A stretch of DNA of 64,000 nucleotides from Sphaerolaimus hirsutus (taxonomy: Eukaryota > Nematoda > Chromadorea > Monhysterida > Sphaerolaimidae), in contig OZ038458.1 of NCBI GenBank assembly GCA_964036195.1, forward strand, positions 17,063,832-17,127,831, written 5' to 3'. Below the pieces are notes generated by a model that was given only the letters and a program-made list of their open reading frames with translations, was not told the DNA's origin and made no database searches. This document shows, in pieces, positions 1 through 64,000 of the stretch; position 1 is the first letter of the stretch; every line of letters begins with the position of its first letter. The translations under genes were made by a program, and so were the position numbers.

Positions 1-436
1 ATTTTCAAAACAATTCTTATTAATAATTGTGTTTATTTTTTTTCATCGCTGTTTCATCTCATGTATTTTTGTCAGTATTGGTGGATAAGGTAATCAATAT
101 TGTAGTGAAACTAACAATATAACATGAATAAATATAACAGCACCTATAAATACCTGATTGACATTGCAATTGCGTGTATTGTACCTAAATTTAAATCATA
201 CAACAAAGCAAATGCCTATGACTTAGATGTTGTACATCGCCTTCAAAATACATGTATAAGTTGGTTTTTAGGTACCATAGAGTAAATTACAAATTTTGCT
301 TAGGTATTTGTTTCAATTTGGAAAAACTATTATAGGACAAAAATTATAAAACGTTTTCGAATTTTTTTGGACTTTTTTAATTTTATGTTACCGCCAGAAG
401 GAATACTTGAAATCTATTTTCTCAATATTAATGCAG
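1..436. other. AT-rich stretch, no gene recognised
   Basis: No convincing coding signal on either strand. The last ~40 bases form a pyrimidine-rich tract ending in AATGCAG, which could be the 3' end of an intron leading into the candidate exon at 437. Confidence 0.4.
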
Positions 437-526
437 CGCAACGAGAATGGAAAGTTGGCAAATGCTCTCGAGGCACTCGGCGTCAGGGCCGCTGGACAGA
501 TTTCAATACATTCCGATGTGGATTAA
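437..526 (+). CDS. Candidate terminal exon, product unknown
   Basis: After an acceptor-like TTAATGCAG, one frame gives 29 residues beginning RNENGKLANALEALGVRAAG and ending HSDVD, followed by TAA TAA. Base composition is richer in G+C than the AT-rich flanks, as in the firm exons of this window. No upstream exon is visible because the window begins here. I do not recognise the family. It could equally be chance; the support is protein-like composition, a plausible acceptor and a clean stop. Confidence 0.3.
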   Translation, partial: RNENGKLANALEALGVRAAGQISIHSDVD

Positions 527-565
527 TAATCAGATGTAAGCAACAATGTGTTGATTTTTTTATAT

Positions 566-677
566 TGGGGGCAGTCCCTTACCCTGTAAAATATCAAATG
601 TCATGTAAAGTGTAAAAGTCATGTAAAACGCCCTGCAAAATGTCAAACGTACATTTCGGGTCTGGGACTGGCACCAG
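566..677. mobile_element. Introner-like foldback element, outside a recognised gene
   Basis: It starts GGGGGCAGTCCC, ends GGGTCTGGGACTGGCACC, and the body is built of TGTAAAATATC / CATGTAAAGTG units. It belongs to the family that forms whole introns at 39290, 46919, 61055 and 61345. It lies just 3' of the candidate exon at 437-526. Read on the minus strand it begins CCTG then GTGCCAGTCCC, as at the TSEN54 copy, but the other side does not end in AG. Confidence 0.55.
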
Positions 678-1085
678 GTTGTCGCGCCAGTGCCATAACT
701 CACTGTCGAGGGAGGGCGCAAGCCACCCATCCATAATATGGTATTGGGGATCTGGGTTTTTTCAAGTTTTCAACAGATGCTGTAACAATGTTAGACATTT
801 GCAAATGCCTGGCTTATGAAAAATATGTGAAAAATATATGTACCGGCGCTGAATATTATTGAAATAGTCTGTCTGGCGTTGAAACGTTTTTTATCGTAGG
901 AAATATTATTGAATCATAGTTTGCTTAGATGAATTTGCAAAACCCGTCGAATCAATGTTTCAGGACATTACTCAAGTAGTGGATATACAGAAGGTGGTTT
1001 AAGCTGATTTCATAAAATATTATATTTATACTAATCTACCTAATATTATACTAATATAAATTATTAAGATGTGTGTATCGCTGTA

Positions 1086-1423
1086 GCCCGAACCGACCCG
1101 ACGCTCATCGTATCGCCGATTGTTTCCCTGTTGGGGGGGGGCAATTCAGGGCCCCTTGTCGCGATACGAGAGCGTCGGTGCGGTGTGGGGACAGCCGCTC
1201 ATTTTCCACTTGGAATTCTAATCTATTTACTATCTACCTAATGTTGTAGTGGGTACCTAGCTAACATCTAAATAATTGAGTGGATAGCTGAAGTCTATCT
1301 ATATACTATCTATCTACCTATCTACCTAATATCTTGATGGGGGGGGGCAATCAAGAGCCCCTTCGGACACGTCAGTCAGTATCGCACGACGTGTCCGACA
1401 GGGGCCCTGAATTGCTCCCCCAC
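1086..1423. repeat. Nested foldback repeats with GGGGGCAATTCAGGGCCCC arms
   Basis: Two inverted repeats are visible. Near 1136-1156 the arm GGGGGCAATTCAGGGCCCCT is matched in inverse near 1400-1421, and around 1090-1120 a GACGCTC/CGTATCG arm is matched in inverse by CGATACGAGAGCGTCGG near 1160. A second partial arm (GGGGGCAATCAAGAGCCCC) lies near 1341. No coding sequence is seen. Probably one non-autonomous foldback element containing another. Confidence 0.6.
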
Positions 1424-1583
1424 GTATTTGCATCGCAGTTAAATTCTTTTTTTTGAAGGAGAAAAACGCTTTGTTGTACATTTGTCTCATCATATCTCGC
1501 CATTTCTTAGCCGATTTTGAGCAATGAACACTTAAAATACCTAATCAGAATTAGCAGGAAATTCCACTTAGTAATGATCATAG

Positions 1584-2083
1584 CCATGGGGCATTGAAAA
1601 TAGCGTTTTTCCATCACTACTCACAATGAAATGTACCGTATTACATCATTGATTTGTAATTTTGAGGCGCTTTTTGAGGAAATATGGTAATTGTGTACAA
1701 GATACGCATGACGATAACATGGCTTCATAACGCTAACAAGATACGCTTCTAAAGAACCCGAAGTATCGCAAATTATGGTGTAAAATTTCCGTTTTCTTTG
1801 TTCCGTTTTCAGTCCGGTTTTCCGGCCGCTGAATTTCTTTTCCCGTTTTCTGGCCACTAAATTTTTTTCCGTTTTTCCGGCTAAATTTTCAGTTTTTCGA
1901 CCTCATATTTCCTTATTCTGGCTCAACTGTCTGTTTTATGGGGCATTGAAAATAGCGTTTTTCCATCACTACTCGCAATGAAATGTACCGTATTACATCA
2001 TAATACATCATTGATTTGTAATTTTGAGGCGCATTTTGAGGAAATATGGTAATTGTGTACATGATACGCATGACGATAACATG
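1584..2083. repeat. Pair of ~145-bp direct repeats around a TTTTCCG-rich core
   Basis: The block starting GGGGCATTGAAAATAGCG occurs at about 1588 and again at about 1940, and both copies run into ACGATAACATGGCTT. Between them is a TTTTCCG-rich stretch like the interior of the element at 8806-9476. No gene is seen here. 2084-2379 holds only short chance reading frames. Confidence 0.75.
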
Positions 2084-2379
2084 GCTTATCATTGATGTGT
2101 CATGGCGTGGCATGGTGTGTTGTCATGATTAGCGATAGACCCGTTTGAAGCTGATTCACAATTGTCATGAGAAGAATGATCATCGCATCGATCCAGGTGC
2201 CAGTTGCGCAAGTGGAGAAGTGAAAGCGCCAGGTGAAATGGCAAGGAAACTGCCAAACGCAAAGTAAAAGAAGAAATGAAATGCCACATTTGTTTTTGTA
2301 CTTGACTTGCATTTTACTCGTCATTTCACTTTGGTATTATTCAAGGGGGGGGTCTTATTCAAGGATATGAACACCACAT

Positions 2380-3949
2380 TTTATGGGACCCCAGTTGGGC
2401 TATTTTAACATATATATTGCGGGTTCTGCAAGCACGCATGAAATGAAGAGTATGATGAATGTGATGTCTCATTCATCACATGCAATGTGCATGTGAAATA
2501 TATACACTTCACACGTGATGACTGAAACATCATAAAGTCATATCGATATAATCAATTGTTCCAAGTCGAACCCGTAATTCATAGGCTTCAATTACATCTA
2601 GTCATCTTATCTCCCTACCGTCTCTATCGAATTATGAAGGCTCAGATGAATTTATATTTCTCCTAGCGCTCAATGGATATTATTTATGTTTGGTCAAATA
2701 CAAATTTGGCCATTAGCCAGTTAAATATAGAAATTTAAAAATGTTGGTAAGGTTTGGCAGAAAGTGTTCATGTCTCAATTCGTTTTTACTTCTACATACC
2801 GTATTTGCTTGTGCTTGAATAATTTTCCCCCTTGAATTATCCCCACAACATGCTAGGAAAAATAAATTGCCCCCTTAAATAATCCCCCCTGAAGAGATTT
2901 GATCAATTTGTTGTGCCCAATTTGAACAAAAATGGCACATTATTGTGTTCATAAAGCATATTTCATTGAATGAGTTGACAGAAACATGCTTGAATACTTT
3001 GACAAAAAAAATAATTCCCCACTCTAATAATCCCCCCCCTTGGCCCTGTTTTGCCGGGGCGCCAGTGGCACTTGGCGCCACACTCATGAAAAGTGCCAAT
3101 TGAAGTTGGTGAATCGCGCAAAGCGAAAATGGCAGGATGGCGCAATTCGGAAAGTGGTCGCCAGGCGCCAAGGGCACAATGAAAAGTGGGCACCAAGGGC
3201 ACAATGAAAAATGGGCGCCAAGCACCAAAGTCTTATACAAAGAATACGCCAATTATACCTGATGTTTCACTTCTGTAATGTTTGATGTTCCATTCATCAA
3301 TCAAATACAGGAATGATGAATGGCACTCCACAATTTTTGGACTGTGGCCACTCTAAACCCACAAAAACGAAGTTTCGGTCACTCACGGAAGCCCTCCGAA
3401 TTTGTACAGTCTGTATAGTTTTTATTCACCCCAGCAAGAGTATTCGAGATCGAATATTTTAGCATGATTATTTTTATAGAGGGCTTTCATTGAAAGCCCC
3501 TGCTTTCCAGGAAAAAATTGATTTTACTTAAATTAAGTTTAATTAAATTAAGTGTTTCAGCACTGTAGCCCCATTCCATCACTACTGCTGGGTAAACAAG
3601 TGGGCAGTATGCCAGTTAGGGAGAGGGGGGGCACACCCAGCGTGCATGTCGACTTGTTGCACATGTTAGTGCCCTGAGCGGATGGTGGTCCTCGTGTGCA
3701 TGGAGTCCCGGAGTGCATGGAGGGGCGGCCGGCATGCACACCGGGCCTCCATGCACATGCCTGCAGCAAACGCATGTCAGTTTTGGCGAAATGAAGAGTA
3801 TGATGAAGGTGATGTCTCATTCATCACATGCGATGTGCATGTTAAAAACGTGAAATATATACACATCACATGTGATGACTGAAACATCATTACATCATAT
3901 CGACGACCGCCCACACCCTAAAATTTGGTGAAAAGAACCTGCAATATAT
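2380..3949. repeat. 1.5-kb direct duplication, copy 1
   Basis: Nearly the same sequence recurs at 4159-5725, from the block TGGGCTATTTTAACATATAT through the GGCGGCCGGCATGCACACC segment to CGACCGCCCACACCC. The copies differ by a few percent and small indels. Overlapping reading frames of 80-126 codons occur on both strands but match in neither frame nor composition what a selected gene would show; I treat them as non-coding. Confidence 0.85.
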
Positions 3950-4158
3950 ATGTTTCAATAGTTTTTCAAATTAGGTAGAGAAATGGTTGATTACCGTCCC
4001 TCCGGCCCTGGAGACACTCAAAAATCCCAGTGTGCCTGCATCACAAAAGATGGGAACTGCTCAAATCAAAATGCAACAGTTTCCATCGTCGTGCAGCAGA
4101 GTGTACACCGTTTTTGGTGAAATTTGGTGAACACCAAATTTCTGCCACACTTGCCTGC

Positions 4159-5725
4159 ATTTTATGGGATCCCAGTTGGGCTATTTTAACATATATATTG
4201 CGGGTTCTGCAAGCACACATGAAATGAAGAGTATGATGAATGTGATGTCTCATTCATCACATGCAATGTGCATGTGAAATATATACACTTCACACGTGAT
4301 GACTGAAACATCATAAAGTCATATCGATATAATCAATTGTTCCAAGTCGAACCCGTAATTCATAGGCTTCAATTACATCTAGTCATCTTATCTCCCTACC
4401 GTCTCTATCGAATTATGAAGGCTCGGATGAATTTATATTTCTCCTAGCGCTCAATGGATATTATTTATGTTTGGTCAAATACAAATTTGGCCATTAGCCA
4501 GTTAAATATAGAAATTTAAAAATGTTGGTAAGGTTTGGCAGAAAATGTTCATGTCTCAATTCGTTTTTACTTCTACATACCGTATTTGCTTGTGCTTGAA
4601 TAATTTTCCCCCTTGAAAAATTCCCCCTTGAATTATCCCCACAACGAGCTAGGAAAAATAAATTGCCCCCTTATATAATCCCCCCTGAAGAGATTTGATC
4701 AATTTGTTGTGCCCAATTTGAACAAAAATGGCACATTATTGTGTTCATAAAGCATATTTCATTGAATGAGTTGACAGAAACATGCTTGAATACTTTGACA
4801 AAAAAATAATTCCCCACTCTAATAATTCCCCCCCCCCCTTGGCCCTGTTTTGCCGGGGCGCCAGTGGCACTTGGCGCCACACTCATGAAAAGTGCCAATT
4901 GAAGTTGGTGAATCGCGCAAAGCGAAAATGGCAGGATGGTGCAATTCGGAAAGTGGTCGCCAGGCGCCAAGGGCACAATGAAAAGTGGGCACCAAGGGCA
5001 CAATGAAAAATGGGGGCCAAGCACCAAAGTCTTATACAAAGAATACGCCAATTATACCTGATGTTTCACTTCTGTAATGTTTGATGTTCCATTCATCAAT
5101 CAAATACAGGAATGATGAATGGCACTCCACAATTTTTGGACTGTGCCCACTCTGAACCCACAAAAACGAAGTTTCGGTCACTCACGGAACCCCTCCGAAT
5201 TTGTACAGTCTGTATAGTTTTTATACACACCACCAAAAGTAACTATTTTTATAGAGGGCTTTCATTGAAAGCCTTGCTTTCCAGGAAAAAATTGATTTTA
5301 CTTAAATTAAGTTAAATTAAATTAAGTGTTTCAGCACTGTAGCCCCATTCCATCACTACTGCTGGGTAAACAAGTGGGCAGTATGCCAGTTGGGGAGAGG
5401 GGGGGGCACACCCAGCGTGCATGTCGACTTGTTGCACATGTTAGTGCCCTGAGCGGATGGTGGTCCTCGTGTGCATGGAGTCCCGGAGTGCATGGAGGGG
5501 CGGCCGGCATGCACACTGGGCCTCCATGCACGTGCCTGCAGCAAACGCATGTCAGTTTTGGCGAAATGAACAGTATGATGAAGGTGATGTCTCATTCATC
5601 ACATGCGATGTGCATGTTAAAAACGTGAAATATATACACATCACATGTGATGACTGAAACATCATTACATCATATCGACAACCGCCCACACCCTAAAATT
5701 TGGTGAAAAGAACCTGCAATATACA
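4159..5725. repeat. 1.5-kb direct duplication, copy 2
   Basis: Copy of 2380-3949. The lead-in sequence from about 3975 (GTCCCTCCGGCCCTGGAGAC) through this copy's first 140 bases recurs a third time at 6316-6640, so the unit is a larger repeat family rather than a single local duplication. Confidence 0.85.
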
Positions 5726-6640
5726 CTACTGTGCAGAATAGTTGAGACTTTTCACACATAGAGAAACAGTAGGCTGGGGGTCCACCGCATTTTTTTGCTT
5801 CCCAATTTCTTATCCCTTGCCCAACTTTGATGCCGTTTGAGTATGTTGGGGTTAATCCCTAATCCCTGTTGCACCGTGAAACAATCGAACCCGCAAAGTT
5901 TATGTTTCAGTCGCTTTTGACAACCAGGCTAAAACTGTATTGGATGTTCGTGCTGTCGAGGATGTAGTTGATCCCTCCCAGCGGGCCGGCCGCCGCCACC
6001 GCAGGGAAATTATTACTATTTGACGGTTAGGGTCATTAAATGACCCTAACTCAAAAACACAGAATCCCTTGAAAACTGTGGCGCGTGGCGCCCTGCCCAA
6101 AAAGGGCGCCAAAATGGCGCCAGCAGGTTTTCAAGGCGAGTGTAGTGTAAATGGAAAAATAAAATAAAAATTAACACTAAGTCACTTGTCACAGTAGAAG
6201 GTACACCAAATATTTATACCGAAATGAAATATTTATTTTCAGCGACCAGGGCACTATTTCATATGTCAATGTAAAGTGTCAATTGTCATGCAAAGTGTCA
6301 AATGGGTGGGTAGAAATTAGAGAAATGGTTGATTACCGTCCCTCCGGCCCTGGAGACACTCAAAAATCCCAGTTTGCCTGCATCACAAAAGATGGGAACT
6401 GCTCAAATCGAAATGCAACAGTTTCCATCGTCGTGCAGCAGAGTGTACACCGTTTTTGGTGAAATTTGGTGAACACCAAATTTCTGCCACACTTGCCTGC
6501 ATTTTATGGGATCCCAGTTGGGCTATTTTAACATATATATTGCGGGTTCTGCAAGCACGCATGAAATGAAGAGTATGATGAATCTGATGTCTCATTCATC
6601 ACATGCAATGTGCATGTTAACAACAGGAAATATATACACA
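5726..6640. repeat. Repeat fragments, including third partial copy at 6316-6640
   Basis: 6316-6640 repeats 3975-4300. At 5978-6060 a GCCGGCC / TTAGGGTCA segment is an inverted relative of 7187-7260. A 6070-6115 tract has GGCGCC palindromes. An open frame at 5880-6021 looks protein-like but lies inside repeat sequence. Confidence 0.65.
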
Positions 6641-8805
6641 TCACACGTGGTGTGATACGTGTTGTGGCACAGTACTGTGCGGAAAAAATACTTTCAAAAA
6701 ATGGGGGGTGGAAGCACTGAACCCGCAATATATATGTTTAAATACTTATTTGAGTAAGTATAAAGAAGTGTTCCATTACAGTCCCTCCCCCCAGAGCGAC
6801 TAAAAAAGCGGTCTGTGCCCTGCGCACACATGATGCACTGGAAGGCCACGTACGGCCATCAGGTTGTGCATCAGATCGGGCATCAAGGCCATTCTCTGTT
6901 GCAATTTGGTGGCCGCCAAATTGTATGCCCCCATTGCTTGCATTTTATGGTATTCACAGTTGGGCAATTGAAACATACAAATTGCGGGTTATGCTGCAAT
7001 ATAACAAAGGCTTATACAAAGAACAAGCCAATGGTACATGATGAAGAACGTTTCTGATGTTGGATGTTCCATTCATCAATCAAATACAGGAATGATGAAT
7101 GGCGCCCGCACTCTGTGCTGGCACTTTGCGCTGATACTTGTGCTGGCAATTGGCGCTGAAACGCTTTGTCGCTTTTGTAGTCAGGGTCTGTGACCCTAAC
7201 TGTCAAATAATTGATACCAAGTCCCGGCGGCGGTTTCGGGGCCGGTCCGCGAGACGTGGACAAATATAGTATCCAAAAGCAATCAATAACCATTTTGGAG
7301 GGGTTCTGTGGGTGACCGAAACGCCGTTTTTGTGGGTTTAGTGGGCACAGTCCAAAAAATGTGGAGTGCCATTCATGATTCCTGTATTTGATTGATGAAT
7401 GGCACATCAAACATTAGAAAAGTTAAACATCATGTACAATTTGCGTGTTCTTCGTATAAGCCTCTGGTGCTTGGCGCCCACATTTCATTGTGCCCTTGGC
7501 TGGTTTCATTTCTATGTTCTAGCAATTTTATATTAAAATGTCAAATTGGTGAACTTGAAACATTCACAAAATGAACTTTCAACTTTCAAAAACAAGAAAG
7601 TCTCTCAAAAAATTTACCCCTTGCATCTGCATGCTACCAACAGATGCTGGGGCGAAAAATAAATAAACAGCCTTCAATGAAAGCCCACCAGTATAAATGA
7701 ATAAATAAATACCGTATTACCTCAAAATACCCCCATGGGGGTTTGTTCAAGGTTTGAAAAATTTGAAAGGGGGGGGGGGGTTTATTCAAGGGGGGGTATT
7801 ATTTTGTCAGAAATTTTCATAAGAATCGTAGTAAATAGTAGGCATTTACATACCCAAAACAGGTAATAAATGTGCCCAAACAGGATATATGCGCTGATAC
7901 TTGTGCTGGCAATTGGCGCTGACACTTGTGCTGGCAATTGGCGCTGAAACGAGTTGTCGCTTTTGTAGCAAACACATGTCACTTTTTGAAATAATAATAA
8001 TTTTATAATATTTATTTTTTTAATAATTTTTAAATAATTTTAATAAATAATAATAAATTTTTATAATAAATAATTTTTTATTTTTTGGGTTTTTTTATAA
8101 AAAGTATTTTGTTTGTTGGGCCATATCGAAGACGCCATTGGTCGCTGAAAACCGGGGAAATAATTTTTTTATTTATCGGGTTTTTAAGAAAAAGTAGTTT
8201 GTGACACAAAATACTTTTTGTCATGGAGGGGCGGCCGGCATGCACACCGGGCCTCCATGCACATGCCTGCAGCAAACTGCATTTAGTTGTAAACATTATA
8301 CCTATGTATTGCACTTATTTTTTGAACCCGCAACAAATATGTTTCAATGTAACACCATAACCGCTAAAAACAGGTTTTTACCAAAGTGTATTGAGGTAAT
8401 TACTCAAGATAATACTCAAAAATGCTACCTCACCATTGCACCGCAATATATACTCAAACGGTGAACACAAAGCAACATTGGTTACACATGGTTTGATGGG
8501 GGCTTCAACGAGGCCCCTTATATCATGAAAAATATTTTCCAGGCCCTCACGACAATGAAACTTATGATGTCTCAGTCATCACGTGTGATGTGTATATATT
8601 TCACGACTTTAACATGCACATCGCATGTGATGAATGAGACATGAATGGCCAATAGTACCCAAACCATCACTATTACAGGTTCACAACAACACTTTTTCAT
8701 GCTTTTTGGGCAAACAAGCATATAACAAAGGCAAAGAACAAGCCAATGGTACATGATGAAGAACGTTTCTGACATTGGATGTTCCATTCATAAATCAAAT
8801 ACAGG
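6641..8805. repeat. Copies of the ATGATGAATGGC / GGCGCTGAAAC repeat complex
   Basis: Contains blocks shared with 9480-19340 and 23730-24160: the ATGATGAAGAACGTTTCTGA block, the AATGATGAATGGCGCCC block, GCTGGCAATTGGCGCTG repeats and the ACAGATGCTGGGGCGAAAAA block. 7985-8200 is very AT-rich. At 8223-8276 the GGCGGCCGGCATGCACACC segment recurs. At 7710 a CCGTATTACCTC element end is present without a clear partner. No gene is seen. Confidence 0.7.
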
Positions 8806-9476
8806 TAGGGTGTCAAATTTCCGTTTTCCATTTTCCGTTTCCGTTTTCCGCAGGCAAATTTTTTCCGTTTTCCGTTCCGTTTTCCGGCCGCTGAAATTTT
8901 TTTCCGTTTTCCGTTCCGTTTTCCGGCAACTTTTTTTTCCGTTTCTGTTTTTCCAGCTCATTTTCTGTTTTCCGGCTAAATTTTCAGTTTTTCCGCCTTT
9001 TTTCTGTTTTCCGCCTCAATTTCCAGTTTTTCCACCTTTTTCCATTTTCCCATTTCCCATTGCCTCAATTTCCCATTTTTCCGCCTCATTTTACCTTTTT
9101 CTGGCTCAACTTTCTGTTTTCTGATCAGCCAAACTGGTAAAAATTCATGCAGATTGTCAATGATGTAAAAAAATTGCTGTTTCCAGCAAAATTACTGCAA
9201 ATTTTTTCCACTTCCAGCGAAATTTCAGCACATTTTTTCCGTTTTCCGGCAAAATTTCAGCAAGTTTTTCCATTTCCGATCCAAATTTGATTTTTCCGTT
9301 TCCGTTTTTCCGGCCTCTTTTTCCGTTTTCCGGCCGCTGAAATTTTTTTTCCGTTTCCGTTTCCGTTTTCCGCCAAGTGCAAATTTTTTTCCGTTTTCCG
9401 TTCCATTTTCCGGCCGCTGAAAATTTTTTTCCGTTTCCGTTTCCGTTTTCCGTAAATATATTTTTTTGACACCCTA
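8806..9476. mobile_element. hAT-like non-autonomous element filled with TTTTCCG
   Basis: Terminal inverted repeats TAGGGTGTCAAA / TTTGACACCCTA are flanked by an exact 8-bp duplication AATACAGG (8798-8805 and 9477-9484). The uninterrupted target, AATACAGGAATGATG, is present in many other copies of the host repeat (for example near 11317 and 13749), confirming the boundaries. The interior has no transposase and is almost entirely TTTTCCG-type units, in one orientation at the left and mostly the same at the right. An 8-bp duplication fits hAT-superfamily elements. Confidence 0.85.
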
Positions 9477-11190
9477 AATACAGGAATGATGAATGGCGCC
9501 CACACTGTGTGCTGGCAATTGGCGCTGACACTTGTGCTGGAATTGGCGCTGAAACACTTTGTCGCTTTTGTAGTCAGGGTCTGACCCTAACTGTCAAATA
9601 ATTGATAACAAGTCCCAGCGGCGGTTTCGGGGCCGGTCCGCGAGACTTGGCAGAATATTGAATCGATATACATTTTGGAGGGGTTCTGTGGGTGACAGAA
9701 ACGTTTTTTTTTGTGGGTTTAGAGTGGGCACAGTCCAAAAATTGTGGAGTGCCATTCATCATTCCTGTATTTGATTGATGAATGGCACATCATACATTAG
9801 AAAAGTTAAACATCATGTACAATTTGCGTGTTCTTCGTATAAGCCTCTGGTGCTTGGCGCCCACATTTCATTGTGCCCTTGGCTGGTTTCATTTCTATGT
9901 TCTAGCAATTTTATATTAAAATGTCAAATCGGTGAACTTGAAATATTCACAAAATGGACTTTCAAAAACAAGAAAGTCCCTCAAAAAATTAACCCCTAGC
10001 ATCTGCATGCTGCCAACACATGCTGGGGCGAAAAATAAATAAACAGCCTTCAATGAAAGCCCACCAGTATTAATAAATAATTAAATACCGTATTACCTCG
10101 AAATACCCCCATGGGGGTTTATGATTTCGCCAGCAAAGTTTGAAGGGGGGGTTAATTCGAGGGGGGGTTATTCGAGGTTTTTATTATTATTTCGTCAGAA
10201 ATTTTCATAAGAATCGTAATAAATAATAGGCATTTACATACCCAAAACAGGTAATAAATGTGCCCAAACAGGATATATTTGGACATAAAAATGTAGATAG
10301 CTACACAAAATGAGGCTGCAATGCAAATTAACAGTAATATACATCATGTACATTGCATACATGACGTATTCATTATGTACATGACGTACATATGCTTCCG
10401 AAGGGGGGGCATTTCAAGGGGGGGGTTTATTATTTCCCCATCCATTTTGAGGGGGGGAGTTAATTCGAGGGGGGGTTAATTCAAGGGGGGGGGATAATTC
10501 GAGGTAATTCGGTGCTGCTACTCGATTCCATTCAATGTTTCTTGCACATGTTGGTGACCGGAGCGGATGGTGGTCCCCGTGTGCATGGAGTCCTGGAGTG
10601 CATGGAGGGGCGGCCGGCATGCACACCGGGCCTCCATGCACATGCCTGCAGCAAACGCATGTCACTTTTGGCGAAATGAAGAGTATGATGAACGTGATGT
10701 CTCATTCATCACATGCGATGTGCATGTTAAAAATGTAAAATATATACACATCACACGTGATGACTGAGACATCATTACATCATATCGACGACTGCGGTAT
10801 TTGAATGAAATGAAAATGAAATCATAATTTTAATGAAATGAAAATGAAATCATAATCATATAATTTCATAATAGTCATGAATAAAACCAATGAAAGGCCA
10901 TAAAACACATTCTTAAAGTTTCTGACTTTTGGTGCTTTTCCTTTAACGAGTTTCTATTTTTCCGCCTGAAATGACAAAATAACTTGACAAAATGGACTTT
11001 CAAAAACAAGAAAGTCCCTCAAAAAATTTACCCCTAGCATCTGCAAGCAGTCAACAGATGCTGGGGCGAAAAATAAATAAACAGCCTTCAATGAAAGCCC
11101 ACCAGTATTAATAAATAAATAAATAAATACCAGTGCAGGAGTCTGATTTTAAGGGTAGGCCAATAGTACCCGAACCATCACTATTACAGG
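9477..11190. repeat. ~1.7-kb direct duplication, copy 1
   Basis: Repeated at 11314-13622, from AATACAGGAATGATGAATGG to ACCATCACTATTACAGG. It includes a CCGTATTACCTCG element (about 10085-10510), the GGCGGCCGGCATGCACACC block and AAATGAAAATGAAATC repeats. It carries the empty target (TGTAGATAGCTAC near 10293) of the mariner-like insertion found in copy 2. Confidence 0.85.
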
Positions 11191-11313
11191 ATCACAACAA
11201 CACGTTTTCGTGCGTTTTGGGCAAACAAGCATAGAACAAAGGCTTATACAAAGAACAAGCCAATGGTACATGATGAAGAACGTTTCTGACATTGGATGTT
11301 CCATTCATCAATC

Positions 11314-13622
11314 AAATACAGGAATGATGAATGGCGCCCACACTGTGTGCTGGCAATTGGCGCTGACACTTGTGCTGGAATTGGCGCTGAAACACTTTGT
11401 CGCTTTTGTAGTCAGGGTCTGACCCTAACTGTCAAATAATTGATAACAAGTCCCAGCGGCGGTTTCGGGGCCGGTCCGCGAGACGTGGCAGAACATTGAA
11501 TCGATATACATTTTGGAGGGGTTCTGTGGGTGACAGAAACGTTTTTTTTGTGGGTTTAGAGTGGGCACAGTCCAAAAATTGTGGAGTGCCATTCATCATT
11601 CCTGTATTTGATTGATGAATGGCACATCATACATTAGAAAAGTTAAACATCATGTACAATTTGCGTGTTCTTCGTATAAGCCTCTGGTGCTTGGCGCCCA
11701 CATTTCATTGTGCCCTTGGCTGGTTTCATTTCTATGTTCTAGCAATTTGATATTAAAATGTCAAATCGGTGAACTTGAAATATTCACAAAATGGACTTTC
11801 AAAAACAAGAAAGTCCCTCAAAAAATTAACCCCTAGCATCTGCATGCTGCCAACACATGCTGGGGCGAAAAATAAATAAACAGCCTTCAATGAAAGCCCA
11901 CCAGTATTAATAAATAATTAAATACCGTATTACCTCGAAATACCCCCATGGGGGTTTATGATTTCGCCAGCAAAGTTTGAAGGGGGGGGGTTAATTCGAG
12001 GGGGGGTTATTCGAGGTTTTTATTATTATTTCGTCAGAAATTTTCATAAGAATCGTAATAAATAATAGGCATTTACATACCCAAAACAGGTAATAAATGT
12101 GCCCAAACAGGATATATTTGGACATAAAAATGTAGATAAACTCGGCAGACATGAAACGAATCAGCTTTCCTTCTTTTATGTACGAGTAAGATATGTCTCA
12201 AGTTCGAATTCGAACGGACGGATTCCGTTCGATTCACAGTTTATTTAAACTGATTGAACTTTCAAATGTGAATAATAAATGGATTTAGCACAGATATAAA
12301 AATACACAGTTGGAAAGCTAGATATCTCGCTCAAACAGTGCTAACGAATTCCTAAAAAGGACGAATGTGATAGATATCTGGTATGTTAATTTGGCACGCG
12401 TCAGATTACGTATTATACGAATGAGGTGAAAGACGCAGGATTTACGCTTGCGTTACACATTTTGTCTATGCAATACAATTAAACGACTGGAAATGATCAC
12501 AAATGTGTCAACTAGTGTACGGGCCGCCATTTGTGATCATTTCCGGTCGATTTATTGCATTCCGCAGCGATAATCAGTGACGTAAACCTGAGTTTTTCGC
12601 TCTCATTTGTCTGAAACGCAGAGCGACTTGGACGTGGGCCAAATTCACATATGACCTTATTGTTAGTTTGTACCGCACTCGTACAAAAATTCCTTAGACC
12701 ATTGACTTCTATAATGTCCGCCGAGTTTAGCTACACAAAATGAGGCTGCAATGCAAATTAACAGTAATATACATCATGTACATTGCATACATGACGTATT
12801 CATTATGTACATGACGTACATGTTTCCGAAGGGGGGGTATTTCAAGGGGGGGGGCGTTTATTATTTCCCCATCCATTTTGAGGGGGGGGAGTTAATTCGA
12901 GGGGGGGTTAATTCAAGGGGGGGGGATAATTCGAGGTAATTCGGTGCTGCTACTCGATTCCATTCAATGTTTCTTGCACATGTTGGTGACCGGAGCGGAT
13001 GGTGGTCCCCGTGTGCATGGAGTCCCGGAGTGCATGGAGGGGCGGCCGGCATGCACACCGGGCCTCCATGCACATGCCTGCAGCAAACGCATGTCACTTT
13101 TGGCGAAATGAAGAGTATGATGAACGTGATGTCTCATTCATCACATGCGATGTGCATGTTAAAAATGTAAAATATATACACATCACACGTGATGACTGAG
13201 ACATCATTACATCATATCGACGACTGCGGTATTTGAATGAAATGAAAATGAAATCATAATTTTAATGAAATGAAAATGAAATCATAATCATATAATTTCA
13301 TAATAGTCATGAATAAAACCAATGAAAGGCCATAAAACACATTCTTAAAGTTTCTGACTTTTGGTGCTTTTCCTTTAACGAGTTTCTATTTTTCCGCCTG
13401 AAATGACAAAATAACTTGACAAAATGGACTTTCAAAAACAAGAAAGTCCCTCAAAAAATTTACCCCTAGCATCTGCAAGCAGTCAACAGATGCTGGGGCA
13501 AAAAATAAATAAACAGCCTTCAATGAAAGCCCACCAGTATTAATAAATAAATAAATAAATACCAGTGCAGGAGTCTGATTTTAAGGGTAGGCCAATAGTA
13601 CCCGAACCATCACTATTACAGG
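11314..13622. repeat. ~1.7-kb direct duplication, copy 2, with an insertion
   Basis: Copy of 9477-11190 that is longer because of the 589-bp insertion at 12139-12727. Between the two copies (11191-11313) lies a further fragment of the same repeat complex. Confidence 0.85.
12139..12727. mobile_element. Mariner-like TIR element with TA duplication
   Basis: Ends AACTCGGCAGACAT and, in inverse, AACTCGGCGGACAT, flanked by TA on each side. The paralogous copy at 10290 has the empty site with a single TA. The interior contains an inner inverted repeat (GGAAATGATCACAAATG and CATTTGTGATCATTTCC). No transposase frame is visible. A TA duplication fits the Tc1/mariner group. Confidence 0.8.
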
Positions 13623-16600
13623 TTCACAACAACACTTTTTCATGCTTTTTGGGCAAACAAGCATATAACAAAGGCCTATACAAAGAACAACCCAATGGTA
13701 CATGATGAAGAACGTTTCTGACGTTGGATGTTCCATTCATCAATCAAATACAGGAATGATGAATGGCGCCCACACTGTGTGCTGGCACTTTGTGCTGATA
13801 CTTGTGCTGGCACTTGGTGCTGACACTTGTGCTGGCAATTGGCGCTGAAACGCTTTGTCGCTTTTGTAGTCAGGGTCTCTGACTGAGCTTCATTGAACAG
13901 CCTTCAATGAAAGTTTCTCACTTTTGGTGCTTTTCCTTTAACGGGTTTCTATTTTTCCATGTATGAAATGACAAAATAACTTACAACATTCACAAAATGG
14001 ACTTTCAAAAATTCGAAAGTCCCTCAAAAATTTACCCCTAGCGTTTGCATGCTGCCAACAGATGCTGGGGCGAAAAAGAAATAAACAGCCTTCAATCAAA
14101 GCCCACCAGTATTAAAATGTTTTTGTTTTTCCATGCATTTTTCAGTTTTTCTATTGTCTTTTCATGGAGCAGCCACATGTATTTTATGCAATTTTCACGA
14201 AATTTTTTTTCACGAAACAGATGCTGGGCTGAAAAATAAATAAACAGCCTTCAATGAAAGTTTTCTCACTTTTGGTGCTTTTCCTTCAACGGCTTTATAT
14301 TTTTCCATCTATGAAATGACAAAATAACTTACAACACTCACAAAATGGACTTTCAAAAATGAGAAAGTCCCTCAAAAAATTTACCCCTAGCATCTGCATG
14401 CTGCCAACAGATGCTGGGGCGAAAAATAAATAAACAGCCTTCAATGAAAGCCCACCAGTATTAATAAATAAATAAATAAATACCAGTGCAGGAGTCTGAT
14501 TTTAAGGGTAGGCCAATAGTACCCGAACCATCACTATTACAGGTTCACAACAACACGTTTTCGTGCTTTTTGGGCAAACAAGCATAGAACAAAGGCTTAT
14601 ACAAAGAACAACCCAATGGTACATGATGAAGAACGTTTCTGACGTTGGATGTTCCATTCATCAATCAAATACAGGAATGATGAATGGCGCCCACACTGTG
14701 TGCTGGCACTTTGTGCTGATACTTGTGCTGGCACTTGGTGCTGACACTTGTGCTGGCAATTGGCGCTGAAACGCTTTGTCGCTTTTGTAGTCAGGGTCTC
14801 TGACTGAGCTTCATTGAACAGCCTTCAATGAAAGTTTCTCACTTTTGGTGCTTTTCCTTTAACGGGTTTCTATTTTTCCATGTATGAAATGACAAAATAA
14901 CTTACAACATTCACAAAATGGACTTTCAAAAATTCGAAAGTCCCTCAAAAATTTACCCCTAGCATTTGCATGCTGCCAACAGATGCTGGGGCGAAAAAGA
15001 AATAAACAGCCTTCAATCAAAGCCCACCAGTATTAAAATGTTTTTGTTTTTCCATGCATTTTTCAGTTTTTCTATTGTCTTTTCATGGAGCAGCCACGTG
15101 TATTTTATGCAATTTTCACGAAATTTTTTTTCACGAAACAGATGCTGGGCTGAAAAATAAATAAACAGCCTTCAATGAAAGTTTTCTCACTTTTGGTGCT
15201 TTTCCTTCAACGGCTTTATATTTTTCCATCTATGAAATGACAAAATAACTTACAACACTCACAAAATGGACTTTCAAAAATGAGAAAGTCCCTCAAAAAA
15301 TTTACCCCTAGCATCTGCATGCTGCCAACAGATGCTGGGGCGAAAAATAAATAAACAGCCTTCAATGAAAGCCCACCAGTATTAATAAATAAATAAATAA
15401 ATACCAGTGCAGGAGTCTGATTTTAAGGGTAGGCCAATAGTACCCGAACCATCACTATTACAGGTTCACAACAACACGTTTTCGTGCTTTTTGGGCAAAC
15501 AAGCATAGAACAAAGGCTTATACAAAGAACAACCCAATGGTACATGATGAAGAACGTTTCTGACGTTGGATGTTCCATTCATCAATCAAATACAGGAATG
15601 ATGAATGGCGCCCACACTGTGTGCTGGCACTTTGTGATGATACTTGTGCTGGCACTTGGTGCTGACACTTGTGCTGGCAATTGGCGCTGAAACGCTTTGT
15701 CGCTTTTGTAGTCAGGGTCTCTGACTGAGCTTCATTGAACAGCCTTCAATGAAAGTTTCTCACTTTTGGTGCTTTTCCTTTAACGGGTTTCTATTTTTCC
15801 ATGTATGAAATGACAAAATAACTTACAACATTCACAAAATGGACTTTCAAAAATTCGAAAGTCCCTCAAAAATTTACCCCTAGCATTTGCAGGCTGCCAA
15901 CAGATGCTGGGGCGAAAAAGAAATAAACAGCCTTCAATCAAAGCCCACCAGTATTAAAATGTTTTTGTTTTTCCATGCATTTTTCAGTTTTTCTATTGTC
16001 TTTTCATGGAGCAGCCACGTGTATTTTATGCAATTTTCACTAAATTTTTTTTCACGAAACAGATGCTGGGCTGAAAAATAAATAAACAGCCTTCAATGAA
16101 AGTTTTCTCACTTTTGGTGCTTTTCCTTCAACGGCTTTATATTTTTCCATCTATGAAATGACAAAATAACTTACAACAGTCACAAAATGGACTTTCAAAA
16201 ATGAGAAAGTCCCTCAAAAAATTTACCCCTAGCATCTGCATGCTGCCAACAGATGCTGGGGTGAAAAATAAATAAACAGCCTTCAATGAAAGCCCACCAG
16301 TATTAATAAATAAATAAATAAATACCAGTGCAGGAGTCTGATTTTAAGGGTAGGCCAATAGTACCCGAACCATCACTATTACAGGTTCACAACAACACGT
16401 TTTCGTGCTTTTGGGGCAAACAAGCATAGAACAAAGGCTTATACAAAGAACAAGCCAATGGTACATGATGAAGAACGTTTCTGACGTTGGATGTTCCATT
16501 CATCAATCAAATACAGGAATGACGAATGGCGCCCGCACTGTGTGCTTGCACTTTGCGCTGACACGTGTGCTGGCAATTGGCGCTGAAACTCTCTGTCGCT

Positions 16601-16640
16601 TTTGTAGTCAGGGTCTCTGACCCTAACTGTCAAATAATTG
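13561..16640. repeat. Tandem array of a 921-bp unit (3.3 copies)
   Basis: ACCAGTGCAGGAGTCTGA begins at 13561, 14482, 15403 and 16324, exactly 921 bases apart. Units differ at only a few positions. Each contains the ATGATGAAGAACGTTTCTGA block, the GCTGGCACTTTGTGCTGA run and the AACAGATGCTGGG block. The 64-71-codon frames that recur every 921 bases are a consequence of the array. 16641-16840 is unassigned. Confidence 0.9.
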
Positions 16641-16840
16641 ATACAATGATCACCGCGTCATTGTGGACAGAGGACAACGCAAGAATCGGAGAAGACCACC
16701 AACACAATTATGCATTTTGGTGACAAATGATACAGGGTGCGGCAATTTAGACGGACCCCATAAAGTTTTTAATAACTTGTCACTGGGTAGTCGGATTAAC
16801 GTCAAAATTTAGGTCGCTGAATAATTGGTCGACCATTGGT

Positions 16841-17771
16841 TAGTGATGTAAAGGCACCGGGGCACCGGTGCCCCGGTGCTGGGCACAGAAGGGCACCAGC
16901 ACCGGTGCTGGTGCGGTGCCATTGCAATCTTCAGGGGTGCCATGCCGGTGCCGGTGCCATTTTTTTCAGAATAGCACCGGCGCCGGTGTGGTGCCATTTT
17001 TTTGACGGTGCCAAAGGTGCTGGCACCAGAGCCAAAGAAAAAGGCACCGGGAAAGGCACCGGCCAAGGCTTCATGTGCAGTGCAATTTGTCCATAGTATG
17101 TGCTTATTCATATTTCAAAAAACAGTGATATATTTACCCAACCGTTTTTGCCTATTTTGTAAACCTCCCATCAAATAAATATACCTACAGTGAAATCCAT
17201 TATACCCGATACGTGATCTGATGAGCGAATCTAAAATTTTGTTGAATTTTAAATCATTTTTATATTTTATATTTATCTTACTTTTTTGTTCAAAATTTGT
17301 TGTCAGTTTATGACAGAGATAGTTCCATTCTCTGTACAGCAGCAACTCCGATTAGTAGACAATAGTGGCTATGGACATTGTAGTGAATGAAATATTTTAT
17401 CTTTTATTTGTAATCATTGTAATAGCTTCATAAAAGTGATTGCCATATCATTCTGATCATTTTAAGTGCTCAACCATCAAAATCGGTTGAAAATTCATGG
17501 AAATATGCACTTCCAAAGGTGAGACCACTGAGAAACTGCCCGATATTTACTTGAGAAATTCCAGCCCGGTGCGGTGCCTTTCGGTGCTAGCACCGGCAAC
17601 CCGCCGGTGCCCTTCGGTGCCGGTGCCATTTTTTTCAAAAGGCACCGGCGCCGGTGCGGTGCGGTGCCATTTTCTGGCCGGTGCCCCAGGGTGCCAGGTG
17701 CCCTTTTCATGCGTTGGCAAAGGTGCCGGTGCAGTGCGGTGCCATTTTTCCCGGTGCCTTTAACATCACTA
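16841..17771. mobile_element. hAT-like element with GGCACCGG-rich interior
   Basis: TIRs TAGTGATGTAAAGGCACC / GGTGCCTTTAACATCACTA are flanked by the exact 8-bp duplication CCATTGGT (16833-16840 and 17772-17779). Both subterminal regions are packed with GGTGCCGGTGCC-type units; the middle (17100-17560) is ordinary AT-rich DNA with no transposase. Same terminal motif as the elements at 41051 and 43874. Confidence 0.85.
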
Positions 17772-17779
17772 CCATTGGT

Positions 17780-19410
17780 CGCTGAAAACCGTAATTTATT
17801 ATTATTATTATTAATTAACCCATAATTTATATGTTTCAATTGCCCAACTATGATCTCGCAACATGCAAGCAATTGCAGCAGAAATTTGGTGGTCACCAAA
17901 TTTCACCAGAAACAAATCCGTCACCAGCGACGGTGCACCGCTCAGCGCACTCAGGAGACACATGAGTATGAAACACGGTGCACCGCGCTCGGGTTTTTGA
18001 GTCCCTCCAGACGGGCCGGAGGGACAATAATCAAGCACTTCTTCCTACGTATTTGAATAACTATTGAAACAATCATATTACGGGTTCCACCTCACCTCCC
18101 ATAATGACTTTTATCAGACACATATCACCTTCCATAAACATTGTTTTTAATTTTTTTTAACAATCAAATGGGAAAAAAATTTGCTTTTTATATTTTTTTG
18201 AAAACAATTATTTTGTGTTTGTTGGGCTATATCGACGACACCATTGGTCGCTGAAAACCGGGGAAATAATTTTTCTATTATTCCGGGTTAAAAAAAAAGT
18301 ATTTTGTGTTTGTTGAGCCATATCGACAACGCCATTGGTCGCTGAAAACCGGGGTCATAATTTTATACCTTAAAATTAATAATTAAATATTTACTATAAA
18401 TTTACTATAAATAAATAATTTTAGGTAATTGGTTGTTTCCCAGGAAAGCAGAGGCTTTCAATGAAAGCCCCCTATAAAAAACGTCCCCCCGACCACACGA
18501 GGGTGGCCCCAAGTAGCCGGAGGCAAATGGCTTTCCTCTACTTTCGCTGGGGTAAAATAAATACTGTACAGACTGTACAAATCCGGAGGGTCTTATTTTG
18601 GAGGGGTTCTGTGAGTGACCAAAACGCCGTTTTTGTGGGTTTAGTGGGCACAGTCCAAAAAATGTGGAGTGCCATTCATCATTCCTGTATTTGATTGATG
18701 AATGGCACATCAAACATTAGAAAAGTGAAACATCATGTACAATTTGCGTGTTCTTTGTATAAGCCTCTGGTGCTTGGCGCCCACATTTCATTGTGCCCTT
18801 AACTGGTTTATATTAAAATGTCAAATCAGTGAACTTGAAACATTCACAAAATGAACTTTCAAAAACAAGAAAGTCCCTCAAAAAATTTACACCTAGCATC
18901 TGCAAGCAGTCAACAGATGCTGGGGCGAAAAATAAATAAACAGCCTTCAATGAAAGCCCACCAGTATTTATAAATAAATAAATAAATACCAGTGCAGATG
19001 TCTGATTTTAAGGGTACGCCAATAGTACCCGAACCATCACTATTACAGGTTCACAACAACACTTTTTCATGCTTTTTGGGCAAACAAGCATATAACAAAG
19101 GCTTATACAAAGAACAAGCCAATGGTACATGATGAAGAACGTTTCTGACGTTGAATGTTCCATTCATCAATCAAACACAGGAATGATGAATGGCACCCGC
19201 ACTGTGTGCTGGCACTTTGCGCTGATACTTGTGCTGGCAATTGGCGCTGAAACTTGTGCTGGCAATTGGTGCTGAAACGCTTTGCTGCTTTTGTAGTCAG
19301 GGTCTCTGACCCTAACTGTCAAATAATTGATACAATGATCACTGCGTCATCCTCAATTAGCGATTCTGAGTGAAAATTGGTGCAAATTTAATTATAATCG
19401 CTCCAGATAG
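17780..19410. repeat. Further copies of the 6.6-16.6 kb repeat complex
   Basis: 18190-18360 has AT-rich units containing CATATCGAC and CCATTGGTCGCTGAAAACCG, also found at 8094-8170. 18420-18720 resembles 7250-7410, and 18720-19340 resembles one unit of the 921-bp array. No gene seen. Confidence 0.65.
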
Positions 19411-20243
19411 CAGAGTTGCGAAAACGTATTTACGTTTACCCGAAATACCCGGTTATTCGGGTATTTATACTTACGTTTACGTTTACGCTTTCCAAAAATA
19501 CCATTACGTTTTGTTACGTTTTCCTGGCACAATTACCCGGGTACCAGAGAAAACGTAAAAATATGCTACACAGAACCATATTGTTTGACAAATGTAGTGT
19601 ATTATGATGAGTTCAACATGTTCTAATGTTGAAGAGTTTGAATACCGCAATTGGAGAACTCAAACACCAATTTGCAAGTGAAAAGTAAAAAGTTGAAGGA
19701 AAGTATTTTTGTGAGGGAGAACTGCAATGCGAATAAAAAGTCGAAACATTTTTAGTGTTTTCTCATAACTGACCATTTGTCTTTTAACTCGCCATTTCAC
19801 TTAAAAATTTACTTTTTTCAAATTTTTACTTACCATTCAACTTGCCATTACTTCTCACTCATAAGTTTTGTTAGTTCTCCTGTTACGGAATTGGCACCTT
19901 ATGGCCCTACACCCAGTAGTTGACAACGACGCTAAATGTCAACTCCAATCCCAATTCAATATCACGATCCCATCATTCTAAATATATATAAAATACAGGT
20001 ATTTAAGCAGAGAAAATGTTGATGGAGATCATATGAACATCCATAATGTTGTAAAAAACATTGTGTTTTTGTATTCTCTGATAGCGTAAGCACTTAATGT
20101 AATTTTTACGTTTACGTTTTATTTTACGTTTTCCCCGGTATTTTAAAAATACCTTACGTTTTAGTATTTATACTTTTGATTTGGAAAAGGTATTTACGTT
20201 TACGTTTACGTTTTCCAAAAATACCAGTATTTGTACAACTCTG
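19411..20243. mobile_element. hAT-like element, TTTACG-rich ends, copy 1
   Basis: Begins CAGAGTTGCGAAAACGTA and ends GTATTTGTACAACTCTG, flanked by the exact 8-bp duplication CCAGATAG (19403-19410, 20244-20251). About 150 bp at each end is made of ACGTTTACG and AAAAATACC units. The interior has no transposase. A related element is at 20352 and another, inverted, at 62762. Confidence 0.85.
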
Positions 20244-20351
20244 CCAGATAGATAGATAGCTGGCCGATTTGGGGTGGGGGTTAGGTGATAGTAGCCAAAA
20301 AATTTGCCTCTGGGATAGATAGATAGCTGAGCGGACCTACGCGATAGATAG

Positions 20352-21133
20352 CAGAGTTGCGAAAGCGTATTTACGCTTACCCGAAATACCTGGGTAAATG
20401 GGTATTTATACTTACGCTTACGCTTACGCTTTCATAAAATACCCGTACGCTTTTTTACGCTTTCCCAGCCAAAATACCCGGGTACTAAAAGCGTAAAAAA
20501 GCTTTTCACACGGTTCAGTTTTACACTTTTGCAAAAGCGTAAAAGCACAAAAAAGGGTGAACGAAACTGCGTACAAAAAAATTACTGCGTGCATGCAGTA
20601 ATGTGCTGGAAATAGTGGCACATTTACAAATTGTGTCACAATATGAATGTCTTGCTAATACTGTGTTGTCGAGCAAAACCATGCCTTCAGATAAGAAATT
20701 TTGGGCTGAAAATGGATTCCGACGACGATGGTGTCGCTGTCGACAGCACTAACTCCAAGTTGGAAGATAAAAAGATGACTTAGCGTGTTTCTTCTAATAG
20801 AACGGCAGGCAAATAAGGTTGACGAAAAGAATTGAACGGTACTCTTCTATTAGAAGAAATACGGTAAGCGCCGCTGCCGATGAATTGCCAAACAACATAT
20901 GAGGGCAGACTACTAAATACATGGACATCCGAAAAATGTCGCTGAGAGCTTGATTCGGAAAGAATTCACTGAGAAAACGTCTCTTAAAATTTTTTTACGC
21001 TTACGCTTTTATTTACGCTTTCCCAGGTATTTTAAAAATACCTTACGCTTTAAGTATCCATACTGAAAATTTGGAAAGTGTATTTACGCTTACACTTACC
21101 CTTTCCAAAAATACCAGTATTTTAACAACTCTG
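20352..21133. mobile_element. hAT-like element, TTTACGC-rich ends, copy 2
   Basis: Begins CAGAGTTGCGAAAGCGTA and ends ATTTTAACAACTCTG with the 8-bp duplication ATAGATAG on both sides. Its terminal units read TTACGC where copy 1 has TTACGT, a consistent unit-wide substitution. A short frame beginning MDSDDDGVAV at 20713 lies inside the element and ends at a stop after 23 residues. Confidence 0.85.
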
Positions 21134-21303
21134 ATAGATAGATAGCTGGTGGATTTCACGGACCCGTCTGTCCCATGTTTTCCTAGCATCTAATTATTCT
21201 GCTGGGCACTTCAATTAGCTGCTGTATTTACATGATCTCTTATCTAACAGCCCACCTCAGTTCACTGAGAGTTTATATTTCCTTACCTTTTTCACTCGCT
21301 CAG

Positions 21304-22375
21304 CTCCAAGAACAGCTGGGAGCCAAAAGACCATCTCGACTGCAAGGATTTGATTCAGGCATTCCACGTGCACTGCAATGCCGACAAACAGTGGGCCAAG
21401 GAAAAGGAACAAGAGAGGTAGCATACCAAGATGTCGGCTACATCAAAGGGCACCCCGCAGCCGCCAAAAAGGGGGGAGGTGTTTTTTATTTGAGAGTTTG
21501 GGGGAGTTATTGTTGGCAGAAGATTGGTTGATTGGTGATGTGTAGGGTTTGAACTCGACTCGACTCGCCAACTCGCAGACTCGACTGGAAAATTTTTTTG
21601 GGTTGCAACTCAAACTCGAGTTTGAAAAAAATCGAGTTTCAAGCCCTAGTGGTGTTGCGAATGCTGCAGAAATACAGTTGCAAAGGCAAAGTTTTTAATT
21701 ATGATAGATGTCAATGATCTATATCTATATTTTCCAATAGATGTAGATGAGTGCTGGGTCTAGATGAGTAATGGGTTTAGATAAGTAGGGAGTTTACCTA
21801 GGTCCTCAAACCACCACAGTATATGTAAATGGACCAAAAGTTTTGGCACATAATTTAGGCAAGCTGAGTAGGCTGCTGACAATAGCTCCAAAACAACTTT
21901 CTAGATTGAGTTGTGATCCACTGAACTCAGTAGACACAAACTTAAATTTGATTTTTCACACGACAGGTGGTGCGCGGTTTTGAACGGAACCTGGAGGGAG
22001 CCTGAGTGCATTCTCGGCTGCACAAACACAAACAATGAGCTGAGCTTCCTCATTAAATGGTTTGTCGCTGTTGATTTGAAGATAAAAACGAACACATTAT
22101 GGGATGTGGTTTATCCGTTTTGGAACATAGAGCCATATTGAATCTAGCAGAGCAAGTTGAATTTCAGATTCATAAATTGGGCTGCCCAACATTGGGCATT
22201 TTAAACTCCACCCAAAAATCACTTCTCATCTCACAGGAAAGGCACCAACGAGGTGGACTTGGTGTTGTCACGCATTGCCAACCAAAAATGCCCTCAAATG
22301 GTCATAAAGTACTATGAGGATCATGTGATCTGGGCTAACCACTTGCCCAAGGCAGAGCAGAAAAAGACTGGCTGA
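21304..22375 (+). pseudogene. HP1/chromobox protein gene, partial and probably damaged
   Basis: HP1 (CBX1/3/5 type) proteins bind methylated histone H3K9 through an N-terminal chromodomain and dimerise through a C-terminal chromo shadow domain. Exon 21304-21417 (or to 21478) encodes the end of a chromodomain (NSWEPKDHLDCKDLIQAF). Exon 21967-22059 and exon 22237-22375 encode a chromo shadow domain (ILGCT...LSFLIKW, then KGTNEVDLVLSRIANQKCPQ and IKYYEDHVIW) ending TGA. The first half of the chromodomain was not found; two hAT-like elements lie upstream. Two lesions are visible: an in-frame TAG at 21419-21421 before a hinge-like stretch (MSATSKGTPQPPKRGE), and a 4-bp GGAG duplication near 22000 that separates the expected RGFERNLE from EPECILG. 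Splicing at the GT at 21418 would bypass both and keep one open frame. So it is either a pseudogene or a gene rescued by splice choice. Confidence 0.75.
21543..21648. mobile_element. Short hAT-like element with ACTCG units, in HP1 intron
   Basis: Ends TAGGGTTTGAACTCGA and TCGAGTTTCAAGCCCTA, with an imperfect 8-bp flank match (GTGATGTG / GTGGTGTT). The interior is ACTCGACTCG-type units. The terminal motif TAGGGTTNNAA is shared with the elements at 35055 and 58675. Confidence 0.6.
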
Positions 22376-22998
22376 CGTTCAAGTTCACTTTTTTATTTTG
22401 GTATTTTTCTGTGTTTGATTGGTAATCAATGATTCATTTGTTTTCGTTTTTCTCGATATTCACGTTTATCACTATGGCTATTTAATTGCCAAGTAAGTAA
22501 CATTTTCTCCATGATTTTAGGTAACTGAATGGCCACCCACTATTGTAGTGCCATGCCGCTTAACAGTGTGGCACCACAAAATTGCTTCGCACTGCACTCA
22601 TTTATTTATGTATTTACATGCGTGCCACAGGTGGCGTGGTGCATGCGCTGTGGCAATAATCCGGTGTTTTCCCGTGGGTGGCGTGGTTATTAGGTGCCCA
22701 CGACCTTCAATCTTTATCAGTGTGCATGTTTTATCATTCAATTTTCCTGTTTTCACCCGGCGTTTTGTGTGAGTTATTTTTGTGTGTGTGTTCATGTGCC
22801 ATGGCTGTATTTCTTTTTACGCTGGCATTCCTACCTGACATGAAGTTTGAGTTGAGTTGAACTTGGGGACTTGTTTGTGAACTGCGTGAACCGCTGTCTT
22901 GTGGGTCCACTGTGAGTGGACCGTCCCTGTGCACTTGTGAACTTGTTTTCAACTTTCATGTGGCACCGGCCACGTAACAACACACACTGACACGTCAA
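22376..22998. other. Downstream of HP1, no gene recognised
   Basis: Follows the HP1 stop codon and may include its 3' UTR, though no AATAAA is evident close to the stop. Open frames here (60-74 codons) overlap on both strands and show no recognisable domain. Confidence 0.4.
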
Positions 22999-23147
22999 CT
23001 TGTGCCAGTTCCAGACCATGTAATGTGTAGTGTCAAATGTCATGTAAACTGTAAAGTAAAGTGTCAATTTTCAAAGTTTAGTAAAAATTTTTGTTTTGTT
23101 TTGATTGACATTTTACACTTGACAGGGTCTGGGACTGCCCCCTCGGA
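22999..23147. mobile_element. Introner-like foldback element
   Basis: Starts GTGCCAGTTCCAGACC and ends GGGTCTGGGACTGCCCCC, with TGTCAAATGTCATGTAAA units inside. Same family as the introns of the peptide genes. It is not inside a recognised gene. The sequence immediately 3' (ATCAACTCAGATTTTGGC) has a relative at 34651, so the target may itself be a repeat. A further right-end fragment (GGGACTGGCCCC) is at 23456-23468. Confidence 0.6.
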
Positions 23148-23148
23148 T

Positions 23149-24195
23149 CAACTCAGATTTTGGCTTCACCTGTCACAGAGGGATCTCCAAATGCTCATGT
23201 AGCAATTTTGAAAAATAGATATTATGACAAGTGCATTGGAATATCGCTGTGCGACATGTGAAGCCGCAGTCTGACAAATACCAGTTGAGAGGGCCAGGTC
23301 AAAGGATGTTATCTTGCCAGGTGTTTGAGTAGTGGTTGATTTTGTGTTTGTCGATCTGCACTTGGACTAATTACTGAATGTCATATTAAATATCCAGAAA
23401 ACATTTTTTGACTTTCCACTTGACATTTGAGAAATTTGTATTTTTTACAGTGATCGGGACTGGCCCCTGACCTTTTCTCCATAGTTATTCAAACGTATTT
23501 ACTTTTACTCGATCAATACGTATACTCGAGTACATAGCAAATACCTTTACGTTTCCTCCGAAAAGTTCTGGTACTCACTTTTATGTATAATTTTTGAAAT
23601 ATATGTATGAATATATTACGAATATTACGTATGAATATGGGTAAATAACGAAATATATGGTCAAAAATAACATAAAATAGTCAAAAAGTGATGAAAATGA
23701 GTGATTTTGAGAGTCACTTCTCTTGTAATGGGAAGTCCCTCAAAAAAGTTACCCCTAACATCTGTGTGTGCTGGCAGATGCTGGGGTTAAAAATAAATAG
23801 ACAGCCTTCAATGAAAGCCCACCAGTATATATTAATAAATAAATAAATAAATAAATACCAGTGCAGGTGTCTGATTTTAAGGGTAGGCCAATAGTACCGG
23901 AACCATCACTATTACAGGTTACAACAACACTTTTTCGTGCTTTTTGAGCAAACAAGCATAGAACAAAGGCTTTTACAAAGAACAAGCCAATGGTACATGA
24001 TGAAGAACGTTTCTGACGTTGGATGTTCCATTCATCAATCAAATACAGGAATGATGAATGGCCCTGTTTTGCTGTGCCAGTGGCGCTTGGAATGAGCTTG
24101 GCGCTCATGAAAACTGCCAATTTAAGTTGAGTGAACCTGCATCTTGAACGTTTCAAGTGAAGATCACATCAGTTGAATAGGGGAGTATCTATCAT
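23149..24195. repeat. Repeat fragments, no gene
   Basis: 23480-23650 resembles the TTTACG-type hAT termini without a clear partner. 23730-24160 is another copy of the repeat complex of 7-19 kb (ATGATGAAGAACGTTTCTGA, AATGATGAATGGC). Nothing else recognised. Confidence 0.55.
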
Positions 24196-24495
24196 CAATA
24201 TTCCACTTTTCTAACCATCACTACTCCACTTTTATGCATTTTGGTCTGATAAAAATTCCATATTTTGGTGCCGTTTTAAGAGTTAAAATTCGTATTCTTC
24301 ACCTTTATATTTTTTATGCCAAATGAGCCATTTTTCTTTGAAAATTGAAAAATTAAAAAAAGACTTATTGCCTGCAACAAAATTCCTCCAACAAGTTTGC
24401 CTTGTGGGTAACAAGTATGTGCCCTTTCACAAAATAACAGTGATTCATTTGCTGGGTAATCTCATATCCTTATCACTATTTTGACGCGCAGCCAG

Positions 24496-25428
24496 TAACG
24501 ATGGCAAATTCTCCGAAAAAAGTATTTAAATTTTTAAGTGTTTTTTCCTCAATGAATTTTCGAATTTTCGAATTTTTCCTCAAATTAATTTTCAAATTTC
24601 GAATTTTCAAATTTTCAAATTTCGAATTTCAAATTTTCAAATCTTTTTAGGCAGTTTTCAAATTTTTTTGGGTAATTTTCAAATTTTTTGGGGAAAATAT
24701 TGAATTAAGTGCTTTTAGCTGGTAGTATGTACCGTAGGTAATTAAGTAGGTACCGCAAATCCTCGGCTGAGTCCCCAGGGGAGTTATTTTTTCTTCAGAA
24801 ATTTTTGAGGGGGAGTTAATCAAGGGGGGAGTTATTTGAGGGGGGTATTTTTTCTCACGCTCGAAAGAGGGGGAGTTATTCAAGGGGGGTGAGTTTTTCG
24901 AGGGGTACTTATTTGAGGATTTATGGTATTTATGTTCAAATAGTTATGGGTGCTCAATTGGGGTGGGGTAGCTGTTATGGGTCGATTTGACCCTGTATTT
25001 ATATGATTTATATATATGTATATATATATATATTTACTGTAAATCCTCCAATAAGTCCCCCTCAAATACGTCTAGTGGACCCACCCCCTAAAATGCCATC
25101 CCCGACTCCAGCTATGGGTCTGCGGTGGATACCATTTCAACGTTTTTTGACGTCATTTTTTGTTTCGATAACTCTTTCAGACTCACCGCATATCAATTGT
25201 CTATCAATTTAGCTGATTGAACTTAAGAATGTATTATATTTCACTGAATTCCCTGAAAAATTCGAAAAGTATTTTCGAATTTTTGAATTTTTGAATTTTT
25301 GAATTTTTTTAAAAAAAAATCCATTTTTAAGTGTTTTTTCAGTAGTGAAATAAAAATTCGAAAATTCCAAAAAAAATCGAAAATTTGAAAATATTTTCGA
25401 ATTTTCGAATCTTTTGTTGCCATCGTTA
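24496..25428. mobile_element. hAT-like element with TTTCGAAT-rich interior
   Basis: TIRs TAACGATGGCAA / TTGCCATCGTTA lie inside an exact 8-bp duplication GCAGCCAG (24488-24495, 25429-25436). The paralogous host segment at about 25830-25850 has the empty site, GCAGCCAGCCATTTGCGCTC. The interior carries TTCGAATTTT-type units at both ends and, nested at about 24740-24930, a GAGTTATT/CAAGGGGGG element. A left end of the same family is at 54500. Confidence 0.85.
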
Positions 25429-25539
25429 GCAGCCAGATATTTGCGCTCATTTTTGGCATTTTCCCATATGTTTCCACTGCGGATGCCGGATATGTTAATG
25501 TTGTAAAATTTTAAAATGTTGTTACGTTACCATATATCA

Positions 25540-25858
25540 TCAATATTCCACTTTTCTAACCATCACTACTTCACTTTTATGCATTTTGGTCTGATAAAAA
25601 TTCACATTTTGGTGCCGTTTTAAGAGTTAAAATTCGTATTCTTAACCTTCATCTTTTTTATGCCAAATGAGCCATTTTTCTTTGAAAATTGATTAAAAAA
25701 ACGTATTGCCTGCCACGAAATTCCTCCAATAAATTTGCCTTGTGGGTAACAAGTATGTGCCCCATTCACAAAATAACAGTGATTAATTTGCTGGGTAATC
25801 TCATATCCTTATCACTATTTAGACCTGCAGCCAGCCATTTGCGCTCATTTTTGGCACG
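25540..25858. repeat. Paralogous copy of 24198-24495 plus 25429-25470
   Basis: Shares CATCAATATTCCACTTTTCT through GCAGCCAG and GCGCTCATTTTTGGCA with the segment around the hAT-like element, but without the element. It documents the pre-insertion state. Confidence 0.85.
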
Positions 25859-25868
25859 CGATTTTACC

Positions 25869-26712
25869 ATACCGTATTTCCTCGAAATACCCCCCCCCTC
25901 GTTTGATCCCCCCCTCTCGGGACCACTATGAAACAATCACCCCCCCTCGAAATACCCCCCCCCAAATTGAGTGTAAAGGGAACATACATGACAATAACTG
26001 TAGTTTGTGTTCTGTGTACTGCAGAAGACATGTTCAAACTATGTTGGTGTCACGTTAGAACAGTGTACATACCATGTACCGTATTTCCTCGAAATACCCC
26101 CCCCCTTGAAATACCTCCCCCCTCGTTTGACCCCCCCCTCTCGAGACCACTATGAAACAATCACCCCCCCTCGAAATACCCCCCCCCCCAATTGAGTGTA
26201 AAGGGAACGTACATGACAATAACTGTAGTTTGTGTTCAGTGTACTGCAGAACACACGTTAAAACAATGTCGTTGTCACGTTAGAACAGTGTACATACCCT
26301 ATACATACTAATATTAGTCTACAGAACCTTATAAATGGCAGTTTTTGTTGCATTTTTCAACGTCTGCGTACGTTTCAGACAACAATTTTGTACTTGGTTT
26401 TCAAAAATCTTCTTGTGAAATAATAACCCCCCCCTCGAAATACCCCCCCCCTCGAAATACCCCCCCCCCTCGTTTAACCCCCCCCCCCTCTTGGGACCAC
26501 TATGAAACAATCACCCCCGGGGGGTATTTCGAGGAAATACGGTACACTAATATTAGTCTACAGAACCTTATAAATGGCAGTTTTTGTTGGGTTTTCAAAA
26601 ATTTTCGTGTGAAATAATAACCCCCTTTATACCCCCCTCGTTTAACCCCCCCCCCTCTCGGGACCACTATGAAACAATCACCCCCCGGGGGGTATTTCGA
26701 GGAAATACGGTA
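25869..26712. repeat. Cluster of CCGTATTTCCTCGAAATACCCCC elements
   Basis: Several ends of the CCGTATT family are packed here, near 25871, 26077, 26530 and 26700. Internal units are CTCGAAATACCCCCCC and CTCTCGGGACCACTATGAAA. The spacer CACTAATATTAGTCTACAGA is duplicated near 26307 and 26546. Open frames rich in proline here are products of the C-rich repeats. Confidence 0.75.
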
Positions 26713-26921
26713 GTTTCGTTTCTACTGCGGACTGCATTATGTAGTCGCCGCTTTTATTGCCATTCTTGTATTTTATCGATGCCAGATAAGTTGATAATGA
26801 AAATTTTTTAAATGTTGTTACGTTAAAAATGTTGATAAGTAACGTAATGCAATTTTCTAAAATATATATATCCAGATATTTCCTATTCATTTTGACTTCT
26901 ACTTCTATTTGACTTTTCTAG

Positions 26922-27115
26922 TTGACTATTTTTCTCAAGCCGATCTCCCAGACGACTCGGTGCTGTTACTTGATGCCCTCATCTTTTGGATGCGCACTGA
27001 TAACGTCATGATCATGGCGCCGAACCTGGACGCCTGGGCGGGCTTCTCCAGCAGCATCATGACGTCGTCAGCGCCGCGCCCAAAAAGCGAGCGCACCGTC
27101 ATTTGCCACTTGTGA
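26922..27115 (+). CDS. Candidate exon, strand and product uncertain
   Basis: A G+C-rich block in AT-rich surroundings. On the plus strand a strong acceptor (GACTTTTCTAG) opens a 63-codon frame with DYFSQADLPDDSVLLLDALI and NLDAWAGFSSSI, ending TGA. On the minus strand 27108-26935 is equally open, with SLFGRGADDVMMLLEKPAQA and a TGA stop, but its acceptor is weak. I recognise neither product. The block is duplicated in decayed form at 27165-27282, beside the assembly gap. Confidence 0.3.
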
Positions 27116-27164
27116 AAGTCCAGAAGGCTATCTATATACCTATCTACCTAATATCTATCTAGTT

Positions 27165-27282
27165 GGCTATCTTTCTTAAGGCGATCTCCCAGACGATTTG
27201 GTGCTGTTACTTGATTATCTCATCTTTTGGCCAAAGCGTTGATGACGTGATGATCATGGGGCCGAGCCTGGATGCCTGGGCG
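27165..27282 (+). pseudogene. Decayed tandem copy of the 26922 exon block, cut by the gap
   Basis: Sequence matches 26922-27039 closely (GGCGATCTCCCAGACGA, GTGCTGTTACTTGAT, ATGATCATGG) but has an in-frame TAA and a length change near 27235 on the plus strand, and a stop in the minus-strand frame too. It is interrupted by the run of N. Confidence 0.6.
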
Positions 27283-27482
27283 NNNNNNNNNNNNNNNNNN
27301 NNNNNNNNNNNNNNNNNNNNNNNNNNNNNNNNNNNNNNNNNNNNNNNNNNNNNNNNNNNNNNNNNNNNNNNNNNNNNNNNNNNNNNNNNNNNNNNNNNNN
27401 NNNNNNNNNNNNNNNNNNNNNNNNNNNNNNNNNNNNNNNNNNNNNNNNNNNNNNNNNNNNNNNNNNNNNNNNNNNNNNNNNN
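27283..27482. other. Assembly gap, 200 N
   Basis: Exactly 200 undetermined bases. The tandem exon duplication ends at its left edge, so this junction may be mis-assembled or collapsed. Confidence 1.
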
Positions 27483-28401
27483 AGTACTAAAATAGCTGAA
27501 AATAGGCAGTTAGACGCATGAACTAGTGATTTTGGAGGTGAAAATCTATATATTGGTATAAAAAATAGCGATTTTGAGCGAAAATTGGGGTATAGTTTCT
27601 GAAAAATCGCTCCAGATAGGTAGATAGCTGGGCGATTTGGGGGGGGGGGGGTTTAGGGGATAGTAGCCCAAAATTTTGCCTCCGGGATAGATAGATAGCT
27701 GAGCGGCCTCCGGGATAGATAGATAGCTGGGCGGTTTGGGGGGGGGGTAACCCCCCCCCCCCAACCCCCCCCCCATTCGAGACCCCTGCTCTATTCAAAA
27801 TTACGGTATTCTGCAGCATTCTTATAAATATTTACTTTCGGTTTTCATTTTCCGCCGTTTTGTTGGTTAAATCAGTTATGTACGCTACTCCGCTTATCTG
27901 CCACAGTCGAAAAGTGACAATTTATGAGCATATTTTTGGATACATGGAAGAAGAATATGCTCTATTTGTTACTTTTTTTCTGTGACACTAATTGCACCTC
28001 TTTTAAGTTAAAAACTTTAACCACTATTTATCTCTATATTTTTCAGTAATAAATGTAAAGTTATTGGTGTAAATTGAATTCTTTTTCCGTGCAAAATGTT
28101 TTTGCAATGTATTATTCACCCGTAATTACTTACGCCGCCTGGCTGTAACATTGTAAATATATGGATTGTCTCCTTCAATTTATTCATTTACGTCACATAT
28201 TACTTGTGTAAGTGTAAATATCGCCGGAAATGGAAATAAAACAGAAAAGCTGAATCTTGCCTCTTTCACCCTAAATCAGAACACCATGAAATCGCCGAAA
28301 CTAATAAAACGATCAGCCAAAATCATTGGCAAATTTTTGGTGAACATGAAACACTAAAACTATTTATTAGCCCCCCATTCTTCCCAGTAAAAGAATCCGG
28401 G
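27483..28401. other. GATAGATAGCTGGG repeat, then intergenic DNA before TSEN54
   Basis: 27560-27780 is a copy of a family also found at 34062-34375, 37362-37750 and 57980-58440, with TAGATAGCTGGG, GGCAAAATTTTGG and long G or C runs. 27781-28401 is AT-rich with no gene seen; it should contain the TSEN54 promoter, but no TATA box is obvious. Confidence 0.5.
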
Positions 28402-31400
28402 ATGGCGTCCAGTGATAGTGCGCCTGAATTGAAGCGCCCCCGCTTGGAGCCCCCCACTGAAAGTGGTGCGTTTTGGCTCGCGTGTATTTTGTCAACGGCA
28501 CTTTGAAAACTTTTGTTCATTGCAGAGCGGTTGCGCTGCCGCCGTCGCGACAGCAAACGCCAATTTGTAGTCTGCTCTGAGGTTGAACGGCCCATTTCGC
28601 TGTTTGTTTCAACTGAGTGTCGTGTGCATTTTTGAACGTTAACATGGCGGACATGATACCCTGCCCTCGCACTCATTTGTCTCGTTGGAAGCGTGCCAAT
28701 GATGATAAAGTATGCGATTTTTGTATATACCGTATATCCTCGAGTAAGACCCCGGGGGAGTTATTGTTTCTTCAGAGGTTTTGGAGGGGGAGTTATTCAA
28801 GGGGAGGAGTGATTTTTTCTCGGAACATGCACATGTTTCATTGTATGAATGCATTCCATCAACGCATGTAATCGAGGTATTTAACAGTTCAACAAAAACA
28901 ATGTACCTATTCATGCTAAAATCTGCGTTCATCAGCATCCAAATCATTCAAATACACATTGTGAATACAAATATCAAATACACAGAGGGGGGAGTTATTT
29001 TTTACTCGCCTGGCCAACATGGGGAGTTGTTCAAGGATATACGGTAAGATGAAAAAAATCATTTTTGTGAATAAGTTAACGTGTAGCGTTATAACAGAGG
29101 TTATTTTTCAACTTTTTATGAAAATCGCATGCGTAAAAAATGGTTTGCACGCTTCTAGCGGGAACCACACATGCAGGGTGTAAAGTGACTGGAGTATACC
29201 GTTTATCTTGGCCCTCCGCAGGAAAAATGCGTGCATTGGCGATATTGTACCCGAAACTGGCTGTTGCAAGCTGACACGAAAAATTGTGAGCTGTTGGTTT
29301 GTGTTGGCTTGTTTTGGCTGCCATGTTGGACAAATTTTGAAAACATGGTGCCCCGTACATTAGTTGACAACTGGCTTGTGTCAACTCACAAATTTAAAAA
29401 ATTAATGTTGGTGCGTAGTTCAAGTGCATAACGAAAAATACAGTTCCCGGTATTCAAAACAAGCCAACAGTATATAAAAATATGCTCCATCAAAATAGGT
29501 CGACCTGCCAACACCTCTGCGCAGGGCAAGCGCTACATGAGCATGGGCCGTCCTCTGAGCGGGCACTCGCCCAACTCGGCCTGCTGGCTGCTGTACCCCG
29601 AGGAGGCCTTGTTCCTGCTCGAGTCCGACCAGCTGCTCGTGTTCCACCGAGGCGCCCCCGTCACCGTGCAGCAAATGTACCACCTGGTGCCACTCCCGGA
29701 CACTTTTAAATGCCGTGTAAAATGTCAAATGTCATGCAAAGTGTCAAAAGTCATGTAAAATGCCCGGTAAAATGGCAAACTAGTTTGCCATTTTACTGGG
29801 TATTTTGCATGACGCGTGACGTTTTACACTTTACAGGGCATTTTACAGGGTCTGGGAGTGCCCCCTGGCGCTGAGAAAGCCCACCGAGAAGGCGGGGCCG
29901 GGCGAGCTGGCGCCGCTCACGCCGATGCATTATAGGGTCTATGTGCATTTGACCAAGGCCGGGTTCATTGTGAGGAGAGTGCATTTTGTGGATGAGGGGG
30001 CGGAGCTTGGAGATGCGGAGGGTCGTGGTCGGGAAGATGAGAAGGATAGTGATGATTGTGTCACCAAGTTGGTTATATTGTTGTTCAGCGGCCGGAGCTC
30101 TCTCTGCAAGTAAGCTTGCTCTACCAGTTGTTGCAGGCTGGAAGTAATTACGACCGCTATGCAAGTGTGCTCGTCCTGCAACGATGCACTCAAATAGCAT
30201 TGAAAAATGGGTATTTTTGTGAACATATAATCAATACAATCTCAGAAAATCTTTCAAAATAAAAATATAACTGAATCTATGTGACGGATAGCTAGCAGGG
30301 TTAGCATTGAAAAATAGCAGATTTTTATTTTTTAAATATAAAAGTATGTATAATATTTAGAAAAATCTTAAAATTTATCTGCATTTACTGCTGGGGTTTT
30401 ATCACCGAGAAGAAAATACAAATATATCATTAATATTTTCTCTGAAATTTTTTTCAGATAGATTGATTATGTTTTCATGTTGAGAGATTTTCTGAAATTA
30501 CATTTAATAATATTTTGTCATAATCACCCAATGCCAGCTGGGATGCATACTTGCCGGTCTAGTGGTTTTGCAGTGCGGATTATGTGCGAGCCGCTACTAC
30601 TTGCAGAGTGGTACAGGGTCTGTTCAGCCACAAAATGTCACGAATCTGTACATTTTCCCCATACTCAGCCATGCAGTAGCCGCCGACTCAGAATCGACAC
30701 CTACGACCCCTGCAGAAGACAAAAACAATGCTGCTGCGAAATCTGATATATCCGAGTCTGGAAGCCACCCACCAACACGCAGAGAAATATTGGATTACAT
30801 CCCGAGTGATCCTGGCGGCAAACGATTGAAGATGAGTGGCATTTTGGACAAGACCAGCGTGAAGTTTATGGAACCTTTCACGGAGAGACTTGGCGAGAAA
30901 ATGTCTATGTACTACGATCCTGATAGTGACGCGCTTAGACGGGGGGATTGGCGCAAGCGACTGAGGGTTAGCGTTTGGTTACTAGTATTTGGCATTTTTT
31001 CTTGGGTAGTGATGGGTAGTCTTGATGTGCAGCTCATCGATGTGTCCGACTCTCACATTGCATTTTTATGTCCGAGATTGTCTGAACATAAAGTTAAAAT
31101 TATGATGTACTGATTTTTCTAGTTCAGTTTTGAATGTGAAATGCACTAGCGTGCGGACATACTTTGCGGCACACACCGATTTTTTGAAATGCCCACTGTA
31201 TTTTTTAACTCATTTTCCTTGTTCAATTTCACTTGTTACACGATCGTTTGATAAAAAACGATATACAAACAAGCTGGCATAAAAACGGATTTCTTTGGCA
31301 GAAATCACAACCTAAAAAATATTCACATATAAAAAACACGTATCAATACGTTGTTTGTCACGTCATATAAAACTATTCTCTCTCTATAGACACTCCTGGT

Positions 31401-32563
31401 CCAGTAAAAAATCTCATTCAATTGTAAAATAGCGCCATGGCGCCAAGTTCTGGTGCTTTTCACAACCCCACCCTCCAACAACCAGGACCGGCGGCAGCCG
31501 TGCCGTCCTGGCTATTTGAAACCGCTGCCGCGCCAACTGGCGAACACATCCGGCTGGGCGGAGTACCGGCTGGCACGTGAGGCACAGCACTTTGATCGCA
31601 ACTTGACGCAAAGTTCCGTGTGCCACACGGACGCGCAGAACGACGAGAACGAGCTTACATTTGACGTGCACAAACCAATGGCTTCCAATGACTTTAAAAG
31701 GAACATGATCCCGGATTACCGCTGCATCGTGTCGCAGTAAGTATTTTTCTGATTAAATATTTTTTCCTGTGTCAGACACCTTTTTGGATTAACCTCACAC
31801 ACCCTGTGACGGTTTGAACCACACCAGGCCCCAGGTTTTTTTAGGCAGGCACGCCCGAAAACGAAGGGCATGAGGGCGAGCCTGTCCCATTACACATGTA
31901 AACCCATCACGCATGTAGATGGGTTTCCCCTCACGCCAGGAAAAGTCGTTAAAATTCTAACATTACCTAAGCGTTTATAAAATATCTTCTATCTACAGCA
32001 CCATTATTATTGGTACTATCAGCATTGGTCCTATGATTATTGGTATTGGTACTATTAGCACCATTATTATTCACTTCATTATTGTTCAATTTTATGCTAA
32101 TTGTACCTGAAGTTGCAAATTTTCTACTTTTTATAGATTTTCACGTTTAAAATCACTAGGTCATGTCATGTGCTTTATTGCATATTTTCAGCATGCCAGG
32201 TATAGTTAAATGCATGCCGGGTCTACATGCCTGATGGGTTTACATACGTAATGGCCCACGCCCCGCGCATTTTACAGTGTATTTTAAATGACATTTTACA
32301 GTGTCTTTTACAGAGTCTGGGACTGTCCCCAGAGTGCCTCAGCTTTTGAGCGTTCTGGGTTTTCGTTCGGTTCCCAATTCGCATTCTCCACAAACAAACC
32401 TTCACAAACAACACTTCCCAGGGGCACGTGGCCTTCGGAGAGTCGCATTCGCGCAGCCGGTCGCTTGTTCGCGCGGTCGACGGGCGCGAGCGCGTCCCTG
32501 CCCGTCAAGGTGGCCGTCGTGTCCGCGCACAACGTGCTCGTCTACGATGTGACTGTGGCTTAG
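28402..32563 (+). CDS. TSEN54: tRNA-splicing endonuclease subunit Sen54
   Basis: TSEN54 is a structural subunit of the nuclear TSEN complex that excises introns from pre-tRNA. Proposed exons: 28402-28465 (MASSDSAPEL start), 28526 to about 28617-28623 (ERLRCRRRD...VERPISL, like the N-terminal helix of TSEN54), 29525-29686, 29889 (or 29868)-30109, 30669-30966, 31486-31736 and 32335 (or 32314)-32563. Diagnostic stretches are LLYPEEALFLLESDQLLVFH, HYRVYVHLTKAGFIVRR and, at the C-terminus, TFDVHKPMASNDFKRN and VKVAVVSAHNVLVYD, each matching the human protein in order. Splice phases agree from 29525 to the end. The exon linking 28620 to 29525 (about 13 residues in human) was not found. An ATGGCGGACATG frame at 28643 lies in that gap. 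Introner-like sequence interrupts the coding block at 29687 and supplies or adjoins the last acceptor. Confidence 0.85.
28740..29044. mobile_element. CCGTATATCC...GGATATACGG TA-flanked element, TSEN54 intron
   Basis: Inverted ends CCGTATATCCTCGAG and GGATATACGG are flanked by TA on each side. Internal units read GGGGGAGTTATT. A diverged subfamily of the CCGTATT elements, lying in the second TSEN54 intron. Confidence 0.75.
29687..29867 (+). mobile_element. Introner-like element interrupting TSEN54 coding sequence
   Basis: Starts GTGCCACTCCCGGACAC immediately after CACCTG (codons Y-H-L) and ends GGGTCTGGGAGTGCCCC followed by CTG GCG CTG AGA. Deleting 29687-29867 restores a continuous frame, MYHL then ALRKPTEKAGPGELAPLTPM, so the element sits in a once-continuous exon with CCTG on both sides. 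Read through, it stops the frame. Excision at the exact element end would need a GT...TG intron; the next in-phase AG (29887-29888) gives a GT-AG intron that drops seven residues. Confidence 0.75.
32265..32334 (+). mobile_element. Introner remnant at the last TSEN54 acceptor
   Basis: CATTTTACAGTGT repeats lead into GAGTCTGGGACTGTCCCCAG, the right end of the introner family, immediately before the final TSEN54 exon. The donor of this intron (GTAAGT at 31737) is ordinary and no matching left end is seen, so only the 3' half survives. In-phase acceptors are TTTTACAG (exon from 32314) or CCCCAGAG (exon from 32335). Confidence 0.6.
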
Positions 32564-32951
32564 GCGGTGTTGTGACTTGTGACGCGATTGTGACAGATTT
32601 TGTGTCTTGGATGTGGGGTTGTTGGTAGATTTTGTGGATGGTGAGATCGGATGAAACGGGTCATTTCTTGTCATATTATTGTCGGTGCGCCGTTGTTCGT
32701 TTGCGCATGTCTCGCGTTAGCCGTTACCCTTTTGACTTGTCATTAATTATTTGTCATTAACAGATTTTTAATTAAACGTCATCGAAAAATGAAGAATTTG
32801 AACCGTGTGCAGTCGAATAGTCTACTGGGTGTACACTTTGCAGTAAAATTTGGCTGATTTAATATCCATATCTTACACGCTTGCGTCGGGTTCGTGTTTG
32901 TCTTCTGCTGTGACAGCAGCTGGTAGATACTGTATCCAGCTGTGATATCTA
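32564..32951. other. TSEN54-METTL3 intergenic region
   Basis: TSEN54 3' flank and METTL3 upstream region. AATTAAA-like signals occur near 32768. No other gene seen. Confidence 0.5.
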
Positions 32952-33208
32952 CCGTATTTCCTCGAAATACCCCCCCCCCCTCGAAATACCCCCCTCAAAA
33001 TGGACACTATGAATTTGTGGTCCGGGAAATGCATAACAGACGTTCAAAACACTTACTGTGTTACGTTAGAAAACCGTTTATACCATCTACATCCTTATAT
33101 AAGGCTGTAAAAACTTATAAATGGTTATTGTTGCATTTTGCACGTTTTTCTCTCAAAATTTTCACTTTGAAAAAATAAACCCCCGGGGGGTAATTCGAGG
33201 AAATACGG
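32952..33208. mobile_element. CCGTATT element just upstream of METTL3
   Basis: Ends CCGTATTTCCTCGAAATACC and GAGGAAATACGG, flanked by TA on both sides (32950-32951, 33209-33210). It ends about 65 bases before the METTL3 start codon, so it probably lies in the promoter or 5' leader. Confidence 0.8.
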
Positions 33209-33273
33209 TATCTATATATGTTCGTATCCAAAAATTAACTCCGTTTCGAAATTAAAGCTCGGCGAGCGGCGGG

Positions 33274-36200
33274 ATGAGCTCAGCTTTGGAGAGGATTCGT
33301 GCGCGCAAGCGAAAAGTACAGGAGCTCATAGAGGCAGTTACTGGTCATTCCGATAAGGTACACTTCCAATGTTGTGGGTAGTCCTTGTGTCACTCTTATG
33401 GCCAGATATCGATATTTGGAAGTGTGCCAATTGTGATCTTCCCGTCCACAGGCGGAACCTTCATCTGGTGATGTCCCATTTAAGGAGCCCGTAGATCGCG
33501 CTAATGATGGGGACAAGCCACATGAATCGCAGGTTGTTTGCAATTTCTGAACTTGAGCATAAGTACCTGTAGACTGAAGTGGGGATGGCCGGGTTTTTTT
33601 CAACCGTCTTTAAAAAACCAGGCATCGAAACCGTTTTTCAACTCAACCATATGTGGGAGCTTTTAAAAAAACAGTTTTATCTTTTTAAAATCGTTTTAAA
33701 TAAAAAAAACGTCTTAAACTAAGAAGAAATGTTTTTTAAACAGTGTCGATAAAAAACATTTTTTCGCCATCCGTAGACTGAATGCGGTGGGGTGATATTT
33801 TATATGGCTTTGATCTTTTGGAAACAGTTTGGGCCTGACCAATACCCCGAATCATCACAGGAAGCTTCTACCTCGGCGGAGTGCGAACCACCATCAACCA
33901 AGATGGCGCCGATTAGCACCTCGAAAAGCGTCAAGCCGAACATCGACCAGTTGCTGTCTGCGCCCACCGCCAAGGAACTCCAGTCGCGGCAGACGGCAAA
34001 CCAGATCGCCGCACTGATAAATTGTCCCACTGTCAAGGTGCTATTGATGCTGATAGACTATGTGGGAAAAGCCCCCCCCCCGCCAAACCGCCCAGCTATC
34101 TATCTATCCCTGAGGCAAACATTTTGGCTACTATCTCCTTAATCCCCCACCCAAGCCCTAAAAAATTTACACCTTTTTGCATCCACAATTTTCATAACTT
34201 TTTATAGATTTTCACCCTCAAAATCACTAGTTCGTGTGTTTTAGCGCCTATGTTTAGCTTTTTTGTACCCCCCCCCACTTTTTTCAGCTATCTATCTGTC
34301 CGTAGGAGCGATTTGCTATATATCAAACCCCCCGTATTGTCAAAATCTAGAATACCCCTGCGATAGACTTTGGATTTGTACATTCGCATTGAGATGCCAC
34401 GCGTTTCATTTCGCAGGAGTTGGCCGTGCAGCGGCAGTTTCGTAGCGACGGCTGCGGCGTGCGAGAATTTTGCCAGTTTGCTACCAGACAACACTGCGCT
34501 AAGGTCGTAGACGTTTTATGCTTTTTCTCTGCGGATAAGCCCAGACATACACCCTCCAATCACCATCCAATAATTTGCCACCTATTTGTGTATCTGGAAT
34601 CGCGATTTATTGGCGGTTCACACACAAGTTGACATGTGTGTCAACTGGTCTATGTCAACTCAGATTTTCGCTTCACCTGTCGCAGAGCGATCTCCAAACG
34701 CACAAGCGACAATATTGAAAATAAAATTTTTACAGTGTGCGGGCCAACATAAACTTTTTGAACACCTCCAAGACCCATATTCTGGCGACTTTTTCCTTAG
34801 GACCTCACTTCCACAGTGGAATTACGCAATTTTTTCCGTGCAGCGCGGAAGTGGCGCCCCTTGTGACCGACTGCATTTTCGTCGCATCGTACAGCAGCAC
34901 ACCGACCTTTCACTTGGTGACTGTTCGTTTCTGAACACGTGCTTCCACATGAACACTTGCAAGTTCATACATTATGAGGTGGGTGATTTGAACAAGTTTG
35001 GGGCGTTTGAATGAAGTCTCAGTTTGGATGGACTTTTCACATTTGATATCATGCTAGGGTTCAAACGGGATCCCTAATCCCGAAAGTTTTCAGCATTTTG
35101 CGGTTCAGATCCTGAAACCCCGAACCCGATTCCGAAATCTAAAAAAACGAATCCGTATCCCGGACCCCGGTCCGAAAATTTTCACATGCCGATCCCGAAA
35201 AAAATTATATCACCCCGATCACGGCAAAATTTACCAGCTTAATAAAATGCCATTTTTGCACTAAAAAATGTGGGCAGAAACCTCAAGTTTCCACTTCATG
35301 CTATTTTTCTGGCATCCAGATGTGTTTTAGACCATTTTTATGACAAATAAAAATAAAAATCGTTAAAATTAGAACTTTTTCCAAAATGCCGATATCTATC
35401 CCGAAAAATGCCAATCCCGATCCGGTGCACCAATCTCATCCCGGAATCTAAAAACAAAAAACAATCCAGATCCCGTTTGAACCCTATATCATGCCATCCT
35501 ATATATCTCCTTGCTCAGGTAGACTATTCAAGGGGTAAGCAGGCGGATGAGAAAGGTAAAGTCACGCGTATAAAATCCAAGACAAAGTCCACTGATGTGG
35601 TTGCAAAAGTGTCCGCTGTTCCTGATCCAGCTATTGTGTCAAAGTGCAGTGGGATCAAGATGTGTCCACCACAGGTAATGACTTTTCATCGTTATTTACA
35701 CTTTCCTATTTCGAGCTTGAGGCGAACAGAAATATTCAAATTAATTTTCAGATTTGAATTAAAGTCACATCTAAATAAACTTTTTGGCTCTTTATTTTAT
35801 AGGTTTTAGGTTTTTTTTTTTCAAGTTATGTTTACTTAACAACTGTAACTAGACCCTGTAGCCAGTTCCGCACGGTGTGTATAGTATAGTACCGTGATAA
35901 GTTATGTATCAAGTTAACTTGCAAGTGAAAATACAAGCCTATCTGTTAATCGACAAGGTAAAGTTCCGATTTCCCACTGATTACACTCAATCACACTCCC
36001 CAACCCCCCCCCCCCCCCAGTGGATCGCGTGCGACCTGCGCACATTCCCGCTGTCGATCCTGTCACAGTGCGCCGCGGTGGTGATGGCCGACCCGCCGTG
36101 GGACATCCACATGCAGCTGCCCTACGGCACCATGGGCGACGACGAGATGAGAGGCTTGGACGTGGCCTGCTTGCAGAGCCAGGGACTGTTCTTTCTGTGG

Positions 36201-37896
36201 GTCACTGGCAGGTGGGTGCTGGGTAGGGTGTCAACTTTCCGTGTTTTTCCGTTTTCGACAGGCGAAAGCGAAATAAATTTCCCTTTCCTTTTCCGGTATG
36301 TGCCAAAAAACTTATGTTTCAGTTTTCTGTAAAAAAATGTTTGATTAGTGAGGCTGAATGTGCGCAAGAAATACCAATTGAATATTGTCTTTCACTTAGT
36401 ATATAATTCATAAAACCATTTTGGAAACGTGTAGAATTTTTCTCAAATTATTTTTTAAACTTCAATGCGATAAAACAAAACCCGTATAACATGGCGACTT
36501 CATCTCACCATCATCAACTAGATGACGTTGAAATGCATATCTGCCAAAATGGGAACATCACATTTTCCCACCCATCACAATTTCCAACCTTCACCCAAAA
36601 ATTCCCCCCCCCACAAACCCAAAACAACCCCCCCCCCCCCCCCAAAGAGCGATGGAACTAGGTCGATCCTGTCTACGCCAGTGGGGCTACAGCATCGTGG
36701 ACGAGTTGGTCTGGGTGAAAACGAACCAGTTGCAGCGCATCATCCGCACCGGCCGCACTGGACACTGGCTGAACCATGCGAAAGAGCATTGTTTGATCGG
36801 TGTGAAACATGGCACTGATTTGAGTAGGTTTGCCAAGGTTGACTGTGATGTTATTGTCGCTGAGGTGAGGTTTTTTGGATTTTTTTTTCAAATATTTTTT
36901 TATAAAATTTTTTCTTTCATTGTTTTTATTTTTGGTAATTTCGTCTCGTGAGGAATTCAATTTTATACTGTAAATGCAGGTGCGGGAGACGTCACACAAG
37001 CCGGATGAAATTTATGGACTGATAGAACGGTTGGCGCCGGGTGAAAGAAAAGTGGAATTATTTGGCAGGCAACACAATCTACAGCCGAATTGGTTAGATT
37101 CTTACTAGGTTAAAATTCTCCCTCATTTCAACAAAGAGAATAATGTTCATTCATTCGAATACTGTAGTATATAGTGATTGAAAAGGCACCGGGAAGTATG
37201 GTACTGGTGTTCCTCGATGCACGGCACTCGATACTATTGTTTCACTTATCTCATCTTCAATTTCAGGATCACATTGGGTAACCAATTGGATGGAGTACGA
37301 CTGCACGACCCAGAAATAGCAACCAGATTCCATGTTAAACACCACATTCTCTTTACTTTTCACCATGGGTATTCTAGATTTTGACCCTCCTGGGGGTTGG
37401 ATAGATAGCAAATCGCTCCTCCGGAGGGATAAATAGCTGACAAATTGGGGGGGGCGGTTCGCGGGGGTTCAATATATAGGCTTTTTCAAGGTAAAGAAGG
37501 GAGAAAAATTGTTAAAAGTAGATGAGAAATGGCTAAAAATTGGTATTTATATAAGCACATATAGTACTAAAAATAGATGAAAATAGGCAGTTAGAAACAT
37601 GAACTAGTGAGTTTGGAGGTGAAAAGCTATAAAGATGTATGAAAAATAGCGATTTTGAGCGAAAATTGTGGTATACTTTCTCAAAAATCGATCCAGATAG
37701 GTAGGGGATAGTAGCCCCCCCCCCCCAAACCCCCCCTTACCTACCCCTGCTTTTCATCGAATCAAGTAAGAAACAACGTAATTAATTTTCGCAGGAACGC
37801 TTCCCCGACGGCCGGTGCATGCCCGCCGCGCCCAGTGCGTCTGTCCGCCCGAAGACTAAGGCACCGGGAAACAAGCCGCTCAAACGGAGACTGTAG
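33274..37896 (+). CDS. METTL3: N6-adenosine-methyltransferase catalytic subunit
   Basis: METTL3 transfers methyl from SAM to adenosine N6 in mRNA, in the nucleus, as a heterodimer with METTL14. Eleven exons, all phase-consistent: 33274-33357, 33452-33532, 33828-34037, 34417-34503, 34844-34978, 35519-35674, 36021-36211, 36648-36864, 36980-37092, 37267-37333, 37795-37896; predicted 480 residues (human 580, the shortfall being N-terminal). Visible: an N-terminal basic helix; a coiled segment ([20 protein letters not shown]); two CCCH zinc fingers with C144/C152/C161/H165 and C181/C187/C193/H197; catalytic DPPW at 275-278; the [20 protein letters not shown] stretch; and SAM-contact residues in [12 protein letters not shown] and GNQLDG. 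Exon 3 could start at 33861 instead. Exons 7 and 8 follow unusually long C runs. Introns 3, 5 and 10 hold TIR or GATAGATAG repeats. All key catalytic residues are intact. Confidence 0.97.
34062..34375. repeat. GATAGATAG-type repeat in METTL3 intron 3
   Basis: Contains CAGCTATCTATCTATCCC, GGCAAACATTTTGGCTAC and CAAAATCTAGAATACCCCTG. The inverted relative is at 37362-37750 in intron 10. Confidence 0.75.
35055..35486. mobile_element. hAT-like element with ATCCCGA units, METTL3 intron 5
   Basis: TIRs TAGGGTTCAAACGGGATC / GATCCCGTTTGAACCCTA lie inside an exact 8-bp duplication TATCATGC (35047-35054, 35487-35494). Subterminal units are AATCCCGA / GATCCCGAA. No transposase. It ends 32 bases before exon 6. 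Related pieces occur near 48600 and 58150-58310. Confidence 0.85.
37362..37750. repeat. GATAGATAG-type repeat in METTL3 intron 10
   Basis: Begins GGGTATTCTAGATTTTGACC and runs through GGATAGATAGCAAATCGCTCC to a C run, inverted relative to 34062-34375. It fills most of intron 10. Confidence 0.75.
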
Positions 37897-38272
37897 CTGA
37901 TGGTTCTAATTTGTTGGGCTTCTTTTACAGGTGTGATTCTCGGGGTCTTGTTGGGCTGCCATTGTGGGCATGAGAGGTGATAGTGATATTCTGGTTTTTT
38001 AACCTTCCCAAACTGTCAGTGTAGAAGTAACCTATGTAATTAGTAATGTGAAGTAATTAGTAAGCATTCAAACATCATCCTGAGCTAACCCAGTCACTCA
38101 AACGACAAAGGAAAGTGGCAGGACAGTTAAACAACCAATAAGACAGCCCGACAAGCTACAGCAAACTGGGGAAGTAACCAACACCTGACAACATGGTGAT
38201 TCTTGGCCATTATATTTATGCGTGTTTTGATATTGTGTGATTGTACCGTATGTAGTTAAATTTTTGGCTGAA
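37897..38272. other. METTL3 3' flank
   Basis: Contains ACAACCAATAAGACAGCC (near 38128), which recurs at 46006 downstream of the peptide gene at 46.7 kb, so it belongs to the duplicated METTL3-peptide gene segment. Confidence 0.5.
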
Positions 38273-38850
38273 ACTCTCAGTGACATAAACTCCCAGTACA
38301 TGTAGACTCTCAGTGCATGTAGACTCTCAGTGCACGTAGGTCTACCCCCAGTGCACATTGACTCCCAGTGCACGTAATTCTCAGTGCACCTAGACTCCCA
38401 TGGCACGTTGACTCCCAGTGCACGTAAATTCTCAGTGCACGCAAACTGCCAGTGCCTGTGTGCATCCTGTTCGCTGTACGGCGCGGCCGCAACTTTGCCC
38501 CACCCCCCGCGGGCTGCGTGCATTTGTAAATATTTTTGTATTGATATGCAAAATGAAAATTTCAGTGTTTGAAAATGAAAACCAAAAATTTCGATTTGCA
38601 TATAAATACAAAAACAATATTTACAAATGCAAACAGTAGTCGGAAATTCCGAACTACTGTATGAAAAATTTCAAAAATGTGGACCGAAATTTCAAATACC
38701 AAATTTCATGCACCCCGCGGAGATGCACACATGCGCTGGGAGTTTACGTGCACTGATAGTTTACGTGCACCGGAAGTCAACGTGCACTGGGAATAGACCT
38801 ATGTGGACTGGAAGTCTACATGCACTGGGAGTTTACGTGCACTGTAGCAT
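38273..38850. repeat. Foldback minisatellite, AGTGCACGTAGACTCCC units
   Basis: 38275-38455 is a run of ~18-19-base units (CTCCCAGTGCACGTAGA type); 38725-38845 is the same unit in inverse (GCACTGGGAGTTTACGT). Between them are a GC-rich patch (38465-38520) and an AT-rich inverted arm (TTGTAAATATTTTTGTAT / ATACAAAAACAATATTTAC). The 167-codon minus-strand frame here is translation of the repeat. Confidence 0.8.
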
Positions 38851-38917
38851 CGGCTCAAAATTATTCATGTTTTGGTTTGTCAAACAAGCTGTAAACAATT
38901 GCTGAACTTTCTGATGC

Positions 38918-38923
38918 TTTATT
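38918..38923 (-). other. Polyadenylation signal of peptide gene at 39.1 kb
   Basis: AATAAA on the minus strand about 200 bases after the stop codon. The equivalent signal of the paralog is at 46198-46203. Confidence 0.6.
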
Positions 38924-39124
38924 GGATATTGGGCGATAACAGCTCGCCGACAGCAAAAAAACAACAACATTAAAACCCTCCAAGAATAAAAATATATATT
39001 TTGAAACCGGAATGATTTGTCATTCTAAGCATGCTTACGAATGCTCAATTACATTATCTGACCCAGCAAAAAATCGGTAGTCGCGCGACAAAAAAAAGTG
39101 ACTAATCGTATCATTTCATCCATA

Positions 39125-39485
39125 TCACTTGTTTCTCGGCCTTATCTGAAGTGTAGCTTTAGTTTTAACCTGTTTAACCTGTACGATCGCACCGGGTTCG
39201 TCGCACTTGCACCATTCTTGATACCCTTCGCCCCTGTTGCAATAGCAGATTTGCGCGTGGGTGCCGCACGTGACGCTCACCAACAACAACTGGGGGCAGT
39301 CCCGGACCCTGGAAAATGTCTAATGTTACGTTGTAAAGTGTTAGAAGTCATGTGAAATGCCCTGTAAAATTACAAACACGTTTGTCATTGCACAGGACAT
39401 TTTACATGACTTTTGACACATTGCATGACATTGGACAATTTACAAGGTCTGGGACTGGCACCAGAATGGGTAGCAAATGATTCAT
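39125..39485 (-). CDS. Small secreted cysteine-rich peptide (paralog B)
   Basis: Two exons, 39485-39462 and 39289-39125, give 62 residues. Exon 1 encodes only MNHLLPIL; exon 2 continues the signal peptide (LLLVSVTCGTHAQ) and the mature part with CYCNRGEGYQEWCKC, pattern C-x-C-x9-C-x-C, then a basic tail ending RPRNK. No known family recognised; by signal peptide and size it should be secreted. The intron (39461-39290, 172 nt) is exactly an introner-like element, splitting the signal peptide between codons 8 and 9. A TATA box is 164 bases upstream and AATAAA 200 bases downstream. Closest relative is the gene at 46733; a more distant one is at 61011. Expression is unproven. Confidence 0.8.
39290..39461 (-). 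mobile_element. Introner forming the whole intron of paralog B
   Basis: On the minus strand: CATTCTG then GTGCCAGTCCCAGACC ... GGGTCCGGGACTGCCCCCAG then TTGTTG. The intron and the foldback repeat are coextensive. The body is a near-palindrome of TGTAAAATG, TGCAATGTC and CATGTAAAATG units centred on AACACGTTTGTCATT. Same position and same 172-nt length as in the paralog at 46919-47090. Confidence 0.85.
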
Positions 39486-39648
39486 GGTGTCAGTATTGGT
39501 GTCTTACCGCTCTGCCTCGTTCGCACTGATTTTTTAAAAATCTGAATGTAGGTAGGCGTTGGAAATATTTATAGTGATGGGGGTAACAAAAGCAGAAAGA
39601 TTCGCTCTAAGGATGATAAAACCAAATAAACGTAAGTGTGGATATCGC

Positions 39649-39655
39649 TTTTATA
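39649..39655 (-). promoter_or_regulatory. TATA box of paralog B
   Basis: TATAAAA on the minus strand inside a block (TCTGTTATAAAAGCGATATC) conserved upstream of all three peptide genes. Confidence 0.65.
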
Positions 39656-39809
39656 ACAGAATCAGCAGTGCACTGCACAATGGCATGTGATTAGGATATT
39701 TTAATGCGCATGGATGTATTGTGTTTGCAGGTACTTAGACAAAACTGAATTCAAACGATTTTTTAAATCAATGTTTATGTCTTTGTGACTATTATACTTT
39801 AGGTAAATA

Positions 39810-40201
39810 CCGTATTACCTCGAAATACCCCCAGGGGGTTTATTATTTCGCCAGCAAAATTTGAGGGGGGATAATTCGAGGGGGGGGTCTATTATTTCGC
39901 CAGAAATTTTCGGAAATTCCCCATACGCAGACGTAGAAAAATCGAACAATCACATAGATTTATATGTGTTTATAGGCATATATTACTGTATATACACAAA
40001 AACCCTTCCCTAACGTCACTTAATCATCAGTGTTAACGTGTGTTCTGCATAGTACAGATCACAAACTGCGGTATTTGTCATGTACGTTCACGTTACACTC
40101 AATTTTAGGGGGGTATTTCGAGGGGGGGGTTTATTATTTCCTCAGCCGAAATTTAGGGGGGGGGGTATTTCGAGGGGGGGGGTTAATTCGAGGTAATACG
40201 G
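39810..40201. mobile_element. CCGTATT element with TA duplication and known empty site
   Basis: Ends CCGTATTACCTCGAAATACC and GAGGTAATACGG, flanked by TA (39808-39809, 40202-40203). The paralogous upstream region of the gene at 61011 has the empty site GGTAAATATGCTG at 61951-61961 with one TA. Internal units are GGGGGGGTNNATTCGAG. No coding capacity. TA targets suggest mobilisation by a Tc1/mariner-like enzyme. Confidence 0.85.
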
Positions 40202-40690
40202 TATGCTGCATTTGCAGTTCTGAACGGCGAATCGTTCTGAACATCTGCCTGTAGATATTTACTCGCAATGCAATGTACCGTATTTACTCGAATAATTCCC
40301 CCACTTGAATAATTCCCCCCTCGAATAATTCTCCCCTGTTAGATGAGTGAGGAAAAAATAATTCCCCGGGGGAATTATTCGAGTAATTTCCTCGAAATAC
40401 CCCCCCCCCACGAAATACCCACCTCAAAATGGCCACTGAATTTATAACCCGCCTCCCCCAAATTGAGTGTAAATGACAAAAGCTGCGGTTTGTGGGCAAC
40501 ACAGAACACACGTTAGAAACAATGACTGTGTTATGTTAGAACAGGGTTTATACCATCTACATACCAGAGTTGTTAAAAGTACTGAACTTTTTCAAAGTAT
40601 ACTTGAACGTAAAGTATTTATCTTTTACTCATCCCCCAAGTACAGAAAACGGAAAGAAATGTTCGTAAAGGTACTTTTTCCCCGGATAGG

Positions 40691-40851
40691 GCCCACACAT
40701 GCTAGTTGACATCGACACCAAATGTCAACTGGTGCCGATCCCGATTGAACGCTTGCTGACGAGCCGACGATCGACGTTCAAACGCAAGCTTTGAATTGGG
40801 AATGAAACCAGTTGACATTTGGTGTCGATGTCAACTAGCGTGTGTGGGGCC
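40691..40851. mobile_element. Foldback MITE with GTTGACATCGACACCAAATG arms
   Basis: Nearly the whole element is inverted arms: GCCCACACATGCTAGTTGAC with ACATCGACACCAAATGTC, mirrored at the right. A 5-bp ATAGG is on both sides; the paralogous empty site is at 62344 (GGATAGGTGAGC). Related fragments occur near 19900, 41299 and 41770. Confidence 0.75.
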
Positions 40852-41050
40852 ATAGGTGAGTAATTTCCCCGGATAGGTGAGCAATTTCTAGAAATTTCGC
40901 TCCAATTTTCTCGCAAAATCACTAATTTTCAGAACGTTTTATCTATTAAGCTATAAAATTACGTTGTAAAATTAATTACATGGGTGTGGATGATGCTACA
41001 CATCTACAATTTTTTATGGATAATATATGTATCAATACCTTAATCGTGTC

Positions 41051-42231
41051 TAGTGATGTAAAAAGCGCCAGACTTTTGGCGCCAAGCGCCAAAAGCGCCA
41101 TGGCGCTTTTGGCATGCAAGCGCCAAGCGCCAATGGCGCCACAGCAAAATAGCGCCAAGCGCCAAAAGCGCCATGGCGCTTTTCTAGACCATGGCGCCAA
41201 TCGCCAATGGCGCCACGGGATGATGGCGCCAAGCGCCAGCGCCAAAAAAATTTGCTGCATAAAGTGCAGCGATGCAAATGCAGTGCTATCTATTTGTTTG
41301 TCAACTGGTTCCCATCCCAATTCAAAGCTTGCTTGACAAGTAACACTATCCAGTATTGTATACACATATACCATATTTCCTCGAAATACTCCCCTTCAAT
41401 TAACCCCCCCCCCCCCTCGAAATACACCCCGTCTGGAATAAGGGAGATCATGTATCCAATGAACATGATACATTTATAGCTGCGAATTTACATCGCAGTT
41501 ATACATGGCATTGTTTATGGAACGAACTATGGTAATATGAACAAAATATATCCTATTTGGTTATCAAATAATTGGGTATAAAAAAACTGTACTTTACTAC
41601 GACCCTTCATAAAAATTCCCCCGAACAAGCACCCCTCGAAACTCCCCTCAAAATTTGCACCCTGAAAAAATAAACCCCCTGGCTGTATTTCAAGGAAATA
41701 TGGAAGGTACTTCATACCACAGCAACAATACAACTTCATTTGTAATATAATGCAACACTAGCATTTGAACGCTCGTCATCAAGACTTGAATCGGGATGAA
41801 AACTCGTTGACATAAAATGTCGTTGAAAACTAGTGCGTGTAAGCCCATTTTTTGGTTAAAGTTTTGAATATCCTTGCAATTGCATGGACATGGTTTACAA
41901 AATAAGCAGATAGAGGGTTTGTTCTTCCTGTAACACACTTACAGTAACACATTTACTCATGTAACTCATGCAGGCAAGGTCTTTTTACATAAGAAAAATG
42001 ATTTTTTTTTGTACTACTTGGCGCTTTTTTGGCGCTTTATAAAACACTAGCGCCAAGCGCCAATGGCGCCACGACATCATAGCGCCAAGCGCCAAAAGCG
42101 CCATGGCGCTTTTCGGCAGCACAGCGCCAAGCGCCAATGGCGCCACAGCAAAAAGGTGCCAAGCGCCAAAAGCGCCATGGCGCTTTTTGCTTTGGCGCTA
42201 GCGCCAGCGCCATGGCGCTTTTACATCACTA
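41051..42231. mobile_element. hAT-like element with GGCGCTTTT/AAGCGCC interior
   Basis: TIRs TAGTGATGTAAAAAGCGCC / GGCGCTTTTACATCACTA lie inside an exact 8-bp duplication ATCGTGTC (41043-41050, 42232-42239). The empty site is at 62577-62584. The ends are dense in GCGCCATGGCGC palindromes. A CCGTATT-like element is nested at 41371-41702. No transposase seen. Confidence 0.85.
41371..41702. mobile_element. CCGTATT-family element nested in the 41051 hAT-like element
   Basis: Ends CCATATTTCCTCGAAATACT and CAAGGAAATATGG, with CTCGAAATACACCCC units. Diverged copy. Confidence 0.6.
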
Positions 42232-42500
42232 ATCGTGTCCAATACTGAGCGTTGTCAGCCACAGCTAGAATGAATTGAAAAATTCAATTTTTTCATTTTA
42301 CGTCATAATTTTACATCAGGGAACTAATTGTTCATTTCAAATCAATGATTGCATGCAACCATTGACGTTAAATGTAAAATTAGTTCCCTGATGTAAAATG
42401 TAAAGCGTCATCCACACTAACGTTATTAATTTTACAATCTAATTTTACATCAAATTCACGCTGAGCTGTAATCTGCGCTAATACTGTAATACTTCACTTA

Positions 42501-42905
42501 CCGTATTACCTCGCATTATCCCCCCTTGAATTAACCCTCCCTCAAGATGGGCAGGCGAAATAATACCCCCCCTCCCGTATTATGATGTACAATGTACATC
42601 ATGTATGCAATGTTTATGATGTATTTATTACTGCTATTTTGCATTGTATAGCTACACATAGACACATTAGTTTTTGTAGCTATCTACGTTTTTCCTGTTT
42701 TTCCTTTATCTACGTCCAAATATATCCTGTTTGGAAACATTTATTACGTACCTGTTCTTGGTACGCAAATGCCTACTACTTACTACGGTCCTTACGAAAA
42801 TTTCTGACGAAATAATAACCCCCCTCGAATTAACCCCCCCCCCTGAAATTTTGCTGGCGAAATAATAAACCTTCATGGGGATATTTGAATTTCGAGGTAA
42901 TACGT
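42501..42905. mobile_element. CCGTATT element
   Basis: Ends CCGTATTACCTCGCATTATC and GAGGTAATACG, TA to the left and TTA to the right. The centre holds GATGTACAATGTACATC palindromes also present in copies at 10320, 12750 and 44600. 42906-43161 is unassigned. Confidence 0.7.
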
Positions 42906-43161
42906 TAGTTCATATTTTTTACAAACAAGTATTATTCGCGTGTTCACGCTAAGCTAGGACGCTTGTGATAGTGTACCTGTAAAAAACAGCAATACCATGC
43001 GTAGACAAAATTGACTGTGCTTCGACTATAGCCACAATACACCTAACACATTTCAATATGTAAATTGAAGATTAGCATTTATTGCGATACTTGCCATGTG
43101 AAATCCTGCGCGATCGCTCGATCGGCTTTTTAGATCGAAAATTCATACCCTGTCGATTTCA

Positions 43162-43467
43162 GGGGCCAGTTCCGCCAGTGGTAGAGTAAAAAGAAAAACT
43201 TTAATTTTCACTCTTTGTGGAACCAACACCAGGTGGCAGTCCCAAAGTGTCAACGATGTATCCAAATCTTATGTTTTGTATCCAAATATTATTATCAAAC
43301 ATAAGATTTGGATACAAAAACATAAGATCTGGATACAAAAACAAAAGATTTGGATACACAATTGACACTTTGGGACTGCCCCCTGGTGCTGTAAAGTAGA
43401 GTAGAGTCAAGTGAAGAGTGAAGTGGAAAGTTTTCCTTTTTACTCTACCACTGGCGGAACTGGCCCC
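43162..43467. mobile_element. Two nested foldback elements with introner-like ends
   Basis: Outer arms GGGGCCAGTTCCGCCAGTGG / CCACTGGCGGAACTGGCCCC; inner element 43233-43383 with arms GTGGCAGTCCCAAAGTG / CACTTTGGGACTGCCCCC and ATCCAAATCTTATG units. Both share the CAGTYCC/GGRACTG ends of the introners but have different bodies, and both are flanked by CAG on one side and CTG on the other. No recognised host gene; on the minus strand an open frame (KQYLVQKANCPTWYAVISSP) abuts the outer element. 43468-43820 holds nothing else recognised. Confidence 0.7.
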
Positions 43468-44338
43468 TGGTGATGAAATCACCGCGTACCAGGTGGGACA
43501 ATTCGCTTTTTGAACTAGATACTGTTTTTCAAATTTTTCCGCTTCAAATTTCAACTCGCAAGTTGAGAAGAGATGGAAGGTTACCAGTTAACAACCAAAA
43601 AAAAAACAGGGTAATGTTCAGAAAAGTAACGTGAACTGCTATACGATCGACGTTTGGCTCTGTTTTGGACGTATGCGATTGCGAAGTAGGTAAGCTAAGT
43701 CCAAACATGGCTTTTTAGTGGAAAGCAATGACTTTTCTTGTCTTTTCATGTATGACGCCACAACATGTCCGCCGGGTCGAAATGTCCAGCGGGCTTACAT
43801 GTTTAGGGAGCCTACGTCATTTGAAAAAGCACCAGGAAGTAGGATGCCGCTGCTGGTGCTCATCGGAGCCCGGTAGTGATGGAAAAGCGCCAGGAAAAAT
43901 GGCGCCAGGCGCCAATGGCGCCATTCAAAATAATGGCGCCGGGCGCCAATGGGCGCCAGAGAAAATGGCGCCACGGCGCCATCTGAAAAAATGGCGCCGG
44001 GCGCCAGAAACAATGGCGTCAACGATAAAAGTCACTTTTTAGCATGTATATCATAACAGAAGCTTTTTTAGCAGAGGAATATGTACCGTATTTTCTCCAA
44101 ATACCCCTTGAATTAATGGGTGTTCGAGCGAGCTCCAAAGGCGAGCTCAGACCACATGGGGTATTTCGAAGGAGTATTCCAAATACCCCTTCGAAATACC
44201 CCCTGTGGTCTGAGCTAGCTGGGGAAAAAATAACCCCAACTCAACGTCGACTCCCCCATCTGTAAAAAAGTACATCATGTCTGCAATGAACATGATGTTT
44301 TAATGGCTGCCAATTTACATCGCAGCTACCGTATTACC

Positions 44339-44745
44339 TCGAAATACCCCCATGGGGGTTTATTATTTCGCCAGCAAAATTTGAGGGGGGGTTAATTCGA
44401 GGGGGGGTTTATTCGAGGGGGGGTTTTATTATTTCGCCAGAAATTTTCGTGTATTTCAAAGTGAAGAATACGCTTTTTCTTACACAAAAAGGGTAATAAA
44501 TGTGAGAAAATAGGTTATATTGGGGCTTTATATGTACATCTGTACACAAATGTCCGTATAAGTGCAGCTGCGATGCAAATAAGTAGTAAAAAATACATCA
44601 TGTACATTGCATACATGATGTACATCATTCGGGAGGGGGGTATTTCGAGGGGGGGGGGTTATTATTTCCCCAGCCCATTTTGAGGGGGGGGGGGTTAATT
44701 CGAGGGGGGGTTAATTCAAGGGGGGGATAATTCGAGGTAATACGG
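44339..44745. mobile_element. CCGTATT element nested in hAT-like element
   Basis: Ends CCGTATTACCTCGAAATACC and GAGGTAATACGG with TA on both sides; internal GGGGGGGTTAATTCGAG units. Confidence 0.8.
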
Positions 44746-44749
44746 TATA

Positions 44750-45167
44750 CTGTATTTCCTCGAAATACCCATAGGGGGTTTATTTTTCAGAGTGAGAATT
44801 TAGAGGGGGCAATTTCGGGGGTGGGGGGGGATATTCGATGGGTGGTTGTATTATCTCCCCAGTAAATTTTCGAGACAGAGGGTAGTAAAGATGGGCTTTT
44901 ACATACCAAAAATTGGTAATAAAAGTGACAACACAGCATATAAATATTTAGATGTATCAACGTAGATGGCTACACAAACTATGTAGTCTTATGTGTGGCT
45001 GTGACGCATATTGGCATCGATTAATACATCATGTACCTTGTGTACATGATGTAAATACCTTATTCCCTACGGAGGTATTTCGAGGGGGGTATTTTTTACT
45101 CAGCTCGAAAACACATGGGGGTATTTCAAGGGAGGTTAATTCTAGGGGGTACTTCAAGGAAATACGG
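44750..45167. mobile_element. CCGTATT-family element, adjacent second copy
   Basis: Ends CTGTATTTCCTCGAAATACC and CAAGGAAATACGG, flanked by TA; it abuts the previous copy four bases away. Confidence 0.75.
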
Positions 45168-45504
45168 TACATTGACTGCTTTGTGCAACGATCTACGATA
45201 AAATGTCATATTTGTTCACATTTATTCGCGAAATTTTGGCGCCATTTCTGGCGCCATCCAAAACAATGGCGCCGGGCGCCAAATCGGCGCCAGCGAAAAT
45301 GGCGCCAAGCGCCAAGGGCGCCATGGCGCCATTCGAAATAATGGCGCCAGATGGCGCAACAGAAAAGGGCGCCAAGCGCCAATGGCGCCATGGCGCTGGC
45401 GCCCTTTGGCGCCATTAAAGGGCGCCAGCACCATGGCGCCATTCCATCACTAGAGCCCGGCACTCGATGCCTTTTCGTCCTAGTCGCACGTCCTTCAATT
45501 TCAG

Positions 45505-45565
45505 GATCGCATTGTGTAAATTTAATCAACTTCGATACGATCCAGAGATAGCCGCCAGATTTTTT
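45505..45565 (+). pseudogene. Stray decayed copy of METTL3 exon 10
   Basis: After TCAATTTCAG the sequence reads as a diverged METTL3 exon 10: IALCKFNQLRYDPEIAARF against [21 protein letters not shown] in the intact gene (37267-37333), with net loss of bases. Flanks match too: AAAAAGCACCAGGAAGTA (43824) and CGGCACTCGATGCC (45459) correspond to METTL3 intron 9 near 37180-37235, and CTTTTTACTTTTC corresponds to the start of intron 10. The copy is split by the hAT-like element at 43874-45452. It shows that the METTL3 3' end was duplicated together with the neighbouring peptide gene. Confidence 0.8.
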
Positions 45566-45612
45566 GTTACCGCTGTCTTTTTACTTTTCGTTGTTTCCAA
45601 CTCGATAAGTAG

Positions 45613-45927
45613 GTATACTCGACGGACCGCAAAGTATGCGCCTGAAATTACTTATGTCTTCGTCGATAACGTGCCAGCACGACACTTATGAATGCACTTT
45701 CACAACAAAAAAAAAACATTTTAAAAAAGCAGATTCGCGTACAAGCGACGAAAGTTTTTTCCTGAAACCTTTTTTCCTTTTTCTTTTTTTCGTTTCTTTT
45801 ATTTCGTTTTCTTTTTTCTTCGTTTTTTTCCCTGATCTTTGTTGGAACAATTTTTTTTTTCTGAATGATGACGTCATGGTGGAGTGTTTCTCTCAGAGAA
45901 ACGCATAGCATGCTGTCCGCGGAGTAT
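45613..45927. mobile_element. MITE with ATACTCGACGGACCGCA ends
   Basis: Left end TATACTCGACGGACCGCA, right end in inverse TATACTCCGCGGACAGCA. The interior has T-rich and TTTTCTTTTTTC tracts and CGTACAAGCGACG. An inverted relative is at 54675-54938. 45928-46197 has no other gene. Confidence 0.7.
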
Positions 45928-46197
45928 ATTTTGCATTGAATTTGTTTGGCTACTTATTCAGTTGTGCTTCTTGTGGTCTTGGTGGTATTATCACGTGACA
46001 GTAGGACAACCAATAAGACAGCCTGGCAAGCTGCAGCAAAAGGGAGAAAGTAAAATATAAAAATACCCAACACTTGATCGCATTGACAACGTGTCGGTTG
46101 TTGGTCAGTAGGTTCACTTTGTTGATTTTTATTCGGTGTGAATTTACTGCAGATTGCAGTTTGTATTTATCTAAACAATTGTTCAACTTTCTGACGC

Positions 46198-46203
46198 TTT
46201 ATT
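46198..46203 (-). other. Polyadenylation signal of peptide gene at 46.7 kb
   Basis: AATAAA on the minus strand, in a context (CAATAAAGCGTCAGAAAG) matching that at 38918. It is ~530 bases after the stop codon, of which ~330 are the inserted TTAA element. Confidence 0.6.
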
Positions 46204-46281
46204 GTCGGTTACGCGATAACTGCTCGCCACTAGCAAATAAAAACACATTAAAGTCCTTCCAGAAAATAATTTTTTCATTAA

Positions 46282-46608
46282 GCCGAGATTACAGCTCAGT
46301 GTCGAGTTGACGTAAAATGACGATGTAAAATTACGTCGTAAAATTGATTACATCCGAACGGATAAAGATATGATGCTGGAATTTCATAACAGGATTGTCC
46401 TGGTAATTGTGATCCATATCCAAGAATTTTTTTGAAAAATATGAAGTCATTAAGTTGATATTAATTTTACGTCTAAATTCTGTCATTTTACGGCACTGCT
46501 GACATTTTACACCGAACATTTTACGTTAAATACATTTTACATCAACCACATTTTACTTCAAACTTTACGTCGACATTTTACATTTTATGCTTGGGCTGTA
46601 ATCTCGGC
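46282..46608. mobile_element. TTAA-flanked element in the 3' UTR of paralog C
   Basis: TIRs GCCGAGATTACAGC / GCTGTAATCTCGGC flanked by TTAA on both sides; internal TTTTACGTC / GACGTAAAAT units. Absent at the equivalent place 3' of the gene at 39125. Another, rearranged, copy starts at about 62443. TTAA targets fit piggyBac-like mobilisation. Confidence 0.75.
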
Positions 46609-46732
46609 TTAATAAAAATTGTAATTTTTTGCCATCACTCTAAGCATTATACTGTGTATACTCAATCACATTCACTGACCCAGCAAAAAAATCGGTAGTC
46701 ACGTGCAAATAGATGTGGCCATTAGTATAAAT

Positions 46733-47114
46733 TCATCCAGAATGTAACTTGTTATTCAGATTATACCTAAGTGTAGGTATACCTTTAATTTCGTCTAACG
46801 ATTTAACCACGACTGCGCCGGCGTGCTTGCAGTTGCACCATTCCGGGCCGTGGCTCTTGTCGATGATGCAATAGCAGATTTGCGCGTGGGTGCCGCACGT
46901 GACGCTCACCAACAACAACTGGGGGCAGTCCCGGACCCTGGAAAATGTCTGAAAATGTTTTGTAAAGTGTCGGATGTCATGTAAAATGCCCTGTAAAATG
47001 GCAAACACGTTTGTCATTGCACAGGGCATTTTACATGTCTTTTGACACATTGCATGACACGTGACAATTTACAGGGTCTGGGACTGGCACCAGAATGGGC
47101 AGCAAATGATTCAT
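46733..47114 (-). CDS. Small secreted cysteine-rich peptide (paralog C)
   Basis: Exons 47114-47091 and 46918-46733 give 69 residues: MNHLLPIL, then LLLVSVTCGTHAQ completing a signal peptide, then CYCIIDKSHGPEWCNC (C-x-C-x10-C-x-C) and a longer tail ending KLHSG. Signal peptide and intron are as in paralog B, but the mature part and tail have diverged strongly (NRGEGYQ against IIDKSHGP). The intron is a 172-nt introner-like element at the same site as in paralog B. Duplicated with the end of METTL3. The TATA box is 608 bases upstream because a TTAA-flanked element sits in the leader. Function unknown. Confidence 0.8.
46919..47090 (-). mobile_element. Introner forming the whole intron of paralog C
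   Basis: GTGCCAGTCCCAGACCCTG to GGGTCCGGGACTGCCCCCAG on the minus strand, between codons 8 and 9 of the signal peptide. Orthologous by duplication to the intron at 39290-39461. Confidence 0.85.
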
Positions 47115-47216
47115 GGTGTCCGTATTGGTGCCCGCTATGCTTCGTTAGCACCGATTTTTTTAAATCTGAATGTAGGTAGGCGTTGGAAATTTAGTGACGG
47201 GGTTAAAGCCGGAGTT

Positions 47217-47637
47217 TAAGCACAGACAAATAATTAGGAGCTGAAGCGAAAAATTCAGTGTCGACAATTTGCAAATGCTCGAGAACGCTTAGAGAGATCT
47301 ATCCCCAAATTGAGATGATGAAATCACCAAGAGTTCTCCAAAAAGTTCTCCAGTAGTTTTCGAAATATAATTTTAAAATAAAAATTTCGCTATTTGTCGG
47401 CAATTCCAACCAGAAGTGTTGCCGACAAATAATAGCGAAATTTTCAATTTTGATTTATATCTTAAGAACCACTCTGGAGCTTTTTGGATAATTTTTGGGC
47501 AAGATGTAGACATCGGTTAGTGCTTTCAACATCTCGATTTGGGGATGGATATCTCTAAGCGTTCGTGAGTATTTGTAATTTGACGACACGGAATTTGTCG
47601 CTTCAGCTCCTATTTGTCATTGTGCTGTAACTCCGGC
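47217..47637. mobile_element. TTAA-flanked element in the 5' leader of paralog C
   Basis: TIRs AGCCGGAGTTTAAGCAC and, in inverse, AGCCGGAGTTACAGCAC; both arms continue with GACAAAT and AGGAGCTGAAGCGA. TTAA on both sides (47213-47216, 47638-47641). The leaders of paralogs A and B run through this point uninterrupted. A near-identical inner arm TATTTGTCGGCAA is mirrored near 47390-47430. Confidence 0.8.
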
Positions 47638-47721
47638 TTAACAATAGCAGAAAGATTCGCTTTAATGACGACAAAAGCAAATGCAAAAATTGTGGTGCCT
47701 TTCTGCAAGTGTGGATATCGC

Positions 47722-47728
47722 TTTTATA
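47722..47728 (-). promoter_or_regulatory. TATA box of paralog C
   Basis: TATAAAA in the conserved block AGTTATAAAAGCGATATCC on the minus strand. Confidence 0.6.
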
Positions 47729-48308
47729 ACTGAATCAGCAGTGCACTGCACAATATGGCATGTGATTCGGGAATTTGAATGCGCATGGATGCATTGTGTT
47801 TGCAGGTAGTTAGACAAAACTGACTACAGCGGATTTCTTATAGCTTTGTCGATGTCTTTGTGTCTATTATTGTGTCGTTGATATGCAGAATCGTTCTGAA
47901 CATCTGTCGCAATGCAATTTAGATTTTATCACGAAAATACAACAAAATGTATTTCAAAACGTGAATTTGATTCGGTATTTTTATTTTGCATCCATGGAAA
48001 TCCATTTGATGCAATAAAATGCCGTCATTCCCGTGGCACCATCCCATACTCCAACACAAATATTGGTGAAAAACGCATTTCATTTTTGTTTACGACCGTG
48101 AACCCAATATATGCGCCATTCATCCACCAGATGCATCAGAACGAATGTGCTGTTTTTAAGGATTATCATTCCATACGAATTTGTTCTTTGTGCCTGGCTG
48201 GTTGGTATTGCTGCTGGCTGTTCAGCACACGCATCATGTGCTGTCGTACTGAGGGCTAGCATTGCAATGTTATCTGTAAAAACAGATTGTTTTTTTCTTC
48301 TGTTTTTC
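47729..48308. other. Upstream of paralog C, no recognised gene
   Basis: Shares upstream sequence with 39660-39790 and 61810-61950 (GATGCATTGTGTTTGCAGGTA). A 115-codon plus-strand frame (47912-48259) shows no recognisable domain and is left uncalled. Confidence 0.45.
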
Positions 48309-48581
48309 CCCTGATTTTCTTTTCGCAGCGGCATGCCTAAAGCGTGCACGCCCGCCACCAATTCGCTATGCCCATAAGGAAATCTGCGGGCGCTTGCGTA
48401 ATTGGTCGTAAAGCTAGGTGGTGGAAAAGTGACAATTACGCGTTTGCATGAATAACTTGTGAACGAGTGGAGCTATCGCAGCCTTACAACCAATTACGCA
48501 AGCGTCTGCCGACATCCTTATCGGTAAGGCGGATTAGTGGCGCGCGCACACGCATTTTGGCATGCCGCTGCGAAAATACAA
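48309..48581. mobile_element. Foldback MITE with TTTTCGCAGCGGCATGCC ends
   Basis: Left TTTTCGCAGCGGCATGCC and right GGCATGCCGCTGCGAAAA are inverse of each other; inner ACCAATTACGCAAGCG and CGCTTGCGTAATTGGT also pair. A related fragment is at 57600-57660 and the AATTACGCGTTTG... block recurs at 48675 and 58465. Confidence 0.75.
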
Positions 48582-49379
48582 AGAGAAGAAAAAAACTGAA
48601 AAAACAATCCCAATCCCGATCCGGGTCCCGAAAAGTCGATCCCGTTTGAAACCTATCACGGGGTGGTCGTGGTGGTAAAGTGACTATTACGCGTTTGCAT
48701 GAATAACTTGAGAACGAGTGGAGCTATCGCAACCATATTTTCAGCGATCCTTTCCTATGTAGTTGTTAATGTTGACCTAAAATTTGACGTTAATACGACC
48801 ACCCAGTGACAAGTTATTCGAAATCTAGTGGGGGCGTCTAAATTGCCGCCCCCTGTACCTATATCCAACCCAATTATCAGTGGATATTACGCGCCTGCCG
48901 CACATCAAAACATATACAATTGTGAAAGAATTGCGTGCTAGGTATGCCTAATGTAAAAGATAGGACGCACAATCACAGGCCTCATTGTGCCCAATTCGTG
49001 TGTGTTTTTGCACACAATGCAGTCACTATTTATTAGTACAAATGCCCTGTACAAACACGATCCACAATCTTGACAAACAGGGTTAGTAGATGGCAAAGTT
49101 GCTTCCCAAGAATGCAATTGCACATGTATAGGGGGTTGACTTGAGTTTTTAGGGGCTGAGTTTACAATTCAGGGTTGAGTTGATGGGTGTTTATAAATTA
49201 GGGTTGAGTTGACAGAAGTTTAAAAATAAGGGGCTGTTGACACAAGTTCACAAATTAGAGGCCGAGTTTATGGGAGTTGAGTTGATGGGTGTTTGCCAAA
49301 TTAGGGGCTGAGTTTATGGGAGTTAACAATAACATTACCATAATCCATAAGTGAGGCCCCCGGGGCTAAAAAATATAAA
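48582..49379. other. No gene recognised; repeat fragments
   Basis: 48596-48660 has ATCCCGATCC units of the hAT-like subfamily at 35055. 49130-49330 has loose repeats of AGGGGCTGAGTTTA leading into the satellite. Confidence 0.5.
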
Positions 49380-52030
49380 TTGTGATATAATGCATTTGTG
49401 GGTTACTGATTACAATGATTTGAAATATGCACTCCATTCTGACAGTACATTACAATAACCCTGAAATTGAACCCAAAATGGGGCCAAAACTTTCAAATTG
49501 TGAAATGATGCATTGTGGGTTTCTAATTGCACTGATTTGATATATAATGCACTCCATTTTGACACTACATTACCATAACCCTGAAAATGAACCACTGGGG
49601 CCAAAAACTTTCAATTTGTGAAATGATGCAATTTTGGGTTTCTGATTGCACTGATTTCAAATTTAGGTTTCTGATTGCACTGATTTGATATATGCACTCC
49701 ATTGACACTACATTACCATAACCCGTTAATGAACCCATGGGGCCAAATACTTTCAATTTGAGAAATGATGCATTTTTGGGTTTCTGATTGCACTCATTTG
49801 AAATATGCACTTCATTTTGACACTACATTACCATAACCCTGAAAATGAACCACTGGGGCCAAAAACTTTCAATTTGTGAAATGATGCATTTTTGGGTTTC
49901 TGATTGCACTGATTTCAAATTTGGGTTTCTGATTGCACTGATTTGATACATGCACTCCATTTTGACACTACATTACCATAACCCTCAAAATGGACCCATG
50001 GGGTTAAATACTTTCAATTTGAGAAATGATGCATTTTCGGGTTTCTGATTGCACTCATTTGAAATATGCACTTCATTTTCACACTACATAACCATAACCC
50101 TAAAATGAACCCCCTGGGCCAAAAACTTTCAAACCATAAAATGATGGATTTGTGGGTTTCTGAGTGTAGCGATTTCAAATATGCCCAGGGCTTAAAAAAT
50201 TAGAAATTGTGAAATGATTCAATGTGGGTTTCTAATTGCACTGATTTGAAATATGCACTCTGTTTTGACACTACATAACCCTGAAAACTACATAACCATA
50301 ACCCTGAAAATGAACCTCTGGAGCCAAAAACTTTCAATTTGTGAAATCATTCATTTTTGGGTTTCTGATTGCACTGATTTCAAATTTGGGTCTCTGATTG
50401 CACCAATTTGATATATGCACTCCATTTTGACACTACATTACCATAACCCTAAAAATGAACCCATGGGGCCAAATACTTTCAATTTGAGAAATGATGCATT
50501 TTTGGGTTTCTGATAGCACTCATTTGAAATATGCACTTCATTTTGACACTACATTACCATAACCCTAAAATGAACCCCCTGGGCCAAATACTTTCAAACC
50601 ATAAAATGATGGATTTGTGGGTTACTGAGTGTAGCGATTTCAAATATGCCCAGGGCTTAAAAAATTAGAAATTGTGAAATGATTCAATGTGGGTTTCTAA
50701 TTGCACTGATTTGAAATATGCACTCTGTTTTGACACTACATAACCCTGAAAACTACATAACCATAACCCTGAAAATGAAGCTCTGGAGCCAAAAACTTTC
50801 AATTTGTGAAATCATTCATTTTTGGGTTTCTGATTGCACTGATTTCAAATTTGGGTCTCTGATTGCACCAATTTGATATATGCACTCCATTTTGACACTA
50901 CATTACCATAACCCTAAAAATAAACCCATGGGGCCAAATACTTTCAATTTGAGAAATGATGCATTTTCGGGTTTCTGAAAGCACTCATTTGAAATATGCA
51001 CTTCATTTTGACACTACATTACCATAACCCTAAAAATGAACCCCCTGGGCCAAAAACATTCAAACCATAAAATGATGGATTTGTGGGTTTCTGAGTGTAG
51101 CAATTTCAAATATGCCCAGGGCTTAAAAAATTAGAAATTGTGAAATGATTTGATGTGGGTTTCTAATTGCACTGATTTGAAATATGCAATCCATTTTGAC
51201 ACTACAAAACCCTGAAAACTACATAACCATAACCCTGAAAATGAACCTCTGGAGCCAAAAACTTTCAATTTGTGAAATCATAAATTTTCAGGTTTCTGAT
51301 TTCACTCATTTGAAATATGCACTTCATTTTCACACTACATTACCATAACCATAAAAATGAACCCCCTAAGCCAAAAACTTTCAAATCATAAAATGATGCA
51401 TTTGTGGGTTTCTGATTGTAGTGATTTCAAATATGCACTCCATTTTGACACTACATTACTAAAACCCTGAAATTGAACCCCTAGACCCAAAAATTTCTTA
51501 TTGTGAAATGATGCATTTTGCAGGTTTCTAATTGCACTGATTTGAAATGACTCAATTTCAACTCTACATTACTGTAAGCCTTTAATTGAACCCATGGGGC
51601 TAATAAATTAGAAATTGTGAAATGATGCATTTGTGGCTTTTTGATTGCCTTGATTTGAAATATGCACTTCATTTTGACACTACATTACCATAACCCTGAA
51701 AATGAACCCCCAGGGCCAAAAATTTTCAAATCATAAAATGATGTGTTTGTGGGTTTCTGATTGTAGCGATTTCAAATATGCACTCCATTTTGACACCACA
51801 TTACTAAAACCCTGATAATGAACCCCTGGGCACAAAAACTTTCAATTTGTGAAATGATGCATTTGTGGGTTTTTTATTGCACTGATTTGAGATGTGCACT
51901 CCATTTCTACTCTACATTACCATAACTTTTTAAGTCTAACCCCTGGGGCTAAAAAATTGAAAATTGTGAATTGATGCATTTGTGGATTGATGATAGTGAT
52001 TTTTTGAAATATTCATACCATTTTCCAAAT
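49380..52030. repeat. Satellite, ~120-150-bp monomers in a ~465-bp higher-order unit
   Basis: Recurring words GACACTACATTACCATAACC, AACTTTCAATTTGTGAAATG and GGGTTTCTGATTGCACTGAT repeat every 120-150 bases. A longer block starting CCCTAAAATGAACCCCCTGG recurs at about 50097, 50563 and 51027, giving a higher-order period near 465. No coding sequence. Confidence 0.9.
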
Positions 52031-52079
52031 TAGGGGCTGAGTTTACAGGAGTTTCCAAACTAGGGGCTGTGTTTACAGG

Positions 52080-53560
52080 ATTTAGAGGGGGTCCCCATGG
52101 GGTGCCATTTTTGGGAGGTCTCCAGGGGGTGCCATTTTCTGGAGGTACATATGGGGGTGCCATTTCAAGGGGGTCCACATGGGATGCCATTTTTTGGGTG
52201 GTCCCCAGGGGTGCCATTTTTTGGTGGTCCTCAGGGGGGTGCTATATTTTTTTTTGCGGGGGGGGGGGTCCATATGGGGTGCCATTTTGAGGGGGGGTCC
52301 CCAGGGGGGTGCCATTTTTGGAGAGTCACCAGGGGGAGCCAACTTTGGGTGGGTCCCCAGGGGGTGCCATTTTTGTGGGGGTTCCTAGGGGGTGCCATGT
52401 TTGGGGGGTCCCCAGGGGTGCTATTTTTGGGGGGTCCCAAGGGGGTGCCATTTTTAGGGGGTCCCTAAGGGGTGCCATTTTCTGGTGGTCCTCAGGGGGT
52501 GCCATATTTGTGGGGCCCTAGGGGGTCCCATTTTTGGGCGGTTCCCAGGGGGTGCCACTTTTGGGGGGTTCCCCAGGGGGTGCCATTTGGAGGGGGGTCC
52601 CCATTGGGGTGTCAGTTTTTGCAAGCCTCTGAGAAGTGGGTACCTAAAGCAGGATTCTCTCCAACCTTCAGTTGGGTTTTGTAGAGTCACCAGGGGGAGC
52701 CAACTTTGGGTGGGTCCCCAGGGGGTGCCATTTTTGTGGGGGTTCCTAGGGGGTGCCATGTTTGGGGGGTCCCCAGGGGTGCTATTTTTGGGGGGTCCCT
52801 AAGGGGTGCCATTTTTGGGGGGTCCCTAAGGGGTGCCATTTTTTGCTGGTCCTCAGGGGGTGCCATATTTGTGGGGCCCTAGGGGGTCCCATTTTTGGGC
52901 AGTTCCCAGGGGGTGCCACTTTTGGGAGGTTCCCCAGGGGGTGCCATTTGGAGGGGGGTCCCCATTGGGGTGTCAGTTTTTGCAAGCCTCTGAGTAGTGG
53001 GTACCTATAGCAGGATTCTCTCCAACCTTCAGTTGGGTTTTGTGGTTCTCTACAATTTATACCACAAGGATTTACAAACACAAAAAGAACAGCAAAGCAC
53101 AAATGTAACCAATTGAAGATTACAACAAAGTTTGACACCTTGCAAAAACCACACTATCATATCACAAAACCTATACCACACAGAATGCACAGGGTCCCCA
53201 GGGGGGTGCCATTTTTGGAGAGTCCCCAGGGGGAGCCAACTTTGGGTGGGTCCCCAGGGGGTGCCATTTTTGTGGGGGTTCCTAGGGGGTGCCATGTTTG
53301 GGGGGTCCCCAGGGGGTGCTATTTTTATGGGGTCCCAAGGGGGTGCCATTTTTGGGGGGGCCCTAAGGGGTGCCATTTTCTGGTGGTCCTCAGGGGGTGC
53401 CATATTTGTGGGGCCCTAGGGGGTCCCATTTTTGGGCGGTTCCCAGGGGGTGCCACTTTTGGGAGGTTCCCCAGGGGGTGCCATTTGGAGGGGGGTCCCC
53501 ATTGGGGTGTCAGTTTTTGCAAGCCTCTGAGTAGTGGGTACCTATAGCAGGATTCTCTCC
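52080..53560. repeat. G-rich minisatellite, GGTCCCCAGGGGGTGCCATT units
   Basis: Units of about 29-30 bases (GGGGGTGCCATTTTTGGGG type) are organised in larger blocks of ~360 and ~540 bases: GGATTCTCTCCAACCTTC recurs at about 52651, 53012 and 53551. The strong strand bias in G makes long overlapping frames on both strands (glycine-rich on plus, proline/tryptophan-rich on minus); these are not genes. Confidence 0.9.
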
Positions 53561-53993
53561 AACCTTCAGTTGGGTTTTGTGGTTCTCTACAATTTATACC
53601 ACAAGGATTTACAAACACAAAAAGAACAGCAAAGCACAAATGTAACCAATTGAAGATTACAACAAAGTTTGACACCTTGCAAAAACCACACTATCATATC
53701 ACAAAACCTATACCACACAGATTGCACACTGCACACCATCATACCAAATCGCAAACTGTCTACATTTTACTACCGAGTTTCATGCCCAACCATTTTACAG
53801 AAGTTTACAAAAATCCATTCCAAAACATTGCATCTTTGGTATTGGTCTTGTTATTGTTGGTAGATTACATACCGCATTTCAAAACACATGCCTAGCATGT
53901 GGGCAAACTTAACTAAAGTATCATATTTTCTCCAATGGTATTAATTGTAGAGAACCACAAAACCCGACCGAAGGTCGGAGAGAATCCTGCTAG
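53548..53993. mobile_element. TIR element with AGGATTCTCTCC ends
   Basis: Left arm TAGCAGGATTCTCTCCAACC then GGGTTTTGTGGTTCTCTAC; right arm is the inverse (GTAGAGAACCACAAAACCC, GGAGAGAATCCTGCTA). The left arm is also the recurrent junction of the minisatellite blocks, so the element and the array have evolved together. 53994-54269 has nothing recognised. Confidence 0.7.
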
Positions 53994-54269
53994 TCCAAGA
54001 CAAATTCAGTGCACACGCCGCTGAAACTGCGACGTTGGCAGTTAGCTGCATTTTGTTGAATGGTGATGCGCATCTTTGAAGTCATGGTCAATTAGTCTTC
54101 TTCTAAATTTTGACATTAGGTATATAAATTTTTGAAAATTTTATTTTTGTGAACAATAGCACGCTTTCTCGGTCGTTTGCTATGTCAGATTGCATTCAGG
54201 TCGCGATAAAGTAAATAAAATAAATATTCAGAAAAAGTTGTCAAGACGCTCCGCCCAGCGCTACCGTAA

Positions 54270-55129
54270 TCACGTGAAAAACTGGTCGTCATCAAACTCT
54301 GCCCTCTGCACCACGTCGGAGCCGCACTCGTAGCACTTGAACACCAGCAGCGAGTGGCCTTTTTCGCCCTTTTCTCGGCACATTATCGCCGCCGTCTCGC
54401 CGATTTCCAGCGTGTTTTCTGGGTAAAAATACTTTTTGGGATGGGCGTTTTTCCGGCATTATAGGATTTCTGTTGCGAGCGTTGGTTATCCGTGAATAAC
54501 GATGGCAAATACTCCGAATAAACGTGTGAAAATTTGTATATTTTACCTATCAATTTTTTTCCAAAGTGGTTCCAATATTTTGGCTGAATTACACCAAATT
54601 ATGAATTTTCCATGAAAAATACAATTTTCAAGTGTTTTTGCCAGGGTCAAAAATGTAAAGGCTGAAAAATTGAATATACTCGGCGGACCGCATGCTATGC
54701 ATTTTTCTGAAGGAAACACTCCATCTTGACGTCATCATTAATAAAAAATCATAATTCCAGCAAAAAAAGAAAAAAACATTTCGGGAAAAACATTCCTTGT
54801 TTGTACGCGACTCCGCCTTTTATTTTTTAAAATATTTTTCTTTTTGTGAAAGTGCATACATAAGTATCCAGCTCGCGCGTTATCGACCGCGATATAAATA
54901 ATTTTGGGCGCATACTTTGCGTCCACCGAGTATACCTAATTTACAAAAAAAAATCCGCAATTTTGTTTGCCACTGTGTTGCGTTTGCGTGGATGATCCAA
55001 CAGTTTTTGTAAAACGTGGCACACCTGACTCAGTGCTGACGCAATGCCTCTCTGCTAGTTTTGGTGACTTCCCGTAGTACAAAACGTCTGCGATCAGCTT
55101 CTCCACGTCGCACGTTCTTGTTTTTGGAT
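54270..55129 (-). CDS. Two 3' exons of an unrecognised gene
   Basis: Minus-strand exons 55129-55025 and 54418-54270 are joined by a GT-AG intron of matching phase (one base, then two). The first encodes TCDVEKLIADVLYYGKSPKL and AERHCVSTES, the second ENTLEIGETAAIMCREKGEK, then HSLLVFKCYECGSDVVQRAE and FDDDQFFT followed by TGA. Donor CAG/GTGTGC, acceptors CACCGCAG and TTACCCAG. The acidic C-terminus and single C-x-x-C are visible, but I do not recognise the family. Upstream exons were not found. Codon use is G+C-rich like METTL3. The intron holds the MITE at 54675-54938 and a TAACGATGGCAAA hAT end near 54500. Confidence 0.6.
54675..54938. mobile_element. MITE, inverted relative of 45613-45927
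   Basis: Ends TATACTCGGCGGACCGCATG and CGTCCACCGAGTATA; interior T/A-rich with GTACGCGACTCCGCC. It lies in the intron of the unrecognised minus-strand gene. Confidence 0.7.
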
Positions 55130-57736
55130 CTGCGGTGCTTGTTTATGAAACAATGTTCATATTTTTACTGGGATTAAAAGTTGATTTTTGAAACAATAAG
55201 TTTTGCTCGGATTTTACTTTTAAGGGAGGCATCGAGCAAGCATGTAAATATTTTGCAAATTGTGTGATTGTCGGGTGTAAAATATCACAGCAAATAATGT
55301 GGGGACTTTCATTCCAAAAGTTAACATATCCAGATTTTTCGATTTTTCAAAATCGCATTTTAAAGTTTGGCGCTGGCCCGGCAGCGCCATGTTTGGGCGA
55401 CAAAGCTTGCCCTGCACTTTTCAGATATCTCGGACATTTGTGTACAATTTTTGTGTCCCTAAATTTTGTCGGCTGGTAAATATTTTGGGAGTTATGTCAT
55501 ATTTTGTAAACCACCCAAAATAAGGAGTAAATTTGAAAATTTGAACTTGAAATGTAAATAACTTCCTGACGGTCCATCGCAGGGCAAAACCAATTACACC
55601 ACTGAGAAGCCCTTTTCGAGAAGTACACAAACCTAAATTTTCATATCTATATTTATACCCGTACTCGATTTATAGAGCAAAATAAATTTGGAAATTCACG
55701 TATGCACATTTGGAAATGAAACTTTATTTTGTATGGGAAATCCGGCCGTCTCTTCGCGAGCGATCCGGAGCACGCGTGCACTTTTGGAAATGAAACTATT
55801 TTTTGGATATGTGCACTTATGAAATGAAACTCCGGTGGTCCGACATGGATATGTGCACTTACGAAATGAAAGTCCTGTTTTTCATAGGGGATCCGAGATG
55901 GATATGTGCACTTTTGATATGAAAATTGTGATTTTTCTGAAAAACGGTACCACTGTATCTCGGGAACGAAATGGACTATAACACTGATTTTTTTACCAAA
56001 ATGGGCAGAATTATACGTGGATGTCGTATCCACAGCTAACTCGATTTTTCTGGATTTGGCGCTTGTGAACTTTTGGAACGGAAGTCCCCATGTGCTCGTG
56101 AAGTGCACTGAAGTGGTCTGAAGTGCCCCTTGTGATCACACTTCAAAGCCTGATCACGCCTGATCACCAGGCACTTCACAGCCCATGATCACACTTCAGA
56201 GCCTGATCACGCCTGATCACCATTGGAATGCACTTCACCGACACTTCACGTATTTAATTACTAAATTGTTTACAGAAATAAAAAAATCTGAAATTCCTGA
56301 AGTGCGTTGAAGTGCCTGCAAGTGTCTGCATGAAGGCACTTCACCGCAGATCACGGCAGATCACCAGCGCATTTTTGCTGTGTATTGTGAAGGACAGGTA
56401 CATATATTTATTTGAACTATTTCAGCCACATCTATTTTACCGTAAAAGCTGGGAAGAACTTAGCTGTGTATTTAAATATTTATCTACGAAATTGCTCGTT
56501 GGCGTGCATAAATTGTGAAAATACTTAGGTAGTTAATGCTTATAATTAATGCTAAAATATTTTAAAATCAGATGCCATACACATTTTAGCAGAAGGTAAA
56601 CTGACCATAGTCTGGCTGAACGAAATGGACGCAGGGATCCTCTGAATTTGCACTTTTCTTTGAGCTGATTGACTTCGATTCTGTGACAACTGTGATTACT
56701 ACAAGACTCAGTGCAACAGTGAAGACTTGCATTGTTACTGCGTTTTATTGGAAACTGTTCTACGAGTTGCATTTTGTTCAGCAACGTGGCTTTTAAATAT
56801 TAGCGTATAAAAATTGTTTGAATAGGTGGTAAACATGATCGGAAGATTTTGAATGTGCAAAAGATATTTGTTTATTGCTATCTAATTGGTATTTTGTTTG
56901 TCAAACATTTATCATGTCATCTATTTTCATTGCCATATCAGCGCACAGTATTGCAATGTCGAAATATTTTTGCGGCGTTTATTTTATTGCACACATTGTA
57001 AACTCGGGTTACTTTATGCCATACAATTCTGCTGACCGTAACCCATGCATGACGTCATTTTTGGAATTCGGCCAAAAATAAAAAATAGGTAAAATAAAAT
57101 GCGCAATGCAAACGCGAATTCGGTGTTATAACGTCGATCAAAGTTGCAGTATAAAAGTCATTGTGTTTTGTTGGCGTACTATTCAATATGTTTCTATAAA
57201 ATAAAATAAAATATGTTTTTGCAATAAAATGATGAAATCATCGCGTGTTTCAAAGTCGATGAGCTTTTCGCTTCAAAGTTTAGGTATGATGGCTTATATA
57301 TTTGAATTAAGAGTTAAAAAGAACCTATTCTGTTTGGTTCTTTGAATTCATTCAGCACAACGTTTTAACGGGAGAAAAATCTACAGACATCTCTTTGGAT
57401 CAGTGCCAAAAATGTTTGGGGGCGAATGTTTAGGACGAATGCCGCATTTCGTCGGACTGATTCATTACATACAATTGTATAGTAAAAAGTAAAAGGTTAT
57501 TTCATTTGTACTCAGTCAAAAGGTATTCACGCAAATGAGTAATTGTCACTTTACCACCACCTCGCTTTACACCCAACTACGGAAGTGCCCGCTGGTTTCC
57601 TCATAGGAAAGGCAGATTAGTGGCGGGTGTGCGCACACTGAGGCACGTTGCTGCAAAAAGAACAACAGAAAAACCCCCAAGAAAAAACAATCCCAATCCG
57701 CAATCCGGGACCCAAAACGTCAATCCCATTGGCGCT
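55130..57736. other. No gene recognised; local motif repeats
   Basis: 55690-55930 repeats ATATGTGCACTTNNGAAATG. 56096-56375 is rich in TGAAGTGC, CACTTCA and CCTGATCACGCCTGATCACC, arranged as a foldback of the interior-motif type seen in the hAT-like elements. 56850-57300 is AT-rich. 57600-57660 resembles the right end of 48309-48581. Confidence 0.5.
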
Positions 57737-57942
57737 GCGCACACTGGACGTGCCGCTGGCGGTTCGAACGGTTTTTTTTCCGACAGGTAGAATTCTGAGG
57801 GGCGGTTCAGATGATTTTATTTACGACAAGACTAAAAAACTATTGAAATGTGGGATGGTTTGGACGAATTTGAAGTCCGCCACTCAATTTATTTCCGCCA
57901 TTTCAAAAATCGTTCGAACCGCCAGCGGCACCGTCCAGTGTG
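57737..57942. mobile_element. Foldback MITE with CACACTGGACGTGCCGCTGG ends
   Basis: Left CACACTGGACGTGCCGCTGG then CGGTTCGAACG; right CGTTCGAACCG then CCAGCGGCACCGTCCAGTG in inverse. No transposase. Confidence 0.7.
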
Positions 57943-57979
57943 CGGTGAGCCATGTGAACCATATCACGAGGTGGCAGGG

Positions 57980-58440
57980 GTTTAGTGGAGGGGGGGGGGG
58001 TTACCCCCCCCCCCAGATCTGCCAGCTATCTATCTATCCCAAAGGCCCACTCAGCTATTTATCTATCTATCTATCCCAGAGGCAAAATTTTGGACGCTGG
58101 GTGTTTGCGTTCACATTTTAAGTTCAAAAACGTCAAAAATTCCACTGATTTTTCCGGGATCGGGATCCTGGACTTGAAAGTTTCTTGTGATCGGGATTTG
58201 AAAATTTTCGGGATCGGGATTGCGATTTTTGGATCAGGATTGGGGTTTTGGGATTGGGACTGCTAATCCCAGAATTTCAAGGGATCTGGGATCGGGATCC
58301 CGTTTGAACCCAACCCCTCCTCCCGTTTTCCATCCCTACCCACGAGCCCTCCCCCCAAACTTTTTTTCAGCTATCTATCCCTCCAGAGGAGCCATTTACT
58401 ATCTATATGAACCCCCGTGGGGGTACACATCTACTAAACC
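57980..58440. repeat. GATAGATAG-type repeat with ATCGGGATC units
   Basis: CAGCTATCTATCTATCCC and GGCAAAATTTTGG as in METTL3 introns 3 and 10; 58150-58310 is a run of GGATCGGGAT units like the interior of the hAT-like element at 35055. Confidence 0.65.
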
Positions 58441-58674
58441 CCTGCGAGGTGGTGGTAAACTGACAATTACGCGTTTGTGTGAATAACTTGTGACTGAGTG
58501 GAGCGGAGCTATCGCAGCCATATTTTAGGGAACTTTTCCTTTTTAGTTCTAAATGTTTTACCACATTTTAACATTCATCCGACCCCCCAGTGTCAAGTTT
58601 TTCAAAATCAAAGGCATTTGTCTAATTGCCGCACCCTGTATTTTACCAATAATACTGAAGTTTATGGCTGGCCG

Positions 58675-58846
58675 TAGGGTTCAAATGATATCACTTTTCG
58701 ATATCGATATTCGATATTTTTTCAAAATTTTCGATATCGATATTCAATATATTTTCAAAATTTTTGATATCGATAGTAGATATTCAATATTAAAAATGGT
58801 CGATATCCGATATTCGATGTCGACACGATATACCGTTTGAACCCTA
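58675..58846. mobile_element. Short hAT-like element with CGATATTCGATAT interior
   Basis: Ends TAGGGTTCAAATGATATC and GATATACCGTTTGAACCCTA; flanks match at 6 of 8 bases (GCTGGCCG / GCTGGGTG). The interior is almost pure ATCGATATTCGATAT units. Confidence 0.7.
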
Positions 58847-61010
58847 GCTGGGTGAACCCGGTACCAGAAATTCAAACATACAATCCGCATCTCCCGCATT
58901 CAGTTATTATTTCCCAATGTTATTGCAGTGTAGCCGCAGTAGAACTTAACCTGTCGAAATTCCAGGATTTTGGCATGATGCCAAAAAAAGATACAAATGA
59001 ATTGCGACGGTTTTGAACAGCAGAACAGAGATAACCAGGACTGTCAACTACCACCAGAACATTCATTTCATGTCATGTTTCGCTTCACTCAAAATTTCTC
59101 TGTATATGTGTAAATTTATAAAAAAATCAGATCGATCAAGCAAATCAGACCAAAATTCGTACTCACCCATCACTTTTCTTGTTCTATTCCAATGGAATGT
59201 GCATTTTTGATGTAAATGAATTCGTTGTTGACTATAATGGGTAATGTCACTCCTAAAAAAGCATAAATGGGACATTAATACTTTCTTAGTTGTCTCATTT
59301 GAGCGTTTTTAGGATTTAAAACACCTTCAACCCAATATAAATAAGGCTTTACAATAAATGTTAGCAATTTTAAGTGAATTAGTCATTTGCAATGAAGTTA
59401 GCGTGATTAAATTACCCCCTCGAAGATGAATAAACGTCGGAGCTTGCAGTAATGCCCAGCAAAACAATGGGCTAGCAAATAAATTTTCTATTTTTATTTT
59501 AATTTTAATCGGCAGTCGGAACTTATGTTCCGCCTCAGTCGACGCTCAGCGAAGGGAAACATAAGTCAAACAAAACTGATTCGTTTCATGTAAGTCAAGT
59601 TTATCAGTATTTAAATCGCCTGCCATGTTTTGTCAAACAGGCAAATACCTATTCATCAAATCGCGCATTTGTTTTGCTAATAAATTTGTCAATTTGACGG
59701 TGCTTTTGTAATACGAATAAATTTGCCAGTATGGCGGAAATTTTGTCATACACAGCGGAATATTTATCATTTAGGGGGTGTATATTTGTCATAACACAAA
59801 GTATAGTGCAGCTGTTTCTGTTAAATACAGACCTAAGATTTGTCATATTGAAACTTACACTGGCCAGGAACAATACATAGCTGTGTATGACCTGTGTAAA
59901 TAAATCCCAAAAGGATAATCCTTAAATGTATGAGGAACCTTGAACCTTAAACAGATGAGGGAATGATAAATGTGTAGAGTAAAGGTGTGTTCTAGTGGCA
60001 TTTATTGTACACTTTTTTAGTGGCCTTTATCTATTTTTTTATTTATTGAATATAAGGATATATAGGTAGCGATTTATGCCGATCAAAATTTCAATTTGCA
60101 CACATAAATAAATTATTGTTTATCTTTTTTGCAAATCGCGATTTTGTTTTGCACATGCAAATATGCATATTGTTGCAGATTATAATTTTGATTTGAACAT
60201 TTAATGTCATGTATATGCAAATGAATAGAAATTTTAATTTGCAAAAGATACATATTTCTCACATGTGCAGATTGAAATTTCAATTTGCAAAAAAATCAAT
60301 TTATTTACATTTGCAAATCAAAATTTCGATTTGCAAACAATATGTAAAAGACATGAGCAAATTGGATACAATATTTGCAAAAACATATAGATGGGTGAAA
60401 ATCAAACCCTAATCAATAGCTAATCAAATATAAAAATCTCATCTCAAATCTTTAACTGCAATTTAAACTTTTGAAATGCAATTTTGAAAAATAGAAATTT
60501 GAGGACTTTCGAAATGAAGCTCTTCAAGTGGCATCACAATTTTCCAGGGAGACAGTGTACAATTATTAGCACACTTTCCTCCTTTGAATGAACCACACAA
60601 TACCTGGTGTTATGAAAAATATTTATACTGTCACTTATACTCCTTTGAAAAAAGCACCATACCTTGCAGTATGATAAATATTCTGTTTGTATGGCAAATT
60701 GCCTGCATTTGAAACTTAATCCCATGACGAACTGCCTTCACCTACTGGCAAATTGCCCGCGTGTATGACGAATATTCGGTTTGACAAATAGGCGAAAAAA
60801 TATGCAAAAATGATTTGTATGACAAAAATGCATTTTGATAGAAACATAGGGAGTCTGTCAAACAACTGTAAAACAAACTTTGCCAAAACAATGGTTACGA
60901 CAAAAATCATTTGCCATCAATCATCACTTGCATTTTATGCGCCTGCTCAAACACATTCTTGCATCTGGATCAAAAATAAACAAAACATGTGTACATTCAT
61001 ATCATTCCAT
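58847..61010. other. AT-rich, no gene recognised
   Basis: 60070-60360 repeats ATTTGCAAATCAAAATTTCG in both orientations. 59690-59830 and 60600-60850 have loose TTTGTCATAC / ATGACAAATT units. Open frames are short and unconvincing. Confidence 0.5.
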
Positions 61011-61668
61011 CTATTTCGGTTGATTTTTCTCATAATCCCAAGTCTGATCGCCACCTGGGGGCAGTCCTAGACCCTGTAAAATGCCCTGTAAAATGTCAAA
61101 TGTCACGCAAAGTGCCAAAAGTCATGTAAAATGCCCTGCAAAATGGCAAACACGTTTGCTATTTTGCAGGTCATTTTACATGACTTTTGGCACTTTGCAT
61201 GACATTTGACATTTTACAGGGCATTTTACAGGGTCTGGGATTACCACCTGGCTCCACCGCCCTGACTGCTCCATCCTCATCACAGGGGCACCACTCAGTC
61301 CACGAGCCCCTGCTGCACTTGCACTCCAGCGGAAATGGGGGGTGCTGGGGGCACTCCCGGACCCTGTAAAATGCCTTGTAAAATGTCAAATGTCATGTAA
61401 GATGCCCTGGAAATGGCTAAATACAGGGCATTTTACATGACTTTTACGCTTTGCCTGACATTTGACATTTTACAGGGCATTTTTTATTACTTTTGACAAT
61501 TTGCATGACATTTGACATTTTCCATGGCATTTTACATGACTTTTGACACTTTGCATGACATTTTGCAGGGCATTTTACAGGGTCCGGGAGGGGCACCTGG
61601 TAGACGGCGGCGTAGGTGCTGCACGTCATGGTGACCACCAACAGCAGAATGGGCAGCAGTTTGTTCAT
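61011..61668 (-). CDS. Small secreted cysteine-rich peptide (paralog A)
   Basis: Three exons (61668-61597, 61344-61248, 61054-61011) give 70 residues, phases 0 and 1. Exon 1 is a complete signal peptide (MNKLLPILLLVVTMTCSTYA then AVYQ); exon 2 has ECKCSRGSWTEWCPCDEDGA, pattern C-x-C-x8-C-x-C; exon 3 adds a short tail ending KNQPK then TAG. Shared with paralogs B and C: MNxLLPIL, the TC before the cleavage region, and the C-x-C...W-C-x-C core. Both introns are introner-like elements, at positions where B and C have none. TATA box at 61801-61807. Family and function are unknown; toxin, antimicrobial or adhesive peptide are possibilities the sequence does not decide. Confidence 0.8.
61055..61247 (-). 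mobile_element. Introner forming intron 2 of paralog A
   Basis: Minus strand: GAGCCAG then GTGGTAATCCCAGACCCTG ... GGGTCTAGGACTGCCCCCAG then GTGGCGAT; 193 nt, a near-perfect palindrome centred on GGCAAACACGTTTGC. CCAG stands at both junctions. Confidence 0.85.
61345..61596 (-). mobile_element. Introner forming intron 1 of paralog A
   Basis: Minus strand: CTACCAG then GTGCCCCTCCCGGACCCTG ... GGGTCCGGGAGTGCCCCCAG then CACCCC; 252 nt, longer because the ATGTCAAATGTCATG arm is partly repeated. CCAG at both junctions. Confidence 0.85.
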
Positions 61669-61719
61669 GGTGTGATTATTGGTGTCTTTCCGTTGTGGCT
61701 CGTTAGATCTGTAACGTTT

Positions 61720-62761
61720 TGGATAGTGATGGGGGTAACAAAAGCAGAAAGATTCGCTCCAAGGATAATAAAACAAAATAAACGTAAGTGTGGATATCGC
61801 TTTTATAACAGAATCAGCACTGCACAATATGGCATGTGATTAGGGTATTTTAATGCGCATGGATGTATTGTGTTTGCAGGTACTTAGACAAAACTGAATT
61901 CAAACGATTTTTTAAATCAATGTTTATGTCTTTGTGACTATTATACTTTAGGTAAATATGCTGTATTTGCAGTTCTGAACGGCGAATCGTTCTGAACATC
62001 TGCCTGTAGATATTTTCTCGCAATGCAATGTATTTACAGTATTTCCTCGAAATACCCCCCCCCCCCCCCACGAAATACCCACCTCAAAATGGCCACTGAA
62101 TTTATAACCCCCCTCCCCCAAATTGAGTGTAAATGACAAAAGCTGCGGTTTGTGGGCAACACAGAACACACGTTAGAAACAATGACTGTGTTATGTTAGA
62201 ACAGTGTTTATACCATCTACATACCAGAGTTGTTAAAAGTACTGAACTTTTTCAAAGTATACTTGAACGTAAAGTATTTATTTTTTACTCATCCCCCGAG
62301 TACAGAAAACGTAAAGAAATGTTCGTAAAGGTACTTTTTCCCCGGATAGGTGAGCAATTTCCCGGATAGGTGAGCAATTTCTAGAAATTTCGCTCCAATT
62401 TTCTCGCAAAATCACTAATTTTCAGAACGTTTTATCTATTAAGCTGAGATTACAGCTCAACGTGAATTTGACGTAAAATGACGACGTAAAATTATGTTGT
62501 AAAACCAATTACATGGGTGTGGATGATGCTACAAATCTACAATTTTTTATGGATAATATATGTATCAATACCTTAATCGTGTCCAATACTGAGCGTTGTC
62601 AGCCACAGCTAGAATGAATTGAAAAATTAAATTTTTTCATTTTACATCATAATTTTACATCAGGGAACTAATTTTTCATTTCAAATCAATGATTGCATGC
62701 AACCATTGACGTAAAATGTAAAATTAGTTCCCTGATGTAAAATGTAAAGCGTCATCCACAC
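61720..62761. repeat. Paralogous copy of 39590-41050 and 42232-42420
   Basis: The upstream region of paralog A matches that of paralog B in order (GCAGAAAGATTCGCT, GGCGAATCGTTCTGAACATC, AAAGCTGCGGTTTGTGGGCA, TCAGCCACAGCTAGAATG) but lacks three insertions present near B: 39810-40201, 40691-40851 and 41051-42231. Confidence 0.9.
61801..61807 (-). promoter_or_regulatory. TATA box of paralog A
   Basis: TATAAAA in TCTGTTATAAAAGCGATATC on the minus strand, 133 bases before the start codon, identical in context to 39649. Confidence 0.65.
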
Positions 62762-64000
62762 CAGAGTTGTTCAAATACTGGTATTTTTGGAAAACATAAA
62801 CGTAAACGTAAATACCTTTTCCAAATCTAAAGTATAAATACTAAAATGTAAGGTATTTTTAAAATACCAAGGAATAACGTTAAAAAAACGTAAACGTAAA
62901 AATTTCAAGAAGTGCCCCATATGAGCAGAGCTTCTGAAAATACCATTGTTGAGACATTTTCAACAATGTATACATAATTTCCATCCATATTTTTCACTTA
63001 CCGTATTACCTCGAAATACCCCCAGGGGGTTTATTATTTCGCCAGCAAAATTTGAGGGGGGATAATTCGAGGGGGGATAATTCGAGGGGGGTTTATTCGA
63101 GGGGGGGTCTATTATTTTGCCAGAAATTTTCGTAAATTTCCCATACGCAGACGTAGAAAAATCGAACAATCACATAGATTTATGTGTTTAAAGGCATATA
63201 TTACTGTATATACACAAAAACCCTTCCCTAACGTCACTTAATCATCACTTTTAACGTGTGTTCTGCATAGTACAGATCACAAACTGCGGTATTTGTCATG
63301 TACGTTCACGTTACACTCAATTTTAGGGGGGGCATTTCGAGCGGGGTTTATTATTTCCTCAGCCGAAATTTAGGGGGGTATTTCGAGGGGGGGATAATTC
63401 GAGGGAATACGGTACATTCAAAGCAAACAAAAAAATCTTATTTAAATTTTTGTCTATTTGTTAACGAATGTTGGTGCTGATGGCCTCGCAGTTTAGCACA
63501 TGGATTAGCACACTTCTTCATCAAAAATTCCATTACTGCGAAAATTCAGCAGGATATGAATAAAACAAAACAGTGAATGATTGTAAAATCCACAACACAA
63601 ATGCGTACACACATTCCACTTTTCTGCTTGTATTTATAGGTAACACATTCCTAGACACTGTTCATATTCCAAAATTGACACATTAAATACATATACAATT
63701 GATTGATTGCACGTATTTACAATATTTTCACTGTCAAAAAGACAATTACACAACATAATTGGCATTATTTAGGTCCAGTGGTAGAACTAGTTACACAAAA
63801 TCAATGTGACTGCGGTAATAGAGCCCATTTCACAGACGCGTGGTTTCGTGTAGCTGGATTTTTACATTTTCTCTGGTACCCGGGTAATTGTGCCAGGAAA
63901 ACGTAACAAAACGTAATGGTATTTTTGGAAAACGTAAACATAAACGTAAGTATAAATACCTGAATAACCGGGTATTTGGGGTAAACGTAAATACGTTTTT
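62762..64000. mobile_element. hAT-like element, TTTACG type, runs off the window
   Basis: Left end CAGAGTTGTTCAAATACTGG with AACGTAAACGTAAATACC units; near 63880-64000 the other subterminal region appears (CGGGTATTTGGGGTAAACGT), but the final CAACTCTG is outside the window. Left flank ATCCACAC; the paralogous empty target is at about 42411-42418. Inverted relative of 19411 and 20352. A CCGTATT element is nested at 63001-63412. Confidence 0.75.
63001..63412. mobile_element. CCGTATT element nested in hAT-like element
   Basis: Ends CCGTATTACCTCGAAATACC and GAGGGAATACGG, TA on both sides (62999-63000, 63413-63414). Nearly identical to 39810-40201 along most of its length, so one is a recent copy of the other. 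63415-63860 has no gene. Confidence 0.8.

Follow-up and report, generated by a model that had tools for sequence, protein, structure and literature searches.

Introners, transposon-like elements whose insertion makes an intron, have been reported from diverse eukaryotes, two animal groups among them, and copepods are mentioned in that connection (Gozashti et al. 2022, PMC9860276). The elements described there have terminal inverted repeats and/or target-site duplications, their insertion makes the intron, and the splice sites are split between the element and the duplicated target, all of which would apply equally to the family presented here. In contrast, no family with CWG targets such as ours appears in the accessible portion of that report, although its supplementary tables may list one. 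In the alga Micromonas, the IE-B and IE-D introners, with 25 and 6 members respectively, have GT-TG splice sites (PMC3879977). As those classes are described, GT-TG marks the whole class, whereas in the present family the target triplet would decide whether it arises.

Two other systems share structural features with the present element. The NuwaI group of PHIS (PIF/Harbinger-related) transposons, found mainly in animals, generates CWG target-site duplications (PMC4482050), as does the present element; the likeness lies in the duplication. The word intron is absent from the text of the NuwaI paper, whereas the element described here would itself form introns. The non-canonical introners of the dinoflagellate parasite Amoebophrya possess inverted repeats, through which the two ends of the intron can base-pair, and short direct repeats at their borders (PMC7789003). 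Both features recur in the present element; the borders of the Amoebophrya introners are highly variable, whereas here the GT is kept and an AG or TG is provided by the CWG triplet.

Departures from the AG rule in animals are exemplified by the tunicate Fritillaria borealis, which has non-GT/AG introns, mainly AG/AC and AG/AT, and a duplicated U2AF; the same paper also speaks of introner transposons whose splice sites are weak (PMC13326754). The present animal would resemble it in having introns that escape the AG rule, at least those at CTG targets, and would differ in that its introns are GT-AG or GT-TG rather than of the main Fritillaria classes. According to the accessible text of PMC2374985, the human TG 3′ sites that were identified all served as alternatives to an AG close by. 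An animal introner family with CWG targets and a triplet-dependent splice site was not encountered in the literature searched, as far as its accessible parts extend.

Here we describe a family in the nematode Sphaerolaimus hirsutus that is very probably such an animal introner family, copies of a transposon-like element acting as whole introns of coding genes. From the sequence we infer that the copies are spliced in the living animal, and the best reading is that the splice site is set by the target triplet, CAG versus CTG. A sequence-only reading of the locus had regarded introners in an animal as new in themselves, a claim that is superseded by their earlier publication in two animal groups.

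Probable introner copies in the 64-kb window

The window, by which we mean the whole 64-kb stretch of DNA that was analysed, contains three paralogous genes, A, B and C, with four predicted introns between them (Table 1). The reading frames of all three genes are open after the introns are spliced out. All four introns are joined by blastn as copies of one foldback element, as the sequence-only reading had proposed, and two copies that it called non-intronic, the short and the diverged copy of Table 1, group with them. The sequences of all four agree in having GT at the left end of the element and CCCCCAG at the right end. Two refinements are required. Each intron, equated with a whole element in the earlier reading, corresponds to the element plus one copy of a duplicated triplet, the terminal CAG being read as target site. 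Likewise, the four introns are indeed four copies, but they represent only three insertions, because B and C are duplicated genes with the intron at the same codon. The B/C intron position is empty in paralog A, where ATTCTG and CTGTTG are continuous at the matching codon; absence of an intron position from a paralog was seen in this one case, A versus B/C.

Table 1. Candidate genes, predicted introns and element copies in the window (window positions)
Feature	Position	Strand	Details	Basis
Paralog A gene	61011..61668	-	exons 61597-61668, 61248-61344, 61011-61054; 70-aa peptide, signal-like start	sequence reading
Paralog A intron 1, introner copy	61345..61596	-	252 nt, GTGCCCC...CCCCCAG; CAG 61597-61599 (exon side), CAG 61345-61347 (intron end)	
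Paralog A intron 2, introner copy	61055..61247	-	193 nt, GTGGTAA...CCCCCAG; CAG triplets 61248-61250 and 61055-61057	
Paralog B gene	39125..39485	-	exons 39462-39485, 39125-39289; 62 aa	sequence reading
Paralog B intron, introner copy	39290..39461	-	172 nt, GTGCCAG...CCCCCAG; left CTG 39462-39464, right CAG 39290-39292	
Paralog C gene	46733..47114	-	exons 47091-47114, 46733-46918	sequence reading
Paralog C intron, insertion common with B	46919..47090	-	172 nt, GTGCCAG...CCCCCAG; left CTG, right CAG	
TSEN54-like coding exon, split by copy 29687-29867	29525..30109	+		Pfam and Sen54 chain matches
Introner copy inside TSEN54-like coding exon	29687..29867	+	CTG at 29684-29686 and 29865-29867	blastn
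Short element copy	566..677	-		blastn
Diverged element copy	22999..23144	+		blastn
3′ fragment of element	32267..32332	+		blastn
Further element fragment	6270-6302			blastn

The upstream flanks of A and B (39571-39809 and 40386-40690; 61723-61958 and 62041-62350) are 96-97% identical, compared with 81% in the first-exon stretch, which suggests a recent duplication or gene conversion. An 8-bp target duplication, suggested by the flanks of intron 2 of paralog A, was considered and rejected: it is not visible by eye in B, C or the other copies, and it is the triplets that agree statistically. The proteins of A and B have no Pfam match and that of B no homologue in a large protein set, so the case for introners rests on conserved genes elsewhere in the genome.

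A seventh copy, absent from the list in the sequence-only reading, interrupts a TSEN54-like coding exon. The exon matches Pfam tRNA_int_end_N2 with an E value of 7.6e-4, under the curated cut-off, and this match stops before the junction; four Sen54 chains are matched, the best at E 5.9e-7, without a gap over the junction. Exact excision of this copy would give GT...TG. An AG is found nine bases upstream (GGGAG, with the cut before TGCCCCCTG), and its use would retain three extra codons. Elsewhere in the window, the open reading frames at 33792-36332 resemble METTL3 exons, with a DPPW motif in the frame at 35904. The region 52097-53675, which has long open reading frames overlapping on both strands and repeated peptide motifs, looks like repetitive sequence.

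A dispersed element with CWG target triplets

In the host assembly (348.5 Mb, 762 contigs), the 19-base element end at up to 3 mismatches has 20,060 matches (9,944 + 10,116), against 28 for the reversed control pattern. As the sequence-only reading had claimed, the element is dispersed; it is not confined to this locus. Because the pattern reaches both ends of each element at this mismatch level, we estimate that the genome holds about 10^4 copies. The 29-base left end, also at up to 3 mismatches, gave 4,843 + 4,751 matches and its control none, and a left-end scan of viral and prokaryotic contigs gave no matches. COX1, translated with genetic code table 5, has a best match at 89% identity, and the named matches taken to be insects among the 120 listed stand at 64-67%; by itself this comparison would make an arthropod likely.

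A sample of 118 loci yielded 115 unique copies after those with near-identical flanks had been merged, stretches being dropped unless both ends were within 6 mismatches. The element in this sample, GTGCCAGTCCC...GGGACTGCCCC flanked by a duplicated CAG or CTG triplet, is 109-402 nt long with a median of 187. In 111 of the 115 copies the ends pair with each other, and folding, much stronger than that of dinucleotide shuffles (median z -16.9, weakest -1.2, with 10 shuffles for each of the 115 copies), bears out the hairpin that the sequence-only reading had anticipated, a fold that might also help splicing. Median identity to the family consensus, calculated for 89 of the 115, is 0.90, and the copies appear to be fairly young.

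The duplicated triplets agree with each other far more often than by chance. On contig C1, where 59 of 109 right ends were without a listed left end, the remaining pairs comprised 25 CAG/CAG, 19 CTG/CTG, 5 CTG/CAG and 1 CAG/CTG (Fisher p 3e-8). In three of the four sets from which the sample was assembled (A, C and D; 84 copies), the corresponding counts were 26, 21, 9 and 2, the other 26 copies having other triplets. The bases flanking the target lean toward CCWGG, with C before it in 64 and G after it in 69 of the 115 copies. The element is short and non-coding, with terminal inverted repeats, a triplet target-site duplication and about 10^4 copies, which are the features of a MITE; the CAG or CTG duplication at its borders makes it look like one with CWG target-site duplications, as in the PIF/Harbinger-related NuwaI.

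By analogy, the mover of the element would be a Harbinger-like transposase. The Harbinger transposase family PF13359 has 163 matches in the genome, many of the copies being almost equal in score. Two of these loci were inspected, and they are without introner ends within about 1.5 kb, save for one stretch with 6 mismatches in locus L121 that is probably due to chance. The spacing of the PF13359 matches suggests an intron of ~190 nt, in which no introner ends were seen in the two inspected loci.

Copies inside coding sequence

A codon model with strict margins, trained on the same junctions, called coding sequence to the left and to the right of 48 of the 115 unique copies. Of these, 46 are in the sense orientation of the element (46:2); the other 67 copies fail the model. 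The loci were chosen by near-perfect ends, which biases the sample toward young copies and, for set A, toward coding ones. Coding copies made up 33 of 42 in set A (exact right end with CCGG), 6 of 31 in set B (left CTG), 3 of 19 in set C (right CAG) and 6 of 23 in set D (right CTG), or 9 of 42 for C and D together. Set A (L001-L008 and L039-L078) is also the set in which the right-end CpG is kept (TCCGGGACTG), and its 33 of 42 copies in coding exons compare with 15 of 73 in the other sets. Pseudo-junctions placed 900 bp away were coding in 6 of 83 cases, with a strand ratio of 3:3, compared with 22 of 83 for the real junctions in the 3-kb loci. If left unspliced, every one of the 46 sense coding copies would shift the frame or meet a stop. 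One of the antisense coding calls, L071, has GTGGCAC at its opposite end. Read along the coding strand this makes GT...CAG, so that L071 may not be a true exception to the sense bias.

Thirty spliced peptides, hand-picked and often chosen for the familiar look of a domain, were compared with Pfam. At E values up to 0.01, 16 were matched (9, 3 and 4 per batch of ten) and 14 matched nothing. In 14 of the 30 the match crosses the junction (L006, L004, L019, both copies of L009, L055, L078, L069, L059, L013, L071, L118, L045 and L065), and five of these 14 (L059, L069, L118, L065 and copy 1 of L009) fall short of the curated cut-off; in L003 the match stops at the junction, and in L054 it starts just past it. 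The I-set match of L078 and the Oscp1 match of L009 cross the junction over equal spans, and the Patched match of L045 (7e-21) and the permease match of L013 (6e-19) run across it. When compared with PDB sequences, the spliced L013 peptide aligns to SLC23A1 without a gap over positions 2-87, through the junction, and that of L006 aligns to the cholecystokinin receptor CCKAR with no gap at the junction. Both loci are outside the strict set, the codon model having chosen the wrong strand for L006.

The introner behaviour that the sequence-only reading had suspected from a few genes is supported genome-wide, at the level of gene structure, by domains that are contiguous after excision, by the 46:2 orientation and by the dispersal of the copies. 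The genome may contain hundreds to a few thousand introner-made introns, a total that is only a guess because the samples are biased toward intact ends.

Target triplet and 3′ splice site

The model that we favour for the origin of these introns, very probable in its introner core, is as follows. A non-autonomous, cut-and-paste MITE with CWG targets has reached about 10^4 copies, and part of these lie in coding exons. Where it enters a CAG of the coding strand in one orientation, a ready-made intron would result, in which the left end of the element gives GTGCC, and the CCCC of the right end together with the duplicated CAG gives the 3′ splice site. Splicing out the element and one triplet would leave the reading frame precisely as it was before. 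At a CTG the product would be a GT...TG intron, likewise excised from RNA though possibly less efficiently. A later T-to-A change in the right triplet would convert some GT-TG introns to GT-AG, and the introns of paralogs B and C would represent such a stage.

Exact GT-AG ends are present in 28 of the 46 sense coding copies, and their distribution follows the triplet pair: 15 of 16 CAG/CAG copies, 3 of 3 CTG/CAG, 0 of 13 CTG/CTG and 10 of 14 with other pairs. The 18 copies without exact GT-AG are the 13 CTG/CTG copies and five others, one GC-AG and the rest with other right triplets. Among exact left ends genome-wide, at least 2,450 have CAG and at least 2,090 CTG (CAG 54%); among exact right ends, at least 1,902 have CAG and at least 1,153 CTG (CAG 62%). 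The CAG excess at the right triplet is significant (chi-square p 9e-13), in a comparison of two different end patterns. CTG/CAG exceeds CAG/CTG in the paired samples, not significantly (5:1, p 0.22; 9:2, p 0.065), and divergence is somewhat greater in the CTG/CAG than in the CTG/CTG copies (12 versus 28, p 0.034, uncorrected). These patterns fit birth as GT-TG and later T-to-A repair, which would place the B and C introns among the repaired ones. We tentatively propose, as an account that falls a little short of probable, that each coding insertion is a draw, in which CAG yields a GT-AG intron at once and CTG a constitutive GT-TG intron with which the spliceosome copes until one T-to-A substitution mends it.

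The strongest competing explanation is that the exonic copies, at least those with CTG/CTG, are not introns but recent disabling insertions that have not been purged, captured in one assembled haplotype. The lack of GT-AG at the element ends of all 13 coding CTG/CTG copies and the fairly young age of the family are as this explanation would have it, and the coding CTG/CTG copies are nominally nearer the consensus than the CAG/CAG copies (0.931 versus 0.915, 12 each), a difference in age with p 0.21 in a test of low power. However, disabling insertions should ignore orientation, whereas the strictly coding CTG/CTG copies are 13:0 in sense (p 2.4e-4), and we consider this explanation rather unlikely. 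The strict CTG/CTG copies include L009 (Oscp1), L071 (DOMON) and L118 (NHL); L006 and L013 are additional CTG/CTG copies, in sense and with domain matches, beyond the strict set. Five of 13 CTG/CTG peptides are matched in Pfam (L006, L009, L013, L071 and L118) and eight match nothing. The persistence of CTG/CTG copies in the sense orientation suggests that coding copies at CTG targets, too, are taken out of the RNA, possibly at reduced efficiency.

Removal need not use the TG. It is conceivable, if a shade less likely again than disabling insertion, that splicing of CTG-target copies uses a canonical AG within the element and keeps extra codons, three in the TSEN54-like exon. An in-frame AG nine bases upstream, retaining three codons, is likewise present in 4 of the 13 strict CTG/CTG copies, and each of the 13 contains at least one in-frame GT-AG pair further inside, the use of which would retain a longer piece of the element. 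In contrast, 9 of the 13 have no in-frame GT-AG with at most 24 nt kept on each side. GAGTG was counted by eye 37 times at CTG and 26 times at CAG among the first 100 right ends listed, with no clear enrichment, and in the alignments of L013 and L006, both CTG/CTG and exactly excised, to their relatives in the PDB the junction itself is free of gaps.

Excision driven by an RNA hairpin instead of the usual splice signals, as proposed for the Amoebophrya introners, is improbable. The hairpin of such nonconventional introns (Amoebophrya or Euglena type) is present here, the ends pairing in nearly every copy, and direct repeats border the element ends as they do in Amoebophrya (PMC7789003). However, a near-palindrome would fold alike in either orientation, and the orientation bias together with the genome-wide preference for AG at the right end points to spliceosomal rules. 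That an ordinary dispersed repeat landed in pre-existing introns, which the 67 copies failing the coding model might suggest, can be set aside as highly implausible, there being zero intron sequence outside the element in A, B, C and the domain-crossing cases, and no intron at the B/C position in paralog A.

Dependence of the splice site on the target triplet is the reading that we prefer. The origin of new introns is a long-standing question, and few introners are known in animals. The present family, which numbers thousands of copies and reaches into conserved genes, provides matched insertions set apart by a single base at the 3′ splice site. One genome may thereby allow measurement of how far AG is needed, what a new intron costs and how it is repaired later. 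If the draw between CAG and CTG is correct, the genome of S. hirsutus would hold many natural GT-TG introns alongside their repaired descendants, a record of the tuning of introns after their birth.
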